Assembly: GCA_013306675.1 (NCBI GenBank)
Contig: JABLUY010000022.1
Span: 62,001 to 126,000 of the forward strand
Length of the DNA stretch: 64,000 nucleotides
From: Thraustochytrium sp. TN22
Lineage: Eukaryota > Sar > Bigyra > Thraustochytrida > Thraustochytriidae
Reading direction: 5' to 3'
Part shown: positions 1 to 64,000 of the stretch, in pieces
Numbering within the stretch: position 1 is the first letter of the stretch
How the letters are laid out: each line of letters starts with the position of its first letter
Notes under the pieces: model-generated
Told to the model about the DNA's origin: nothing
Databases searched by the model: none
Seen by the model: the letters and a program-made list of their open reading frames with translations, nothing else
Made by a program: the position numbers and the translations under genes

Positions 1-627
1 TCATATGGCCCGCTGCCAGCGCAGGATGCGCTTTACTACGCCGCGGAGTTGGCATCAGCGCTGAAGCACCTCCGTAGTGCTGGTGTTCTGCACGGTGACA
101 TCAAGCCCGAGAATGTCGGCCTGTCGGCAGACGGGCACGTGCGCTTGCTGGACTTTAGCCTGGCTCGGGTCCTGCAGGAGAGCAACCCGGTCACGGAGCT
201 CAGCAGCGGCACGCTGCAGTTCGCCTCGCCTGAGGCGCTCTGTCGATACCCAAGCAGCTTTGCCGCCGACTGGTGGGGACTCGGCATTCTACTCTTCAGC
301 ATGCACTTCAGTGAGCGTCCGTTCGAGGCGGAAGACCCAGCAGACACAGACATGACCATGTACAACATTGTGCACGGCCTCATGCTCATCCCAGACAAGC
401 TCGATCCTGACGGACCCCTCGCCAATGCGCTCGGCCGCCTGCTCTGCCCGAACCAGACGCAGCGCATGCAGACCATCGAGGAATGTGCTGCGCACCCCTA
501 CTGGCACGCCGTGGATTGGGACCTCGTGCACGACGAGGCCTGGGTGCCCCAGCAGTTCCATCGCCTCCATTTTCGGCCAAGCCCGCGTGTCGTCAAGGAA
601 TCGCGAAGGAGCTCGTCCAATTTCTGA
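1..627 (+). CDS. Protein kinase C-terminal half (partial, 5' end outside window)
   Basis: The frame is open from base 1, so the gene begins upstream and only the catalytic lobe is visible (about 208 residues). It shows the catalytic loop HGDIKPEN (near base 92), the segment LLDFSLAR at the DFG position, SGTLQFASPEAL at the activation-segment end (SPE for APE), and DWWGLGILLFSM, the helix-F Asp-Trp motif. The sequence HGD is a variant of HRD seen in some kinases. The canonical Gly of DFG is Ser here, which usually weakens metal coordination geometry, so activity is uncertain. The overall pattern is AGC/CAMK-like Ser/Thr kinase, but the specific family is not recognised. A close paralogue lies about 1.1 kb downstream in the same orientation (1724-2674), so this is one half of a tandem pair. 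The tail ends in a basic, Ser-rich stretch before a TGA stop. Confidence 0.8.
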   Translation, partial: SYGPLPAQDALYYAAELASALKHLRSAGVLHGDIKPENVGLSADGHVRLLDFSLARVLQESNPVTELSSGTLQFASPEALCRYPSSFAADWWGLGILLFSMHFSERPFEAEDPADTDMTMYNIVHGLMLIPDKLDPDGPLANALGRLLCPNQTQRMQTIEECAAHPYWHAVDWDLVHDEAWVPQQFHRLHFRPSPRVVKESRRSSSNF

Positions 628-1723
628 GTGACGACTGTGACAATGTATATGTATCCCTCTGTGTATAAAATGTAGCTGAGCCTGTTACAAGTCTCTGCGA
701 GCGGTTCGACCGACACTGGCCTTTGCGCCGGGCGTCCTCCAAGGGGGCGTCGGTTTGGTCGATGCATCACTCAGGCGTTTTCTGACAGCAGCACCTTCCA
801 GTCGCCACTGTCGGCTCTGAGCCTGCGGACGGATGCGAATCCTGTGGTCTCCTCATCAGTTGCTCTGGGCCTCTGCCCCATGCTGCACGCACAACAAGTG
901 CAACCCTTTTTTCTGTTGCCCGTCCGAACTCCGCATGAAAGACACCTGGTCGCGCACGCCAGGGGCCAACCTCAGCCTGCCGCGAGTGGTGGTGAGCGTT
1001 CCTGGACGACGCCGTTGGGCTTTCTTCCCAGAAAGCCATGCGACAACAGGTCTCCTCGGCGGCGATGGACGCGCAGCCAGAGCTACTCGCTCGATCGCAC
1101 GCCGCACACGCGCCCCACCATTGGGCTTCGTCCCGGAAGAGCTGCTGGCCACACAAGGGCGGGGCGCTGCTTCTTCGACGCGCTCTGGCTGCAGAGCGAG
1201 AGAGATAGAGCGCGTCCGATACGGGCTCGCCAGCGTTGAGCAATGAGCAGTGCTTCTCTTGCCCTGATGGCTGGCCCGGAGGCCCTTGAAAGCGAGTGCG
1301 CGGCCGTTGGCGGCTTTGGACCGCGACGTCCCGCGCTGCACTCTGGCCACGCCAGAGCTTGCACTGCCCTTGCAGTGCGGTGGGTTGTCGATCATGATGC
1401 GGAGTCAGCTCGGCTGTCGACCGCCGGGTCAACGTTCAAGTTGGCAACCGGCGTTGCCACTGGTGTCCAAGGAACGAGGACGGGTGTCCCCATGATGAAT
1501 GAGTGTCATCGAGTGACTCGGAGAGCTCGGAGAGACTCAGACCAACTGTGTCACTGCAGTAGTTGAGCTTCCTGTTACTAAGTAGTAGTAGTGTGTGAGG
1601 GACTCACTCGGCGAGGACGGCCAGCCTACAGTGCCAGAGGTTCGTTCCGACGCGCCCGAGTGCAGGCGTGGCAAACTGCAATCGCAAGGCGAAAGAGCGT
1701 CAAGAGCGCGCGGAGGAAGCATC
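628..1723. other. Intergenic, no gene recognised
   Basis: About 1.1 kb separates the two tandem kinase genes. Several open frames exist on both strands (longest about 220 codons at 767-1432, minus), but their composition is Arg/Ala/Ser-rich and they begin at non-ATG codons. I see no domain motif. The segment presumably holds the 3' flank of the first kinase and the promoter of the second. Confidence 0.5.
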
Positions 1724-2674
1724 ATGCAGCTGCTGCAGCTGCTTCAGGACGGGGGTGCCGCGCAGGTCTACGTCGCGCGGGTCCAAGTCGGATTCGGAGC
1801 GGAGGAGCGCAGGTCCCCGCTGACGATCAATCTGACCACGGGAGCAGCGCGCCGGGGCTTCGCGCTCAAGGTCTTTCGCGCGGACTCGACGCAGGCCGCC
1901 ACCGAGGCGGCAAACGAGAAGACCGCCTTTCTGCGCCTGTGCGCCGCCCAGGTCGCGGGCGAGGAGATACCCTTCGTTGTGCGCTTCCTTGGCGACCTCA
2001 GCGTCAGGCTCGAGAACACGCTCCGGATTTCGCACGCTGTCGAGCTCTGCGAGGGTGGCGACCTCTTTGACTTGCTGAGGAGCGGGCCGATTCCCGAGCG
2101 AGACGCGCGCCTCTACGCGGCCGAGCTTGCGCTCGCCCTTGGGCACATGCGCAGCGCGGCCGTCTAACACGCGCGTGGCCAAAGTCGAGCAGCCGCAGGT
2201 GGCCCGAGCCCGTGAGGCCGACATTTTCCGGCTTTACGTCGCCCTTTCGTGAGCGGCACGTTGCCGTATGCCAGTCCCGAGGCGCTGCAGCGCTTGCCGT
2301 GTGGCTTCGCCCTTGACTGGTGGGGGCTTGGCCATGTGCTCTTTGAGATGCTCTTTGCGCAGCCCGCCTTCTTCGAAGGCTGTGGGGAGAACGCCGACAT
2401 GAACTTTAACTGCATGGATCTCATTGTGAATGGTCTCATTTCGTGGCCAGAGGACATGTTCGTCTCTACACCTGCGCAAGGTGCCGTTTCTGCGTTGCTG
2501 TCGCTGACCGCGGCGGAGAGGCTTCAGTCCGTGCAGGCGTGCGCCGCGCACGCGTTTTGGGCGGAGACCGACTGGGACCTGGTGCGTCGCGAAGCGTGGT
2601 CGCCACGGCACTTCGCCAAGGTGCGCGGCGCCACGCAACTGTCCCGTGGAATCTCGCGTCGCGCCACCTCCTGA
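1724..2674 (+). pseudogene. Second protein kinase paralogue, catalytic segment inverted
   Basis: From the ATG at 1724 the frame encodes a kinase N-lobe: a degenerate glycine-rich loop (LLQDGGAAQVYVAR), the VAIK-type lysine in FALKVF, and ELCEGGDLFDLL at the hinge, followed by AELALALGHMRSAAV, which matches AELASALKHLRSAGV of the first kinase. The frame then stops at 2165. The C-lobe resumes at about 2249 with SGTLPYASPEAL, DWWGLGHVLFEM and DWDLVRREAW, again parallel to the upstream gene. The missing catalytic loop and DFG are present on the opposite strand between the two parts (2166-2243). A linker of about 11 residues before SGTL and the residues Leu-His before GD are absent. As it reads here it cannot make a kinase, so I call it a pseudogene. 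An assembly error or an allele-specific rearrangement is the alternative. An upstream in-frame GTG at 1595 is not favoured as a start. Confidence 0.75.
2166..2243 (-). other. 78-bp microinversion carrying kinase catalytic loop and DFG
   Basis: Read on the minus strand, these 78 bases give 26 uninterrupted codons beginning GDVKPENVGL and ending LLDFGHARV. The matching stretch of the upstream paralogue is GDIKPENVGL to LLDFSLARV. The flanking plus-strand kinase frames stop exactly at its left edge and resume just after its right edge. The inverted block is a whole number of codons and, unlike the upstream gene, has an intact DFG. Confidence 0.85.
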
Positions 2675-3076
2675 CAACGAGCGAATCTTAGATCTACGTC
2701 TAACATTGGAGATGCACACGAATTGCGAGAGGACGTTGCCAAGCAGGAGGACGTAGAGCAGTGGACAGTTAGCCACCACACCAGGTACCCAAGGCAGCAC
2801 CGCGTCCGCAAGCATCGGAGCGGCCTGCGACAGCTCGGTGCTCAGCAGACGATCATGTTGAAAGTAGCATACCCTGAGAGAGGGAGGAGAGCGAGCCAGA
2901 TAGAGAGTAGAAGAGAGAAGGGAGGAAGCGTTTCCGCAGAGAATTGATTGACAAAGCAGCGAGCTGAGGTTGGTCACATCCTAAGCTAAAGCGCGAAGTC
3001 GAGTTGCAAGGTAGGGTAGGGTATGCAGGCCCGCTCGCAAGCACGCCGGTGGCGGAAGAGCGCCGCGCGGAGCGCG
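2675..3076. other. Intergenic between convergent genes
   Basis: About 400 bases lie between the kinase paralogue (plus) and the Rab gene (minus), both of which end here. There is a purine-rich run of GAGAG-type repeats around 2876-2935. No gene is recognised; it presumably holds both 3' untranslated regions. Confidence 0.5.
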
Positions 3077-4515
<1,439 letters not shown>

Positions 4516-5071
4516 GGCGAGCGACCTTTCACTGGCAACAGAAGTCTCCCTTTTGCCTATTGTGCAAGTGATGAACGTGCGCAGCGATGCCGTCGGCGAG
4601 CGACCTTTCACTGGCAACAGAAGTCTCCCTTTTGCCTATTGTGCAAGTGATGAACGTGCGCAGCGATGCCGTCGGCGAGCGACCTTTCACTGGCAACAGA
4701 AGTCTCCCTTTTGCCTATTGTGCAAGTGATGAACGTGCGCAGCGATGCCGTCGGCGAGCGACCTTTCACTGGCAACAGAAGTCTCCCTTTTGCCTATTGT
4801 GCAAGTGATGAACGTGCGCAGCGATGCCGTCGGCGAGCGACCTTTCACTGGCAACAGAAGTCTCCCTTTTGCCTATTGTGCAAGTGATGAACGTGCGCAG
4901 CGATGCCGTCGGCGAGCGACCTTTCACTGGCAACAGAAGTCTCCCTTTTGCCTATTGTGCAAGTGATGAACGTGCGCAGCGATGCCGTCGGCGAGCGACC
5001 TTTCACTGGCAACAGAAGTCTCCCTTTTGCCTATTGTGCAAGTGATGAACGTGCGCAGCGATGCCGTCGGC
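4516..5071. repeat. 79-bp tandem repeat, seven identical units
   Basis: Unit boundaries at 4516, 4595, 4674, 4753, 4832, 4911 and 4990 give seven contiguous copies that look identical by eye. Since 79 is not a multiple of three, the array is open in all three plus-strand frames and produces apparent repeated ORFs that I do not regard as genes. A single diverged relative of the unit sits at about 5429-5530, between the truncated and intact hydrolase 3' ends. The array therefore looks like an expansion of one ancestral copy from a tandem duplication. The perfect identity implies recent expansion or ongoing homogenisation. Confidence 0.95.
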
Positions 5072-5118
5072 CTTGTCTTGCACACGAGCACGATGATAAG
5101 GGCGTGCCGTTGTTACAA

Positions 5119-5428
5119 TCAACAGATCGGCGAGGCGCACCCGTGGCAGCACGACGTGGGACGGGGTGTCCGCGGCGAAATGGATCGTGTTGGTGGCAGG
5201 GACGCTGCGCCAGATCCCGTCCGCAACGAGAGCCTCATCCAGGTTTGGGTTGGGACGGTAGTATCTGGCCGAGGAGGACGAGACGGTGACGCGAATACTG
5301 TGGCCAGGGTTGAAGATGTATGCCGTGGGCCATAGGTCCACGTCCACGGCGTACGTGCAATTGAGCTCCATGGGCGCGCTGGGGACGGAGGGACCGTCGC
5401 GCCAGCGCATGCGCGCCGTAGCGGACAA
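5119..5428 (-). pseudogene. Duplicated 3' fragment of the CocE-type hydrolase gene
   Basis: On the minus strand this segment encodes about 100 residues nearly identical to the C-terminus of the intact gene at 5590-7464. Shared blocks are MRWRDGPSVPSAPMELN, DVDLWPTAYIFNPGH and EALVADGIWRSVPATNTI. Differences include Cys for Arg after MELN and Ser for Arg after NPGH. There is no upstream catalytic region, so it is a dead fragment. It is followed downstream (in gene sense) by the 79-bp array, just as the intact gene is followed by one diverged 79-bp-like copy. The duplicated block is therefore gene tail plus 3' flank, with a period near 460 bp. Confidence 0.9.
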
Positions 5429-5530
5429 GCATGGTAGCGAGCGACCTTATGGCAGCAGATGTACATGGAGAAGTCTCGCTTTTGCATTTAGAATGTGAAA
5501 GTGATGAACGTGCTCAGCGATGCCGTCGGT
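5429..5530. repeat. Single diverged copy of the 79-bp unit
   Basis: It shares GCGAGCGACCTT, AGAAGTCTC, CTTTTGC and the stretch AGTGATGAACGTGC then CAGCGATGCCGTCGG with the array at 4516-5071, but carries extra bases and substitutions. It lies directly 3' of the intact hydrolase gene and is probably the ancestral form of the repeat. Confidence 0.8.
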
Positions 5531-5589
5531 CTTGTCTGCAACACGAGCACAATAATGAGCATAAATAAGTGAGCGTTGCGTTGTTGCAA

Positions 5590-7464
5590 TCAAAACGACG
5601 GGTTGTGAGGGAGATCGGCGAGGCGAACCCGTGGCAGCACGACGTGGGACGGGGTGTCCGCGGCGAAGTGGATCGTGTTGGTGGCTGGGACACTGCGCCA
5701 GATCCCGTCCGCAACGAGAGCCTCATCCAGGTTTGAGTTGGGACGGTAGTAGCTGGCCGAGGAGGACGAGACGGTGACGCGAATACGGTGGCCAGGGTTG
5801 AAGATGTACGCCGTGGGCCATAGGTCCACGTCCACGGCGTACGTGCGATTGAGCTCCATGGGCGCGCTGGGGACGGAGGGACCGTCGCGCCAGCGCATGC
5901 GCTGCGCACCGTAGCGGACAAGCATGGAGCGGCGGCCATCGGGATAGAGGTCTGTGAGCGTGACGACAAAGTCCGTGTCCCTGACGGTGCTGGAGACGTA
6001 GAGATGCGCGCGCACGCGGCCAACGATGGCCCAAGGCTCGTCCAGAACGGGACCGGTGAAGACCAGAACGTCTGAGCGGCGCTCGTTGGACGCCTGGTCC
6101 TCGGAACCGCAGCCGTAGCCGCGCATGGCCAGGATGAGATTGTTGCCGCCCAGCGTTGGTACAGGGTGGCGCGGGCGATACGCGTAGCTCGTGCTCGTCG
6201 GGCTGGGGACCGGCGCGGCACGCAGCGCCCCGCCAACGCCCAAGTAGAGGCGTTCGGGCGCGGCGGTCGGCCAGTCGTCGAGCGAGGTCCAAAAGTTGCC
6301 CACGGGCTTGGCAGCCTGGCGGTCGCGCCAGCGCCGCTGCGGGCCCTGGACGAAGAAATTGATGCGCTTGAGCTTGCGGCGGAAGTGGCCTGTGCGGCCC
6401 TCGAAGAGCTCCGCGGCGAAGCCAAAGGCGTTGACCCACACGCGGGCCTCCTGCGGCGTGCTGGCGGAGGCCTCGCGGAAGAGCTCGCAGTGGCCGAGCG
6501 GCCCGACGAAGAGCGTATGATTGCGGCGCACGCGCGGGTCGCTCTGCGTCGCGAGCAGGTCAAAGGCAGCGATCTGGTGGCCACTGAAGATGTCCCACCA
6601 TGCCGTCAAGTGGACCGTGGGCCAGGTCACGCGCTGCGCGTAGGCCTCGGCCTCGACCTTGGCGTACCAGTCGTCGAGCGCCTCGTGCGCCTTGATCTCC
6701 GGCAGCGTGTGCAGCAGCGAGTGCCCACGCGTCGGGACGGCCATGGACGCCATCCAGCCCTCAATAAGGCCCTCGCGGAAGGCGCCGCCGGGAAAGATGG
6801 TCGCATGCGCGTTGGCCGACGCCAGCATGAGCAGCTGCCCTCGTAGCCACGGCGGCTGCGTCACCATTTGGGTAAAGGCGCCGCAGCCGTCCGCGCTGAT
6901 GCCCGCCGTGAACACGCGCCCGTCGCTCCAAGGCTGCTGCGCGATCCACTGCATCGTGTCGTAGCCGTCTTCGCCGTCGTGCATCCACATGCTGAACTCG
7001 CCCTCGCTCGCCCATGTTCCGCGCTGGTCCTGCAGCACCGCCACCATGCCGCCCGCGGCGATGAAGATGTCCGCGATCTGGTCCGACGTCGGCCCGTACG
7101 GCGACCGCGACAGCAGCGCGGCCCTCGGCCCGTGCTCCCCCGGCGCGCGCACCACCACTGTGGCCAGCCTCACACCGTCGCGCATCGGCACCATGTGCCG
7201 CGAGACGACGCGCGCCGTGCCGCCATTCAGACTCCTCGCCGTCGCCGCCACCTCCTCCTCCACGGCCTCCAGCAACCCGTGCCACCTCGTGAACGTCTTG
7301 AGCGACTCCAGCCCCTCGTACGCCTCCTCGCCGCGCGTGAATACGGACCGCTCGGGCGCAAGTCGCTCCGACTCCGCCACACGGGCGACCTCGGTTCCGT
7401 GCGCCGCGTGAACGGCGAGCGAGGCGGTCGCCGCCATCGCCACGAGCACCTGCGCGAGCATCAT
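5590..7464 (-). CDS. Secreted CocE/NonD-type X-Pro dipeptidyl-peptidase-like hydrolase
   Basis: This 624-residue protein starts with a hydrophobic signal peptide (MMLAQVLVAMAATASLAVHA). It is an alpha/beta hydrolase of the CocE/X-Pro dipeptidyl-peptidase S15 family, which cleaves esters or Xaa-Pro peptides. The start PMRDGVRLATVVVRA is the family's opening strand. The nucleophile motif is GISADG with Ser190. Asp291 lies in WWDIFSGHQ and His325 in GPLGHCEL. DQRGTWASEGEF (145-156) is the usual oxyanion-side region, and the C-terminal about 180 residues form the jelly-roll domain typical of the family. Length is normal for CocE (550-650). Two ATGs are adjacent at the start. The signal peptide suggests a secreted or lumenal enzyme; the substrate is unknown. 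Its last about 100 codons are duplicated downstream (5119-5428). Confidence 0.88.
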   Translation of the reverse strand: MMLAQVLVAMAATASLAVHAAHGTEVARVAESERLAPERSVFTRGEEAYEGLESLKTFTRWHGLLEAVEEEVAATARSLNGGTARVVSRHMVPMRDGVRLATVVVRAPGEHGPRAALLSRSPYGPTSDQIADIFIAAGGMVAVLQDQRGTWASEGEFSMWMHDGEDGYDTMQWIAQQPWSDGRVFTAGISADGCGAFTQMVTQPPWLRGQLLMLASANAHATIFPGGAFREGLIEGWMASMAVPTRGHSLLHTLPEIKAHEALDDWYAKVEAEAYAQRVTWPTVHLTAWWDIFSGHQIAAFDLLATQSDPRVRRNHTLFVGPLGHCELFREASASTPQEARVWVNAFGFAAELFEGRTGHFRRKLKRINFFVQGPQRRWRDRQAAKPVGNFWTSLDDWPTAAPERLYLGVGGALRAAPVPSPTSTSYAYRPRHPVPTLGGNNLILAMRGYGCGSEDQASNERRSDVLVFTGPVLDEPWAIVGRVRAHLYVSSTVRDTDFVVTLTDLYPDGRRSMLVRYGAQRMRWRDGPSVPSAPMELNRTYAVDVDLWPTAYIFNPGHRIRVTVSSSSASYYRPNSNLDEALVADGIWRSVPATNTIHFAADTPSHVVLPRVRLADLPHNPSF

Positions 7465-8999
7465 CTTGTCCTGGACTGGCCCGCCGGGCGGGGCGGCTTA
7501 GCCAGAGCGGCGAGCGAGATTGCGGATTGCATTCCAATGGTGGCTGGCAACGCCAGGACCAAGCTTAGAAGTCTTCGCCGGCGCGCAGTTCGTTGTCCTA
7601 CCGCTCCCAGGCCGCCCGCGCACTGTGCCAGCTGCGAGCGACAAAGTCACCCGCGCGCTCTTCGAGCAGAGCGTGCATCACCTCGGGAGACTTTTCCCTC
7701 GAGGCTCGGACGATTCGGAGTCCGCCGGGGCTCGAGCCGCGCGCGGCGTCGGTCGAGGCCTCCGCCCCGCGTCTGGCCCCGTCGTTCGTTGGCTCAAGTC
7801 GCTGGCTTGCCTTGCCGTGCCTTGCCTTGCCGTGCCTTGCAGTGCAGTGCAGTCAGTGCCTGGGCGCGGCGCCGGACCAGGCCGCGGCCGGGCCAGGCCC
7901 CGGCGCCGTTGCGACCTTGCCTCGCGCGCCATCTGACGCAGCCGCCGCCTGCGGTCCGCGGAGCGCCGCCAGGCTGCCAGCGCCGCCGCCGGCGGAGCCC
8001 GGCTCCTGCGGCGGACTGCACTGCATGAGCACAGCCGCAGCGGCGACGCCGCGGAGTTGGCTGGCTGGCCGTGGCGAGCGGTGGTGACTGAGGTTTTTCT
8101 GCCCGTGCTCATCGTCATCAGGCGCTGGCGGAGGACCTCGGATGACGTCAGCCAGGAGGAGAGACTGGGACTCGCTCATGCCCATGTCGGGCTGAGATCA
8201 GAGACCGCACGGCGAGAGCGAGAGCGAGAGCGAGAGCGAGAGATACGACGAGTACTTGAGCACAAGATGAGCATTACGGGGAGCACCTGCAGGGTTTGCT
8301 CGCAAAGCACCAGTTGCGGCTTGCAGAACACTTCTGCAACAAGCGAGCTCTTCGGCACGGGGTTTGCTTCGTTTCGCTCGCCTCTGAGGTCGCCCCGCTG
8401 CCCTTGGTCGGTTTCGCTGCTGTGCATGTGCTCACGGTAAAGCCGCGAGCTCATGCCGACGACTCGATACACCTGATCGTGTGACCTGTCCGGACAACGC
8501 GACCGCGCTCGTGTGGCGTCCCTCTGTCACTGCAGCGGCCCGTCCTCGCGCCCTCTTCTCCAACGTCCTCGCCCGTGCCCACTGTGCTGGCCTCCCGACA
8601 GTGAGCCACGTCCTCCTCGTCCTCCTCGTCCTCCTCGTCCTCCTCGTCCTCCTCGTCCTCCTCGTCCTCCTCGTCCTCCTCGTCCTCCTCGTCCTCCTCG
8701 TCCTCCTCGTCCTCCTCGTCCTCCTCGTCCTCCTCGTCCTCCTCGTCCTCCTCGTCCTCCTCGTCCTCCTCGTCCTCCTCGTCCTCCTCGTCCTCCTCGT
8801 CCTCGTCGTCCTCGTCGTCCTCGTCGTCCTCGTTCTCCTCGTCCTCCTCGTCCTCCTTGTCGTCCTCGCCGTAGTTGGTGGCCGCGGACCTTGGCGCCCG
8901 GAGCAAGGGCCAAAGCGAGAAGGAAAGCGCGGCTGCTGCGGCGGCTGCGGCGGCTGCGGCGGCGGCTGCGGCGGCGGCGGGCGCGGCCGGGCGGGCGGG
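7465..8999. other. Divergent intergenic region between hydrolase and ThrRS
   Basis: About 1.5 kb separates the hydrolase start (minus) from the threonyl-tRNA synthetase ATG (plus). It contains CCTTGCCGTG-type short repeats (7811-7860), a GAGAGC hexamer run (8211-8242) and the large TCCTCCTCG array (8611-8868). The ThrRS frame stays open through the array but that part is not credible protein. Promoters of both genes are presumably here. Confidence 0.55.
8611..8868. repeat. TCCTCCTCG microsatellite
   Basis: About 28 units of a 9-bp motif (TCCTCCTCG, with some TCG/TCC variants at the right end). On the plus strand it would read as Leu-Leu-Val, on the minus strand as Asp-Glu-Glu. It lies 130 bp upstream of the likely ThrRS start codon and probably belongs to the promoter or 5' untranslated region. 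Confidence 0.95.
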
Positions 9000-11519
9000 A
9001 TGATGCTGCGCTTAGCGCGCGCGCGCACGGCCATCGGCCTGGGCCCGAGCGTGCGCACCAGCATGGGCAAGAGCATGGGCATGGGCATGGACCTGGCGCG
9101 CGGCAGCGCGGCGGCGAGGCGCGCGAGCAGCGCGGACGCGGCGGCGGCGGCGGCGGCGCGCAGGCAGCGCAGCGAGCGGTCTGCGGCGATCGTGGCGCAC
9201 CGCAAATCGGTCTGGGAGGCGGAGGTGGCGCGACAGGGCAGTGCGAGCAGCGCTGCGGCCGCGGCCGCGTTGGCGGCGCAGCCTGTGGTGGTGCGCGCGC
9301 CGGGCGCGAGCGGCGAGCAGGCGAGCGTGGACGCTGCGACGACGACGCCGATGGACTTGGCGTGGGTCCGTGATGCGCCGGCGGCGCTGATTGCGCGCGT
9401 GAGGCTGGGCAAGAGCGAAGCGGAGACGGCGCTTTGCGACCTGGGCAGCCCCCTGGCCAGCGTGCTGCCGCGCGACGCGGGGCCGGGCGAGGACATCGTG
9501 GTGGAACCGCTGGGCTTTGACGCGCCCGAGGGCCGCGCCACGTACTGGCACTCGAGCGCGCACGTGCTGGGCCACGCGCTGGAGCAGGAGCTGGGCCACG
9601 GGGAGATTCTGCTGGACGATGGCCCGCCGCTGGCGGCCGAGCTGACGGGAGACGCGCAGGCGGTGGCGCCGGCACAGGGCGGCTTCTTCTACGACTTCGA
9701 CTTCGCGCCGGAGGCCGGGGACGCGGCGCACGGCCTGCGGCCGGACGACATCAAGGCGATCAACAAGCGAGCCGCCAAGATCCTCAAGGAGGGCGCTCCT
9801 TTCGAGCGGCTGGAGCTGCCGGCGGAGGTGGCGCGCGAGATGTTCAAGTTCAACGTGCGCAAGCTGGAGCTCATCGAGAAGCTAGGCCCCGAGGCGCGCC
9901 TCTCGGCGTACCGCATGGGCGACTTCATCGACCTGTGCCGCGGGCCGCACGTGCCGAGCGCCGCGGCGCTGGGCCGCGCGGGCTTCCGTGCGCTGCGCGC
10001 CAGCGGGCTCAACGGCGGCAACAATGCGCAGCGTGTCTACGGCACGGCTTTCCCGACCAAGGAGGAGCTCACGGACTGGGAGGAGCGCACTGCGGAGGCG
10101 GCCAAGCGCGACCACCGCCTGTTGGGCCGCAAGCAGGCGCTCTTCTCCTTTGATGAGGTCAGCCCCGGCAGCGCCTTTATGCTGCCGCACGGCACCATCA
10201 TTTACAACAGACTCGTGGCCATGCTCCGTGACCAGTACGCGGCGCGCGGCTACGACGAGGTCATGACGCCGCTCATCTACCGCAACTCCCTCTGGGAGCG
10301 CTCCGGCCACCTGCAAAACTATCGCGAGAACATGTTCCGAGTGTCGGGCTTCGAGAACGTTGACGCGCAGGCCGCAGCGGAGGAAGGAGAGAAAAAGGAC
10401 GGCGACGCCCTGCTCGAGGCGAATCAGGGTGCCTGCGGGCACACCCACGGCGGCCACGGCGATGACGACATGGGCCTCAAGCCGATGAACTGCCCGGGCC
10501 ATTGCGTGCTGTTTGCGCAGTCGCTCAAGTCCTTCCGCGAGCTGCCCGTGCGGTTCGCGGACTTTTCTGCACTGCACCGCAACGAGATCTCGGGCGCACT
10601 AGGCGGCCTGACGCGGCTGCGGCGCTTCCACCAGGACGACGCGCATATCTTCTGCCTGCCAGAGCAGATTGAGGCGGAGATCCTCTCGTGCGTGGACTTT
10701 GTCAGGCACGTGTACAAGGACCTCTTTGGGTTTTCGTTCAAGATGGCGCTCTCCACGCGGTCTCTGGACGGCAAGAGCATCGGCAGCGACGAGGATTGGG
10801 AGCGCGCTGAGGGTGCGCTGGAGCGCGTCCTGACTGCGACTGGCCTGCCTTGGCGCCATGACCCGGGTGAAGCCGCCTTTTACGGCCCCAAGATCGACAT
10901 CTCCGTCACGGACGCCCTGGGCCGCTCGCACCAGTGCGCCACGATCCAGTTGGACTTTCAGCTCCCGGAACGCTTTGATCTCGAGTACATCGCGCCGGAC
11001 GGCAGCCGGCGCCGCCCGGTCATGGTGCATCGTGCCGTCCTCGGCTCCGTGGAGCGCTTCCTGGCCATTTTGCTCGAGCACACGAACGGCAAGTGGCCCT
11101 TTTGGCTCAGTCCGCGCCAGATCGCTGTGCTGCCTGTGGCGGAGACCCACGTGGCGTACGCAGAGGAGGTCGCGCGTCGGCTGCGCGGGGCGGCGCTTCC
11201 GTCCGCAGCTGCTGCGGGCTTTATGACGAGCCCGAGCGCCTCGGGGCTCATCGTGAATGTGGATGACTCAGGCAACTCGTTGTCCAAGCGTGTTCGCAAC
11301 GCGCAGCAGGCGCCGTACAACGTGATCGCGGTCGTCGGCGACAAGGAGGTGTCCGCGTCGACTCTCACGCTCCGGTCGAATGACGGTGCGACAATTCTCG
11401 AAGCGTATCCGCTCGCGCAGGCAGAGGAGGACGTTCGCGCCGCGCTGCTCTCGCGTGCTGCCGTTCGTTTTCCCTTTGGCGTTGCTGCCGGTGAGGAGGA
11501 GGTAAAGGACGACAAGTAA
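9000..11519 (+). CDS. TARS1: Threonyl-tRNA synthetase
   Basis: This class II aminoacyl-tRNA synthetase charges tRNA-Thr. From the ATG at 9000 it is 839 residues. Domain order: an Arg/Ala-rich N-terminal stretch that could act as a mitochondrial presequence, a TGS-like region (about 110-180), the editing domain with HSSAHVLGHA and DLCRGPH, then the catalytic core. The core has motif 1 around MLPHGTIIYNRL, motif 2 with LRRFHQDDAHIFC, and motif 3 with MVHRAVLGSVERFLAILLEH. The three zinc ligands are present (Cys498 in MNCPGH, His526 in ALHRNE, His677 in VMVHRA). The anticodon-binding domain starts at PFWLSPRQIAVLPV. An extra loop rich in His/Gly/Asp precedes MNCPGH. The frame is open 173 codons upstream through a Leu-Leu-Val microsatellite, which I reject. 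A single gene could serve cytosol and mitochondrion if alternative starts are used; that is inference. Confidence 0.95.
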   Translation: MMLRLARARTAIGLGPSVRTSMGKSMGMGMDLARGSAAARRASSADAAAAAAARRQRSERSAAIVAHRKSVWEAEVARQGSASSAAAAAALAAQPVVVRAPGASGEQASVDAATTTPMDLAWVRDAPAALIARVRLGKSEAETALCDLGSPLASVLPRDAGPGEDIVVEPLGFDAPEGRATYWHSSAHVLGHALEQELGHGEILLDDGPPLAAELTGDAQAVAPAQGGFFYDFDFAPEAGDAAHGLRPDDIKAINKRAAKILKEGAPFERLELPAEVAREMFKFNVRKLELIEKLGPEARLSAYRMGDFIDLCRGPHVPSAAALGRAGFRALRASGLNGGNNAQRVYGTAFPTKEELTDWEERTAEAAKRDHRLLGRKQALFSFDEVSPGSAFMLPHGTIIYNRLVAMLRDQYAARGYDEVMTPLIYRNSLWERSGHLQNYRENMFRVSGFENVDAQAAAEEGEKKDGDALLEANQGACGHTHGGHGDDDMGLKPMNCPGHCVLFAQSLKSFRELPVRFADFSALHRNEISGALGGLTRLRRFHQDDAHIFCLPEQIEAEILSCVDFVRHVYKDLFGFSFKMALSTRSLDGKSIGSDEDWERAEGALERVLTATGLPWRHDPGEAAFYGPKIDISVTDALGRSHQCATIQLDFQLPERFDLEYIAPDGSRRRPVMVHRAVLGSVERFLAILLEHTNGKWPFWLSPRQIAVLPVAETHVAYAEEVARRLRGAALPSAAAAGFMTSPSASGLIVNVDDSGNSLSKRVRNAQQAPYNVIAVVGDKEVSASTLTLRSNDGATILEAYPLAQAEEDVRAALLSRAAVRFPFGVAAGEEEVKDDK

Positions 11520-11832
11520 TGCGGTAAGGTAGGTGGTGATTTCGGATAAGATGTCTGCAAGACAGGGGGGTGGGTGGGGGGGTGGGGGGCTATGGGCTAC
11601 AAACTAAACGGATGATGTAAGGAGTGGCGCGTGAATCGTCGTCGTCGCGCGACTCTCATTCACACAGACACACAGACACACACGCACTCAACAAACACAC
11701 ACTGAGAGGCGTCCTTGCTTGGTTGCTTGGTTGCTTGCTTGGCCCTGCGCTGGACTGCCAGAAACCTGTCGTTCTTCTTTGTGAGTTTCGATGGCGCCGA
11801 GCTCTTCTTCTACTTTGGAAGAGGGGAGTTAG
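11520..11832. other. Intergenic between convergent genes, G-run
   Basis: About 310 bases between the ends of ThrRS (plus) and the ABC transporter (minus). It has a G-rich tract at about 11564-11590 with several runs of three or more G, able in principle to form a G-quadruplex, and an ACAC-rich stretch around 11660-11702. No gene is seen. Confidence 0.5.
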
Positions 11833-14800
11833 TTAGTGGGTGGCCTTGCTCTCCTCGCCCTTGTGCTCGCCCTCGTTGTGGATGATGGGGGCGATCTCCC
11901 AGCCGTCGTCGTTGACCTCATCACCGAGACGGAGCTCCTGATCGTGGTACTCAGGCAGGGCGAGACGCTGCGAGATGGTGATGAGCGTGATGCCGGAGTC
12001 GGCGGCGATCTTGTAGGCCTTGAGCTCGGCGTCGACAGAGACAGCGCTGGTGGCCTCGTCAATGACGGCGAACTTGGGTTCGTGGTAAAAGAGGCGCGCC
12101 ATGCCGATGCGCTGCTGCTCGCCAAGCGAGAGCGTGTCCTCCCACTTGGCGACGGCGAACCAGCCGCCCTCGCGATCGACAAGATACTCAACGCCAACCA
12201 GCGAGAGGAGCTCGCGGAAGTGCTTGTCGTGAGCCGGCGTGAAGTCAGCCTCGTTCAGGTCCTCCGGGTAGCAGATCTGCGCAGCGAGCGAGCCCTGCAC
12301 CGAGTAGGGCTTTTGAGGGACGAGAAAGACCTGGTCCGGCGTGACGACGCCGTCATCGCCACAGGGGCGCGAGATGTAGGCGGAGCCGTCCTTGGGCGGG
12401 ATGGGCCAGAGACCGGCGAGCGTGCGCTGCAGGGAGGACTTGCCGCAGGCAGTGGGGCCCGTCACGAGGAGCGAGTGACCACGGTCGACCTTGAAGGACA
12501 GGTTGGCGGCAACGCAGAGGTTGCCGGGCGCGACAATGTCGACGTTGTGAAACTCGATAGAGCCGTCCGGCGAGGGGCGCAGCTCGCCCTTTTGCACGCG
12601 CTCCGTGGCAAGCTCCTGGAGCACGTAGTAAAAGTCGGTGACGTTCTCGAGGGTGCCGACGAACTGACCGAGCTGCTCGGCGAGGTCGAAGGCGTCGCCG
12701 AAGGACTTGAAGGTGGCCATGACGATCTGCTGGATATACTCGCCCATGCTGGAGATGGAGGAGCCGTCGCCGCGCAGCACGGCGTCGTCCGAGGTGAAGC
12801 GCTGGGCAAAGAGCATCCGGAGCGCGAAGGCGACGAGGTCCGGGGTCTGCTTGATGCTAAAGTTCTGAAAGAGCTGGAAGCGGAAGTTGAGGATCTGCGA
12901 CTTCTCGATGTGGGCGGCCAGGTCGAGCAGGCGGCCGTCGGCGATCTCGCGCTCCACCTCGTCGCCGCCAAAGAAGGCGACGCTCTCGGTGTGCATGGTC
13001 AGGCGGTTGTGCACGGAGCGGAAGCGGCCCTCGAGCTCGAACTCGCGGCGCTGGATGGCGCGGAAGTTGGGTACGATGAAGCGCATCACGGCGGCGGCGC
13101 CGCCCATGTAACCGATGACATAGGTCATGCCACCTGCGCCGACGACGCGGTAGAGCATGATGGTGTTGAAGGTGATGTCGAAGGCGGGCTTGAGCAGCGA
13201 GGTCCAGAGCTCGGTGAGCGAGATGGACAGCGTCTCGACCTGCTCGGCGATGCGCTCGTCCGGGTCCTCGATGCGCGTGTCGTGGTTTTGCACGTCGTAA
13301 AAGACGTTGCCCTGGAAGTAGAGGTCCTGGAGCGCCTTGGTGAGGCGCGCGCGCCAGGCGAGGTTGAGGTACCACTTGTGCTTGGACATGAGGGCGTCAA
13401 AGACGCTGAGGAAGGTGCGAGCGAGCGCGCCCGAGGCCATGGCGCGCGCGAAGACGCCAAAGGAGTCCTGCATGACGGTCGAGAGGATGTAGCCGTCGAA
13501 GCGCGCGATGGCGTCGGCAAGCAGCGTCTTGCCGACGATGAGGCCGACGAGCAGCAGCACGCGCCTGGCCTCGGTGTCCTTGAGGGAGAGGCCGTTGGGC
13601 AGGAAGATGCGCATGAGGTCCATGAAGCGCTTGCGCGTGGACACCTTGGGCAGCTCCGACTTGGCGGCGACGGAGACTTTGCCAGCAGCCTCCGCGTAGG
13701 GCGCTGAGCGCTTGCGCAGGCGCTCGCGCTCGAGCAGCGCGTCACCCTTGTTGTCCTGCAGGTAGGCAGCGGAGTAGCCACCGACGGCGGCGGAGCCGGC
13801 GTCAACCTCGGCCTCGCGCGCGGCGCGCTCCACAATCTCGGCGTCCGAGAGGTCGCCCTGTGCGCGCAGGAGGCGCTTGGTCTCGCCGCGGCGCGTCTCG
13901 CGCCACTCCCAGCCGCCCTCGCCGTCGCCAAGGATGTTGAGCACGACGTCATGGTAGCGCTCGAGCACAGGGCGGTGGGAGATGGTGATGCACGTAACGC
14001 CCTCGGCCTCGAGCTGCTCGTAGAAGCGGCGCTCGAGCGAGGCGGAGACGCCGGAGCTGCACTCGTCGAGGATGAGAAATTGCGGGCGGTGGAAGAAGAC
14101 GCGCGCCATGGCAAGGCGCTGCTTCTCGCCCATGCTGAGGATGGCATCCCAGTCCACCTCGCGGCCCTTGCGCACGTCCTCGCGGTCCAGCAGATAGCCG
14201 AGATCGACCTTGTGCATGAGCTTCTCGAGCTGGTCGTCCGGGATCTTGTCGGCCTGGTGCTCGAGCAGCGGGTAGAGCATGTTGGCCTGGAGCGAGCCGA
14301 GGGCCACGTAGGGCTTCTGCGGGAGGTAGAAGACCTCCTTGTTGAGCCCGGGCTCGCCGCCGCCCGGCTTGGTGATGGTGCCCGGCTCCGGCACGGGCCA
14401 GAGCGAGCCGAGCACGCGAAAGGTGGAGGACTTGCCACTGCCGTTGACGCCCGTAAGGAGCATCGAGGTGCCGGCGTCGATGTGGAAGTTGAGGTCCTTG
14501 ATGAGCAGGTGGCCGGTGGGCGTGTAGACCTGGACATCCTTGAACTCGATGCGCTTCGGATTGTTGATGAACGTGGTGGAGACGGCCTTCTCACGCTCGA
14601 AGTCGTCCATGGTGCCAAAGAGCTGCGTGAGGCGCTTGGCCGGGCCCTGCATGTTCATGAGCGTGCGCAGCACCGCGATGATGGTGCCCTGCGCCGACAT
14701 GGCGCGGATGAAGTACTCCGTGACGAAGCGGATGTGCGAGAAGAGCTCGGCGTTGGCCGCCACCTTCTCGCGCTTGGTGGTGGCCGCACGCACCGCCGCG

Positions 14801-15879
14801 CGCACCTCGTCGCCGCCCAGCACGAACTTGCCGACGATGAGCGCCTGCGCGAAGGAGTGGCCGCCGTACTCGAAGAGCGCCGAGGTGACGAACTGGAAGA
14901 GCGAGGCGTCGCGCACGAAGACGATGCAGTAGCTGAGAAAGTCCGACCAGGACTCCTCGATGATGGCGCGCTCGCGGGTGCCGCCCTGGTAGGCCGCGAT
15001 GGCCTCCGAGTGAGAGAGCAGGCGCGAGTGGTTCTTCTGGTACACGCCGCGCTTGTCCAGCATGGTGCGCCAGCGCTTGCTCCAGTTGGGCGCCAACGAG
15101 ACGGACGCCTTGAAGGCCACGTAAAAGTAAACCAGCGGCGAGATGGCGTAGAGCGGCGACGAGATGGTGGCCAGCTTGTACGTGAAGAAGATGCCGCTCG
15201 TCATGGACGCGCTGAGCTTCTCCATCTCGTCGGCCAGGCCCTTGCAGAAGCGCCGCGGGTCGCGCGTGATGCGCTCCTCCACGTCCGCGATGGCGTTCTT
15301 GTTCATGTGGCTCAGCTTGTAGTACATCATGTTGGAGAAGAACTGGCGGTGCAGCTGCCGGGTCAGCTTCTGCCGCCACACCAGCGTCAGCCGCTCCTTG
15401 AGGAAGCGGTGTGTCGCGAAGATGAGGCTGCTCAGCACGCTCAGCACCACCGTCTGCTTAATGACCGACCGAAACTGCGTCTGGTCGCGCTGGTACGTGG
15501 CCTGCATCAGGTCGCGCTTCACGTACACCATGCGGTTCTGGTGCCACGTGCGCAGCACCGACATGGCGAAGATGGCCAGGAGTTCCAGGCGCCCTGCGAA
15601 GGCGTCAGGGTCGCGCGCCAGGTCCTTCTCCGTGTGCCCGAAGGGCCACAGCCGCCAGAAGATCTGCGCCATGGGGTCGCCGCCCTTGCCCTTGCCCTTC
15701 TTCTTCTTCATCGCCTCCTCCGGCTCGCCGCCCGCCTCGGCCTTCTTCTTCGCCAGGGCGCGCTTCTTGGCCGCCGCCGCCTGCTGCTGCTTGAGCACGT
15801 ACAGCCCGCCGGCGCCGGCCAGCGCGGCCAGCAGGGCCACCTGCCGCGCCGCCGACGACGCCTTGGACGCCGCCGCCAT
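11833..15879 (-). CDS. Full-length peroxisomal ABC transporter (ABCD family)
   Basis: This 1,348-residue protein contains two complete TMD-NBD halves. Half 1: transmembrane domain about 85-400, Walker A GVNGSGKSS (about 475), signature SMGEKQR (about 580) and Walker B FLILDECSSGVS. Half 2: transmembrane domain about 760-1060, Walker A GPTACGKSS (about 1138), signature SLGEQQR (about 1250) and Walker B FAVIDEATSAVS. The NBD flavour (SxGExQR, DEC(S/T)S) and TMDs with NPKRIEFKDVQVYTP are ABCD-type, which import very-long-chain acyl-CoAs into peroxisomes. Animals and yeast have half-size ABCD proteins; a fused full-size form of about this length is known from plants (PXA1/CTS/COMATOSE). The Lys-rich N-terminus (KKKKGKGKGG) may be a targeting region. 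The ATG at 15879 is the first in frame. Peroxisomal location is inferred from family. Confidence 0.9.
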   Translation of the reverse strand: MAAASKASSAARQVALLAALAGAGGLYVLKQQQAAAAKKRALAKKKAEAGGEPEEAMKKKKGKGKGGDPMAQIFWRLWPFGHTEKDLARDPDAFAGRLELLAIFAMSVLRTWHQNRMVYVKRDLMQATYQRDQTQFRSVIKQTVVLSVLSSLIFATHRFLKERLTLVWRQKLTRQLHRQFFSNMMYYKLSHMNKNAIADVEERITRDPRRFCKGLADEMEKLSASMTSGIFFTYKLATISSPLYAISPLVYFYVAFKASVSLAPNWSKRWRTMLDKRGVYQKNHSRLLSHSEAIAAYQGGTRERAIIEESWSDFLSYCIVFVRDASLFQFVTSALFEYGGHSFAQALIVGKFVLGGDEVRAAVRAATTKREKVAANAELFSHIRFVTEYFIRAMSAQGTIIAVLRTLMNMQGPAKRLTQLFGTMDDFEREKAVSTTFINNPKRIEFKDVQVYTPTGHLLIKDLNFHIDAGTSMLLTGVNGSGKSSTFRVLGSLWPVPEPGTITKPGGGEPGLNKEVFYLPQKPYVALGSLQANMLYPLLEHQADKIPDDQLEKLMHKVDLGYLLDREDVRKGREVDWDAILSMGEKQRLAMARVFFHRPQFLILDECSSGVSASLERRFYEQLEAEGVTCITISHRPVLERYHDVVLNILGDGEGGWEWRETRRGETKRLLRAQGDLSDAEIVERAAREAEVDAGSAAVGGYSAAYLQDNKGDALLERERLRKRSAPYAEAAGKVSVAAKSELPKVSTRKRFMDLMRIFLPNGLSLKDTEARRVLLLVGLIVGKTLLADAIARFDGYILSTVMQDSFGVFARAMASGALARTFLSVFDALMSKHKWYLNLAWRARLTKALQDLYFQGNVFYDVQNHDTRIEDPDERIAEQVETLSISLTELWTSLLKPAFDITFNTIMLYRVVGAGGMTYVIGYMGGAAAVMRFIVPNFRAIQRREFELEGRFRSVHNRLTMHTESVAFFGGDEVEREIADGRLLDLAAHIEKSQILNFRFQLFQNFSIKQTPDLVAFALRMLFAQRFTSDDAVLRGDGSSISSMGEYIQQIVMATFKSFGDAFDLAEQLGQFVGTLENVTDFYYVLQELATERVQKGELRPSPDGSIEFHNVDIVAPGNLCVAANLSFKVDRGHSLLVTGPTACGKSSLQRTLAGLWPIPPKDGSAYISRPCGDDGVVTPDQVFLVPQKPYSVQGSLAAQICYPEDLNEADFTPAHDKHFRELLSLVGVEYLVDREGGWFAVAKWEDTLSLGEQQRIGMARLFYHEPKFAVIDEATSAVSVDAELKAYKIAADSGITLITISQRLALPEYHDQELRLGDEVNDDGWEIAPIIHNEGEHKGEESKATH

Positions 15880-17372
15880 CGCGCCGCGCGTCTCCGCCGC
15901 CCCAAGCCCAATGCCGCTCTGCAGGCCGCCGAGCGCAAGCGCGCCAGGCGCTTACCCCGCCGCGGTCCGATCCACTCGCCGCACTGCGCCTTCCGCCACT
16001 TTCCGCCTTGCCGCCCGCCGCGCAAGTCGCCCCGCCGCCCAATCCCCACTTGCGCGCGCCTTTGCTCCACTTGCAGCCGGCCGGTACGCTGCTCGCTTGC
16101 GCGGCCAGCCCTCCACGCCCGGCGTGGACTGCGCTGCGCGGCGCAGCGCGGCGCGGCGCGGCGCGGCGCGGCGCTGGCCAGGGGCACGAGCGCGCGCGCG
16201 AGCGAGCGGGCCGGGCGAGCAGCGGCCCGCCAGCGCCAGCCAGCCGGGCGGGCGGTCGTTCTGGCACTGCCAGCTGGGTGAAGCGCTGAGCTGCGAGGCG
16301 GTTCAGGCTTTTTCGAATTTGAAAAGCGTCACAGCACAGTCATCTGTCCGAGTCCGAGTCTGGCAGGCAGGCAGGCGCGATCGCTCGCTCACGGGCAGAC
16401 AGACAGACAGACAGCAGACAGACAACAGACCACGCAGCAGACAGACAGCAACAGACGCCGCTCGAGCGTGGCGGCGGCGGCTGCCGCCGACGCGTCGTGG
16501 CGCCTCGGCCCGAGCGCAGACGCTGGCACGCTGCCGCTGCGCCTCGGCTGGCAATGGGACTCATGTAATCCTCGTCCTGGGACCTGCAATTCCACTGCAC
16601 AGCAACTGCAATCGCCGCGCCGCGTAGCGAAGTCCGAACCCGCGCGCACGTCAGCGAGCGAGCCTCCTCAAGGCCGACGAACGCACCTGCGATGGCGGAT
16701 GACCCACCCGCGGCCGCCGCGTCCGACGCGCCAGGCGAGCGACCAGCGCGCGCCGCGCTCGCTCAGCTCGCCGACCCGGACTCGCAGGCGAACTTGAAGC
16801 CCAAGTCAGAAAGTGGCGGAAGGAAAGGCGGGGTCCAACCGCCGCCGGCGAAACGGCGGCAGCGCCGTTGAGAAACCGCGGGTCGCGCACCGGGGTCCGC
16901 GCGGCCAACGGCTCGTCGCCGCAGCGCGCCGCCGCAGCGGACAAGGCTTGCTTGCTTGCGCCGCGCCAAGCAAGAGTTCAGGGATCAAGGCGGTGGGGCG
17001 CAGGCGAGGCCGGGAACGGTCCGATGCAACGCATAGGTGTCGGTGCGCCCACCGCTAGCAGCGCGTGCGCGCGCGCCGTTGGATCACGAGCCTACGGCGG
17101 GCGGTGGCGAGCAGCGGTCGCAAACGTAAACCCACCGAGCTTGCGCGGGCAGAAGGAACGCGCAGACACGGAAAGGTAGCGGGCAAACCCGGAATTGCAA
17201 CTCACTCGTTTGCTTGCGGGTGGCCAGGCAGGCTCGTGCTCGCGTACGTGCGTGAGTGCGGTCTCGGTCTCGGTCTCGGTCTCTCCCGAGCCATCGCAAG
17301 CACGACGGCAAACTCGCCGTCGTCACCAGCGAAGCGGACCTAACCCAAGGCGTACCAAACACAAAGGGCAGC
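15880..17372. other. Divergent intergenic region, low complexity
   Basis: About 1.5 kb lie between the divergent ABC transporter and C2HC genes. It contains GCGCG runs (16139-16175), an AGAC tetramer array (about 16395-16450) and a GGTCTC hexamer run (about 17261-17286). Open frames here are Arg/Ala-rich and show no domain. I see no gene. Confidence 0.5.
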
Positions 17373-17981
17373 ATGGGCAACGGCGCATCGGTGCCGGGCG
17401 CGCCCGTGGCGCAGCCCACTGCGGAGGCGTTGCGTACCAAGCTGGACGCGCTCAAGCTGGAGGCCGCCAAGGATACGCGCGAGTTCGACACACCGCGCGG
17501 CGTGACGGCCAAGGCCGAGGTGGACCGCCTGCGCGCTCTGCTCAAGAACACGCTCGAGGACGGCGTGCAGCTCGAGGACTGCCTGCGTACCATCGAGGCG
17601 CCGCCCGCCGAGGACAGCGAGGACGACGGCCCGGACGACCGCCAGGCGTGCTCGAAGTGCAGCCGCAAGTTCAACCCGGACCGCATCGAGAAGCATGAGA
17701 GCGTCTGCAAGGGCGACACCAAGAAGGCCGCCGCCGACGGTGAGGACGCCACGGCCGAGGACGCTGCGGACGCTTCCAACGCCAGCCGCCCCAGCTCTTC
17801 GGCATCCTCCAAGTGGAAGGAGGACCGTGCTAAGATGAAGGAGCAGCTCAAGAAGGACCAGGAGGCCGCCAAGACCAAGAAGGCCGAGGATGACACTGCC
17901 GATGGCTCCGAGGCCACCTACGAGGAGTCCGCCGCGCCTGCCATTCAGGCTGCGCCCGAGGCTGTCGCCGCGCAGGCCTGA
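17373..17981 (+). CDS. Small C2HC zinc-finger protein with N-myristoylation motif
   Basis: This 202-residue acidic protein starts MGNGAS, matching the N-myristoylation consensus (Gly2, Ser6), so membrane association is plausible. A predicted helix (about 15-75) is followed by one zinc finger, Cys93-x2-Cys96-x11-His108-x3-Cys112 (CSKCSRKF to KHESVC). This is the spacing of the C2HC fingers found in ZC2HC1/FAM164-type proteins. The rest is a charged, Lys/Glu/Ala-rich predicted coiled coil (about 145-175) and a low-complexity tail. The ATG at 17373 is chosen because it gives the myristoylation motif; the frame extends upstream without an ATG. Function is unknown; proteins with such fingers are sometimes found in flagella or nucleic-acid complexes. 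Confidence 0.7.
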   Translation: MGNGASVPGAPVAQPTAEALRTKLDALKLEAAKDTREFDTPRGVTAKAEVDRLRALLKNTLEDGVQLEDCLRTIEAPPAEDSEDDGPDDRQACSKCSRKFNPDRIEKHESVCKGDTKKAAADGEDATAEDAADASNASRPSSSASSKWKEDRAKMKEQLKKDQEAAKTKKAEDDTADGSEATYEESAAPAIQAAPEAVAAQA

Positions 17982-18714
17982 TTTGACTCACGCCGCGCCG
18001 CTCCGCCCTGTCACTGGCAGGCTATGCTGCCTCTGCCTGTGCCAGGCCAGTGCCGCACCCCCTCCCTTTATAGCTAGACAACTTTTTGCATGAACGAATC
18101 CCAGCTCTGATGTTACGACTCCGCTCGCCGTCACGATCATCGGCTCGCCAACCTACTACTTCCAGGCGATGAACCCGCCGGTCCCCGCACTGGCCTTTCT
18201 GTCCGGCTTGTCCGGCTGACGTCCGGCTCGCCCGGCCACCCCCGTGTTTCGGGTGTCCGGGCCCTGTCAGTCGGTCAGGAATTGGCCACATGGCATGACC
18301 CGCCGCGCCTTCCAGTGGCCACTGGCCGACTGCAACTTCAGTTGCGCTGGCCCAGCCTGGCCGTGAGTGCCGTCAGCTCCGCAGCGAGTCACGTCAGTCA
18401 TGTGAAGCTCCTCCCGACTCCTCCGACTCCTCGCTCGTCCTCCTCGTGCTCCTCCGCCACCTCCCGTCGCAGCGCCTCGCCTCGCCCCGCGGCGCCAGCG
18501 CGCCCAGTGGTGGTGCAGCCACTGGTGCTCGTACCTCCGCTGCCAGCGGCCACGGCAGCCGCGCCCGTCCGAGTCCTGCAGCACCGCAGGCTGCACGCGC
18601 CGCGCGCGCGCGCGTGTCGGCCCGGCCGCACACCGGCGACGGCGCCTTCAAGTTGAGGGCCAGCGCGGCGCGGTCACGGCGCGCGCCGCAGAGCGGAGAG
18701 GAGAGGAGGGCGGC

Positions 18715-18772
<58 letters not shown>

Positions 18773-18830
18773 GAGAGGCGCGCGCGCGAGGAGCGGCGCG
18801 GCGGCGGCGAGGCGCCGAAAGGGCGAGATC
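17982..18830. other. Intergenic with GGC repeat
   Basis: About 850 bases between two plus-strand genes. There are GTCCGGCT-type short repeats near 18196-18240 and a GGC/GCG trinucleotide run at about 18711-18777 just before the next ATG, presumably in the 5' untranslated region. No gene is seen. Confidence 0.5.
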
Positions 18831-19967
18831 ATGGCGCCCAGCGGCGTGCGCGGCGCGCGCGAGCTGGTGTCGGCGGCGGACGGCTTCACGATCGAGACGA
18901 CGACGGGGACCTTCGTGAGCCCGATCAACGGCGAGCTGCCGGACATGCTGTTTGCGGCGGCGGGCTCGAGCAGCCCGGCGGGCGCGGTGCTGCTCACGAT
19001 CTTCATCGCTTCGTGGATCCTGCAGCCCATCGCGCTGCTGCACACGCGCAAGTTTTTTACGCTCTTTGGCGTGCGCTCCGACCTCATCGCGAGCGCCTTT
19101 TTGGGCGTTGTGCTGCCGCTCGGCGTGGTCTTCTCGGCTGCTCTTGTGGGCCGCGACGCTTTTGTGTGGATGAAGGTTTTCTCGCTCATCGGTGCCTCGG
19201 CCATCTTCTTGTGCATCAAGTACATCTTCCCGCCGGCGAACCGCATCGTGGCGCTCCCGCTGCTGGGCGAGGTGCGCATGAGCCTGCTCTTTAGCATCCT
19301 CGGCCACGGCGTGCTCGTGCTCAACATGGTCGAGGAGATCATCTGGGAGTTCGCCGAGCTTCAGGTCCAGCCGTACAACTTCCTCAATGGTGGTGCCGGT
19401 GTAGCTCTCGCAGTCTCGGTGCTCTTCTACGCGCGCCGCTACGGCTTCTCCGTCAAGGAGAGCGTCGACGAGACCACGCGCGAGATCCGCTCTAACTTCT
19501 CGCCGCTCTTCATCGTTGCGTACACCATCTGGAACATTGAGTACAACGCCGTCTACCATCCGGAGAAGGCCATGTACTACATCATCACTTCGCTTCTCTT
19601 GCCGCTGGGCGCCGCGCTTCTCGGTCTGCACGACTGGCTCGAGATCCGCGTCATCTCCGTGCTGCACGCCTTCGTGCTGCGCATCTCGCCCATCAAGATT
19701 TCCTCCAGTGTTAACGCGACGCTCTTCCTCGGCTGGAACACTTTCCGTCACGAGACCTTCCGCTACACCTTTTCTGCCCTGGCCGTCGCCAGCGCTGCGC
19801 TCGTGCTTATTGAGTGCTTTCTGCGCATCAACACGGGCCGCGCGCATTTCAATGCGCCGCTCGGCCTCACGTCCAAGGTCACCGTTGACGAGCGCCACTC
19901 CGAGACGTATTACCGTGACGGTGACGAGAAGGACCGCAGCAGTCGCATCATGGCCTCGGACCTTTGA
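18831..19967 (+). CDS. Polytopic membrane protein, family not recognised
   Basis: A 378-residue protein with about eight or nine hydrophobic segments starting near residue 51: AVLLTIFIASWILQPIALL, LIASAFLGVVLPLGVVFSAAL, VFSLIGASAIFLCIKYIF, MSLLFSILGHGVLVLNMV, GGAGVALAVSVLFYAR, LFIVAYTIWNIEY, a segment around YYIITSLLLPLGAALLG and one near the C-terminus (TFSALAVASAALVLIECFL). Loop features are NMVEEIIWEFAELQ, a polar/acidic stretch between segments, and HDWLEIRVISVLHAF. The C-terminal tail of about 45 residues is charged and probably cytosolic. The pattern resembles uncharacterised protist/bacterial multi-pass proteins (possibly DUF5692-like), but I cannot confirm this. The ATG at 18831 is clear. 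It converges on the MscS gene 235 bp away. Confidence 0.8.
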   Translation: MAPSGVRGARELVSAADGFTIETTTGTFVSPINGELPDMLFAAAGSSSPAGAVLLTIFIASWILQPIALLHTRKFFTLFGVRSDLIASAFLGVVLPLGVVFSAALVGRDAFVWMKVFSLIGASAIFLCIKYIFPPANRIVALPLLGEVRMSLLFSILGHGVLVLNMVEEIIWEFAELQVQPYNFLNGGAGVALAVSVLFYARRYGFSVKESVDETTREIRSNFSPLFIVAYTIWNIEYNAVYHPEKAMYYIITSLLLPLGAALLGLHDWLEIRVISVLHAFVLRISPIKISSSVNATLFLGWNTFRHETFRYTFSALAVASAALVLIECFLRINTGRAHFNAPLGLTSKVTVDERHSETYYRDGDEKDRSSRIMASDL

Positions 19968-20009
19968 GTGTCCTTGAGAGCTGCAGCGCACAAGATGCAC
20001 ACGCGCGAA

Positions 20010-20044
<35 letters not shown>
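20010..20044. repeat. GA dinucleotide repeat
   Basis: A GAGA run with one AAG interruption lies in the 235-bp convergent gap between the membrane protein and the MscS channel gene, probably in 3' untranslated sequence. Confidence 0.9.
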
Positions 20045-20046
<2 letters not shown>

Positions 20047-20202
20047 CCGGTATAAAGCTAACATGGCGGGCTGAACCCAAGCTGGGCTCCCCAATTCGTA
20101 GCACGTTGTTTGATGATCATACTTACCACCCCCACCACACACACATTGTTCTTCCGAACACCGCGACTTGCGCCGATTTCAGCAAGGCATCGCGCGCACA
20201 CT

Positions 20203-21765
20203 TCATCGCTCGGCCAGCAGATAGTAGGCGCTCATGCCGAGGTCGAGGTCGTCATTGTTGTACTCGTCCTGCGTAAAGGCGGCGCCCGCACCCTGCTCCC
20301 GTGCGAGGGCGCGGCGCGCCGAACGCTCCGGAGGATTGGAGGAGGATGGCGGCGGCGCCTCGCCATCGTGGGCGCCCGCGCCGTCAGGCCCCCCGTCATC
20401 GTCCTCGCCGCCAACAGCGCCACGGCCCGCCGCGCGCCGCTGGTACTGCTGCTCGCTCTGCACGCCGAGGCGTCGCATGGTGTCGGTGACCGCAAGCATG
20501 ATCTCCGACTGGATGTCGGCGTGACGCTTGTCCTCCGTGTCGCTCCCACTGGTGTGTGTCCAGATGAGCAGCTCAAACATCTGGTCCAGCACGACAAAAT
20601 AGTCTGCTGCATCACCCAGCTTGCCGTGGTTCGGGTTCACCGGGTGCGACACCAGCGAGCGATGCAGCGTCTGCAGCGTGTACTCGAGGTCGGCAATGAG
20701 GCGGCGAATCTGGTCGCTGGGCGTCTCTGGGCTGAGTTTGACGCGCACCTCAAGCAGCCGCGTAGCGCCGCGCGAGAAGTTCGTCACAGGCTGCTCTAGC
20801 ACGCGCGAGTTCGGCACGAAGACCACGGACTTGTCTGGCCGCTCCAGCTTGGTCGTGCGCAGCGTGATGTCCAGCACCGTGCCCTCCACGCCCACGACGC
20901 GCACGAAGTTGCCCTCGGAAAACTTATCGTCGAAGAGCACCATGAGCCCGCCGATCAAGTTGCGAATCCACGGCTGCGCTGCGAACACCACTGACAGCGT
21001 GAAGATGGTGGCGCTCTGGAAGAAGGACACCACGGGCACGTTGTTGCTCTGCAGGCCCAAGATGATCACCAGCAAAAACACAATGTACTTGACCACGCGC
21101 AGGCCTTCCTCGATGGCGTGCCGCAGAGAGGATCCCTGCAGCGGACCGCGCTCGTCGTGGCCTTCCTCGCCAACCTCCTCCTTGTCACCGTCCTCCTCGC
21201 TCAGGATCGGCGCCAGAGGGTCGAAGCCCTCGGCCGGGTTGCCCGCGCCGGCCACGCCGGCGCCGGTGGCGCCGCCACCCGCGCCCGCGCCGCCAGACCG
21301 CCGCGAGCGCTGCTTCGACTTGTCCGTCGGCACCTTCTCGCGGTCCGTCTCAAGCCGCGCGATCTTGGAGATGGCGTCGAACGCCGCGTCGATAAAGAGC
21401 AGCAGCAAAATGAAGAACGGGATCGACAGAAAGTACTGGAAGATGTCGTACACCTTGGCTGGCAGCCTCAGCGTCTCCATACCGGCCCACAGCAGGCCCC
21501 AGCGCAGCAAGCGCGCCGCGCCCGACGCCACGCTGCCCTTGATGTGCGTCAGCCACGACCTGCGCCGGTACCGCGTCAGAATCACGCTCAGCAGGGCCAC
21601 CAGGCCGTCCACGATGTAGTCCGCCAGTAGCGCCAGCACCCAGATCAGCCCTGTCACGATCAGCCACTGGTACGCCACGCCCCAGAACTGGCAGTCCGCG
21701 TTCGGGTTCGACGCGCAGCAGTACGCCGCATTGTCGCTCCACGACGACCCGCACTCCTCCGCCAT
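20203..21765 (-). CDS. MscS-family mechanosensitive ion channel
   Basis: From the ATG at 21765 this is a 520-residue membrane protein. There are about four or five transmembrane helices: YQWLIVTGLIWVLALLADYI, ARLLRWGLLWAGMETL, YFLSIPFFILLLLFI, VVKYIVFLLVIILGL and the pore-lining helix SATIFTLSVVFAAQPWIRNLIGG. The last runs into the MscS beta domain (FDDKFSEGNFVRV, GVEGTVLDITLRTT, FVPNSRVLEQPVTNFSR). The family forms stretch-gated channels; eukaryotic members occur in plasma or organelle membranes. A Gly/Ala/Pro-rich insert sits between helices 3 and 4 (about residues 165-215). The frame runs upstream to a GTG at 22101 through an Ala/Asp-repeat stretch; I prefer the ATG at 21765 because upstream sequence is low complexity, but an extra N-terminal helix cannot be excluded. 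The C-terminus is acidic and disordered. Confidence 0.88.
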   Translation of the reverse strand: MAEECGSSWSDNAAYCCASNPNADCQFWGVAYQWLIVTGLIWVLALLADYIVDGLVALLSVILTRYRRRSWLTHIKGSVASGAARLLRWGLLWAGMETLRLPAKVYDIFQYFLSIPFFILLLLFIDAAFDAISKIARLETDREKVPTDKSKQRSRRSGGAGAGGGATGAGVAGAGNPAEGFDPLAPILSEEDGDKEEVGEEGHDERGPLQGSSLRHAIEEGLRVVKYIVFLLVIILGLQSNNVPVVSFFQSATIFTLSVVFAAQPWIRNLIGGLMVLFDDKFSEGNFVRVVGVEGTVLDITLRTTKLERPDKSVVFVPNSRVLEQPVTNFSRGATRLLEVRVKLSPETPSDQIRRLIADLEYTLQTLHRSLVSHPVNPNHGKLGDAADYFVVLDQMFELLIWTHTSGSDTEDKRHADIQSEIMLAVTDTMRRLGVQSEQQYQRRAAGRGAVGGEDDDGGPDGAGAHDGEAPPPSSSNPPERSARRALAREQGAGAAFTQDEYNNDDLDLGMSAYYLLAER

Positions 21766-22669
21766 GCTAGCTCCACAACCAAGCCGGCCCGGCCCGGCCG
21801 CTGCCGCTGCGGTTGCCGCTTCCGCCGCGTCTGCCGCGTCTGCCGCGTCTGCCGCGCCGCCGCGCCGCCGCGCCGCCGCCGCCGCCGCCCCCGCGCGCGC
21901 CGCGGGCCGGCGAGCGACAGGGAGTCTTTGACAGAGATTTGCCCTCATCACGGCGGTCAACCTGGACACGGCGGCGCCGCTCATCATGATCATCACCAGG
22001 ATGATGACCGACCATGCGTAGCGTAGCGTGGTGCGTGAAAAACGTGAGGCCGCCGTGGCGCTTGAAGAGCAGGCTTTCGACGACCCCTGCCGCCGATACA
22101 CTCTTGCGAAGAGCTCCAGCTCCTACTAAAGGAATACCACCACGAAGACGTTTCCCTGGAGCAATCGACTAGCCACGACGCTAGACTTGACGAACTCCTG
22201 CCTCACGCCCTGATGCAAGGTCAGACTTGGTTTGCTTCTTCGTTCAAACTTGCTTCATGTCCGCGAGATACCTACAGTAGCGCGTGACAATGGTCATTCT
22301 AACAAAGGGCAGGGTTTCTCTCGTGACGTGAGCAAGATCCGGTATGCGTGGACGCTCGTGATCTCTCATGTCCAGTTCAGCTCGCGTCGTGACGGCGGGG
22401 ATGAAGCATGGTCAGCACTGTGCCGCATAGATTGCCTTGGAGCCCGGCCGTGTTTTTCACTCGAGCGCGTCTTCACCTTGCGATCTGGAATTTCTCCGAG
22501 CTGCCTTCCGCAATCTCACATGCACGAACCTTGCTTGCGCAGGCCTCAGAGCACGGCCCCGCGCACAAAGGCCAGGCGCCAGCGGTAGCAGCAGCAGCAG
22601 CAGCAGTAGCAGCTCGCGCCGATCTTCTCTCTTTCTCTCCCTCTCTCTCTCTCTGTGTCTCTCCTCTCC
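21766..22669. other. Intergenic, no gene recognised
   Basis: About 900 bases between the MscS start and the end of COA5. It has GTCTGCCGC repeats close to the MscS start (21825-21860), a CAG/TAG trinucleotide run (about 22586-22612) and a CT-rich tract (22626-22665) just beyond the COA5 stop. No coding motif is visible. Confidence 0.5.
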
Positions 22670-22879
22670 TCAGACTCCCTTAAGCCCTTGGATGCGCGTC
22701 CTCATGTTGAGCTGGTTCGCCTTGCAGATCACGTAGGCGTTCTTGAGCGGCTCGCACTCGGGCACGAGCTTGACGCACTCCTTCATGGTCTTGCCGTCCT
22801 CCTTGACGCACTTGCTCTGCCGCAGGCAATCCTTGAGCGAGTCCGCGGCCTCCTGGCAGCTGCGCGTGGTGCCCCCCAT
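22670..22879 (-). CDS. COA5: Cytochrome c oxidase assembly factor 5 / PET191 homologue
   Basis: A 69-residue protein with twin Cys pairs: Cys8-x9-Cys18, Cys24-x10-Cys35 and Cys42-x9-Cys52. The layout SCQEAADSLKDCLRQSKCV, then KECV, then CEPL to ICKANQLNMRTRIQG matches COA5/PET191, where the sequence SxC..L..CL..SxCV and a final CK....D/NMR.R..G are conserved. The family acts in the mitochondrial intermembrane space in assembly of cytochrome c oxidase, using disulfide-linked hairpin helices. The small ATG-initiated frame (ATG at 22879) has the normal family length; the frame continues upstream without support. It is divergent from the 23180 gene, whose product also looks mitochondrial, with 300 bp between start codons. 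Confidence 0.85.
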   Translation of the reverse strand: MGGTTRSCQEAADSLKDCLRQSKCVKEDGKTMKECVKLVPECEPLKNAYVICKANQLNMRTRIQGLKGV

Positions 22880-23179
22880 CCCGACGTCCTCCGCTCGCCT
22901 CGGTCTCGGCCTCGGCGCCAACGCAGCACGGCGACGGCGCGAGCGACCCGGGTCGCCCTCCGCGCTCTCGCCCGCTCGCTCGCCCGGCAGCGGCCGTCGG
23001 CACGCGTCGGCGGCGGCGGCGGCGGCGGCGGAGTTGCGAGTCTGCAGCGCTCGCCGACTTGAGCTGGTCATGGGTGGCGGTCATGTCGCAGACCTCGGCC
23101 TCGGCGCCGCAGAACTCCTTCCTTCGCTCCCGTCGCGGCGGCCGCCGGCGAGGTTCTGCGCGGGCGAGCGGCGGCGAGC

Positions 23180-23776
23180 ATGGTCCCCGCGGCGGCGCTG
23201 CGCGCGCTGCGCGCGCCCGCGGTCCGGACGGCGCGGCGCGGGCTGGCGAGCGGCGCAGCCGGCGGCAGTGGCGGCAATGGCGGCGACGACGCAGCCCGCG
23301 ACGCGGCACAGCGCGCGCGAGAGCTGGAGCGCCGGCGCATGTCGCAGGAGCAGGAGGAGCGCATCAAGCAGGAGAATCAGATGATGGTAGAGACTATCTC
23401 GCAGATGGCGGGCTTCATCCAGGTCGAGGAGCAGCGCCACCCGGTGCACTTCGCCAGCGAACAGAGCGTTGACTTCAGGTACGTGGGCCGCAGCCAATGA
23501 ATGAGGCGCGCATGCGCGGGAGAGACTGACGAGGCAGGCATCGCTTCTCCACGCCACGCTGCGCGACGCAGCAACGCGCTCCGCACGCGGCAGCGCGCGT
23601 CGCAGTCGCGGGCGCGCATCACCGGGGTCCAGCTGCACGAGGCCTTCTACGAGGCCAAGACACCGGAGGAGACCGTACGCCGGCTCGTGGACCTCGGCAT
23701 CGACGAGGCCAAGGCGAAGATCATTTGCACGCACTTCGGCAAGCCAGACCTCTTGGATGTCGAGTACGACGACTGA
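23180..23776 (+). CDS. Small presequence-bearing protein, two exons, function unknown
   Basis: I infer exons 23180-23478 and 23572-23776, joined across a 93-nt intron with donor GTACGT, a CTGAC branch-like site and acceptor GCAG. This gives 167 residues. The N-terminus (MVPAAALRALRAPAVRTARRGLAS) is rich in Arg/Ala with no acid, as in mitochondrial presequences. Next come a Gly-rich linker and a charged helix (ELERRRMSQEQEERIKQENQMMVETISQMAGFIQ). The second exon reads GVQLHEAFYEAKTPEETVRRL, then LGIDEAKAKIICTHFGKPDLLDVEYDD. No family is recognised. Without splicing, exon 1 would end at a stop shortly after YVGRSQ. It faces the RsfS gene tail-to-tail (44 bp apart) and is divergent from COA5, so it sits among mitochondrial genes. 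The exon join is inference. Confidence 0.65.
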
Positions 23777-23820
23777 CTGTGATAGAGGCGCGCGCGTCCG
23801 TGCTTCGCGCCAGAGCCAGG

Positions 23821-24883
23821 TCAGCGCACGCCGCGCCGCATCTTCCTGGAGCGCTTATCGAGAAACTCGCGGTTCGGGACGAGCAGGTCGCGCTTCTCGT
23901 CCTTGAGCGTCTCCATCACCTTGTCCATGCGGTCCGGGAGCAACTTGTCGTCGAACTGCGTCTCGGCGCGCTTTTCCTCCGTGAAGATGTGCACGAGCGT
24001 ACGTCCGGCATCCAGCACAATCCAGTCTTCGGCCGCGTCGTAGGGCTGTGTGCGCCGTGCGTGCGAGCGAGCGAGCGAGCGAGCGGGTTAGTTAGCAGGA
24101 ACAGAAGAAAAAGCCAAGCACAAGTCACGTCGTCAAAACGAGCATACGTACCCGAGTGAAGTTCGCCGCGGACAGGCCGCGGTGCCGCATGGACTTGTGC
24201 AGAATCTTGGCCAGGCGAAGCAGGTGCGAAGGGGTGCGGCCCGTGACGAGCACGTAGTCCTCGCGGTAGCCGGTGAGCTCCGCCGACACCGAGAGTAGGT
24301 CCTTGCCGCCGTTTGCCTCCATGCACGCGACGATCTCTTCCATAGAGAGCTGCCGGCCCGGGATGGCGCGAATCAGGCGCGTGCCTTGATCCACTAGCCC
24401 GGTGGACACCCACGTCCAGGCGTCCTCGTGCTTGCGCCGCGACCGCACGTAGTCGTCCGTGCCCTTGTCGTCGTGCGCCTGCAGCCAGACGGCCTCGTCG
24501 ATCGCGTCCGCCACGCGGTCGTAGTCCTGCGGGCCCTCCTCTGCCAGGTCCTCCTTGTCCCCCTCTTCCTGCTGCTCCCACTGCTCCGGCTCCGCGCTCA
24601 CGAAGATGACGCCCTCGTCCTCGGTCTGGCGCGCTTCGCCGAGCTCGAGCTCCTGGACACTCTCCTCATTTGCGCGGGCGTTCTCAGGCGGAATCCACGC
24701 CCACGAGGGCGCGTCGCGCGCGCCCTTCGCCTGGCCCTCGCCGTCCGCGGCGCTGGCCAGCGCCCTCGCGCCGCCGCGCCGCGCCAGCAGGCCCACGCCG
24801 CCGCGCCTAGGGCCGGCATGCGCCGCCAGCGCGCCGCCGCCGCCCAGGCGCAGCGTGCGCAGCGCGCGCAGCGTGCCGAGCAT
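23821..24883 (-). CDS. MALSU1: Mitochondrial ribosomal silencing factor RsfS / MALSU1, two exons
   Basis: I infer exons 24883-24152 and 24045-23821 (minus strand) with a 106-nt intron (donor GTACGT, acceptor CACAG) in phase 0, giving about 318 residues. The first exon has an Arg-rich presequence (MLGTLRALRTLRLGGGG), an acidic spacer of about 100 residues and the RsfS core opening (GRQLSMEEIVACMEANGGKD, YREDYVLVTGRTPSHLLRLAKILHKSMRHRGL). The second exon completes it with AAEDWIVLDAGRTLVHIFTEEKR, the conserved W..LD.G...VHIF motif. The family binds L14 of the large ribosomal subunit and aids mitoribosome assembly or blocks subunit joining. The intron contains a short GAGC tetramer run. RsfS proteins usually are about 110 residues plus extensions; the long acidic N-terminal insert is unusual but also occurs in eukaryotic forms. 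Confidence 0.85.
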
Positions 24884-25744
24884 CCTCCCGCCCGCGCCGC
24901 GCCGCGCCGCTCGCCGTCACTTCGCGCTCTGCCGCCGCCGCCCGGGCGCCCTGCCCGCCTCGGCACTGGCAGCCTAGAGACAGTGAGGGCGGCCGGGCGG
25001 CTGGTGGTCGACCCGTCCGTCTCGGACTCGGACTCGGACTCGGACTCGGACTCGGACTCGGAGGTGGCCATCGTCGTCTTCGCGGGCGCGGATGCCGCGG
25101 GCGTCAGGAAGCGCAAGCGGCAGCCTCGGGCCAAGCCCACTTCAGACATGCGTGGCATTTACGTATTACCTTTGCGAGGACGATGCATGGGCGCCGAGCG
25201 ACGCGTGTGTTGGCTGCGGAGAGAGAGCTACAGGGGGCGATGCTACAGAGGGCACCGTGCGCGTCGCTCGCGCTCGTCGCGCGCCAAGTCAGCTACAGAA
25301 GAGGCTTGAGAGGGCAGGTTGCGCGTCGCTCGGGCGTGTACACTCGCACGGCACGCGTCGAAATGGCAAGTTGCGTTTCTCCATTGACATGTGAGTGACC
25401 TCGTTTTCGTTCTCTTGGGATTGCAGCGCAAAGGTATTGGTAGTCGTCGCACACGCGGAGGAAGGGGGGCAAGATGCACTTGAAGTTGTCTTCTAGCTAG
25501 CTAGGATGCGGAGAAAGCTCTAGCTAGGTGAAGCTATGTGCGCGTAGCTGCAAAGCCCGGAGGAGAAAGTTGCGCATGTACAAATAAAGGGCAACTTCGC
25601 GCTCGCTCATCGCGCAGCATGACGAAGGGCGAATTGCGCTTTCTCTCTCTCACTCGCTCACTCACTCCCTCTCTTTCGCGCGCGTTGGACCCTCTCGTCT
25701 CTCTCATGTCTCATCAGTGTCTCTGTGCTGTGTGATGATCGCTC
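24884..25744. other. Intergenic, GGACTC repeat
   Basis: About 860 bases between the RsfS start and the DHODH stop. A hexamer run of GGACTC lies at about 25018-25062. The rest is mixed composition with several short AT-richer patches (25440-25560). No gene is seen; the open minus-strand frame that reads Ser-Glu repeats across the hexamer is not credible. Confidence 0.5.
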
Positions 25745-26929
25745 TCACTGCTTGCGATGGTCGGCGCCGACAGCGTCGGCGATGGAGGTGAAGCCGTCGC
25801 GCTGCAGCAGAACGTCGAGCTCGCGGTGCAGACGCTTGACGAGAGGCGTGCCCTGGTAGGTGAGAGCAGTGTAGATCTGGACTAGAGTGGCACCAGCCTT
25901 GATCTTCTCGTAAGCGTCGATGCCGGTGGAGATGCCGCCGACGCCGATGATGGGGAGCTTGCCGCCAGTCAGGCGGTACATGTCGCGGATCGCTTCGGTG
26001 GCCTTGTCCTTGAGCGGCATGCCGCTGAGGCCACCGACCTCGGCGCGCGCAGCACCCTGGAGCGAGTCGGGGCGCGCGATGGTGGTGTTGGAGACAATGA
26101 GGCCATCGACGCCGCGGGCGAGCACAACGTCGGCGATGTCCTGCTTGTCCTGCTCGGAGAGGTCGGGCGCGATCTTGAGGAGGAGCGGCGTACGGCGGCG
26201 GCCGGCGCAGGCCTCGTCGCGCGCCTGCAGCACGCCGGCGATGAGGTCGTCGAGCTCGCGCTTGGCCTGCAGGTTGCGCAGGCCCGGTGTGTTGGGGCTG
26301 GAGACGTTGATGACCAAGTAGTCGGCGAGGTCGGCGAAGGTGTGCACGCCCTTGGAGTAGTCCTCCACGGCGCTGGGCGAGGTCTTGTTCTTGCCGAGGT
26401 TGATGCCGAGCGCGCAAGGCGTGCGCGAGCCGTCGGCGCGGTAGGCCTCCAGATTGGCGCGCACAGCAGCGTGGCCCGTGCTGTTGAAGCCGTAGCGGTT
26501 GATGACGGCCTGATCCTGCGGCAGACGGAAGACGCGCGGCTTCGGGTTGCCGGGCTGCGGCTCGGGCGTGACGCTGCCGACCTCGACCAGGCCGAAGCCC
26601 GCGCGCGCCATGCCCTCCATGGCCTCGCCGTCCTTATCGAAGCCGGCCGCCAGGCCCACGGGGCTGGCCAGGTCCAGGTCCCAGACGCGCTGCGCGAGCG
26701 ACGGCTTGGGTGCCTCCTCCGCGCTCACGCGCGGCACCAGCTTGTACTTGGCCGCGAGCACGCCGAGCCGGTGGCCCTGCTCGCCGTCCGTGACGCTGTG
26801 CACCACCGGCATGATCACCTGGCTGTACACGCGCTCGTCCTGCGTGTAGTACCCGTAGCCCACGGCGCAGAGGATGCCCGTCCACCCGCCCAGCAGCGCG
26901 TTGCGCGCGAACCGCGCCGTGCCCGCCAT
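25745..26929 (-). CDS. DHODH: Class 2 dihydroorotate dehydrogenase (mitochondrial)
   Basis: This 394-residue flavoenzyme oxidises dihydroorotate to orotate in pyrimidine synthesis and passes electrons to ubiquinone at the mitochondrial inner membrane. An Arg-containing N-terminus and one hydrophobic helix (NALLGGWTGILCAVGYGYY) form the targeting and anchor segment. Core motifs are VGLAAGFDKDGE, EVGSVTPEPQPGNPKPRVFRL, INRYGFNS, LGINLGKNK, the catalytic-loop sequence NVSSPNTPGLRNLQ (about 207-220, Ser as catalytic base as in class 2 enzymes), LKIAPDL, SNTTIARP and the FMN phosphate site GVGGISTG then QIYTALTYQG. The ATG at 26929 gives the usual size. The open frame extends upstream to 27916 over another gene's antisense and is disregarded. 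It is divergent from the lipid kinase, with 367 bp between starts. Confidence 0.96.
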   Translation of the reverse strand: MAGTARFARNALLGGWTGILCAVGYGYYTQDERVYSQVIMPVVHSVTDGEQGHRLGVLAAKYKLVPRVSAEEAPKPSLAQRVWDLDLASPVGLAAGFDKDGEAMEGMARAGFGLVEVGSVTPEPQPGNPKPRVFRLPQDQAVINRYGFNSTGHAAVRANLEAYRADGSRTPCALGINLGKNKTSPSAVEDYSKGVHTFADLADYLVINVSSPNTPGLRNLQAKRELDDLIAGVLQARDEACAGRRRTPLLLKIAPDLSEQDKQDIADVVLARGVDGLIVSNTTIARPDSLQGAARAEVGGLSGMPLKDKATEAIRDMYRLTGGKLPIIGVGGISTGIDAYEKIKAGATLVQIYTALTYQGTPLVKRLHRELDVLLQRDGFTSIADAVGADHRKQ

Positions 26930-27296
26930 CTCGCCTTGCCTCGCGCAGGCCGCCCGCCTCCTGCGCCGTGCCCGCTCGCTGTGCCCTCCGCCGCGCTCGC
27001 GCGAGCCCTCGCGTAGCCGCTTGGTGGTGGTCGAGGTAGTGGTACTGGTCGCCATCCATTCCCATTCCATCGTCCTGCTGGCTGCGGCACCTTGGCTGCG
27101 CTGAGCCGAGCGGAGCAGTGCGTGAGCTGGCGGCGGCAGAAGCAGAACCTGCGGCTCGGGCGCACGCCGGCAACGGCACGGCGTGGCTGCGTCCTCGCGG
27201 CCCTCCCGGCCTCCCTCGCAGCCCACGCCCGGCCTCTGTTCGCAGCAGGCAGCGAGCGGGCTGCCGTGGTGGTCCGGCGCTGCGCCAAACAAGAGC

Positions 27297-28664
27297 ATGG
27301 CGACCTCGCCCACGTACAAGCTGCCCGTACCGGCGTGGGCGCCGCTCATGGCGGGCGAGGTGCTGGAGGTGGACATGCAGCTGGCGCAAATGCTCATGCT
27401 GGGCGTGGCGACCTTTGTGGTGTTCTTCTTGTCGGATCCTTTCCGCATCATCGAGAAGGTAGATCTGCGGCTCGTGCGGCTGTACAAGGCGCCCAAGGTG
27501 TCTGCGGTCAAGGGCAAGCACGTGCTGTGCGTGGTGAACAACACGAGCGGGCGCAAGGAGAGCGCCTGGCAGTACGCCAAGGTGGCGCACCCGCTGCTAC
27601 GCTGCGGCGGCGCCACGGTGGCCCGCATCGACACTGCGCACGCCGGCCACCTGCGCGAGCTGGGCGAGGGCATGGGCGCGAGGCTCGCCGGCAAGGACGG
27701 GGATGACGAGGAGGCTTTCCCGGACGGCGGCGTGGTCATCATGGGCGGAGACACCTCCGTAATGGAGTACATCAACGGGGTGGTGCACGGGCTCACGGGC
27801 GGCAGCATGGACCTGGATGCGCCCGGGGTCCGCGAGGCGCTGCAGCGCCTGCGCATTGCGCACGCGCCCACGGGAACCTCAAACGGCCTGGCGCGCTCGC
27901 ACGAGTGCCTCACCACCTACGAGGTGGTCTCGCAGTTCATCGAGGGCGACGGCAACGGCAAGAACGCGGTGCCCATCAGCCTTGCCGAGGTGCGCCTGCA
28001 GGTGGGGGGCGGCGAGGCCCAGACGGTCTTCGACCCGATGCTGGCGTCCTGGGGCTTTGTGGCGGACTACAACGAGCTGGTCGAGGTGCGGTGGCGTCAC
28101 CTCGGTACCTGGCTCAAGTCGGCGCTGGCCCCGGCCTTCCTCATCGCCAAGCGCCAAACGTACGCGGGCCGCGTGCTCCTGCGGCCGGCCGAGGCCGGCA
28201 GCGCCAAGGCGCCCGGGTGCCCGGGCTACTGCGACACGGCAGACCTGCCGGAGGCAGCGGACCACCCGGGCTGGCGCGAGATCACTGGGCCTTTTGTCGG
28301 CGTCAGCTGCTTGCTGCTGCCGTGGGCAGCCACGGACGCCTGCCTCGCGCCGGGGCTCGCCTTTGGCGAGGACCACGCCTCGGTCATTGTGGCCCGCGAT
28401 AACATTGGACGCTGGCAGCTGGCGCAGATCGCCATGGCCTTTGAGCGCGGCGACGTCAACAAGCTGCCGTTTGTGCAGCTCTACCGTGCCTCCGAGGTGA
28501 AGATCTTCAGCGAGGCGCCCGCCATCATGGAGACCAGTGGCAGCACCGTGCACAAGGTTTCCAGCATGCACTACAAGGTGCACAAGCACGTCCTGCCCTA
28601 TTTGTGCAACCCCACTGCCCGGCACATTGACGCGCCGGTGGCCGCCGGCGCCGTGAGCCAGTAA
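27297..28664 (+). CDS. Sphingosine/ceramide/diacylglycerol-kinase-like lipid kinase
   Basis: A 455-residue protein with the DAG-kinase catalytic fold. It has VVNNTSGRKES (about 79-89), the GGDGxxxE-type motif here reading GGDTSVMEYING (150-161), and PTGTSNGLARS (191-201), matching the P-x-GT-x-N loop of the family. SWGFVADYNELVEVRWRHLG is typical of sphingosine and ceramide kinases. A hydrophobic stretch (MLMLGVATFVVFFLSDPF, about 32-49) could anchor it in a membrane. The second half contains a family-like C-terminal beta domain ending DAPVAAGAVSQ. The third Gly of GGDG is Thr153, a change at a nucleotide-contact position, so catalytic competence is uncertain. The likely substrate is a sphingoid base or ceramide; which one is not determinable here. 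ATG at 27297. Confidence 0.82.
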   Translation: MATSPTYKLPVPAWAPLMAGEVLEVDMQLAQMLMLGVATFVVFFLSDPFRIIEKVDLRLVRLYKAPKVSAVKGKHVLCVVNNTSGRKESAWQYAKVAHPLLRCGGATVARIDTAHAGHLRELGEGMGARLAGKDGDDEEAFPDGGVVIMGGDTSVMEYINGVVHGLTGGSMDLDAPGVREALQRLRIAHAPTGTSNGLARSHECLTTYEVVSQFIEGDGNGKNAVPISLAEVRLQVGGGEAQTVFDPMLASWGFVADYNELVEVRWRHLGTWLKSALAPAFLIAKRQTYAGRVLLRPAEAGSAKAPGCPGYCDTADLPEAADHPGWREITGPFVGVSCLLLPWAATDACLAPGLAFGEDHASVIVARDNIGRWQLAQIAMAFERGDVNKLPFVQLYRASEVKIFSEAPAIMETSGSTVHKVSSMHYKVHKHVLPYLCNPTARHIDAPVAAGAVSQ

Positions 28665-28816
28665 AGAAGAGGAAGGATGCTCATTTCGCTCGACTCGAAT
28701 CCACTCTTGAACATGGGCTACGTGTGTCCGTCCGTCCACTCTTCCCCCCCCCCAAAAGATCTAACCAAAATAACATTCACGAGACCGACTCGACTCGACT
28801 AACTAAATGTTTGAAA

Positions 28817-30073
28817 TCACAGGGACGAAGCGGACGCGCGGGGGCTCGAGGTCGGGCCCGCGTCCTTCCCGTCGAAAAAGCCGATGACCGTGCTGTCAAA
28901 GAGGGGGCTGAGGTAAATGTGGTGGCCACCGGGAATGACGCTCATCGAGCCACTCCCGGAGGACATGGCGGAGATGGCCCGGCGCGCGTGCGCAATGTCG
29001 CGCGCCATCCAGTCGCTGTCGCCGTAGATCACCCTGACGTCAACGCCGGTGATCTTGGGCAGGTCGTCGACGAGAGGGCGCTTGGCGTAGGCGCCAGGCA
29101 TCATCATGGTAGACAGCGCGTGCTCGCCGCTGGCCGGGAGGGCGCTGATCTCGTAGATGTAGTCCACGATGAGGTTCCTGGAGGCCTCGTCCGAATCGTC
29201 CAGGCCCAAGAAGCCGAGCGTGCGCGAGCCGCCGAAGCGGCGGTCCACGAGGCTGCCGACGAGACCGTGGCCCCACGGACCGGCGCCGCGCACGAGGTGG
29301 TTCGGGTTGATGCCCTTGCCCCAGAGCCAAATGATGGTGCGGAAGAAGAAGGAGGAGTTCTTGCCCACTTCTTCCGGCGCGCCCGGGAAGCCAAAGGGGC
29401 TGGCGAGCACGAGCTTCTCGACGTGCTTGTTGCCGCCGCGGAGCACGTAGTGCGCCGACAGGTAGGCGCCCAGGCTGTGGCCGACGAGGTCGAACTTGTC
29501 CAGCCCGCGGTTGGCGCGCCAGCGCTCGAAGGGCTCGATGAACCAGTCGATGGCCTCGTTCTCGTTGCGCGCCACCCAGGGCGGGCGGCCCGAGCCGCCG
29601 CACCCGAGCCAGTCCACGGCGATGACGGACCGCCCGGTCTGCTGCGCTATCCGCGCCATGTTGTTCGCGAAGAAGAGGCTGCCCGCGCCGTAGCCGTGCA
29701 GCATGACGATGGGCCGCTTGGCGTCTGCGGCGGCCGCCACGGGCGCGCCGTTCTCCTCCACGCGATGGCACTCAATCGAGTGCACCACCTCGGCCCCGGC
29801 CTCATCCTCGCCCACCAGCGTGCGCACGCGCTCGAAGGCCACCGGCACGCGGTCCACCTCGCGCGTGTGCGCCGCCACGCGCGCCAGCACGTCGTCCTGC
29901 ACGCGGTCCAGGCGTTCCTGCGACGCGCTCACCCACGCGCCCATGGCGCCCTTGCAGCGCCCGCCCGGGCCGCGCGCTGCCGCTGCCTGCGCGCTCGCGC
30001 GCGCCGCGCCCGCGGAGAACAACCGCCTGTTGTTCTCCACGTGCAGGCCAGCCCGCGCGAGCCTCGCTAGCAT
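28817..30073 (-). CDS. ABHD4/5-type alpha/beta hydrolase with mitochondrial-type N-terminus
   Basis: From the ATG at 30073 this is a 418-residue serine hydrolase. The first 20-30 residues (MLARLARAGLHVENNRRLFSAGAA) look like a mitochondrial presequence with a cleavage-like RRLFSA. The core has VMLHGYGAGSLFFANN (oxyanion turn), GHSLGAYLS with Ser200 as nucleophile, YGDSDWM with Asp352 as acid, and GGHHIYLSP with His384/385. This is the ABHD4/ABHD5/CLD1 group, which deacylates N-acyl-phospholipids, cardiolipin or other glycerophospholipids. Retention of the nucleophile Ser argues against an ABHD5/CGI-58-type inactive co-activator. A mitochondrial presequence and the group's yeast cardiolipin deacylase would suit a role in mitochondrial lipid remodelling, which is inference. 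A shorter start at the ATG ending at 29944 (MGAWVS) is possible. It converges with the lipid kinase. Confidence 0.85.
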   Translation of the reverse strand: MLARLARAGLHVENNRRLFSAGAARASAQAAAARGPGGRCKGAMGAWVSASQERLDRVQDDVLARVAAHTREVDRVPVAFERVRTLVGEDEAGAEVVHSIECHRVEENGAPVAAAADAKRPIVMLHGYGAGSLFFANNMARIAQQTGRSVIAVDWLGCGGSGRPPWVARNENEAIDWFIEPFERWRANRGLDKFDLVGHSLGAYLSAHYVLRGGNKHVEKLVLASPFGFPGAPEEVGKNSSFFFRTIIWLWGKGINPNHLVRGAGPWGHGLVGSLVDRRFGGSRTLGFLGLDDSDEASRNLIVDYIYEISALPASGEHALSTMMMPGAYAKRPLVDDLPKITGVDVRVIYGDSDWMARDIAHARRAISAMSSGSGSMSVIPGGHHIYLSPLFDSTVIGFFDGKDAGPTSSPRASASSL

Positions 30074-30122
30074 GCGCCGCAGACCGCGATCGCCGCGCCT
30101 GCCCGCCGCGCGCGCTGCTCCG

Positions 30123-30166
<44 letters not shown>

Positions 30167-30791
30167 CGCGCCCCGCCGCCGCGCTCGCCGCGCTCGCGCC
30201 GCCTGCCTGCGCGCGCGCCTGCGCTGCCTGCGCGCGGGCTGGACTCGACTCGACGCTGCCCGCTCCGCTGCCTGCCTGCCTGCCTGCCCGCCTGCCCGCC
30301 GCGCTGCCTCGCCTCGCGCCGCCTGTTTCTGGTCTGCCCTGCGCGCAGCGCGGCGGCGCGGCGCGGCGCACGCAGCCGGCGCGGCGCGGCGCGGCGCGGC
30401 CGCTGTCGTGCGCGCGCGGGCGGCAGTGACGTGCGCGGAGCTCAGCAGCGGCCGGGCGCGGCGCAGCTGAGCAGGCGAACAAACAAACAGCAGCTGCCCC
30501 AAACACGCGCGCGGAAGTTCGCCTGACGAACAGGGAAGCCCGCGCGTCGGCGACGGTCGGCGACGGTCGGCGACGGTCGGCGACGGCGGCGACGGCGGCG
30601 CCGGCGGCGCGGTCCGGACGTCCCGGAGGCTGGCACGGACGTCCCGGGGTCGCAGCGCGCGAGGCCGGGCTCCGACTGCCGAGTCGTGATCGCGGCGGGA
30701 GTGACGGCGTGCCAGTGGGCGGGCAGCGCGGGGCCGAGTCGGAGTCGGAGGGCGCGTGCGCGCGCGCGGGGACGATTCGGCAGGAGGAGGC
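30074..30791. other. Divergent intergenic, TGCC and GGTCGGCGAC repeats
   Basis: About 720 bases between divergent starts. There is a TGCC tetramer array (about 30125-30170, with further short runs to 30300) and a decamer GGTCGGCGAC repeat (about 30547-30610). The adjoining minus-strand hydrolase frame stays open far upstream but is low-complexity Arg/Ala sequence. Confidence 0.55.
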
Positions 30792-31763
30792 ATGCGGCCG
30801 GCCGCCCCGGGGCCCCAGGTCCAGGGCGGCGAGCCGGGCGAGGCGCAGAGCGCGGCGCCGGGGCCGCAGGGCCAGGCAGGGCTCCTGACGACGGCAGGTG
30901 CGGGCGCGGGCGCGCAGCCGCAGGCGAGGACGGGCGCCGCGGCCGGGGCCAGCGACCCGGGGCAGGGCGGAGGGCGGCTGGAAGAGGGCGGGCGGCGAGG
31001 GCTCGGAATCGGAATCGGAGGGCAGGATGCGCGACTCGCGAGCCTGCCGGCCAGCGAGATGGTGCTGGCGCGGTGGGAAGACATGCCGCAAGGAGGCGCG
31101 GGAGGGGAGGGGGCGAACGGAGCGGCGCAGCCCGAGACGCGCTTGAGCGGAGGCCTGGAGAGCGGACGCGAGATGCGCAGCGAGGACGTCATGATGCTGC
31201 AGAGGCTCATGCTGCGGACGGAGCTGAGTATGCCGCAGAGCACATATCATGACATGCGCATGGGCGCCATCCTGAGCGGCCTGCCGCACGTTCGCGACCT
31301 GGGCGGCTTGTCGCTGCAGCTCGCGCCGCCACTGGCAGGCTGCACGAGTCGGACGCAGCGGGCCACATTCGTATACGGTGCGCCGGTGACCATGGCCGAG
31401 GTTTACCCACTGAACCGGCTCGAAGTAGTCTTCACTTTCACGGAGTCGACGCCGGCCGGGGCGTCGCGAATGGTGCCGGCGCACTCCATGTCGGAGCACC
31501 TGCCCGTGTCGCTGCCCGCGGGCCGCATCTGCGTGCCCTTCTTCTGGCACCTGCGCGAGGACTGGTACGATCTGCGGCCGACCATCTGCGGCGCCCGCGT
31601 TGGGACAGTGGCCCGCTTCCACTATGAGGGCGCAAGCGACCTGCCCCCGCTGGAGCACGACCTTGGCACGGTCGACATCCGCCGCCTCGAGGACGAGGAG
31701 ATCGCGGGTCAGCAGAACGCGCATCACACGTACGCCAAGTGCTGCCCTGGCGGCGCCTGCTAA
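30792..31763 (+). CDS. Unknown protein with disordered N-terminus and globular C-terminus
   Basis: A 323-residue ORF starting at the ATG at 30792 (MRPAAPGPQVQGG). The first about 125 residues are Gly/Ala/Pro/Gln-rich and disordered in appearance. The C-terminal about 190 residues are globular-looking: MMLQRLMLRTELSMPQSTYHDM, ATFVYGAPVTMAEVYPLNRLEVVFTFTE, SEHLPVSLPAGRICVPFFWHLREDWYDL, EEIAGQQNAHHTYAKCCPGGAC. The C-terminus ends Cys-Cys-Pro-Gly-Gly-Ala-Cys. I recognise no family. The gene ends about 190 bp before the transposon insertion at 31952. It could be a real host gene: codon use resembles its neighbours and the C-terminal half is non-repetitive. Confidence 0.6.
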   Translation: MRPAAPGPQVQGGEPGEAQSAAPGPQGQAGLLTTAGAGAGAQPQARTGAAAGASDPGQGGGRLEEGGRRGLGIGIGGQDARLASLPASEMVLARWEDMPQGGAGGEGANGAAQPETRLSGGLESGREMRSEDVMMLQRLMLRTELSMPQSTYHDMRMGAILSGLPHVRDLGGLSLQLAPPLAGCTSRTQRATFVYGAPVTMAEVYPLNRLEVVFTFTESTPAGASRMVPAHSMSEHLPVSLPAGRICVPFFWHLREDWYDLRPTICGARVGTVARFHYEGASDLPPLEHDLGTVDIRRLEDEEIAGQQNAHHTYAKCCPGGAC

Positions 31764-31951
31764 TTTTGAATGAATTGGAAGCCAGACCAAGCGGAGGTCC
31801 CATCACAAGCATGTCAAGAAAGACATCAAGAGGAAGACGCACAGCCTCTTTGGGGCACACACATACGTACACGCCCCGATTGTTGAAAATGGAAGAGACA
31901 AGAAGAATACCGAACGAAGTCTCTTTTCAAAAACACTCGGACGAATGAATA

Positions 31952-31962
31952 ATATCCCAATC
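31952..31962 (+). repeat. Left terminal inverted repeat of the transposon
   Basis: ATATCCCAATC, reverse complement of the right end. A second copy of ATCCCAATC follows 17 bp inside as part of a direct repeat. Confidence 0.7.
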
Positions 31963-32427
31963 ACACCTCTATCCCAATCACACCTCTATGCTTACTCGTA
32001 TCCGCCTACCACGCGGGGGTCCCTCGGTGACGCCCGGCACAGGGGGCACTAAAGCGTATTAAGAGGGTACTTTACTCCCGATTTGCTCCAAAAAAGTGGC
32101 CTAGAGTCTGGCGAAGTTAGTTCCGCATTCGATCAAAAACGCAGCGATGGGGCCGAGCTTGAAGAGGCCCACTCGAAGCGACCCAAGGCTCCTGCCCCCT
32201 ATTCATTTTGGCCGAAGGCGTGGTGGTTAGGATGAGATGAGCTCGGCAGTTCGCCCAGAGCGGCTTTGGGGGGAGCTCGCGCGCGACTTCGTCGCGGAGC
32301 GCGCTGGAGCCGCAGGCGCTGCGGCGCGCGGCTGCAGGCGGCCCTGGCGGGTGCCTTGTGCCTGCTCTCAGCTCGCACGCCCCTGCCGCAGCGCTTGGAC
32401 GTGGAGTCGGGCCCGCACTGCGACATC

Positions 32428-34103
32428 ATGGCATCGGCGAGGCCTAACCACCGCGTGGAGGACGACAGCGACAGCGACAGCGACAGCGAGTTCGTGCCCC
32501 TGGACAAGCGGGACACAGGGGACGAAGACGAAGAAGGAGAGGAGCTTGGCGACGAGGATGCTCGTGCTGACGCCGCGGCGCAGCAAGACTTCGAAGACAT
32601 ACTTGCGTTGGTCGACGAACCGACGCGTGGTGCGAGTGCATGTTCGAGGTCGGCCTCATTCAGCACAAGACCGTTCCGGGGCTCGCAGTCTCGCCGGATG
32701 GAGTCGCTCGCGTCCGGCTTCCAGGCGCGGAGTGCGACGCATCGTCAGTACTATGCAGCGTCGAGATCAAGACGCGCGTCGCGCCTGGAGGCGCGGTAGA
32801 CGCACGTATCGTGAGCACCCAGATGAACACGTGGGGGACGAGACTTGGTGGAAGGCCATACCTGCCGAGCACCGCGCGCAAGTCTTGCACCAAGCTGTGG
32901 TCCTCCAAATCGATCACGTGCTCTACGTTGCTGCCAGCACGAGTTCGTGTTTGTACGCCTGCCTCGTTGAAGTGCCTCCGGACGCCCGGCTCGCCATGGA
33001 GCGCGCTCTGAAACCGTGGGCGGACAAGCTCACGACATGGGCGCACCAGAGCATCGACAGCGGGTGCGCCGCCCAAGCCACCTGCCATCTTCGGCGAGGA
33101 GGAGGGGGCGGTGCTGAGCTCGCACTTCCGGCTGTGGCGCGCCATGCGCAAGCTTGTCGCTCTGAAGGGGCCCATGCGGCCCGTGCATGTCATCAAGTGC
33201 TTACCGCAGGAGCTATACAACGTCGCAAAGGGCGGCGTCGACGGAAGCACACAGTACGTGGAGCAGATCACCAACACGCAGTGCATGAATCTGAGCTGCG
33301 ACCAGAACATCGCGTTGCGCACGTACAAGCAGCTCGTTGTCAACGCCATCGTGGTCTACCGCTACTTACAGGCTGCGAGGAAGAGCAACCTCGAAGACAG
33401 CGACGGGCTAAAGGCCCTCCGCGACAAGGTGAACCGCTCTGAAGCGCTCAGCACTGTCTCGTTCCGCCTCACTGTCGACATGGTCCGTCACGTCTACAGG
33501 AGCAGGCAGCTCGATACGGCGCAGGTGGAGTTCAACATGCAGCCAAGCATGCCCAAGCCCACTGGGCTCACCAGGGAAGCGGCGAGGGACCTCGTGACCG
33601 CCGGTAAGCGCAAGCGAACCCCCGAGTTGCAGAAGTTCTTCAACCACGGCCAAGCCCGCGACATCCGCCTCGATGCCGCACTGCAACATGACTCAGAGGC
33701 AGCGGGAAAGGCATCCTTCAACGCCAACAACAAGAGGATTCCCGCCAAGCGGCTCTGCGTCATCTGCGGCAAGCAAACGCACCGTCGTTGCACCATCTGC
33801 GGTGTGCCTCTGCACGTGTTCATGAGAAAGAATGAACGCACAACCTGCTTTTCCAAGTGGCACACGCGCGTGCGCGTCGAGCCTCACGAAGGCTTCAAGA
33901 AGCGCAAGACAAACGTCAACGGAACACCTTCGCCCATTTGCCTCGATCATGTCGATTCGAGCAGCGCCAGTGCCTCGTCCGGTACCCCTACAGCGCAGAG
34001 CAGGAACGACCACGTAGCCCAAGCCAGCTACACCGACACCCCATCAAGCCATAGTTCAAGATCCTCTCGCAGCAGCCTCAGCACGAGTCCATCGTGCCCT
34101 TGA
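32428..34103 (+). pseudogene. Transposase/nuclease ORFs of transposon copy 1 (split frames)
   Basis: Three parts in order. (1) From the ATG at 32428 an acidic stretch (DDSDSDSDSEFVPLD, EDEEGEELGDEDA) as in piggyBac N-termini. (2) From about 32640 a YqaJ-like PD-(D/E)XK nuclease: GLIQHKTVPGLAVSPDGVA with the Asp of SPDG and CSVEIKTR with the Glu-x-Lys pair, then in a shifted frame WWKAIPAEHRAQVLHQAVVL and IDHVLYVAAS, matching the W..IP....Q.QHQ region of that family. (3) A 330-codon frame to 34103: LPQELYNVAKGGVDGSTQY, resembling the piggyBac YN..MGGVD..DQ motif, and a C-terminal finger RLCVICGKQTHRRCTICG to CFSKWHT like the piggyBac Cys-rich domain. No DDE catalytic domain is apparent. Frame changes near 32640, 32800 and 33010 occur identically in copy 2, so they predate the duplication, unless tiny introns exist. 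Confidence 0.65.
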
Positions 34104-34751
34104 TGCAGCCCAAGTTGGCCTCAGCATCCGCACAGGCCAGTCGGAAGTGACCAACACTTTACGCTTCCATACAAACCCAGTAGTTGAAAGTTCCAAAAAT
34201 GATTAGAATCATGATAGCAACAGGTCAGTCGAGCGCAAGCAGGAGAGCCGATTTACTAGGGATAATATGGCTATCCTGATTAAACTCCGTCTAGGGCGAT
34301 GGGATTGGGCTATGCTTACTCGTATCCGCCTACCACGCGGGGGTCCCTCGGTGACGCCCGGCACAGGGGGCACTAAAGCGTATTAAGAGGGTACTTTACT
34401 CCCGATTTGCTCCAAAAAAGTGGCCTAGAGTCTGGCGAAGTTAGTTCCGCATTCGATCAAAAACGCAGCGATGGGGCCGAGCTTGAAGAGGCCCACTCGA
34501 AGCGACCCAAGGCTCCTGCCCCCTATTCATTTTGGCCGAAGGCGTGGTGGTTAGGATGAGATGAGCTCGGCAGTTCGCCCAGAGCGGCTTTGGGGGGAGC
34601 TCGCGCGCGACTTCGTCGCGGAGCGCGCTGGAGCCGCAGGCGCTGCGGCGCGCGGCTGCAGGCGGCCCTGGCGGGTGCCTTGTGCCTGCTCTCAGCTCGC
34701 ACGCCCCTGCCGCAGCGCTTGGACGTGGAGTCGGGCCCGCACTGCGACATC

Positions 34752-36427
34752 ATGGCATCGGCGAGGCCTAACCACCGCGTGGAGGACGACAGCGACAGCG
34801 ACAGCGACAGCGAGTTCGTGCCCCTGGACAAGCGGGACACAGGGGACGAAGACGAAGAAGGAGAGGAGCTTGGCGACGAGGATGCTCGTGCTGAGGCCGC
34901 TGCGCAGCAAGACTTCGAAGACATACTTGCGTTGGTCGACGAACCGACGCGTGGTGCGAGTGCATGTTCGAGGTCGGCCTCATTCAGCACAAGACCGTTC
35001 CGGGGCTCGCAGTCTCGCCGGATGGAGTCGCTCGCGTCCGGCTTCCAGGCGCGGAGTGCGACGCATCGTCAGTACTATGCAGCGTCGAGATCAAGACGCG
35101 CGTCGCGCCTGGAGGCGCGGTAGACGCACGTATCGTGAGCACCCAGATGAACACGTGGGGGACGAGACTTGGTGGAAGGCCATACCTGCCGAGCACCGCG
35201 CGCAAGTCTTGCACCAAGCTGTGGTCCTCCAAATCGATCACGTGCTCTACGTTGCTGCCAGCACGAGTTCGTGTTTGTACGCCTGCCTCGTTGAAGTGCC
35301 TCCGGACGCCCGGCTCGCCATGGAGCGCGCTCTGAAACCGTGGGCGGACAAGCTCACGACATGGGCGCACCAGAGCATCGACAGCGGGTGCGCCGCCCAA
35401 GCCACCTGCCATCTTCGGCGAGGAGGAGGGGGCGGTGCTGAGCTCGCACTTCCGGCTGTGGCGCGCCATGCGCAAGCTTGTCGCTCTGAAGGGGCCCATG
35501 CGGCCCGTGCATGTCATCAAGTGCTTACCGCAGGAGCTATACAACGTCGCAAAGGGCGGCGTCGACGGAAGCACACAGTACGTGGAGCAGATCACCAACA
35601 CGCAGTGCATGAATCTGAGCTGCGACCAGAACATCGCGTTGCGCACGTACAAGCAGCTCGTTGTCAACGCCATCGTGGTCTACCGCTACTTACAGGCTGC
35701 GAGGAAGAGCAACCTCGAAGACAGCGACGGGCTAAAGGCCCTCCGCGACAAGGTGAACCGCTCTGAAGCGCTCAGCACTGTCTCGTTCCGCCTCACTGTC
35801 GACATGGTCCGTCACGTCTACAGGAGCAGGCAGCTCGATACGGCGCAGGTGGAGTTCAACATGCAGCCAAGCATGCCCAAGCCCACTGGGCTCACCAGGG
35901 AAGCGGCGAGGGACCTCGTGACCGCCGGTAAGCGCAAGCGAACCCCCGAGTTGCAGAAGTTCTTCAACCACGGCCAAGCCCGCGACATCCGCCTCGATGC
36001 CGCACTGCAACATGACTCAGAGGCAGCGGGAAAGGCATCCTTCAACGCCAACAACAAGAGGATTCCCGCCAAGCGGCTCTGCGTCATCTGCGGCAAGCAA
36101 ACGCACCGTCGTTGCACCATCTGCGGTGTGCCTCTGCACGTGTTCATGAGAAAGAATGAACGCACAACCTGCTTTTCCAAGTGGCACACGCGCGTGCGCG
36201 TCGAGCCTCACGAAGGCTTCAAGAAGCGCAAGACAAACGTCAACGGAACACCTTCGCCCATTTGCCTCGATCATGTCGATTCGAGCAGCGCCAGTGCCTC
36301 GTCCGGTACCCCTACAGCGCAGAGCAGGAACGACCACGTAGCCCAAGCCAGCTACACCGACACCCCATCAAGCCATAGTTCAAGATCCTCTCGCAGCAGC
36401 CTCAGCACGAGTCCATCGTGCCCTTGA
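34752..36427 (+). pseudogene. Transposase/nuclease ORFs of transposon copy 2 (split frames)
   Basis: It repeats copy 1 at +2,324 with the same frame layout: acidic start at 34752, nuclease segment from 34964, piggyBac-like C-terminal frame 35435-36427. The only coding differences I notice are in the acidic linker (ARAEAAAQQ here, ARADAAAQQ in copy 1). The near identity means either very recent duplication or an assembly duplication with a few allelic differences. Confidence 0.65.
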
Positions 36428-36626
36428 TGCAGCCCAAGTTGGCCTCAGCATCCGCACAGGCCAGTCGGAAGTGACCAACACTTTACGCTTCCATACAAAC
36501 CCAGTAGTTGAAAGTTCCAAAAATGATTAGAATCATGATAGCAACAGGTCAGTCGAGCGCAAGCAGGAGAGCCGATTTACTAGGGATAATATGGCTATCC
36601 TGATTAAACTCCGTCTAGGGCGATGG

Positions 36627-36637
36627 GATTGGGATAT
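36627..36637 (-). repeat. Right terminal inverted repeat of the transposon
   Basis: GATTGGGATAT, exact reverse complement of the left end at 31952-31962. At the internal copy junction the equivalent is GATTGGGC followed directly by the body of copy 2. Confidence 0.7.
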
Positions 36638-36806
36638 GATTTTGGACACATGAAGGCAGGTTGTCCTGCTCGCTCGAGATCCATTGACTGTGACTGAGCG
36701 AGTGTAAATGAACCGAAAAAAAAAAAAGCCGGAGGATCTAACAAAGAATCTTTGGGGTTACATGCACGCAGGTTGCTCTGCGCGGTCAAAGTTGGAGCTT
36801 CGTTGA

Positions 36807-38327
36807 TTAGATGCGCTCGAGCGTATCGAGACCGAGCAGGGTCATGGTGGTGCGCAGCGAGACGCGCACGGCGCGGATGAGGATGAGCCAGTTGACACCG
36901 TGGTCGTCGGCGAGCTTGTTCTCGGACTTGATGATGAGCTGGTGCGTGTTGTAGAACTTGCTAAAGGCCTTGCTGACGTCGTAGACGTACTTGCACAGGT
37001 GGTGCGGCTGCAGGCGGCGCACGGACTCGTCATAGCGGTCGCCAAAGCGGAGAATGGCGAGCGCCAGGTCCCACTCCTGCGGGCGCTCGCGGTCGATCTT
37101 GAAGCCCTCGAAGCCACGCTCGATGATGGCCTGCGCGTCCTCGCCCACATACTCCTTGACGGTGCGCTCGATGCTGCAGATACGCGCGTGCATGTACATG
37201 AGGTAGACGGCGGTGTCGCCATCCGCCTGGAGCATAAGGTCGTAGTTGAAGACGTAGTCCTTGACGCGCGCGTTCTTCAGGTCAAAGTACTTGACCGCCG
37301 AGTAGCCGATCTTGGCCGCCGTCTCCGGCACCTCCTCGCGCGTCAACAGGCACTTGCCCTCGTCGATGCGCGCGTACAGGTCGGTCGCCATGCGGTCGCG
37401 CGCCTCGTCCAGCAAGTCGACCAGGCGCACGGTGCCACCCTCGCGCGTGCGGAACCGCTGGCGGTCGGCGCCCTGCACGACGCCAAAGCCCACATGCTCG
37501 CACTCCACGTTCTTATCGACCCATCCGGCGCGCTCCGCGGCCTCAAAGATGGCCAGAAAGTGGTTGCGCTGGCCCAGGTCCGTCACGTACGCGAGCCGGT
37601 CCATGCCCAGCTCCTGCGTGCGGTACCGGATGGCCGCCATATCCGTGGTGTCGTAGCCGAAGCCGCCGTCGCGCTTCACCACGAAGAGCGGCACGGAGTT
37701 CGACTCGACCCGGATCACCTTGGCACCGTCGTCGTTCTCCAGCAGGCCCTTCTTCTCCAGCTCCTCCACCACCGCCGGGATGCGCGAATTGTAGAACGAC
37801 TCGCCGCACACGCCGTCCGGGAAGCTCACCTTGAGCCGGTCGTAAATTTGCGTGAACATCGCCTCGCTAATGGACAAAAACAGCTTCCACCCGGCCAGCG
37901 CCTGCGGGTCGCCGCTCTGCAGCTTCACCACCTCGCGCCGCGCCTCGTCCTTGAACTCCTCCGACGCGTCAAAAGCCTTCTTGGCCGACTTGTAGAACGC
38001 CTGTGTTGCATATGCATGCGCCCGCCCGTCAGTCCCTCCTGCCTCACAAGGCGACCCCCGTTGTCGCATTGCTTGCTCCTGCCCCTCAAACAACAAGATG
38101 TCCGCAGCCGAAAGACCATCACGGGCACCAGAAAAGCTCCGTGACGGTGAGTAAGGCGCAATGAACTCTGGCAACCTCGCGCAGACCGCAAGCCCCGTAG
38201 TTAAGAAGAGGCCCGCAGCGGATAGACCCTCTCTCCAAAGCGGAGAAAGGGCCTCCACGCGTATGCTGCTGGTGGAGTGGAAGAAAAGATCTCGCCACAT
38301 CATACAATTCCCGCTCCCCCCGAGTCT

Positions 38328-38381
<54 letters not shown>

Positions 38382-39604
38382 ACCCACTCTCTGTGAAATA
38401 AACGTACGTCGAGATCGCCAATCGTGGGCGTCTCCTCCAGGTAGTTGGGGTAGTTGTGGCGCATGTAGGTGAGCAGCATGCCAAACTGCGTGCCCCAGTC
38501 ACCAACGTGGTTGATGCGCTTAACGTCATGGCCCTGAAACTCGAGCAGGCGGCAGAGCACCTCGCCAATGACGGTAGAGCGCAGGTGGCCCACGTGCATC
38601 TCCTTGGCGACGTTGGGCGAGGAAAAGTCCACGCCCACCTTGCAGGTCTTGAGCGCGTGCGTGGGCAGCAGCTTGTCCTGCTCCACCAGCTTGCGCACAC
38701 GGTCCGCGACGAGCCCCTTGTTCAGGTACAGGTTGACAAAGCCGCGGCCCGAGACCTCGGCGCGCTCAATGATGTCCGGATACACACGCTTCTCGCTCTC
38801 GAGGTTGGCCACGAGCGCCTTGGCGGCATCCTCCGGAGACTTCCACTCCGGGCGGGGCGCGCGCTTGAAGAGGCCCATGGCGCTGTTAAGCTGAAAGTCC
38901 GGGTACGGACCAGACCCCTGGCGCGAACCCTCGCCCACAGCCGCCTCCATGTTGGGCGCCTCCTTGGCCACAGCCAGGTCGCAGGCCTCCTTGACCACCT
39001 TCCAGAGGTCGCTCTGCGGATCGGTGGCGTTGTCCAGGTACGAAAACAGCGCCACCTTGAGGTCGCTGTCGGTGGCCTTGAGGCATTTGTCGAACTCGGG
39101 GTGCGCCGCCACGATCTTGTCGAGCCACGCCGAGGCGAGCGGGCCGAGCGCCAGCCCGCGCTCGCGCGCCAGCCGCAGCGAGCAGCCCAGGCAGACGTCG
39201 GCCAGGCTCAGCTTATCGGCCGCCAGGTACGGCCCACTCACGTTGGCGAGGCGCTTCTCGAGGCCAGCGTCCAGCGCGTCGCCCGTCGCCGCGCTGGCCG
39301 CCAGCACGACCTCGTCGTACTCGGCGAGGTCCTCCGCAACGAGGTTCTGCGCGAGCCCCTTGTAGCCGGTGGCCAGCAGGAACCTGCAGATGGCATGCTC
39401 GCCCAGCAGCGGCGCCGGGCTGGGCTGGCCCTTGATCTCAGGCAGCAGCAGCGCCGGCGCGCGCGCGCCGGCCGGCAGCGCCGACTTGGCCGCTGCCACC
39501 AGCTCCAGCGCCTGGCCGCCCAGCGCGGCCGCCACCGCGCACTTGTACGCGGCCAGCCGCCCGACCGCGCCGGGCCCGGCCGCCAGCTTCAGCGCCGCCG
39601 ACAT
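36807..39604 (-). CDS. RARS1: Arginyl-tRNA synthetase with N-terminal GST-C-like domain, two exons
   Basis: Exons 39604-38408 and 38000-36807 are joined across a 407-nt phase-0 intron (donor GTACGT, acceptor AACACAG) holding a long CT dinucleotide run (38335-38384). The product is 796 residues. Residues about 60-190 look like a glutathione-S-transferase C-terminal fold: LLGEHAICRFLL and GPYLAADKLSLADVCLGCSLRLA, then AHPEFDKCL. Such domains mediate multi-synthetase complexes. Next come the ArgRS Add1-like domain (FQLNSAMGLFKR, GFVNLYLN), the class I core with HVGH at 337-340 (SSPNVAKEMHVGHLRSTVIG), HVGDWGTQFGMLL, GYDTTDMAAIRYR and the KMSK-substitute region TREGGTVRLVDLLDEA, and a C-terminal DALR anticodon domain ending LLGLDTLERI. 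The catalytic part is standard cytosolic ArgRS. The GST-like fusion is the unusual part. Confidence 0.93.
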
Positions 39605-40149
39605 CGCGCCTGCCAGCCACGGTCGCCGTCGGCCAGCTCGCCCTCCCGCCCGCCGCGCGCCGCTTCAAGGACTGGCCCGCGCGCCGCGGCCACCACGCGA
39701 TCGATTCGATGGATGATCTTCGATCGATTCGGGAGCCCGCGATTCATTGGTGCGAGCGCCAAGCGCCCCAAGTGCGCGGCCGCGGCGCCGCCCGTTAGGC
39801 CGCCGGTCAACGAATACTTGGCTTCGCGGGAGGAAGAACCCGCCGCCACTGGCAGGCAGGCGCAGACAGGCACTGCAGCGTGCGTTCTCCGAAGCCGCGT
39901 TACATCCTGGTCCTTGCAAGCATTGATTGCATTGACAGCGAACTTGAGAGCTGAGAGACCTCGTGCGTGCTGCAGGCAGTAGCGTTCTTCGACTCTCCGA
40001 GCCCTGCCCGGCTCGGCTCGGCTCGGCTCGGCACGGCTCGGCTCGGCGCGGTGCGGGCACGGCTCGTGGCGCCGCGGCGCAAGGCAGAGCTTGGTTGATT
40101 TGTCCTGCGTGCTCGCGTGCGCGAGACGCGCAGAACAAAGGCCAAAACT
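39605..40149. other. Divergent promoter region, CGGCT repeat
   Basis: 545 bases between ArgRS (minus) and the WD40 gene (plus). It contains a GGCTC pentamer run (about 40010-40055), a TTCGATTC patch near 39703-39730 and no coding motif. Both genes may be driven from here. Confidence 0.5.
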
Positions 40150-42177
40150 ATGGCGAGCGCGGAGCTGGAGCACGCGATTGGGTACTCGTGCACAGAGCAG
40201 CCGAGCCTGTACATTCACCCGGTGTCGGGCGAGTTCGTGTACGTGTCCGGGAGCTCGGTGGTGTCGCGGAGCTTCGAGGACCCGCACCAGCAGCGGTTCC
40301 TGCGCGGGCACGCAGCACCCGTGGCGTGCCTGGCGCTGTCGCGGAGAGGCAGCTTCCTGGCCTCGGGCGACCTGAGCGTCGACTCGGACGTGGTGGTCTG
40401 GGACTATGCGGAGCAGCGCGAGCTGTGGCGGTTCTCCGAGCACGACGGCGGCGTCGGCATGTTGTGCTTCTCGGACGACGAGCGGCTGCTCATGTCGATG
40501 GGGCGCGAGGATAGGCACATGGCGATCTGGGACCTCAAGACCGGCATGCTGGTGGCCAGCACGGAGCTGCCCAAGAGCCTGGGCCGCGTCGACTGTGCGC
40601 GCTGGGGCGGCTTCGCCAAGGACGTCAAGCGCCGCGACACGAGCTGCTATCAGTTTGCCACGGGCGGCGACGTGCTGGCCATGTGGGCACTCAACCCGTA
40701 CACGGGCGAGCTGGCGCTCGAGGTGGCGGACTCGCGGCGCAACATCCGCCAGCACCTATGCCTGGTCTTCGCGCACGTGCCGGACAGCTGCGGTCGCGAG
40801 GGCTACGAGGACGAGTGGCTGCTGGCTGGCACGGCGAGCGGTGACTTCATGGCGTACCTGGTCAAGCCGAGCCGCAGCGAGCGCTTCGCAGCGGCCACCG
40901 CCACCTTCGCCGTGGCCACCCCGGCGTGCGGCGGCGGCGTGCTGGCGCTTGACGTGAATCCGTGCGACGAGACCAACATTCTCGTGGGGGGCGGCGACGG
41001 CACGATGGCGCGCTTCGTGTACCGCGCGGCGGACGGCTCCTGGGTGGACGAGGAGGGCGCCTCGCTGCGCGGCGCGGTCCGCGGCCTGGCCTTTGGGCCC
41101 AACGGCCGCGAGGCCGTGGCCGGCTCCTCGAGCGGTGACATTCTTCGCGCGCGCGTTGGCGCGCTGCGCCAGCCCGTGCGCGTGTGCTGGAACTCGTGCA
41201 GCGGGATCACGGCGCTCTCCTTCGCGCCGGACTCCAACGAGACCTTCGTCACGGCCTCGCTGGACGGCACCCTGCGCGTCTGGTCCGCCGACGACTACTC
41301 GGTCTCCATGGAGACCACGCGCGCGGGCACCGGCGGCGACCTCGGGAACGGTCCCGCCACGACGCGCGACCCGCACGCCGGCCCCGCGCAGGCGCGCGTG
41401 GACTATGCGACCTGCGTGCACTTCACCATTGACGCCATCTTGTCCGGCTGGACCGATGGCTGCGTGCGCTCACATCACGCCGGCACGGGCGAGCTGCTGT
41501 GGACCATCCGCGACGCGCACGCCGGGGGCGTCACTGCGCTGCGCCTCTCCAACAACATGCGCTACGTCGTGACGGGCGGCGAGAACGGCGAGGTTCGCGT
41601 GTGGGAGATGCGCATGCGCCAGCTCGTCTCGCACCTCAAGGAGCACACGCGCGCTGTCACGCGCATCGTCCTCTTCGACGACGACGTCCACGCCATCTCC
41701 TGCAGCCGCGACAAGTCCTTCCTCTGCTGGGACCTGCGTCAGGACAAGCGCATCAGCGCGCACACCCAGCGCATGGGCGGCATCAACGACATCGCCATGA
41801 ACCGCGATCAGACCGTCGTCATTACCATGGGTCAGGAGCGCTCCATCTCCTTTTGGGACCTGCGCGAGCCGGTCCCTATCACCGCCGTCACCAGCGCGGC
41901 GCAGGGCATGCACACCGATGAGGCCACCTGCATTGCCGTCTCGCACCGTGGCGACCTCTTCGCCACGGGTGGCCTGGACCACGTCGTTAAGCTCTGGGCT
42001 ATGGTCGGCGGCTCCCCCGTCCTCCTCCAGTCCTGCCTCGGCCACACTGGCGCGCTCTCCGGCCTTGCCTTCTCCGAGGACGACCGCCAGCTCCTCTCCG
42101 TCGGGCTCGACGGCGCCATCTTCGTCTGGAACCTCTTCCGCGACGAGCCTCGCCTCAGCGCCGAGTCCAAAAAGTAG
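40150..42177 (+). CDS. CFAP52: WD40-repeat flagellar protein, CFAP52-like
   Basis: A 675-residue protein made of about 10-12 WD40 blades (two propellers), starting at the ATG at 40150. The N-terminus (AIGYSCTEQPSLYIHPVSGEFVY, RFLRGHAAPVACLALSRRGSFLASG, DVVVWDYAEQRELWRFSEHDG) follows the CFAP52/WDR16 pattern. So does the later part (ILSGWTDGCVRSHHAGTGELLW, VVTGGENGEVRVWEM, LKEHTRAVTRI, CSRDKSFLCWDLR, TGGLDHVVKLWA, LSVGLDGAIFVWNL). CFAP52 is a microtubule inner protein of axonemal doublets, so it implies a flagellated stage. Its third-quarter sequence (GGINDIAMNRDQTVVITMGQERSISFWDLRE) is less typical, so a related flagellar WD40 paralogue is possible. It is divergent from ArgRS. Confidence in WD40 is near certain; in CFAP52 about three in four. 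Confidence 0.82.
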   Translation: MASAELEHAIGYSCTEQPSLYIHPVSGEFVYVSGSSVVSRSFEDPHQQRFLRGHAAPVACLALSRRGSFLASGDLSVDSDVVVWDYAEQRELWRFSEHDGGVGMLCFSDDERLLMSMGREDRHMAIWDLKTGMLVASTELPKSLGRVDCARWGGFAKDVKRRDTSCYQFATGGDVLAMWALNPYTGELALEVADSRRNIRQHLCLVFAHVPDSCGREGYEDEWLLAGTASGDFMAYLVKPSRSERFAAATATFAVATPACGGGVLALDVNPCDETNILVGGGDGTMARFVYRAADGSWVDEEGASLRGAVRGLAFGPNGREAVAGSSSGDILRARVGALRQPVRVCWNSCSGITALSFAPDSNETFVTASLDGTLRVWSADDYSVSMETTRAGTGGDLGNGPATTRDPHAGPAQARVDYATCVHFTIDAILSGWTDGCVRSHHAGTGELLWTIRDAHAGGVTALRLSNNMRYVVTGGENGEVRVWEMRMRQLVSHLKEHTRAVTRIVLFDDDVHAISCSRDKSFLCWDLRQDKRISAHTQRMGGINDIAMNRDQTVVITMGQERSISFWDLREPVPITAVTSAAQGMHTDEATCIAVSHRGDLFATGGLDHVVKLWAMVGGSPVLLQSCLGHTGALSGLAFSEDDRQLLSVGLDGAIFVWNLFRDEPRLSAESKK

Positions 42178-42473
42178 AAAAACAAGAAGCCTACCGGCGG
42201 GGTCCGCAAAAAGGAATCGTTCTTTCTGTATTTGCTTTGCATCCGTCTGCTCGGGCGGGTCCTGCACGCCGGCGCACTCACTGTCAGGTCGATCTCAACG
42301 ATGCACATGCCCTCTGCTCAGCGAGCTTCCACCGTACACGATGGTCCCGCAGTTGGCCGGCCATTGGCAAGAGGCAACGAGCGCACAAGAACGAGCGCAC
42401 AAGAAGGCGCTCGAGTGGTTGCTGACGAAGGTGGCCAAGACCACACCCTCTCGCCGGCGGTGCTGCTTGTGTC

Positions 42474-42538
<65 letters not shown>

Positions 42539-42640
42539 AGAATTCGGCGGGACACCATGGAACCCTGCCTTGTCTCTGCTCAGCTCTGCATGGTGTCTCT
42601 GCTCAGCTCCTTGCTCTGCATGCAGAGCAGAGCAAGGAGG
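42178..42640. other. Intergenic/5' UTR with CTG repeat and palindrome
   Basis: It separates the WD40 gene from the methyltransferase. There is a CTG trinucleotide array (about 42475-42540, with TTG interruptions), a direct repeat of TGTCTCTGCTCAGCTC at about 42573 and 42594, and a perfect 18-bp palindrome TGCTCTGCATGCAGAGCA (42612-42629) ending 11 bases before the chosen ATG. The downstream gene's frame stays open through the CTG run, which I treat as untranslated. Confidence 0.6.
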
Positions 42641-44374
42641 ATGGAGATGGGGGAGAACCTGTCTGCGCCCGGCGCCCCAGGCAGCAGACCCGTATCTCGG
42701 TCCAAGTCTGCCGGGCGCATGGAGGCGCGCGCGCCTCCGGGGTTCGGCGGCGGCGGCGGCGGCGTGGCCGCTGCAGCCGTGGACGCGGCCACGGCGGCGC
42801 CGGCGGCCGCTGCCGCGGCAGCGCCGGCGGCCCCTGCCGCGAACGGCACGCACGAAGATGAAGATGAAGATGGCGGCAAGATGGCGGCGCGGCGCGAGAC
42901 GGTCGTGGACGAGTCCGGCGGCGTGCTCGTGGGCGGGCGCAGCGTCTTCGACGATCCGGTAGGCGCGGGCCCCGGACCGCCCGGGTTCTCGGACAGGCCG
43001 CTGCTGGCGTCCGACGGGTCGGCCGGCTACGGCGGCGGCGAGTTCAACACGACGGTGCTCAACAAGAAGTCGGCACCCAGGGGCCAGCAGGGCAAGTGGA
43101 ACCGGCTCTGGGGCTTTTTGTCGCCCGACTTCCTCGCGGAGATCCAGATGGACGAGGTCGCCACCTTCAGCGTGACGGGTATCCAGCACGCCGAGACCAT
43201 CTCGCAGGCGCTGCGCGGGCTGGACGGCATCACGGAGCATGCCATCGTGACGGACGCCACGGCCTGCGTCGGCGGCAACACCATCTCATTCCTGCGGTAC
43301 TTTCGCTCCGTCAACGCCGTGGAGCTCGACCACCTGCGCTGTGGCATGCTCCTGCACAACCTAGGCTTGTGCACGGAGCACGAGCGCCTCGTGTCCGCCT
43401 CTGGCCACCGCTTCATCAAGCGGGACGGTACGCCGGACGAGGAGGCCTTGGCGCACGCATCGAAGGAGGAGGCCGCCGCCGCCAACGGCAGCGAGGCGCA
43501 GCCCGCCGAAGACGACGGCTCTGAGGCCAAGCACCACGACAAGAGCAAGCGCTCGGCGCCGCCACCGCTGCCGCCAGCCCCTACGCCGCCGCCCCTCGTG
43601 GGCCAGCTGCAACTCTACGAGGGCGACTGCCTGCGCGTGTGCCCGCAGATCCGCCAGGACATTCTCTTCCTCGACCCGCCTTGGGGTGGCAAGCAGTACC
43701 ACAAGCGCGACAAGGTCGTCCTGTACATTTCGAACCGGACCCTGGCCGATATTTGCAAGACACTCGCTGGCCACGCGCGCTATCTGGCCATCAAGGTACC
43801 CTTCAACGCCGACCTCACCGATCTTGAGACCGATCCCACCTGCCACCTGGTCAAGGAGGTCCAGCTCGACCGCATGAAGCTTGTCGTCATCACCTTTGTG
43901 CGCCCGGCGCCGCCCCCGCTCTCCCACGACCAGCTTGCCTTTTTTCACTCGCTCCAGCAGCAGCCCTCGCCCTTTCCCCCCCACATGCAGCCTCAATACC
44001 AGCACCAACAGTATCCGCACGCCACCCCTTCGCATCACCACCACCCGCACCAGCAATACTATCCTCCACAGATGCCGCCTGGGATGCTTTCGGGCATGCC
44101 GTCCGGTATGCTTTCTGGCATGCCGCCGGGAATGCCGCCAAGCATGCCGTCGGGCATGCCGCAAGGCGTGGGCATGCCGCCGGGCATGCCGCCGAGCATG
44201 GCTCAAGGCATGGGCATGCCGCCGGGCATGTCTTCCGGCATGCCTCCGGGCATGCCTGGCGGCATGCCTCCCATGCGGCATCAGCATCAAAAGCAGCATC
44301 AGGAGCAACAACAGCAACAGCAACAGCAACAGCAACATCAGCAGCAGCAGCAGCCCAAGTCCGAGACCAGCTAG
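42641..44374 (+). CDS. TGS1: Trimethylguanosine-synthase-type RNA cap methyltransferase
   Basis: A 577-residue protein from the ATG at 42641. After a Gly/Ala-rich N-terminus (about 1-120) comes a TGS1-like methyltransferase: [28 protein letters not shown], motif [16 protein letters not shown] (Asp205), motif [19 protein letters not shown], and the catalytic [10 protein letters not shown] (345-353). TGS1 hypermethylates the m7G cap of snRNA/snoRNA to trimethylguanosine. A low-complexity insert (about 265-315, Pro/Ala/Lys) splits the domain. The C-terminal about 140 residues are disordered: His/Gln/Pro-rich, then about a dozen MPPGM/MPSGM-type repeats, then poly-Gln (about 44308-44360). Such tails favour condensate association, which is inference. 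Several in-frame upstream Met codons exist but lie in the repeat-rich leader. It converges with the MORN gene 115 bp away. Confidence 0.85.
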
Positions 44375-44489
44375 CCTAATCGAGTTCCCGCCCGCTCGTG
44401 CAAGCAAGAGATCGTGTCCGTGGCCTTCGCCTTCTCCTTTTCTTCACACCAAGTTCTGGCTGGGATTTGTACCCTGGGATTTGTTACTG

Positions 44490-45101
44490 TCACAGGCTCT
44501 TCTCCTCACAGACACTGCCGTCGTCGGCCTCGAGGAGGAAGCGCACGGTGGGTGGGAGCGCCTTCGCTTGCGTCTCCAGGTGGAGCGCCATGGCCGAGCC
44601 GCAGGAGAACGCCCCGCGCGCAAAGTCGCCAGCCCATTCGGTCGGGCAGCTTGCGGTGGTGGCCGTGAGGCGGCCGCGGCCCTCCATGCGGCCATCGACC
44701 CAGGTGCCCTCGTAGCGGTCGCCGCTGGTCAGCTTGAGGCAACCCTCGCCATGGAAGCGCGGGCGACCCAGGAATTCGCCCTCGTACACGCTGCCGTCCG
44801 CAAAGGTGTAGGTGCCCCTCCACAGGCAGCCGTCCTTCCAGTCGCCATCAAAGGTCTCTCCTAACGATGCATGCACGAGCTTGCCAAGACCGTCTTGGAC
44901 CATCTCGACGACGGTCTCGGTGGTCTCGTCGCCCTTCTCAGACTTGACGACGCTCTGCGCCTGGCGCTCGGTCCATTCACCCTCGTAGACGGCCGTTCCG
45001 TGCGCCGTGGCGAGCTCGAAGCGGCCGCGGCCGCGGCGCGGCTTGAACGCGGCCGCCTCCGGCTCGGCCGCGGCGGCGCCCTTGGCGGGCTTCTTGGCCA
45101 T
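44490..45101 (-). CDS. MORN-repeat protein
   Basis: A 203-residue protein with MORN (membrane occupation and recognition nexus) repeats. YEGEW at about 39-43 is the first. FDGDWKDG, YEGEFLGR and YEGTWVDGRMEGRGRL follow at about 84-145, giving four repeats with an acidic insert (EKGDETTETVVEMVQDGLG) between the first and second. MORN arrays bind membranes or act as scaffold, and in protists often occur in flagellar and cortical structures. The Lys/Ala-rich start (MAKKPAKGAAAAEPE) begins at the ATG at 45101. The C-terminal 35 residues lack repeats. Being next to a flagellar WD40 gene is suggestive but there is no operon logic in this genome. Confidence 0.85.
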   Translation of the reverse strand: MAKKPAKGAAAAEPEAAAFKPRRGRGRFELATAHGTAVYEGEWTERQAQSVVKSEKGDETTETVVEMVQDGLGKLVHASLGETFDGDWKDGCLWRGTYTFADGSVYEGEFLGRPRFHGEGCLKLTSGDRYEGTWVDGRMEGRGRLTATTASCPTEWAGDFARGAFSCGSAMALHLETQAKALPPTVRFLLEADDGSVCEEKSL

Positions 45102-45402
45102 TGTTGCCTACTTCTTTTAATTTTGCGCGCAGCAATCGCCGTCTGCGTATGGAACGCCTACGATCTTTGCGCTGAGCGCTCGGCGCGCGGACACCTTCGG
45201 CTATGATGATGATGATGCTCAACGGACACGGGTCACGAACGACCACAGCAGTGACGGCATGTCTCGATCAGGCTCACTGCAGCCTGGGTCACGCCGCACG
45301 CCGGCGGTGACCGTGCGTCCAGTAGCAACTTGAATGCCAGGGAGCGATCTTAAAATCAGTCTTGCGATAGAATACAGGGCTAGTGCAGAAGGCAGGACAC
45401 GC
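45102..45402. other. Short intergenic region
   Basis: About 300 bases between two minus-strand genes. It has an ATGATG run (45200-45214) and nothing coding. Confidence 0.45.
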
Positions 45403-46584
45403 TCAGACGGTGGAGATAATGCGATGCTGGCTCTGCTGGCGCGCAAGCGCGGCGTAGCTGACGTTGGGCTCATTGTCTGTGTCGATGTCTGAGGCGGACG
45501 CCGTGCTGGTGGAGTGGTTGTGCGGGGGCGAGCTCGGGCGCGGCAGGTGCTTGAGGTGGTTGGACTGCTGCTTGTGCAGGGAGGAGGGCGGCGTGGAGGA
45601 GAGGAAGGTTGAGCGCACCTGCTCCGGGGTGAGCGCAAAGTAGGCCGCCTTGTAGAAGATGAGGAGCGCCAGCGAGAGGACGGTGGTGAAGCAAAAGTAG
45701 GCCGAGACGATGAAGGACTTGGTGGTGCTGGGGAGATCGCCAACCATGTAGACGAGCGAGACGACGACGAAGATGCCGATCCAGAAGAGCGCGACCGTGA
45801 CGAAGATCCCGCTTGCCTCGGAGGCGATGGAGGGCACCTTGCGCGCGAGGAAGGCGACGATGAGCGTGATGAGCAGCACAACGAGCAGCACGGCCGACAT
45901 GGCGGCGTTGAAGATGTCGCCCTCGCCGCCCTGGAAGGAGGCGGCCGCGGCGCACTCGGCGCCGCGGGCCTCGCAAGGGTTGACCTCGAGCGGGTAGAGG
46001 CCGAACCAGATGGCGAGCGGCGTGATGACGGCGAGCTCGGAGACCACCAGGCAGCGCAGGAGCGTGCGCGTGCCGATGGTGAGGCGGCGCATGGTCTGCG
46101 TGCTGCGCAGCAGGCGCCAGGCGCGGAAGGTCTTGAGCGAGAGGATGTTGAAGATGGCCGTGGCCGAGACGAAGAAGAGGAAAAAGTATGCGCGGCAGAT
46201 CCCGGGGAAGTAGCCCACATAGCCCACGACCTGCAGCAGCTGCGCCAGGTCGAAGACGAAGAAGCTGATGGCCAGCAGCAGCATGAACTCGTACTGCGAT
46301 ATGCGCATCACGGGCTTGTTGCGGTGGCGCACCACGAAGAAGATGGCGACCAGAGAGGCCACCACGGATACGGCCGACAGCGCCAGCGCGGCCACCGCGA
46401 AGCCATCCATGAAGTCGGGCCGCTCGAACACTTGCGAGCCCTGGGCGGCGTGGCCCAGCACCATGCACTCGTCTTGGTCCCAGCACACCACGTCCGCGTC
46501 CTCGGTGTCATTCACGCACCGCAGCCCGGCCTGGGCGGCGGCCACCAGCGTCGCCGCCACCATGTCCTCCGCATCGCCCTGCAT
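45403..46584 (-). CDS. Class C (GABA-B-like) GPCR, seven-helix domain without Venus-flytrap
   Basis: A 393-residue receptor from the ATG at 46584. A short ectodomain (about 60 residues with two Cys, CVNDTEDADVVCWDQDE) precedes seven transmembrane helices: VAALALSAVSVVASLVAIFFV, FMLLLAISFFVFDLAQLLQVV, AYFFLFFVSATAIFNILSLK, LVVSELAVITPLAIWFGLY, NAAMSAVLLVVLLITLIVAFL, FVTVALFWIGIFVVVSLVYMV and FIVSAYFCFTTVLSLALLIFY. The loop HRNKPVMRISQYEFMLL after helix 1 and LKTFRAWRLLRS after helix 3 are the class C 7tm_3 signature. The large ligand-binding Venus-flytrap domain of GABA-B receptors is missing. The C-terminal tail has a Ser/His-rich cytosolic region. An upstream exon is possible: the sequence before the start reads TCGTCACAG, a good acceptor, and the frame continues upstream without an ATG, through a Val/Phe-rich stretch that could even encode a signal peptide. 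Confidence 0.8.
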   Translation of the reverse strand: MQGDAEDMVAATLVAAAQAGLRCVNDTEDADVVCWDQDECMVLGHAAQGSQVFERPDFMDGFAVAALALSAVSVVASLVAIFFVVRHRNKPVMRISQYEFMLLLAISFFVFDLAQLLQVVGYVGYFPGICRAYFFLFFVSATAIFNILSLKTFRAWRLLRSTQTMRRLTIGTRTLLRCLVVSELAVITPLAIWFGLYPLEVNPCEARGAECAAAASFQGGEGDIFNAAMSAVLLVVLLITLIVAFLARKVPSIASEASGIFVTVALFWIGIFVVVSLVYMVGDLPSTTKSFIVSAYFCFTTVLSLALLIFYKAAYFALTPEQVRSTFLSSTPPSSLHKQQSNHLKHLPRPSSPPHNHSTSTASASDIDTDNEPNVSYAALARQQSQHRIISTV

Positions 46585-47261
46585 CTCGCCCGCCACTGTG
46601 ACGACACGGACAACCGCGGGAGACAGAAAGGAAAAGAAGACGACGAAGACGACGACGACGAAGACGAGCGGCCCGACGCCGCTCTCAACAGCCGCGAGGC
46701 CCGCTCCTTCGGCCAGATAGGGCTCTGGCGGAGCTTTCCCGCCAACGGCCGGTGCAGCTGGCTGGCTAGCTCGCTCCCTGGCCGGCTCGCTGGCCCGCGC
46801 GAGAGCGCCTCCCTTCGGGCGCTCGCAGCAAGCAAGCCTGGGCGAGGCCTCCTCCCGAGGTTCGCGCGCAAGCCAAGCTCGCTGGCTGGCCTGCGTGCCT
46901 GCCTGCCTGCGTGCGCAGCCCAGTGCTCGCGGTCTGCCGCAGCAGCGCGGCCTTGCCGGCCGATGCGGCCCAGCGCGCCCGCGCCGACCGAGGTCCCCGC
47001 CGCGCCGTCGGCCCCCAGGGAGCCGCTCGCCGCGCTGCGCAGGCTGCCCCCCTGGCGCGGTTCCGGACGCGGCGCAGGCAGTGTACTAAACGCGGCCCGG
47101 TCCCAAGGTGGGGCGGTGCGCGAGTCCCGGCGCGGCGCGCAGGAGCGAGCGCGAGGACGAGGTCGAGCCGGAGCGCGCAGAGGATGACGGCGAAAGCGAG
47201 GGCGCTGCGCGGCGCGATGCGGCTCTGCGAGGCCAGAGCGCCCCGATGCGGCGGCGGCTGG

Positions 47262-47292
<31 letters not shown>

Positions 47293-48227
47293 TGGTCTGC
47301 CCGCTGCCGCGATACAAGGCGGAAGCGGCGGGACCCCCCAGCGGCTGTAGGACAGACTGCTCGCTAGTCCCGGGCGACGCCGCGGCCGTGAGCGCAGCTT
47401 AGGCTGCCCTGCTCCTTGGTGCGGGCGAGATCAACGTGGGCCTGCAAGCCACAGCGAGCGCGTGGCCGCCGCCGCCGCCGCCGCCGCCGATGTTACTAAG
47501 TTAGCAGGGAGGTGTTGGCCTTCCGTTACGCGGCGCTGGCGAGGGTCGCTGGGAGAGCGGAGCGCCCGCTGTCAATACCCACCCGCCTGCTCTGCAGTCA
47601 GTGCCCACCTCTGGCCTGCCCCAGCACGGCGCGGATCTCAGGCTCGCGCTGCTGCAGGCTGGGGCAGGTGGGCGACGCCGGCGAGAAGGACACGCCACGG
47701 TGGGCTTAGAGCGGCGCGACTCGCTTGGCCCGGCGGAGCTGCGCGTGCGCGGCCATTGTCCCGGCGGCTCGCCGACCCGGGGCGGAGGTCGGCTTGGGAC
47801 GTGTGCAAGTTCGTGTGGGACTTCGTCACTCGGCTGCCATAGAGTGCCTCGAAACGCGGGCGCGTTTCATGCGCCGCTGTGCTTGGACAAGGGACGCCAC
47901 GGAGCGGCTTGGGGACATGATCAGGCTCGCACTGGCCGCGGGAAAGCTCAAGGAGGCCTCTGGGGCGCTCGCCGATGTCATGGAAGAGCTCTTCGAGGCC
48001 TGGATTCGTTGCAAATATGGCCGACGGCAGGCCCGCTGACAGTGAGCCGTTCTCATGGGGTTCTTGGTACACGACGCGCTTGCGCGGGGCCCCGGCGCGG
48101 GCCGCGCCGCACGCCGCGGAGGAGTCTTTGGACGGAGGAAGCCTCCAGGGCCACTCTTCCGCGACGCGACGGAGGAGCATAGCTCCAACTCGTGACGTGA
48201 ACGTGCGCACAGCGAGCAGCCAAGAGG
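46585..48227. other. Intergenic, microsatellites, one weak ORF
   Basis: About 1.6 kb between the GPCR and sulfatase. It has a GAC/GAA repeat (46621-46680), a TGCC tetramer array (47263-47292), and CCG repeats (47464-47490). Long Arg/Ala-rich open frames overlap on both strands but show no motifs. One short ORF (47869-48039) is listed separately at low confidence. Confidence 0.5.
47869..48039 (+). CDS. Possible small helical ORF (56 aa)
   Basis: The ATG-initiated frame reads MRRCAWTRDATERLGDMIRL, then ALAAGKLKEASGALADVMEE and LFEAWIRCKYGRRQAR. It has a helical, coding-like composition unlike the Arg/Ala noise around it. It could be an exon of a longer gene or the remnant of one. No family recognised; reported because it stands out, not because it is secure. 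Confidence 0.2.
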   Translation: MRRCAWTRDATERLGDMIRLALAAGKLKEASGALADVMEELFEAWIRCKYGRRQAR

Positions 48228-50342
48228 ATGCAGAGACGAGCTCTCACGACGCTCGTCGCACTGGCCGCCGCGAGCTGGCCCATGGCGGGCGCCGAGGCCG
48301 CGACAGCGCAGCGCCTGAACGTGCTCTTGGTCATGGTCGACGACATGCGGCCAGAGGTTGGCGTGTACGGCAGCTCGGACGTGTCCACGCCCAACATGGA
48401 CGCTCTGGCGCAGCAGAGCGTGCAATTTGACCAAGCCTACGTACAAGAGGCGCTGTGTGGGCCCTCACGCGGGTCAATCCTCTCGTCGCGGCTGCCCACC
48501 TCGCTTGGCTACTACATCCACACCGATGCGGACCAGGAGGAAGAGAAGCTGGGCAGCACCTTGCTGTTGCCGAAGTGGTTCCAGCAGCAGGGCTATGCGA
48601 CGTACGGAACGAGCAAGATCTTTCACTTCGTCAAGAACAACAAGATGTGGATCGACAACTACGATGCGGAGCCGCACATGACTGAGAACAAGTGCGGCGA
48701 CGCGATTGTGTGCGATGATACGGCGGCAGACGAGGACCTGACGGACTACCAGGCGCTGCAGTGGGCCAAGAACCAGATCAAGACGCTGGAGGGCAAGAAG
48801 GCTTACCGCAAGGGCTCGAAGCACTGGATGATGACGGTGGGCTTCCGGCGGCCGCACACCAAGTTTCGCGCGCCGCAACGCTTCTACAAGGACCTTGCGC
48901 AGGTCTCGCTGCCGGCGGCTGCCGAGGCGGAGCGACCCACGGGCGTGCCCTGGCAGGCGCAAAAGGGCATGTGCCTGGACCTGCTCACGTCCCAGGAGGT
49001 GGCGACGAGCGGCGCCGCGGACGCGTACTGGGGCGACCTGCCGGATGCCGTCACGCAGCGGCTGCGGCAGGGCTACTTTGCCTGCGTGGAGTGGATCGAC
49101 TTTGCACTCGGCGAGCTGTTGGCCGCGCTGGATGCGTCCGCCTTTAAGGACTCGACGCTCGTCGTGGTCACCTCGGACCACGGCTGGTCGCTGGGCGAGA
49201 AGCAGACATGGTGCAAGGGCACGCTGTATGAGCGCGCGCTGCGCGTGCCGCTGTGGATCCGCGACCCGCTGGACCGCAGCCGTGCCGGATCGGCCGAGTC
49301 CGCCGCGGTCTCGAGCGTGGACCTCTTCCCGACGCTCGCGGAGCTGGCCGGCGTGCCGCTGGGCATGACGGACATTGTGGACAACGGCATCAACGGCCGC
49401 AGCTTCGCGCATCTCGTGCGGGACGACTCGAATCCGGCTGACGAGGTCGTGCAGACTGTGCTGCGCCTGCCGCAGCTCGGCGGTCACGCCTGGTCGTACC
49501 CGAACAACGCGTCCTTCAGCGTCTGGCCCATTTGCGTGGACGATGATAAGCCGGAGCAGCAGGTGGACTGCCGGTTCTGCTTTCTGTCGGACGGGACGCA
49601 GGTGGATTGTATGCGTTGCGTGGATGAGGGCCTGGACTGTTCCAAGGACGAGCGCGAGATTAGCTTTATGGGCTTCTCGGTTCGCACGGCGGACTATCGC
49701 TACACGGAGTGGCAGCCGTGGTCCTTTGCGGACAACGTGGCGGCTTGGGACGCGCCCGAGGACGTCTCGCGCGAGCTGTACGACCACACCACCAAGGCGG
49801 GCCGCCTCGAGATGAAGAGCGTGGTGGAACAGGCGGCCTACGCGGACGAGGCCGCGAACCACGCGCGCATGCTGCGCGCGCGCTTCGTGACTTGTGAGGA
49901 CGCCGGCGCCACGACGTCGTCTGCCTGCGAGGCGCTCGGTGCGCACTGCGTCTTTTATGGGGGCGAGTGCATGAACCGCGGCTTTTGCGACTTTGCGTCC
50001 TCCAGCGACTGCCAGGCGCGCGACGAAGCCTGCGTTTGGAGCACGCGCCTGAACCAGTGCGCGAACCGCATCTCGGACGGCCGTTCCATGGCCGTCAAGG
50101 GGGCTGAGAGACTCCAGGGCGTCTCCGCCTGCCACGCCGCCGGCTCCGACGCCGACGCCTGCGCCGACACGAACGGCTGCGTCTTTCACGACGGCGACTG
50201 CCACGTGATCGAAACTCTGTGCGAGTCCGTCAACGAGTGGGACACCGCCAACACCAAGGCCCGCAAGAAGCAGTGCAAGCACCGCTCCAAGGGCTTTGGC
50301 AAGTTTTGCAAGTGGAAGAAGAACGAGTGCATCGCGCGTTGA
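48228..50342 (+). CDS. Secreted sulfatase (iduronate-2-sulfatase-like) with Cys-rich tail
   Basis: A 704-residue protein with an N-terminal signal peptide (MQRRALTTLVALAAASWPMAGAEA). The sulfatase motif CGPSR starts at Cys77 (LCGPSRGSILSSRLP); this Cys is converted to formylglycine in active enzymes. Metal ligands are Asp38-Asp39 (VMVDDMRP) and Asp317 with His318 (TSDHGWSLGEKQTWCKG). GFRRPHTKFRAPQRFYK and the motif CKGTLYERALRVPLW are typical of iduronate-2-sulfatase-like family members, which hydrolyse sulfate esters of polysaccharides. The C-terminal about 190 residues are Cys-rich (about 18 Cys, CEALGAHCVFYGGECMNRGFC, CKWKKNECIAR), presumably a secreted binding or disulfide module absent from the animal enzyme. 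The likely role is degradation of sulfated polysaccharides outside the cell. Its 3' end is tandemly duplicated (50275-50726). Confidence 0.9.
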   Translation: MQRRALTTLVALAAASWPMAGAEAATAQRLNVLLVMVDDMRPEVGVYGSSDVSTPNMDALAQQSVQFDQAYVQEALCGPSRGSILSSRLPTSLGYYIHTDADQEEEKLGSTLLLPKWFQQQGYATYGTSKIFHFVKNNKMWIDNYDAEPHMTENKCGDAIVCDDTAADEDLTDYQALQWAKNQIKTLEGKKAYRKGSKHWMMTVGFRRPHTKFRAPQRFYKDLAQVSLPAAAEAERPTGVPWQAQKGMCLDLLTSQEVATSGAADAYWGDLPDAVTQRLRQGYFACVEWIDFALGELLAALDASAFKDSTLVVVTSDHGWSLGEKQTWCKGTLYERALRVPLWIRDPLDRSRAGSAESAAVSSVDLFPTLAELAGVPLGMTDIVDNGINGRSFAHLVRDDSNPADEVVQTVLRLPQLGGHAWSYPNNASFSVWPICVDDDKPEQQVDCRFCFLSDGTQVDCMRCVDEGLDCSKDEREISFMGFSVRTADYRYTEWQPWSFADNVAAWDAPEDVSRELYDHTTKAGRLEMKSVVEQAAYADEAANHARMLRARFVTCEDAGATTSSACEALGAHCVFYGGECMNRGFCDFASSSDCQARDEACVWSTRLNQCANRISDGRSMAVKGAERLQGVSACHAAGSDADACADTNGCVFHDGDCHVIETLCESVNEWDTANTKARKKQCKHRSKGFGKFCKWKKNECIAR

Positions 50343-50726
50343 TTGTGATTGCTCCAGCGGACCCCACCCAAGGATCCCTATCCAATCACAAGGCAGGCGC
50401 GTCGTAACTTACATGGAAAGCTTCTCCGGGACGCCTGATGATGAATGAAATAATTAGCATGCAAGGCAACTGATGACACTGTGAAGAATCTCATGGCACC
50501 GCAAGCACCGCTCCAAGGGCTTTGGCAAGTTTTGCAAGTGGAAGAAGAACGAGTGCATCGCGCGTTGATTGTGATTGCTCCAGCGGACCCCACCCAAGGA
50601 TCCCTATCCAATCACAAGGCAGGCGCGTCGTAATTTACATGGAACGCTTCTCCGGGACGCCTGATGATGAATGAAATAATTAGCATGCAAGGCAACTGAT
50701 GACACCGTGAAGAATCTCATGGCACC
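50275..50726. repeat. 226-bp tandem duplication of the sulfatase 3' end
   Basis: Copy 1 is 50275-50500, containing the last about 22 codons and stop plus 3' flank. Copy 2 is 50501-50726. They differ by few substitutions (AACTTACATGGAAAGC versus AATTTACATGGAACGC; ACACTGTG versus ACACCGTG). The second copy encodes only an orphan C-terminal tail and is not a gene. Both copies carry the same poly-purine and AATAATTAGC flank, so the transcription-end signals may be duplicated. Confidence 0.93.
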
Positions 50727-50977
50727 ACAGATTGTGGTGCAGGAGAGCCGAGTGGTTAGGCCAAGTGCACTCACAGGACAGTGCAAGCACTGGCACTGAC
50801 AGAGGATGGAATGATGAACGAAACGAAAATGCAAATCAGGAAAGCTTGCCACGGCCGTCGGTGGCGGGCCGCGAGGTGGCCGCAAGGTGGGGCGCGCAAG
50901 GCGCGGTAGGCAGGAGCTCCACGCACGGCGCGCACGAACAGGAAGCAGCGGCGTGGGCTGCACTGCACGCTGCAAGC

Positions 50978-52687
50978 ATGAGCTGCGCCTTCACGACGCT
51001 GCCGCGCGAGGTGGAGAAGCTGGCAGCGCGGCGCGGCGCCGCAAGCGCGCTCGTGGAGGTCTCCGACGATGGCGCACGTATGGAGCGTGAGGTGAGCTAT
51101 GCGGAGCTCTGGGCGGCCGTGCAGGGCACGGCGCACTGGCTGCTGCGCGAGCAGGGCGTGCCGGCCGGCGAGCGCGTGGTGGTGACGGGCGACGATGCCG
51201 TCGAGCACGTGGTGTTGTGGCTTGCCGCGGCGCTGGTCGGCCTTGTGTTTGTACCGGTGGACGCGCAGGCGCCCACCGCGGCGCTCCTTGAGGTCATTGC
51301 GGACGCTGAGTGAGTTGAGCAGAGGACTCGAAGCTGATCATAGCAGCAGCCAGCGCACACACTGACGTAACACGCTGCGCGCTGCCACAGCCCTGTACTC
51401 GTGCTCGTGCTGGAGGGCCGCGCCGGCGATCCGGTGGACGGCAAGATGCGACGCAAGCAGCTGGAGGCTGCGTGCGGGAACAGCGTGCGCGTGGAGCTGG
51501 TGAAGCGCGGCGAGCTGCTCGCCGCGCGCAGCGAACAACTCGCGGGGGGCAAACTGGTCGCGCCAGAGGGCGAGCTGGACGCGCCGTGGGCCATTCTGTA
51601 CACCTCCGGAACCTCGAGCGGGACGAAGAAGGGCGTCGTGCGCACGCAGAACGGGAGCATCCAGGGCTTCTTCGCGCACTTGACGCACATGCACTTTCGG
51701 CCAGCGCAGGAGACCTTTCTGGCCATCTACCCTCTGCACGGGATCTCGAGCTTCTTCTTTGTGAACATGATGCTGTACCTGGGGAACCGCGTGCTCTTGC
51801 TGTCGCGGCGCGTGGCGGCGCGCGGCGAGACTGTATTCAACGCTGCCGACACGTTCGCTGCCACTTACACGACTGGTGGGCCGGCGCACTTGGTGTCCAT
51901 CATCGACCACGCCGAGAAGCACGCAGGCGGCAGGCGACTCTCGAGCCTACGGCAGATCATGTGCAGCGGCGCCATGACGTCATCCGCCACGCAGGAGCGC
52001 ATGCACTCGTACTTTTGCGACGCCGCTTTCGTGGAGGTCTACGGGTCCACGGAGGCCGGCATCATCTCCATCTTGGACCCGAACGACTTCGCCTCGCATG
52101 CCGGCTCGGTGGGTATCGAGCCCAGCGGCGTGTCGGCCGTCCACTTCGTGGACCCGGCCACTGGCGCCCCGGTTGCCGGCACGTGCGAGGAGCCTGGCGA
52201 GATCGCGGTCAAGACACCCATGATGTGCCGCGGCTACTGGCGCCGCGCCCCGGAGCGCATCGACGGCTGGTTCCGCACCGGCGACATGGGCTACCGCTCC
52301 GAGGCTGGCTTTCTGTACCTGCTTGGCCGCGCCGACGACCGCATCACGCTGCCGACGGGAGCCAGCTTTTACCCGTCCGAGGTCGAGCGCGTCCTCCTGC
52401 GCCACGAGGCAGTCTCGCAGGCGGTCGTTTTCTGGGACGCGGAGTCTGGGCGTCTGGCCGCCTTCGTCCTCGCGCGCGTCGACCGCAGCAGCGACCAGGA
52501 TGACCCCGACGAGGCGGAGCTCGGCGCCCGCCTCCATGCTCACTGTGACGCTCAGCTCTCGCGCATGCTCGTCCCGGACATTGTGCTCCCCTTGCCAACA
52601 GCCATCTGGGACACGCTTCCTAAGACCGCCACGCGCAAGCTCATTCGCTCTCAGCTCAGCTTGCAGGGTATGCAAGTCTCACCATGA
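50978..52687 (+). CDS. AMP-binding acyl-CoA synthetase-like enzyme, two exons
   Basis: I infer exons 50978-51309 and 51391-52687 with an 81-nt phase-2 intron (donor GTGAGT, acceptor CACAG), product 542 residues. It is an ANL-superfamily adenylate-forming enzyme. Motifs: LYTSGTSSGTKKGVV (the A3 P-loop-like motif), SFFFVNMMLYLGNRVLLL, FVEVYGSTEAGIISIL (A5), GWFRTGDMGYR (A7), LLGRADDRI (A8), and the C-terminal catalytic lysine region LPKTATRKLIRSQL (A10). It activates a carboxylate with ATP, probably forming an acyl-CoA; the exact substrate is not visible. The start is the ATG at 50978 (MSCAFTTLPREVEKL). There is no obvious peroxisomal SKL at the end (GMQVSP). Without splicing the first part stops after IADAE, and joining restores DPVLVLVLEG in frame. 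It is not linked to its neighbours by operon. Confidence 0.88.
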
Positions 52688-53004
52688 TACACATGTCGCG
52701 CGACATTCATGCATGTTGCGCATTCATGCAAGAGTTGGCACTGCCGTTCTCTCGAGAAGACCCTGAAGACGATTTTTATGTTACTCACAGGCGCCCCAAG
52801 CCACCGAGCAACCAAGTCACCTGCCTCAAAGCTAATTAAGCTCCTGTTAGTTGTTCACCGTGAGAGTCAGCCCCTTCACGCCAGCGTCTCTCCTTGCGCG
52901 CAGCCCGCCTCAACACCCGCGCGCGGAACGACGGCGGCACACGCGGCAACAGCAACCGCCCTTATAGGCTCCCGCAGATTTCCACTAAGTGGACTATGGT
53001 CTGT
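52688..53004. other. Intergenic upstream of tRNA
   Basis: About 320 bases between the acyl-CoA synthetase stop and tRNA-Lys. The composition is AT-richer than the surroundings. No gene is seen; it presumably holds the 3' flank and the upstream region of the Pol III gene. Confidence 0.45.
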
Positions 53005-53103
53005 TTCCTGGTAGCTCAGTGGTTAGAGCGATAGCCTTTTACTCGCGCGTCAAGCGCGAAGTTTGATAGCTATTGGTCGAGGGTTCGATCCCCTCTCAGG
53101 AAG
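53005..53103 (+). tRNA. trnK-UUU: tRNA-Lys(UUU) with 26-nt intron
   Basis: Cloverleaf by eye: acceptor TTCCTGG (53005-53011) pairs with TCAGGAA (53096-53102, one G-U), discriminator G at 53103. D-arm GCTC/GAGC (53014-53029). Anticodon stem ATAGC/GCTAT (53031-53035, 53069-53073) encloses CUUUUA, an intron at 53042-53067 after position 37, then A. The anticodon is UUU (53038-53040). T-arm GAGGG-TTCGATC-CCCTC follows. Internal promoter boxes look normal (TAGCTCAGTGG, GGTTCGATCCC). The intron contains a CGCG-CGTCAAG-CGCG hairpin. Discriminator G and anticodon UUU fit lysine identity. The intron must be removed by tRNA endonuclease. Confidence 0.9.
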
Positions 53104-53107
53104 CTTC

Positions 53108-53115
53108 TTTTTTTT
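53108..53115 (+). terminator. Pol III terminator T-run
   Basis: Eight consecutive T directly after tRNA-Lys, the standard RNA polymerase III stop signal, followed by a CT-rich tract. Confidence 0.85.
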
Positions 53116-53133
53116 CTCTCTCTCTCCTTTCTG

Positions 53134-53416
53134 GCTCGGGGACCGTGTCCCACCCATCCGCAGTTCCGCAGTTCCCGCAGCTCAGAAGGCGTTGAGCTGT
53201 GTGGGGGACGCGGCTCCCTTTTTCTCGAACAACACTTCGACGACTTCGATACTGTATACCCACTGACTGCGCCTTGGTCTTTCTTGCAAATCTTCTTCTT
53301 GGCGCCGGGACCGTGTCCCACCCTTTCGCAGATCCGCCCTTCCCGCAGCGCAAGAAGGCGTCAAGTGGTGTGTGGGGCGTGGTGCTCCTCGTTCTTCGAA
53401 CAACACTCCGACATTG
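53134..53416. repeat. Two diverged copies of a ~170-bp sequence beside the tRNA
   Basis: Copy A (about 53134-53243) and copy B (about 53301-53416) share GGGACCGTGTCCCACCC, TTCCCGCAGC, AGAAGGCGT and CGAACAACACT at offsets of 168-171. The shared part is about 110 bp with scattered substitutions, and the period includes unmatched sequence. It lies immediately downstream of tRNA-Lys and may be part of a repeated Pol III-linked or SINE-like unit, but no tRNA box is inside either copy. Confidence 0.7.
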
Positions 53417-56400
53417 TGCTCCCACGGTGATCCTGGAGGGGCCCACTGCGACGCGCTGCGGGAGGCCTGGACGCCCTGACGAGAGGCTTGGAGCGGCTTG
53501 GACGACGATTCCGGCCATGGCCGCCAAATCCCTGGCCATCCTGGGCCGCCCAGCCGGCCAGGGACGGCTCGGCTGCGTGATCATCACATACGATCTGGAC
53601 GCGCGCCGCGGCCTGGCGGCGTGCTCTGCGCCCGCTAGCGGATACGCGCGCGCCTATACACGCGCACAGGCTCCCTCCCGGCCACTGGCGGGTGGGACCG
53701 CCGCGCGCGACGGCGCCTCCCGACAGCGCTGCCATGACCAGTGCTTGCAAAGACGACGTGCAACAGCAGTTGGCCTGCCAGGCGGGTGACCCGATCCCAC
53801 GATCATCCCGGACATTGGCGGAAGCGGGTGCCGCGACCAGCGCAAAGCGGCGCGGGTCCTTCACAATCACAGGGCTGGCAGGGTTTGCAATCACAGCGGC
53901 GACGCTCGTGCGCGAGGCAGGTTTCGCGCATCGCGACACCGAATCGCGAGGCCTGTGAGGGCTTGCTAACGCAAGTGAACCATCGACGAACCTGCGACTG
54001 CAGTCACTGCACGGCCCAGAGCTGGCTGATGCGAGCGCGGATGCAGGCGCGGTGCCATACGTTGCTCGTCTCTGCGCTACGGCAGCCTGAGCCCCGCTGC
54101 AACGTCGCGCGGTTGCGTGCCAACGTCGCAACAACAGCTCGAGGCGCCTGGACGGCAGCGCAAGCTGCGTCAGTTCGTCGACTCGCGCTCTCCGCGCGCA
54201 ATTGATTGCTCGCCGCGATCGATGGATGGCCTGGCATCATCCTGACTGTACGTTTTGCGTTCGCGTGGGCCTGCCAGCCATAGCGCCCAGCCTGTGAAGC
54301 GATGTGCGACGATCTCCCTGGTCCGCTGGCCGCTGCTCCCAGAGCTCCGACGCTCGGAGCTGTTGTCGCGCAGCGTGAAGCAGGCTTTCACAGCGGCCAG
54401 CAGCCGGCTCGCGCAGCGCGAAGCAGGCTTTCACAGCGGCCGGCAGATAAGCCCTGCCGCGTTCAGGTTGCTGAGAGCGTAGGAGTCCGGAGCGAGCTCG
54501 AGGCCATGGCGGCTGGCTACCCCTGGGTGGCTGCCCCTGGGAGGGGAGCGTCGGGCAGGCGGTTGAGCAAACCAAGGGGAGCTCCAAGGCGCATTGAGAG
54601 GGAGAGAGCTTGTGCGACGCGTCCCGTCCCACCTTCCTGCCTGCCTGGCTAGCTGGCTGGCTTCATCGCCCGGCGGCGAGCGAGCGGCCAGCCCAGCCGA
54701 GGCCGGGACGAGGCGGCACACGCTGCGCCGAGCCGAGACGAGGCGAGCTATGAAGAGCCGAGACGAGCCATCAACATGGCGGCTTTGGACAACGACCTGC
54801 TGGCAGCTGAGAAGTGCCGGCGATTCCAAGTTTTCTGGAGCGGAGCGAGATCAGCCCGCCAGGCTCGGCCGCGCGGCTCGAGTGAGACCAACCCGAGTCC
54901 GGGTCGTGTCGCTAAGTCGTGTCGCAGGTCGCTCTGCCGCCTGGCCGCAGGTGGTGGCACGCTTCCGCCGATTGACTGTGCGCGCCGCACGGGGCAGCCT
55001 GCGGCGTAGACGTCCACTTCCAGCAGCAGCTTTGGGCCTGTGTGCGCCAAAGCGTCCCGCCGCGCGATGCGTCGGGACTCGGTTGCTGCCGTGACGTCGT
55101 TCTGGTAGCGGCCGGGACGGCCTAGTCGTGGCAGGCTCCAAATTCCTTGTCAAGTTGGCCTGGCCTGCCTCACAGGCTGTGCTCGCGAGATGTCGAGGTC
55201 GGCTCCCCTCGTGGGCGGCGCGAGGCGGCGCGGACCTGGCATTGGGCTTGGCTGCCAGTGCCGTTGGTGCACCCGGGCAGCCGCGGTGACGGCTGCCCCG
55301 CCGGCATGGGCTGTGGGCGAACAAGAGCGTGCGGGGCGGAGTGTTGGAATCAAGATCTACAGACCGCCGCTGCTCGTGGGTGCCCCTGTGAAGGACGGTA
55401 AGTTCGCAAGAAATGGGATGATCGTGAGCATACCTCCTATAGATTGTACGACCGGGGCTTCTCTTGGTCTTCCGCGAGCGAGCGCGGAACTTCGGAAGGA
55501 CTTCGACCTTGCTGTTAGCCCAGCACGCGCCCGGTCGCGGGGGCAATCACGCACGCTCGAGAGAGCGGACCCCGTCGGGTCCGCTCGCCCGCTCGCTCGC
55601 TCACGTGCGCGGCGACGAGGCTCCAAAAGCGCAGACCGGTGGGCGAGCAAGCTGGCAGGCAGGCCTGCTGGATGGCAAGCAGGCAGCGCACCGCCTCGAG
55701 CGAGCTTGCGCTCTCGCCTCGGCAGCAGAACCGCAATTCAGTCCCACGCAACACGCGTCTGGCCTCAAGTTCCCCTTCTTGGCGAAGCACGCGAGGCGGG
55801 AGCGCAAGCAATCTCAATATGGCCTGCGCACGTGGTGAGTCCAGCGAGCCCATGGACGAAGAGGCGCACATCAAGACGAAATCGCACGAGACGTGCTCCG
55901 TGGAGGAGCACGAACCGACGAGCCCGACCGCCAGTGTCGGGCTGCTGTGCGTGCGACCCGCGCTCCGCCGTAACACGTTCTTCGTCGACGCCTCGAGCGC
56001 CTCGCCGACGCGCCGCACGCCTCGTCGCGGCCGCACGCAGCACATGCTCGTGCTGCCGCGTTATCAAGGGCCTGACTCGGAGCTTTCCCACCTTTAGTAA
56101 GTCAAGAAGCTCACATCCCATCCCTCCGTGGCTCGCCTCGAAGACGCCTCTTACGCTCCATGAGCATCCTGTACCATTTGCTTCGGCCACGTGAAAGAAT
56201 CTGCAGGCCTGCCAGACCAGTTGAAATACCCTTTTATGCATGCAATAGATAAAGCAGCTCAACGCACCTGTCTAGCTAGCTCCCGTCTTTGATTTCCAGC
56301 CCCTTGGCCGCTCATTGGCCAAGGTTACCCACGCACCGTCGTCTCTCCTGCGCATTGCCGACGAGCGCAGCAAGCCTTTCGACTCCGACGACGTTAAAAG

Positions 56401-56739
56401 CCAAACCACCTCAACGACAAACCAATTCAGCAACGCGAGAGGCGAGCCTCCGCTCCTCGTGCGGCGCTGGCGGGGGCTCGCATCATCGCGTTGATTGACC
56501 GTGCAGTGACCACAGCAGTGGCAGGCCTGACTCGCAGCGTGAGTGCGCCCGATGAGCGCTGATGAGCCTTCGAGGGCCAGTTCCGAGTCGTTGTCCGGAG
56601 GAGAGGAGAGGACTCGCCTCAACGTCGGCAAAGATAGAACCCGATCGAGCGCGGCGACGCGGGCGACGCGGCGGCTGGCAGACGGGCGAAGGGGCGGGGC
56701 GACGCGGCGGCAGGGCGGCAGACACGGCGGCGCAAGGCC
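53417..56739. other. Gene-poor 3.3-kb region
   Basis: No protein domain, tRNA or clear ORF is recognised on either strand. Open frames are Arg/Ala/Ser-rich and overlap each other. There are local direct repeats, for example GCGAAGCAGGCTTTCACAGCGGCC-like segments at 54374-54398 and 54418-54442. One weak ATG ORF is listed at 55819-56097. It could hold non-coding RNA genes or unrecognised exons. Confidence 0.5.
55819..56097 (+). CDS. Possible small ORF (92 aa)
   Basis: It begins at an ATG (MACARGESSEPMDEE) and reads KTKSHETCSVEEHEPTSPT, then VGLLCVRPALRRNTFFVDAS and HMLVLPRYQGPDSELSHL. Composition is less biased than surrounding frames and it ends at a TAG. A GTGAGT donor-like sequence occurs soon after the ATG, so it may also be part of a spliced gene. 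No family is recognised and no conserved motif supports it. Confidence 0.25.
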   Translation: MACARGESSEPMDEEAHIKTKSHETCSVEEHEPTSPTASVGLLCVRPALRRNTFFVDASSASPTRRTPRRGRTQHMLVLPRYQGPDSELSHL

Positions 56740-58278
56740 ATGGAGCGCGTGGCGGTCTTCCTGACGGCGTCAGCCTCGCTGCTGGCATGCGTCCGGGCGA
56801 AGAAGCCCAGGCCCTGCGGCAGCTCCGCACCGGAGGCCGCGGCGGCGCCGGCGCCTGCCCGTGCGCAGCTGGCGGCCGAGGCGCAGGAACCCATGGCGCA
56901 GCAGCCGCCCAAGCCGCCCAAGGCGGCGGCTGAGGTCAAGGCCAAGGCAAAGTCCAAGGACGACCCGCAGCAGGACTCCTCGGAGGTGGACGATGTGCAA
57001 GCGGCCTTTGCGGCGAGCAAGCCGGACGAGTGGCGGTACATTGCGGAAGGCGCCCTGAACTTGACGACGCGGTATACGGGGCCGGACGAGCGGCTGCAAG
57101 GGTTCGTGCTGCGCGTCCGCAAGGACAACCCTGCGGCGAGCGGGGGCAAGTCGGGCGCCAAGGACCCGTGGACCGAGTCGCTGCACTTTGTGGATCGTGT
57201 CGTGCTGCCACTGCTGGGGCGTCGCTACGTGCAGCCCACGGCCGAGGTGCCCTTCCCGGATGGCTTCCTGCCGGCGCTGGCGGAGCACATCGAGCCGTCG
57301 CGGCCGGAGAAGCGGCGCAAGCACCCTCTGGACCTTGGGCTGCGCACGGGCCTGCTCATGCTGGACAACACGAGCATTCCGCACGGCGAGGGCCCGTCGC
57401 TGTGCTTTGAGCTCAAGGTCAAGTGTGGCTTCGTGCCGTCGCAGAGCCCCTTCGTGTCCCATGAGGTGAAGCGCACCACGGACCGCTTCACCATGCACCA
57501 GGCGCTCAAGAACAAGGAGGGCAAGCTGGACACGCTCAGCGCCTACTCGCCGCTGGATCTCTTTTCGTACGACCGCGACCGCGTGCTGCGTGCACTGCAC
57601 GCGCTCGTCGAAACGCCGCAGAACAACTTCCGCATGTTTGTGGACGGCGCCATGGCCTTTCCCGATGCCAAGGGCCATGGCAGCCCTGAGGAACTCGGCG
57701 CGCTCCTGGTCGAGCAACCGGGAATGGCTCAGTGGGGCGTCGACGGCCTGCTTAATGCCCTCGCCGACATCCTCGTCAAGGAGCCGTTGCTGCGCCGCGT
57801 TCAGCGCATGCAGATGCTTGACGACTGCGACATTGAGGCTGTCTGGCCCATTTACCAGGAGATCCAGGCGCGCGGCGAGACCGTGCAGCCGCTCGCCGAG
57901 GGCGAGCCCATCTTGCCGCGCGATCCGCCCACGGAGCTGCCGCGTGACCCGGACGCGCAGCACGACCTCGTGCGCCGCTTCCTGCTCTCCTGCACCGCCA
58001 AGGACTGTTCCGTCATGCTCGTGCTCAAGCCCGCCAAGCCCAGCGCCAAGCCCGTCGATCAGCCCTCCTCCCCGGAGCAGCCGCCCTCCAAGGACAGCTC
58101 CACGCGCGCCGTCGTGCACAGCCCCAAGGATCCTTACATTTACTCCATCGCAGTGGTCGACCTCGACCCCAAGCCCATCGAGAAGATGAAGCACTGGTAC
58201 GAGCTCGACCAGGAGATCGCCACCTTTTACGCGGCCCAGATGCAGGATGCTGACGACTTCGGCGCTCAAAAGAACTGA
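56740..58278 (+). CDS. IPPK: Inositol-pentakisphosphate 2-kinase
   Basis: A 512-residue IPK1-family kinase that adds the 2-phosphate to InsP5 to make phytic acid (InsP6), using ATP. Recognised segments: EWRYIAEGALNLTTRYTG (about 94-113), VLRVRKDN (about 123-130, nucleotide-binding Arg/Lys), FVDRVVLPLLGRRYV, the inositide motif FELKVKCGFVPS (corresponding to E.K.K.G.LP), RFTMHQALKNKEGKL (RxxxxxxxK-type), YSPLDLFSYDRDRVLRALHAL and TPQNNFRMFVDG. The C-terminal IYSIAVVDLDPKPIEKMKHWYELDQEI completes the C-lobe, as in other IPK1 enzymes. The N-terminus (MERVAVFLTASASLLACVRA) is hydrophobic and resembles a signal peptide, which would be unexpected for a nuclear/cytosolic enzyme. A downstream ATG at about residue 52 (MAQQPPKPPK) could be used instead. 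Confidence 0.9.
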   Translation: MERVAVFLTASASLLACVRAKKPRPCGSSAPEAAAAPAPARAQLAAEAQEPMAQQPPKPPKAAAEVKAKAKSKDDPQQDSSEVDDVQAAFAASKPDEWRYIAEGALNLTTRYTGPDERLQGFVLRVRKDNPAASGGKSGAKDPWTESLHFVDRVVLPLLGRRYVQPTAEVPFPDGFLPALAEHIEPSRPEKRRKHPLDLGLRTGLLMLDNTSIPHGEGPSLCFELKVKCGFVPSQSPFVSHEVKRTTDRFTMHQALKNKEGKLDTLSAYSPLDLFSYDRDRVLRALHALVETPQNNFRMFVDGAMAFPDAKGHGSPEELGALLVEQPGMAQWGVDGLLNALADILVKEPLLRRVQRMQMLDDCDIEAVWPIYQEIQARGETVQPLAEGEPILPRDPPTELPRDPDAQHDLVRRFLLSCTAKDCSVMLVLKPAKPSAKPVDQPSSPEQPPSKDSSTRAVVHSPKDPYIYSIAVVDLDPKPIEKMKHWYELDQEIATFYAAQMQDADDFGAQKN

Positions 58279-59764
58279 TCCATGTGCTGACTTGTGAGGA
58301 GGAGATGCAAGTGAAAGGTGCCGGAGTGAGAAGCTTGAGTCATGGTACTGAGAGAGGCCAGGGTGAGAGCGGCCAGCGCAGGAGAGGCCTGAGCGTGAAT
58401 GCTCATAGCGAGGGGGGGCCAGGGCGAAAACGGCCAGAGCAAGAGAGGTCAGAGCGAGAGAGAGAGAGAGACCACAACGAGAAAGGATAGAGCGGGAAAG
58501 GCCAAAGCGAGAAGAGCGAGTCAGGCCGTCTCCTCACGAAGAGCCTGCGACGGCTCGTAGGAGTCCTCGTTGTGCACTGGCACGCACTGGCGAGCCTCTG
58601 CAGAAAAGGCCGAGCAGTACGCGCCGAGATCATACGCCGCCGCCCCAAGTTGGCGAGTCTGGCTCTTCAAGTTCGCTGCGACTTCGCACTGGCAGTCAAT
58701 CTTTACTCTGTATTTGGCTCGGCTCCCTCGCCGCACCTTGCACTCTGCGGACCCCATTTCACCTTCCACGAGCCGGCCTCTCGCCCTCATTCGCTTCGCT
58801 CAAAGCAAGCTTCAGTCAAAAATCCAGCAGATCCTCTCCCCTCCCCCCTCGTCACTCCCGCTCGCTCGCCCTCGCCCTCGCCCTCGCCCCGCCTCTCCGC
58901 GCCTCGCGCGCCGCCTCTCCCTTGCCTGGCCTCCAGTCCGCAGCGCGTCACGACTGGCACCCTCAAGTTCCCTCTCCCGCCCGTCCTGCGACACCCGCAC
59001 GCGCTGCGCCAGCCGGCTTTGCAGCGTCGGCTCGGCGAGCCAGCCGCGCCGCGCCGCGCCGCGCCGCCGCCGCCGCGTCCGCGCCGCGCCGTCGCCGTGA
59101 CTGGGCGTCCCGTGCGCGGGCGGGTTGGTCACCACCATCTCCGAGCCCGGCGCACCGTGCGCCAAACCCTTCCCTTGAAGGGGGACCAGCGGCGCGCGTC
59201 TCCAGGTCGCGTTGTCCGGGGAGCCGGGGCGCGTGGAGGAGGAGGAGGAGGAGGAGGCGCGCTCGCTCTCCTGCGCGGGCGCCAGGCGGCCTCTGTGCGC
59301 TGCAGGCGGAGCGCGGGAGGGCCGAGCATAACCTGAACCGCAGCGGAGGACGCGCGAGTCGCTGGGCAGGTGCTTCGCCGGACGAGGCGCTGCATGCGGA
59401 GGCGGGTGCGGGGACGAGGACCTGGCCCGGCTCGAAGGGGCGCACCAGCAGCTAGCTGCAGGAGAGGGCGAGAGCGGCGGCGAGGAGGAGAGCGGAGAGC
59501 GGAAAAGCGCGGAAAAGGCCCTGACGGAGAGCGGACGACGAGGAGAGCGGCCACGGAGGAGAACTTGGACCGGATCGCTGCAGGGCGGCTGGCGCGGACT
59601 TCTCCTCGCCGCGAAGCGAAGCGGCAGTCGCGCGGGAAGCAGCCACGCGGGAAGGGGAGCAAACCGAGATCTCGGCGGAGGGCGGCGGCGGCAGCAGCAG
59701 CAGCAGCAGCAGCAGCGACCGCGAAGGCGGCGCGGGCGGAGGCGAAAGCTACGAGGAGGAGAAG
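58279..59764. other. Intergenic, purine-rich and GC-rich low complexity
   Basis: About 1.5 kb. It begins with loosely repeated GGCCAGAGCGAGA-like units (about 58350-58520, roughly 20 bp), then CTCGCC repeats (58862-58895), GCCGC runs (59045-59090) and a GGAGGAGGA run (59235-59260), ending with an AGC run (59692-59718) near the next ATG. Open frames are Arg/Pro-rich. No gene recognised. Confidence 0.5.
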
Positions 59765-60028
59765 ATGCCGCTGCCTGGGCTCAAGAAGAAGCGAAGTGTC
59801 AAGGTGGCACCGCGGCGCATGATGTCGAGTGAGGCGCGAAAGCTGCGCGTGGACTCATACGTGGATATCATTGAGGACAAGATCTGCGACGGCAAGCTCA
59901 TGCCCTACCTGAGCACCGTGGCCACGCGCTCGCGCATCAATGGGTCCAGTATGCGCGACCTGTACACGGCGCTGGCGCTCGTGGGCGAGGATGCTGAGGC
60001 GTGGAAGGACCAGCTGCAGGATCTGTAG
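59765..60028 (+). CDS. Small basic-then-acidic protein, 87 aa, unknown
   Basis: ATG at 59765. It starts MPLPGLKKKRSVKVAPRRM, then SSEARKLRVDSYVDIIEDKI and CDGKLMPYLSTVATRSRING, ending YTALALVGEDAEAWKDQLQDL. The basic N-terminus and helical acidic remainder look like a real small globular protein. No family is recognised. It may be the last exon of a longer gene, since the frame is open upstream through a Ser/Ala-rich stretch, but no upstream domain was seen. Confidence 0.5.
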   Translation: MPLPGLKKKRSVKVAPRRMMSSEARKLRVDSYVDIIEDKICDGKLMPYLSTVATRSRINGSSMRDLYTALALVGEDAEAWKDQLQDL

Positions 60029-60207
60029 GAAGGCATGCACCGCCAAACGGCTCGCCAATCAGCCACATTCTGTACACATAGCTTACAAGGAGCTGACTGA
60101 CCGTGTAACATAAGTAAATATAAGTCGTGTGAAGGCTCTTTCCCCCCCGTGACCGTGACCGTAGTGCAATGACGTGCACGCACAGGCTGCAGCAGGCAGA
60201 AGGTCCT

Positions 60208-61857
60208 TCATCCGAGAGCGGCAATGGCCAGCAAGAGGCACTCCTCGCCGTGTGGAGCGAGGACCTCGACGCCTTGGGGCAGACCCTGGTAGGCGGCCCA
60301 CGGCATGGAGAGCGCGGGCCAGCCTAGTGCGGGCGCCAGGCGGTTGTTGGCACAGTAGAGCTGCTTGCCAGAGGAGATGCGTGAGGGGAGCTTCTTGAAG
60401 GTCGGGTAGACAAAGGCATCGACGTGCGTGTCGGCCATGACGCCGCGCAGCGCAGAGGCAAAGGTGGACGGGAAGCGGTTCACGAGGTCGTCGTAGGCAT
60501 CGCGTTCCTTGCGCGTCAGCTTGCCGTGCAGCTTCTTGCCGAGGGCATCGACGATGCTCGCGCACTCGGCGCCAGTGCAGAGCTGGCGCGTGGTGGCGAC
60601 CACGTCAGCCAGCTCGACACCCGTGGCGGCGCGCAGGTCGTCCTGGAATTCAAAGTAGCTGGTGGACTTTTGCTTGCTGAGCTGCGCGATGAGGGCCGGC
60701 ACTTGGCCCAGGTCCGCGGCGCCCAGCACGCGCACCTGGAGACCGGGGCGCGCGTGCGTCGTCGCATCCATCCAGGCGTCGCGCAGTGCGCCGTCCGTCG
60801 GCAGCAGCGGTGACAGGACGCCGAGGCGGAGGGGCCTGGCGCCGGCGAACGCCGCGCAAGCTGACGTGGCGCCCGCGAGCCGCAGCGCCAGGCCCAGGTC
60901 GGCCGCCGAGGTGGCCATGAGCCCGACTGTGTCTCGCGAGTGGCTGAGTGGCACCACGCCGTCAACGGGAATGGCGCCGAGCGTGGGCCGGAGGCCGTAG
61001 AGGCCGGCGAAGGAGGCTGGGATGCGCACAGAGCCGCCGGTGTCCGTACCGACGCCCAACACGGCGAGCCCGAGTGCCACGGCGACCGAAGTGCCCCCGC
61101 TCGAGCCACCCGGGTACCGCGTGCGGTCCACGGCGTTGCGCGTCTGACCCCCGCGCGAGGACAGCGTGCGGAAGCCGAGCGCAAACTCGTCCATGTTGGC
61201 GTGGCCCAACACGACGGCGCCGGCGTCCACGAGGCGCGCCACGCTGGGCGCGTGTGCCGCGGCGGGCCGCGCCAGCTGCGCCATGGCCACGCTTCCGGCG
61301 GCGCTCACCATGCCGGCCACGTCGATGTTGTCCTTAACGATTACAGGCACACAATACAGTGGCGCATGCGGATTTCTCGACCGCGCCTCCTGCAGCAGGG
61401 CCGCCTCCTGGCGCGCCTCCACGACGGCGCCGTACGCGCTGGCCTTGCGTCCCCGCACGCGTCCCAGGAACGCGCGGGCCACGGCCTCGCAGCCGTGCTG
61501 CCGCGCCAGCTCGCTCGCCTGCGTCGCAGAGAGTAGCGTGGCCGGCAGGCGCAGCGTCGTCGTGGTCCTCGTCCCGTCGGCGCTGGCGCTGGCGCTGCGG
61601 TCGTTGCTGTCGTTGTCATCGTCGCCATCGTCGTCGCCGTTGCTGCTGCCACTGCCGCTGCCGCCGCGGAGCGCCGGCGCCGCGGCCTCCAACGGGGTCA
61701 GCTGCTGGTCCTGGTCATCGTGCGCGGCCCAGACCACCTGACGCACGAGCCCGAGGAGCGCCAGAAGAGCGACAGCCAGGGCCGCAGAAACGACTGGCCG
61801 TGGCCCGGGCAGGCGCGCCGCGCGCCGCGCCACCGTGCGCTTCCTTGGCCGGGCCAT
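60208..61857 (-). CDS. Membrane-anchored amidase-signature enzyme
   Basis: A 549-residue amidase-signature protein from the ATG at 61857. A basic N-terminus (MARPRKRTVARRAARLPGPR) leads into one hydrophobic helix (VVSAALAVALLALLGLV, about 22-38), a signal-anchor topology as in fatty acid amide hydrolases. An Asp/Asn/Ser-rich linker follows (65-95). The catalytic Lys-Ser-Ser triad is complete: Lys175 (PVIVKDNID), Ser252 (YPGGSSGGTS) and nucleophile Ser276 (GTDTGGSVRIPASFAG). It has no sign of a GatA-like tRNA context, so an FAAH-like or general amide hydrolase is more likely; the substrate is unknown. The C-terminal part (WPALSMPWAAYQGLPQGVEVLA) is typical of the family. The length is normal (500-580). 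Confidence 0.9.
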   Translation of the reverse strand: MARPRKRTVARRAARLPGPRPVVSAALAVALLALLGLVRQVVWAAHDDQDQQLTPLEAAAPALRGGSGSGSSNGDDDGDDDNDSNDRSASASADGTRTTTTLRLPATLLSATQASELARQHGCEAVARAFLGRVRGRKASAYGAVVEARQEAALLQEARSRNPHAPLYCVPVIVKDNIDVAGMVSAAGSVAMAQLARPAAAHAPSVARLVDAGAVVLGHANMDEFALGFRTLSSRGGQTRNAVDRTRYPGGSSGGTSVAVALGLAVLGVGTDTGGSVRIPASFAGLYGLRPTLGAIPVDGVVPLSHSRDTVGLMATSAADLGLALRLAGATSACAAFAGARPLRLGVLSPLLPTDGALRDAWMDATTHARPGLQVRVLGAADLGQVPALIAQLSKQKSTSYFEFQDDLRAATGVELADVVATTRQLCTGAECASIVDALGKKLHGKLTRKERDAYDDLVNRFPSTFASALRGVMADTHVDAFVYPTFKKLPSRISSGKQLYCANNRLAPALGWPALSMPWAAYQGLPQGVEVLAPHGEECLLLAIAALG

Positions 61858-62090
61858 GCCGATTTGCGCGGTGATGCCTGTCCCCTGCTTCTGCTCTGCA
61901 ACTGCGGCTGGCGCTCTCTATCGAGATTTGAGTCGATACTGGTGTCCGCGTCAGAGGAGGACAACAAGGAGAGGGAGGGAGGGGAGGAGGAGAAAGAGGA
62001 GGAGGACAAGGTCTCGACGGTGTGGATCATAGTCTATACACATATACTTGCACTGCCACGTTAACCTGACACAGTGGCGAGCTGTAGCTC

Positions 62091-64000
62091 TCACTTCAGC
62101 GCGTATGGCGCGAGGATCGCCTTCCACTCCTCGCGGGTCCCGTCGAACGTCAGCTCGCGCGGCTTGAAGTTGACGCTGGGGCGGCGCGCGTAGTCCTTCC
62201 AGGGGTACCTGTTGTCGAACAGGTCGACGATCCAGTCCGCGAGCTCGTCAGCGCTGTGACAGGCGGCCAAGGATGACGACTTGGCGTCCGTCTGGTTGGA
62301 CTTGCGGCCGTTGCGGCCCTTGTTCGCGGCGACGCGCTTCTTGGCGGGCTCCTGGGCGGCGCCCCGCTCCCGAAGACGGCTCCGGGCGGCCTCGAGAAAG
62401 GTTCGCATCGACTTCACGGGCGCCGTGGCGCCCCCCGACAGATACAGCGTCTCGGCGCGCTGCAGATACTTGACGGCGGGCTCGTACTGCTCACGGGCGT
62501 GCAGGAGGCGACCGATGTTGTCGTAGGCCATGGCCAGGGAGGGGTGGTCCGGACCAAGTTTGTGCGCCTTGAGGGCGAGGGCGACCTGGTAGCCCATGTG
62601 CGCATCGTCTCGGTTTGTTTGTGTGTGAAAGACCACGGCAATGTCCTCGAAGAGATCGGAGACGTCGATGGAGTCCTTGCCATGGACAACGACACTCAGG
62701 CGCAGGGACTCGAGGAAATAGGCGATGGCCGGCTCGCAGACGCCCTGCGAGAAGTAGGTGCGCGCCACGTTGCCAAGAATCTCGGCAACGTACATGTGGG
62801 AGGCGCCGAAGACGGACTCGTGGATATCGAGCGCCTCGTCGAGGTGCTCAAGCGCGTCCTCGTGGCGGCCCATCGTCTTGAGCACGCGCGCAATGTGGAC
62901 CATGGTCTTGCCCACATGAGGATCGCGCGGGCCGCTCGCGCGGATTCGCGCGTCCGTCGAGGCCTGCAGGAGGGCCAGGGCCGCCTCGTGGCGCTCCAGG
63001 TGGCCGTAGGACACGGCGAGGAGATCGAGGACCTCGGCCATGACCTCGTCGCCCACCTTGGCCTCGCGCGCCCGGAAGACCGCCTCCTCCAGTGTTCGCG
63101 AGGCGCGCTCATTCAGGTCAAGCGCCTGCTCCTGTGAGCCGACCATCTTGAGGCAGTCCACCAGAGTGGCCGGGCTCGCGGTGGGCGAGCTGCGGCAGAG
63201 CGCCGTCGCGTGTCGCGCGCAAAGCAGCGCGTCCTCCAAGCGCTTGCTCGAGCGATAAACTCGGCTCATGCGCAGCAGAATCTCAATGGACCTCTGGTGA
63301 CCCGCGCCGACCGAGCGGGCGGCCGCCTCCATGGCCTGCTCGAAGCTCCGCAGCGCGTCGTTGTGGCGCTTGTCATTGCCCAGGTAAACGCCGAGGAACA
63401 TGAGCGCCTCAGCCATGTCCTCGCCGCGGACGACACCCTGGTTCTGTTGCAGTTGCATGATCTCGACCGCCGCCGCCTGTCGCTTGGCCGCGTCCGCGAA
63501 CTCGCCGTACGAGTCCACGACGGAGGCGGCCTCCGCAAAGGTCTGGGCGAGCTCCAGGTCGTCCTCGGCGTATGCTTGCACGTGAAGCTCCACGAGGGTC
63601 TCCGTCGTCTTCTGCAAGTCCATGTAGCGCTTCTCGAGGCGGCACTTGGCAATTGCCTCGCGGAGGGCCGTGGTGCACTGGGCGAGCAACTTTAGCCCCT
63701 GCTCGGCGGCGCCCACGGCCAATGGGCCCGAGGCGGCCTTGTTGGCGATCACCGATCGGAGCTTGGCCACCTTGCACCCGCCCAAGCCGGAGCGCGCGCG
63801 CTGCACGAGCACTTCGAGCGGGGGCGTGGGCGTGGGAGCCTTGGCCTTGCCCGGGTCCATCCGCTTCGCCTTGACGGACTTCCAGCCGAGATCCTTGAGC
63901 CAGGTATCCATAATCTTCGCCAGGATAGCGTCAGCACCATCGACCCCACCGACCACGTAGCGCTCAAAGGCAGCGTTGAGCAGCACGACATCGTCGGACG
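62091..64000 (-). CDS. TPR protein, kinesin-light-chain-like (5' end outside window)
   Basis: The frame is open to the window's right edge, so the N-terminus is missing; at least 635 residues are present. It contains about eight or nine TPR-type helical pairs between residues about 180 and 560 of the visible part: EALMFLGVYLGNDKRHNDALRSFEQAM, ILLRMSRVYRSSKRLEDALLCARHA, LDLLAVSYGHLERHEAALALLQAS, VHIARVLKTMGRHEDALEHLDEALDI, IAVVFHTQTNRDDAHMGYQVALAL and AYDNIGRLLHAREQYEPAVKYLQRAE. The 42-residue spacing and the phrase DPHVGKTMVHIARVL resemble kinesin-light-chain-type TPRs, which are protein-binding and cargo-adaptor repeats. The C-terminal 100 residues are basic then acidic (VAANKGRNGRKSNQ, ADWIVDLFDNRYPWKDYARR) and have no known domain. 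Function not determined. Confidence 0.85.
   Translation of the reverse strand, partial: SDDVVLLNAAFERYVVGGVDGADAILAKIMDTWLKDLGWKSVKAKRMDPGKAKAPTPTPPLEVLVQRARSGLGGCKVAKLRSVIANKAASGPLAVGAAEQGLKLLAQCTTALREAIAKCRLEKRYMDLQKTTETLVELHVQAYAEDDLELAQTFAEAASVVDSYGEFADAAKRQAAAVEIMQLQQNQGVVRGEDMAEALMFLGVYLGNDKRHNDALRSFEQAMEAAARSVGAGHQRSIEILLRMSRVYRSSKRLEDALLCARHATALCRSSPTASPATLVDCLKMVGSQEQALDLNERASRTLEEAVFRAREAKVGDEVMAEVLDLLAVSYGHLERHEAALALLQASTDARIRASGPRDPHVGKTMVHIARVLKTMGRHEDALEHLDEALDIHESVFGASHMYVAEILGNVARTYFSQGVCEPAIAYFLESLRLSVVVHGKDSIDVSDLFEDIAVVFHTQTNRDDAHMGYQVALALKAHKLGPDHPSLAMAYDNIGRLLHAREQYEPAVKYLQRAETLYLSGGATAPVKSMRTFLEAARSRLRERGAAQEPAKKRVAANKGRNGRKSNQTDAKSSSLAACHSADELADWIVDLFDNRYPWKDYARRPSVNFKPRELTFDGTREEWKAILAPYALK

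Follow-up and report, generated by a model that had tools for sequence, protein, structure and literature searches.

Several kinds of event are described in which a short stretch of DNA is exchanged for its own reverse complement. Between human and chimpanzee, 59 definite microinversions of 17-33 nt are reported in PMC8755829, 45 of them exact and all of them between inverted repeats; for these events, the authors propose microhomology-mediated break-induced replication. Template switches of the 1-3-2-4 type put the reverse complement of a shorter, inner portion in place of a larger stretch, and the accompanying deletions lose the information needed for reversal (PMC7954356). These events were described from alignments of closely related genomes whose ancestors can be inferred (great apes); the paper also states that 1-3-2-4 is not the commonest type of template switch, an earlier claim having been overturned, which counts against the reading that we prefer below.

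Here, we analysed a tandem pair of protein kinase genes at the start of a 64,000-nucleotide stretch of DNA from Thraustochytrium sp. TN22 (the window), which is part of contig C144 in an assembly of 37.9 Mb and 453 contigs. The second kinase gene extends over window positions 1724-2671 on the plus strand and has its N-lobe and C-lobe in one plus-strand frame. The features of the pair are the following, in window coordinates.

1..627, plus strand: 3' portion of the upstream paralogue, which is intact and has its ATG before the window at C144:61695
1724..2164, plus strand: second kinase, N-terminal part from the ATG to the left breakpoint; 147 codons, with the FALKVF lysine motif, the hinge and helix E
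2165..2167, plus strand: in-frame TAA stop at the left junction, carried in by the flipped segment (from sequence and translation)
2166..2243, minus strand: inverted segment running from GDVKPEN of the catalytic loop through DFG to GHARV; the minus strand is open over its 26 codons
2244..2671, plus strand: second kinase, C-terminal part with FVSGT, the SPE motif, DWWGLG and the end of the frame; Pkinase E 1.1e-10

From the ATG at 1724, the plus-strand frame reads through to RSAAV, which brings it to GTC at 2162-2164, and then meets TAA at 2165-2167. The N-terminal part is matched on the plus strand by the segment models Nlobe (E 2.2e-9) and hingeDE (E 1.2e-22). From 2237 the plus strand reads RRPFVSGTLPYASPE, and the frame of the N-terminal piece resumes from 2246 with FVSGTLPYASPEAL and stays open until 2671. 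The minus strand of 2166-2243 translates without any stop as GDVKPENVGLTGSGHLRLLDFGHARV, and the expected motif is found there only. Since the plus-strand frame is broken by the TAA at the junction and its catalytic Asp and DFG are to be read from the other strand, the second kinase has the make-up of a protein kinase pseudogene.

The sequence-only reading had placed the two lobes on the plus strand and the stretch from the catalytic loop to DFG, as 26 open codons, on the minus strand, and both protein profile and DNA matches to paralogues bear this out. In a six-frame search of the 64-kb window, a profile made from nine paralogues (upstream kinase included, second copy excluded) matched the segment on the minus strand with an E value of 9.8e-16 (53.4 bits, best domain); the only other match below 0.01 was the upstream kinase, itself among the nine. 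At the DNA level, the paralogue at C55:177-178 kb matches gene bases 309-434 on the plus strand (75%), 448-520 on the minus strand (84%) and 528-632 on the plus strand (72%), i.e. a reverse-complement match between collinear flanks, as in a microinversion. Similarly, the segment and one flank run in opposite senses against the C55 180-kb, C55 183-kb and C8 copies, while the C55 260-kb, C310 and C440 42-kb copies match the segment alone. In total, the inversion is confirmed in the assembly, well beyond chance. The special closeness to the paralogue 2 kb upstream that had been claimed did not hold, as the 19 of 26 residues identical to that copy are equalled by four others. Moreover, the segment does lie on the active site, but the claimed precision of this placement is partly a matter of selection because no other stretch of a kinase is as easily recognised.

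The exchange is not a pure, lossless inversion, since approximately two codons at one edge and nine at the other are gone relative to the paralogues. In the upstream paralogue, the interval from AGV to LSSGT comprises 37 codons (111 bases) and in the second kinase 81 bases, giving a net loss of ~30 bases relative to that paralogue. At the left edge, the codons for Leu-His before GD are missing (~2 codons), as had been proposed. At the right edge, the proposed loss of about 11 activation-loop residues had to be revised: by manual count in the alignment, ~9 codons are missing compared with the upstream copy and 7-13 across the nine paralogues. The gap falls between the residues resembling ARV that follow DFG and those preceding SGT. 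We place the breakpoints at ~2164-2170 (left) and ~2243/2244 (right); since neither is fixed to the base, the whole-codon length attributed to the inversion is not established. The 81 bases between 2164 and 2246 keep the N- and C-lobe in frame, which is expected in about one third of random events. An alternative reading of the left junction (GTC TAA CAC) with a kept His codon and a mutated Leu codon is not preferred because it requires a TTA codon in a G+C-rich gene.

Short inverted repeats at the breakpoints, for which a search had been proposed, do not rise above chance level. No exact inverted match longer than 4 nt occurs within 25 nt of the junctions; in four comparisons, 85.7-89.9% of 1000 shuffles reach this length, with shuffle means of 4.3 to 4.5 nt. 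A repeat search, which was also our cover of imperfect repeats as the shuffle tests concern exact matches, found a 7-nt inverted pair (2151-2157 and 2282-2288) enclosing the flipped segment. Because this pair lies partly outside the 25-nt windows, the test was widened to 50 and 100 nt, where 22.4% and 51% of 500 shuffles, respectively, reached 7 nt; of 500 sites drawn at random from the window, 58.8% had such a match at 100 nt. Based on the shuffle and random-place tests, the flanking inverted matches therefore do not exceed chance, and flanking inverted repeats of the kind in the human-chimpanzee set are not found; a short repeat could still have been used in the event.

Within the genome, this arrangement occurs once. 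Among 55 catalytic-loop matches, 54 lie on the same strand as the kinase body and one, in the second kinase, on the opposite strand; some of the comparison bodies contain the loop themselves, and for C112, C257 and C440 (39 and 42 kb) the body match is barely longer than the loop and the agreement comes from other segments on the same strand. A scan with five segment models placed all detected segments on one strand in 17 of the 18 family copies fetched, a subset of the kinases found, and the exception was the second kinase; the 17 include one partial copy (L042 198-422), and stray weak matches (E 0.05 to 3) were disregarded. None of the 135 protein-kinase matches listed for the assembly has an internal stop. 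In the literature, judged by titles, we found no paper about a kinase with an inverted active site.

The upstream kinase matches Pfam Pkinase (E 3.1e-31); in the PDB, ribosomal protein S6 kinase alpha-3 is its best match (E 5.7e-29), and DFG and a DWW motif align between the two. We take the family to be AGC-type protein kinases (S6 kinase/PKC-like), from which the second copy departs in that the wrong strand carries its catalytic loop and DFG. The family has a weak glycine loop and carries HGD at the position in the catalytic loop where canonical kinases have HRD. Its copies form clusters on C55 and C440, a pair on C144 and singles on C8 and other contigs. On C55, the 177-kb and 180-kb copies are a tandem pair (89% over 966 bases). 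The copies at C55:183191-183979 (L046) and C55:260552-261340 (L045) share 97% identity across 789 bases and lie in opposite orientation ~77 kb apart, and the latter, without most of the N-lobe, is an inverted partial duplicate; two sites with Trp in L045 have Arg and Cys in L046. The kinase family is thus expanding and rearranging, and in a family of this kind the loss of one member is unremarkable. Outside the genome, one scan of genome contigs for relatives, with the C-lobe as query, gave a single weak match. On a planctomycete MAG contig (L047 5001-5123), 41 residues are 46% identical to the kinase C-lobe.

As to the origin of the second kinase, we consider it probable that it is a pseudogene produced by one local rearrangement, either a 1-3-2-4 template switch or an equivalent break repair, and the gene was most likely inactivated by the flip together with the edge losses. 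In such an event, ~111 bases (by the length in the upstream paralogue), from before the catalytic HGD into the activation loop, would have been replaced by the reverse complement of the inner part of the replaced stretch, ~78 bases. A polymerase engaged in replication or repair may have jumped to the complementary strand ahead, copied the ~78 bases backwards and rejoined further downstream, giving the switch-point order 1-3-2-4; alternatively, two breaks may have been rejoined with the fragment flipped, which would yield an identical product. We favour this pair of routes without choosing between the two. The fragment lies inside the stretch that it replaces and is shorter than it (~78 versus ~111 bases with the upstream paralogue as reference), as in 1-3-2-4 events; different from the great-ape set, the ancestor is here deduced from paralogues only. 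Compared with the human-chimpanzee microinversions, the segment is longer (~78 nt), has lost sequence at its edges and is flanked by inverted matches of chance length only. We infer from the arrangement that the event would have happened in the cell, probably as a single event, and that the gene would now be dead. Of the possibilities raised from the sequence alone, a natural inactivating inversion is the best-supported reading, while a regulated or allele-specific switch is not supported. A segment copied from a paralogue on the opposite strand was rejected as a source: its identity to the nine aligned copies is 17-19 of 26 residues throughout, which singles out no donor, and at the DNA level the best match is 84% over 73 bases, the 91% match spanning only 32.

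If this origin is correct, a single short rearrangement has killed an enzyme by moving its active site to the other strand, a clean case; moreover, a tandem kinase family would lose members by local events resembling template switches in addition to point decay. The mutation is of a known kind, of which this would be an unusually clean example, and the general picture is unchanged. The second kinase also carries a warning for annotation, in that gene predictors could call two fragments or a false intron here.

The three pieces of the second kinase are otherwise open and conserved. Of the columns that are invariant in nine paralogues, it retains 20 of 22 in the N-terminal piece, 12 of 12 in the flipped segment and 26 of 26 in the C-terminal piece; for columns invariant in seven full-length copies, the numbers are 28/31, 12/12 and 28/29. 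When each of these seven copies was left out in turn as a control, 86-100%, 80-100% and 85-100%, respectively, were kept, and therefore the second kinase is no worse than its kin. The N- and C-terminal pieces are 32-52% identical to the paralogues, and third-position G+C in the three pieces is 85%, 77% and 77% as against 76-89% in ten paralogues measured. The retained invariant columns thus suggest that the gene was constrained until recently, and the event looks young because the pieces would otherwise have decayed. For neutral divergence since inactivation, the lack of a further lesion gives an upper bound of ~12% at the 95% level when only stops are counted, and of ~4.4 to 2.0% when indels are included at an assumed 0.05 to 0.15 per substitution. 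Either the event is young, or there was selection until recently, or the assembly is wrong, and these data do not separate the three.

An assembly or sequencing artefact, in which fold-back or chimeric reads from a very G+C-rich stretch would have yielded a wrong consensus for a gene that is really intact, is the most serious alternative, and we regard it as possible though rather unlikely. The open and conserved state of all three pieces suits it, as the missing decay fits an assembly error equally well and drift beyond ~2-4.4% (indels assumed) or ~12% (stops only) would leave a lesion at the 95% level; the G+C content of the window is 66%. However, a flip with ~30 bases lost over two edges demands more than a mis-joined repeat, and the surrounding inverted matches are no longer than chance. 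Moreover, we found no near-identical copy for cross-assembly: the 12 other DNA matches cover 64-126 bases at 72-84% or, at 91%, 32 bases.

A second alternative, which we hold to be improbable, is that the remaining pieces are in use, either as an N-lobe protein of 147 residues that terminates at the TAA or, through splicing that skips the segment, as a pseudokinase or decoy. The N-lobe frame is open and retains its 20 of 22 invariant columns, but taken by itself the N-lobe of the second kinase has no Pfam match at E 0.001. Among introns of at least 40 bases with a GT in 2080-2165 and an AG up to 2330, two GT-AG pairs keep the frame without a stop, both with GTCTAA as donor; from the sequence as it stands they would excise 40 or 43 codons, the SPE motif among them. 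None of the tested pairs brings an active site onto the plus strand. Skipping of the segment by an intron was rejected on this basis, as only these two stop-free in-frame pairs exist in the tested range and each costs at least 40 codons. In addition, of 12 other copies scanned, 11 match the loop model in one unbroken frame at 27-31 of its 31 positions and one, a partial copy, at 13 of 31; in five further copies, the loop match spans 90-93 bases.

A reversible or allele-specific switch, by which the segment would flip among cells to turn the kinase on and off, is very improbable. On the minus strand, the flipped segment reads as an intact, open frame, and the 7-nt inverted pair encloses it; however, recombination sites and two complete orientations, as in site-specific inversion switches, are not found. 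The lost edge codons are present in neither orientation, and therefore a flip back would not restore the normal active-site region of the family. The switch is disfavoured because of this lost edge sequence and because the inverted matches near the junctions are of chance length, with 4 nt at most in the 25-nt windows and 7 nt in those of 50 and 100 nt; moreover, a single version was found in the assembly, and a DNA search with eight candidates scored revealed no second intact haplotype in it. That both orientations occur in the population, or that the flipped copy controls the intact kinase 2 kb upstream through a regulated product, antisense or truncated, is likewise very improbable.

The kinase pair lies adjacent to a gene for a Ras-family GTPase (Pfam Ras, E 3e-56), which we read as a Rab; together with the many kinase matches, it marks the gene content as eukaryotic. 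An Rfam search of L009 gave no match. At window positions 4516-5071, a 79-base unit is repeated seven times in tandem with 100% matches, and this array adjoins a stretch in which the 3' end of the neighbouring hydrolase gene is partly duplicated. Positions 5014-5439 and 5469-5931 form a direct duplication (86%) that includes the 3' end of a gene for a protein similar to X-Pro dipeptidyl-peptidase (Peptidase_S15/PepX_C; minus strand, frame 5590-7497). Finally, ~29 copies of the 9-base unit CGTCCTCCT occupy positions 8609-8868.
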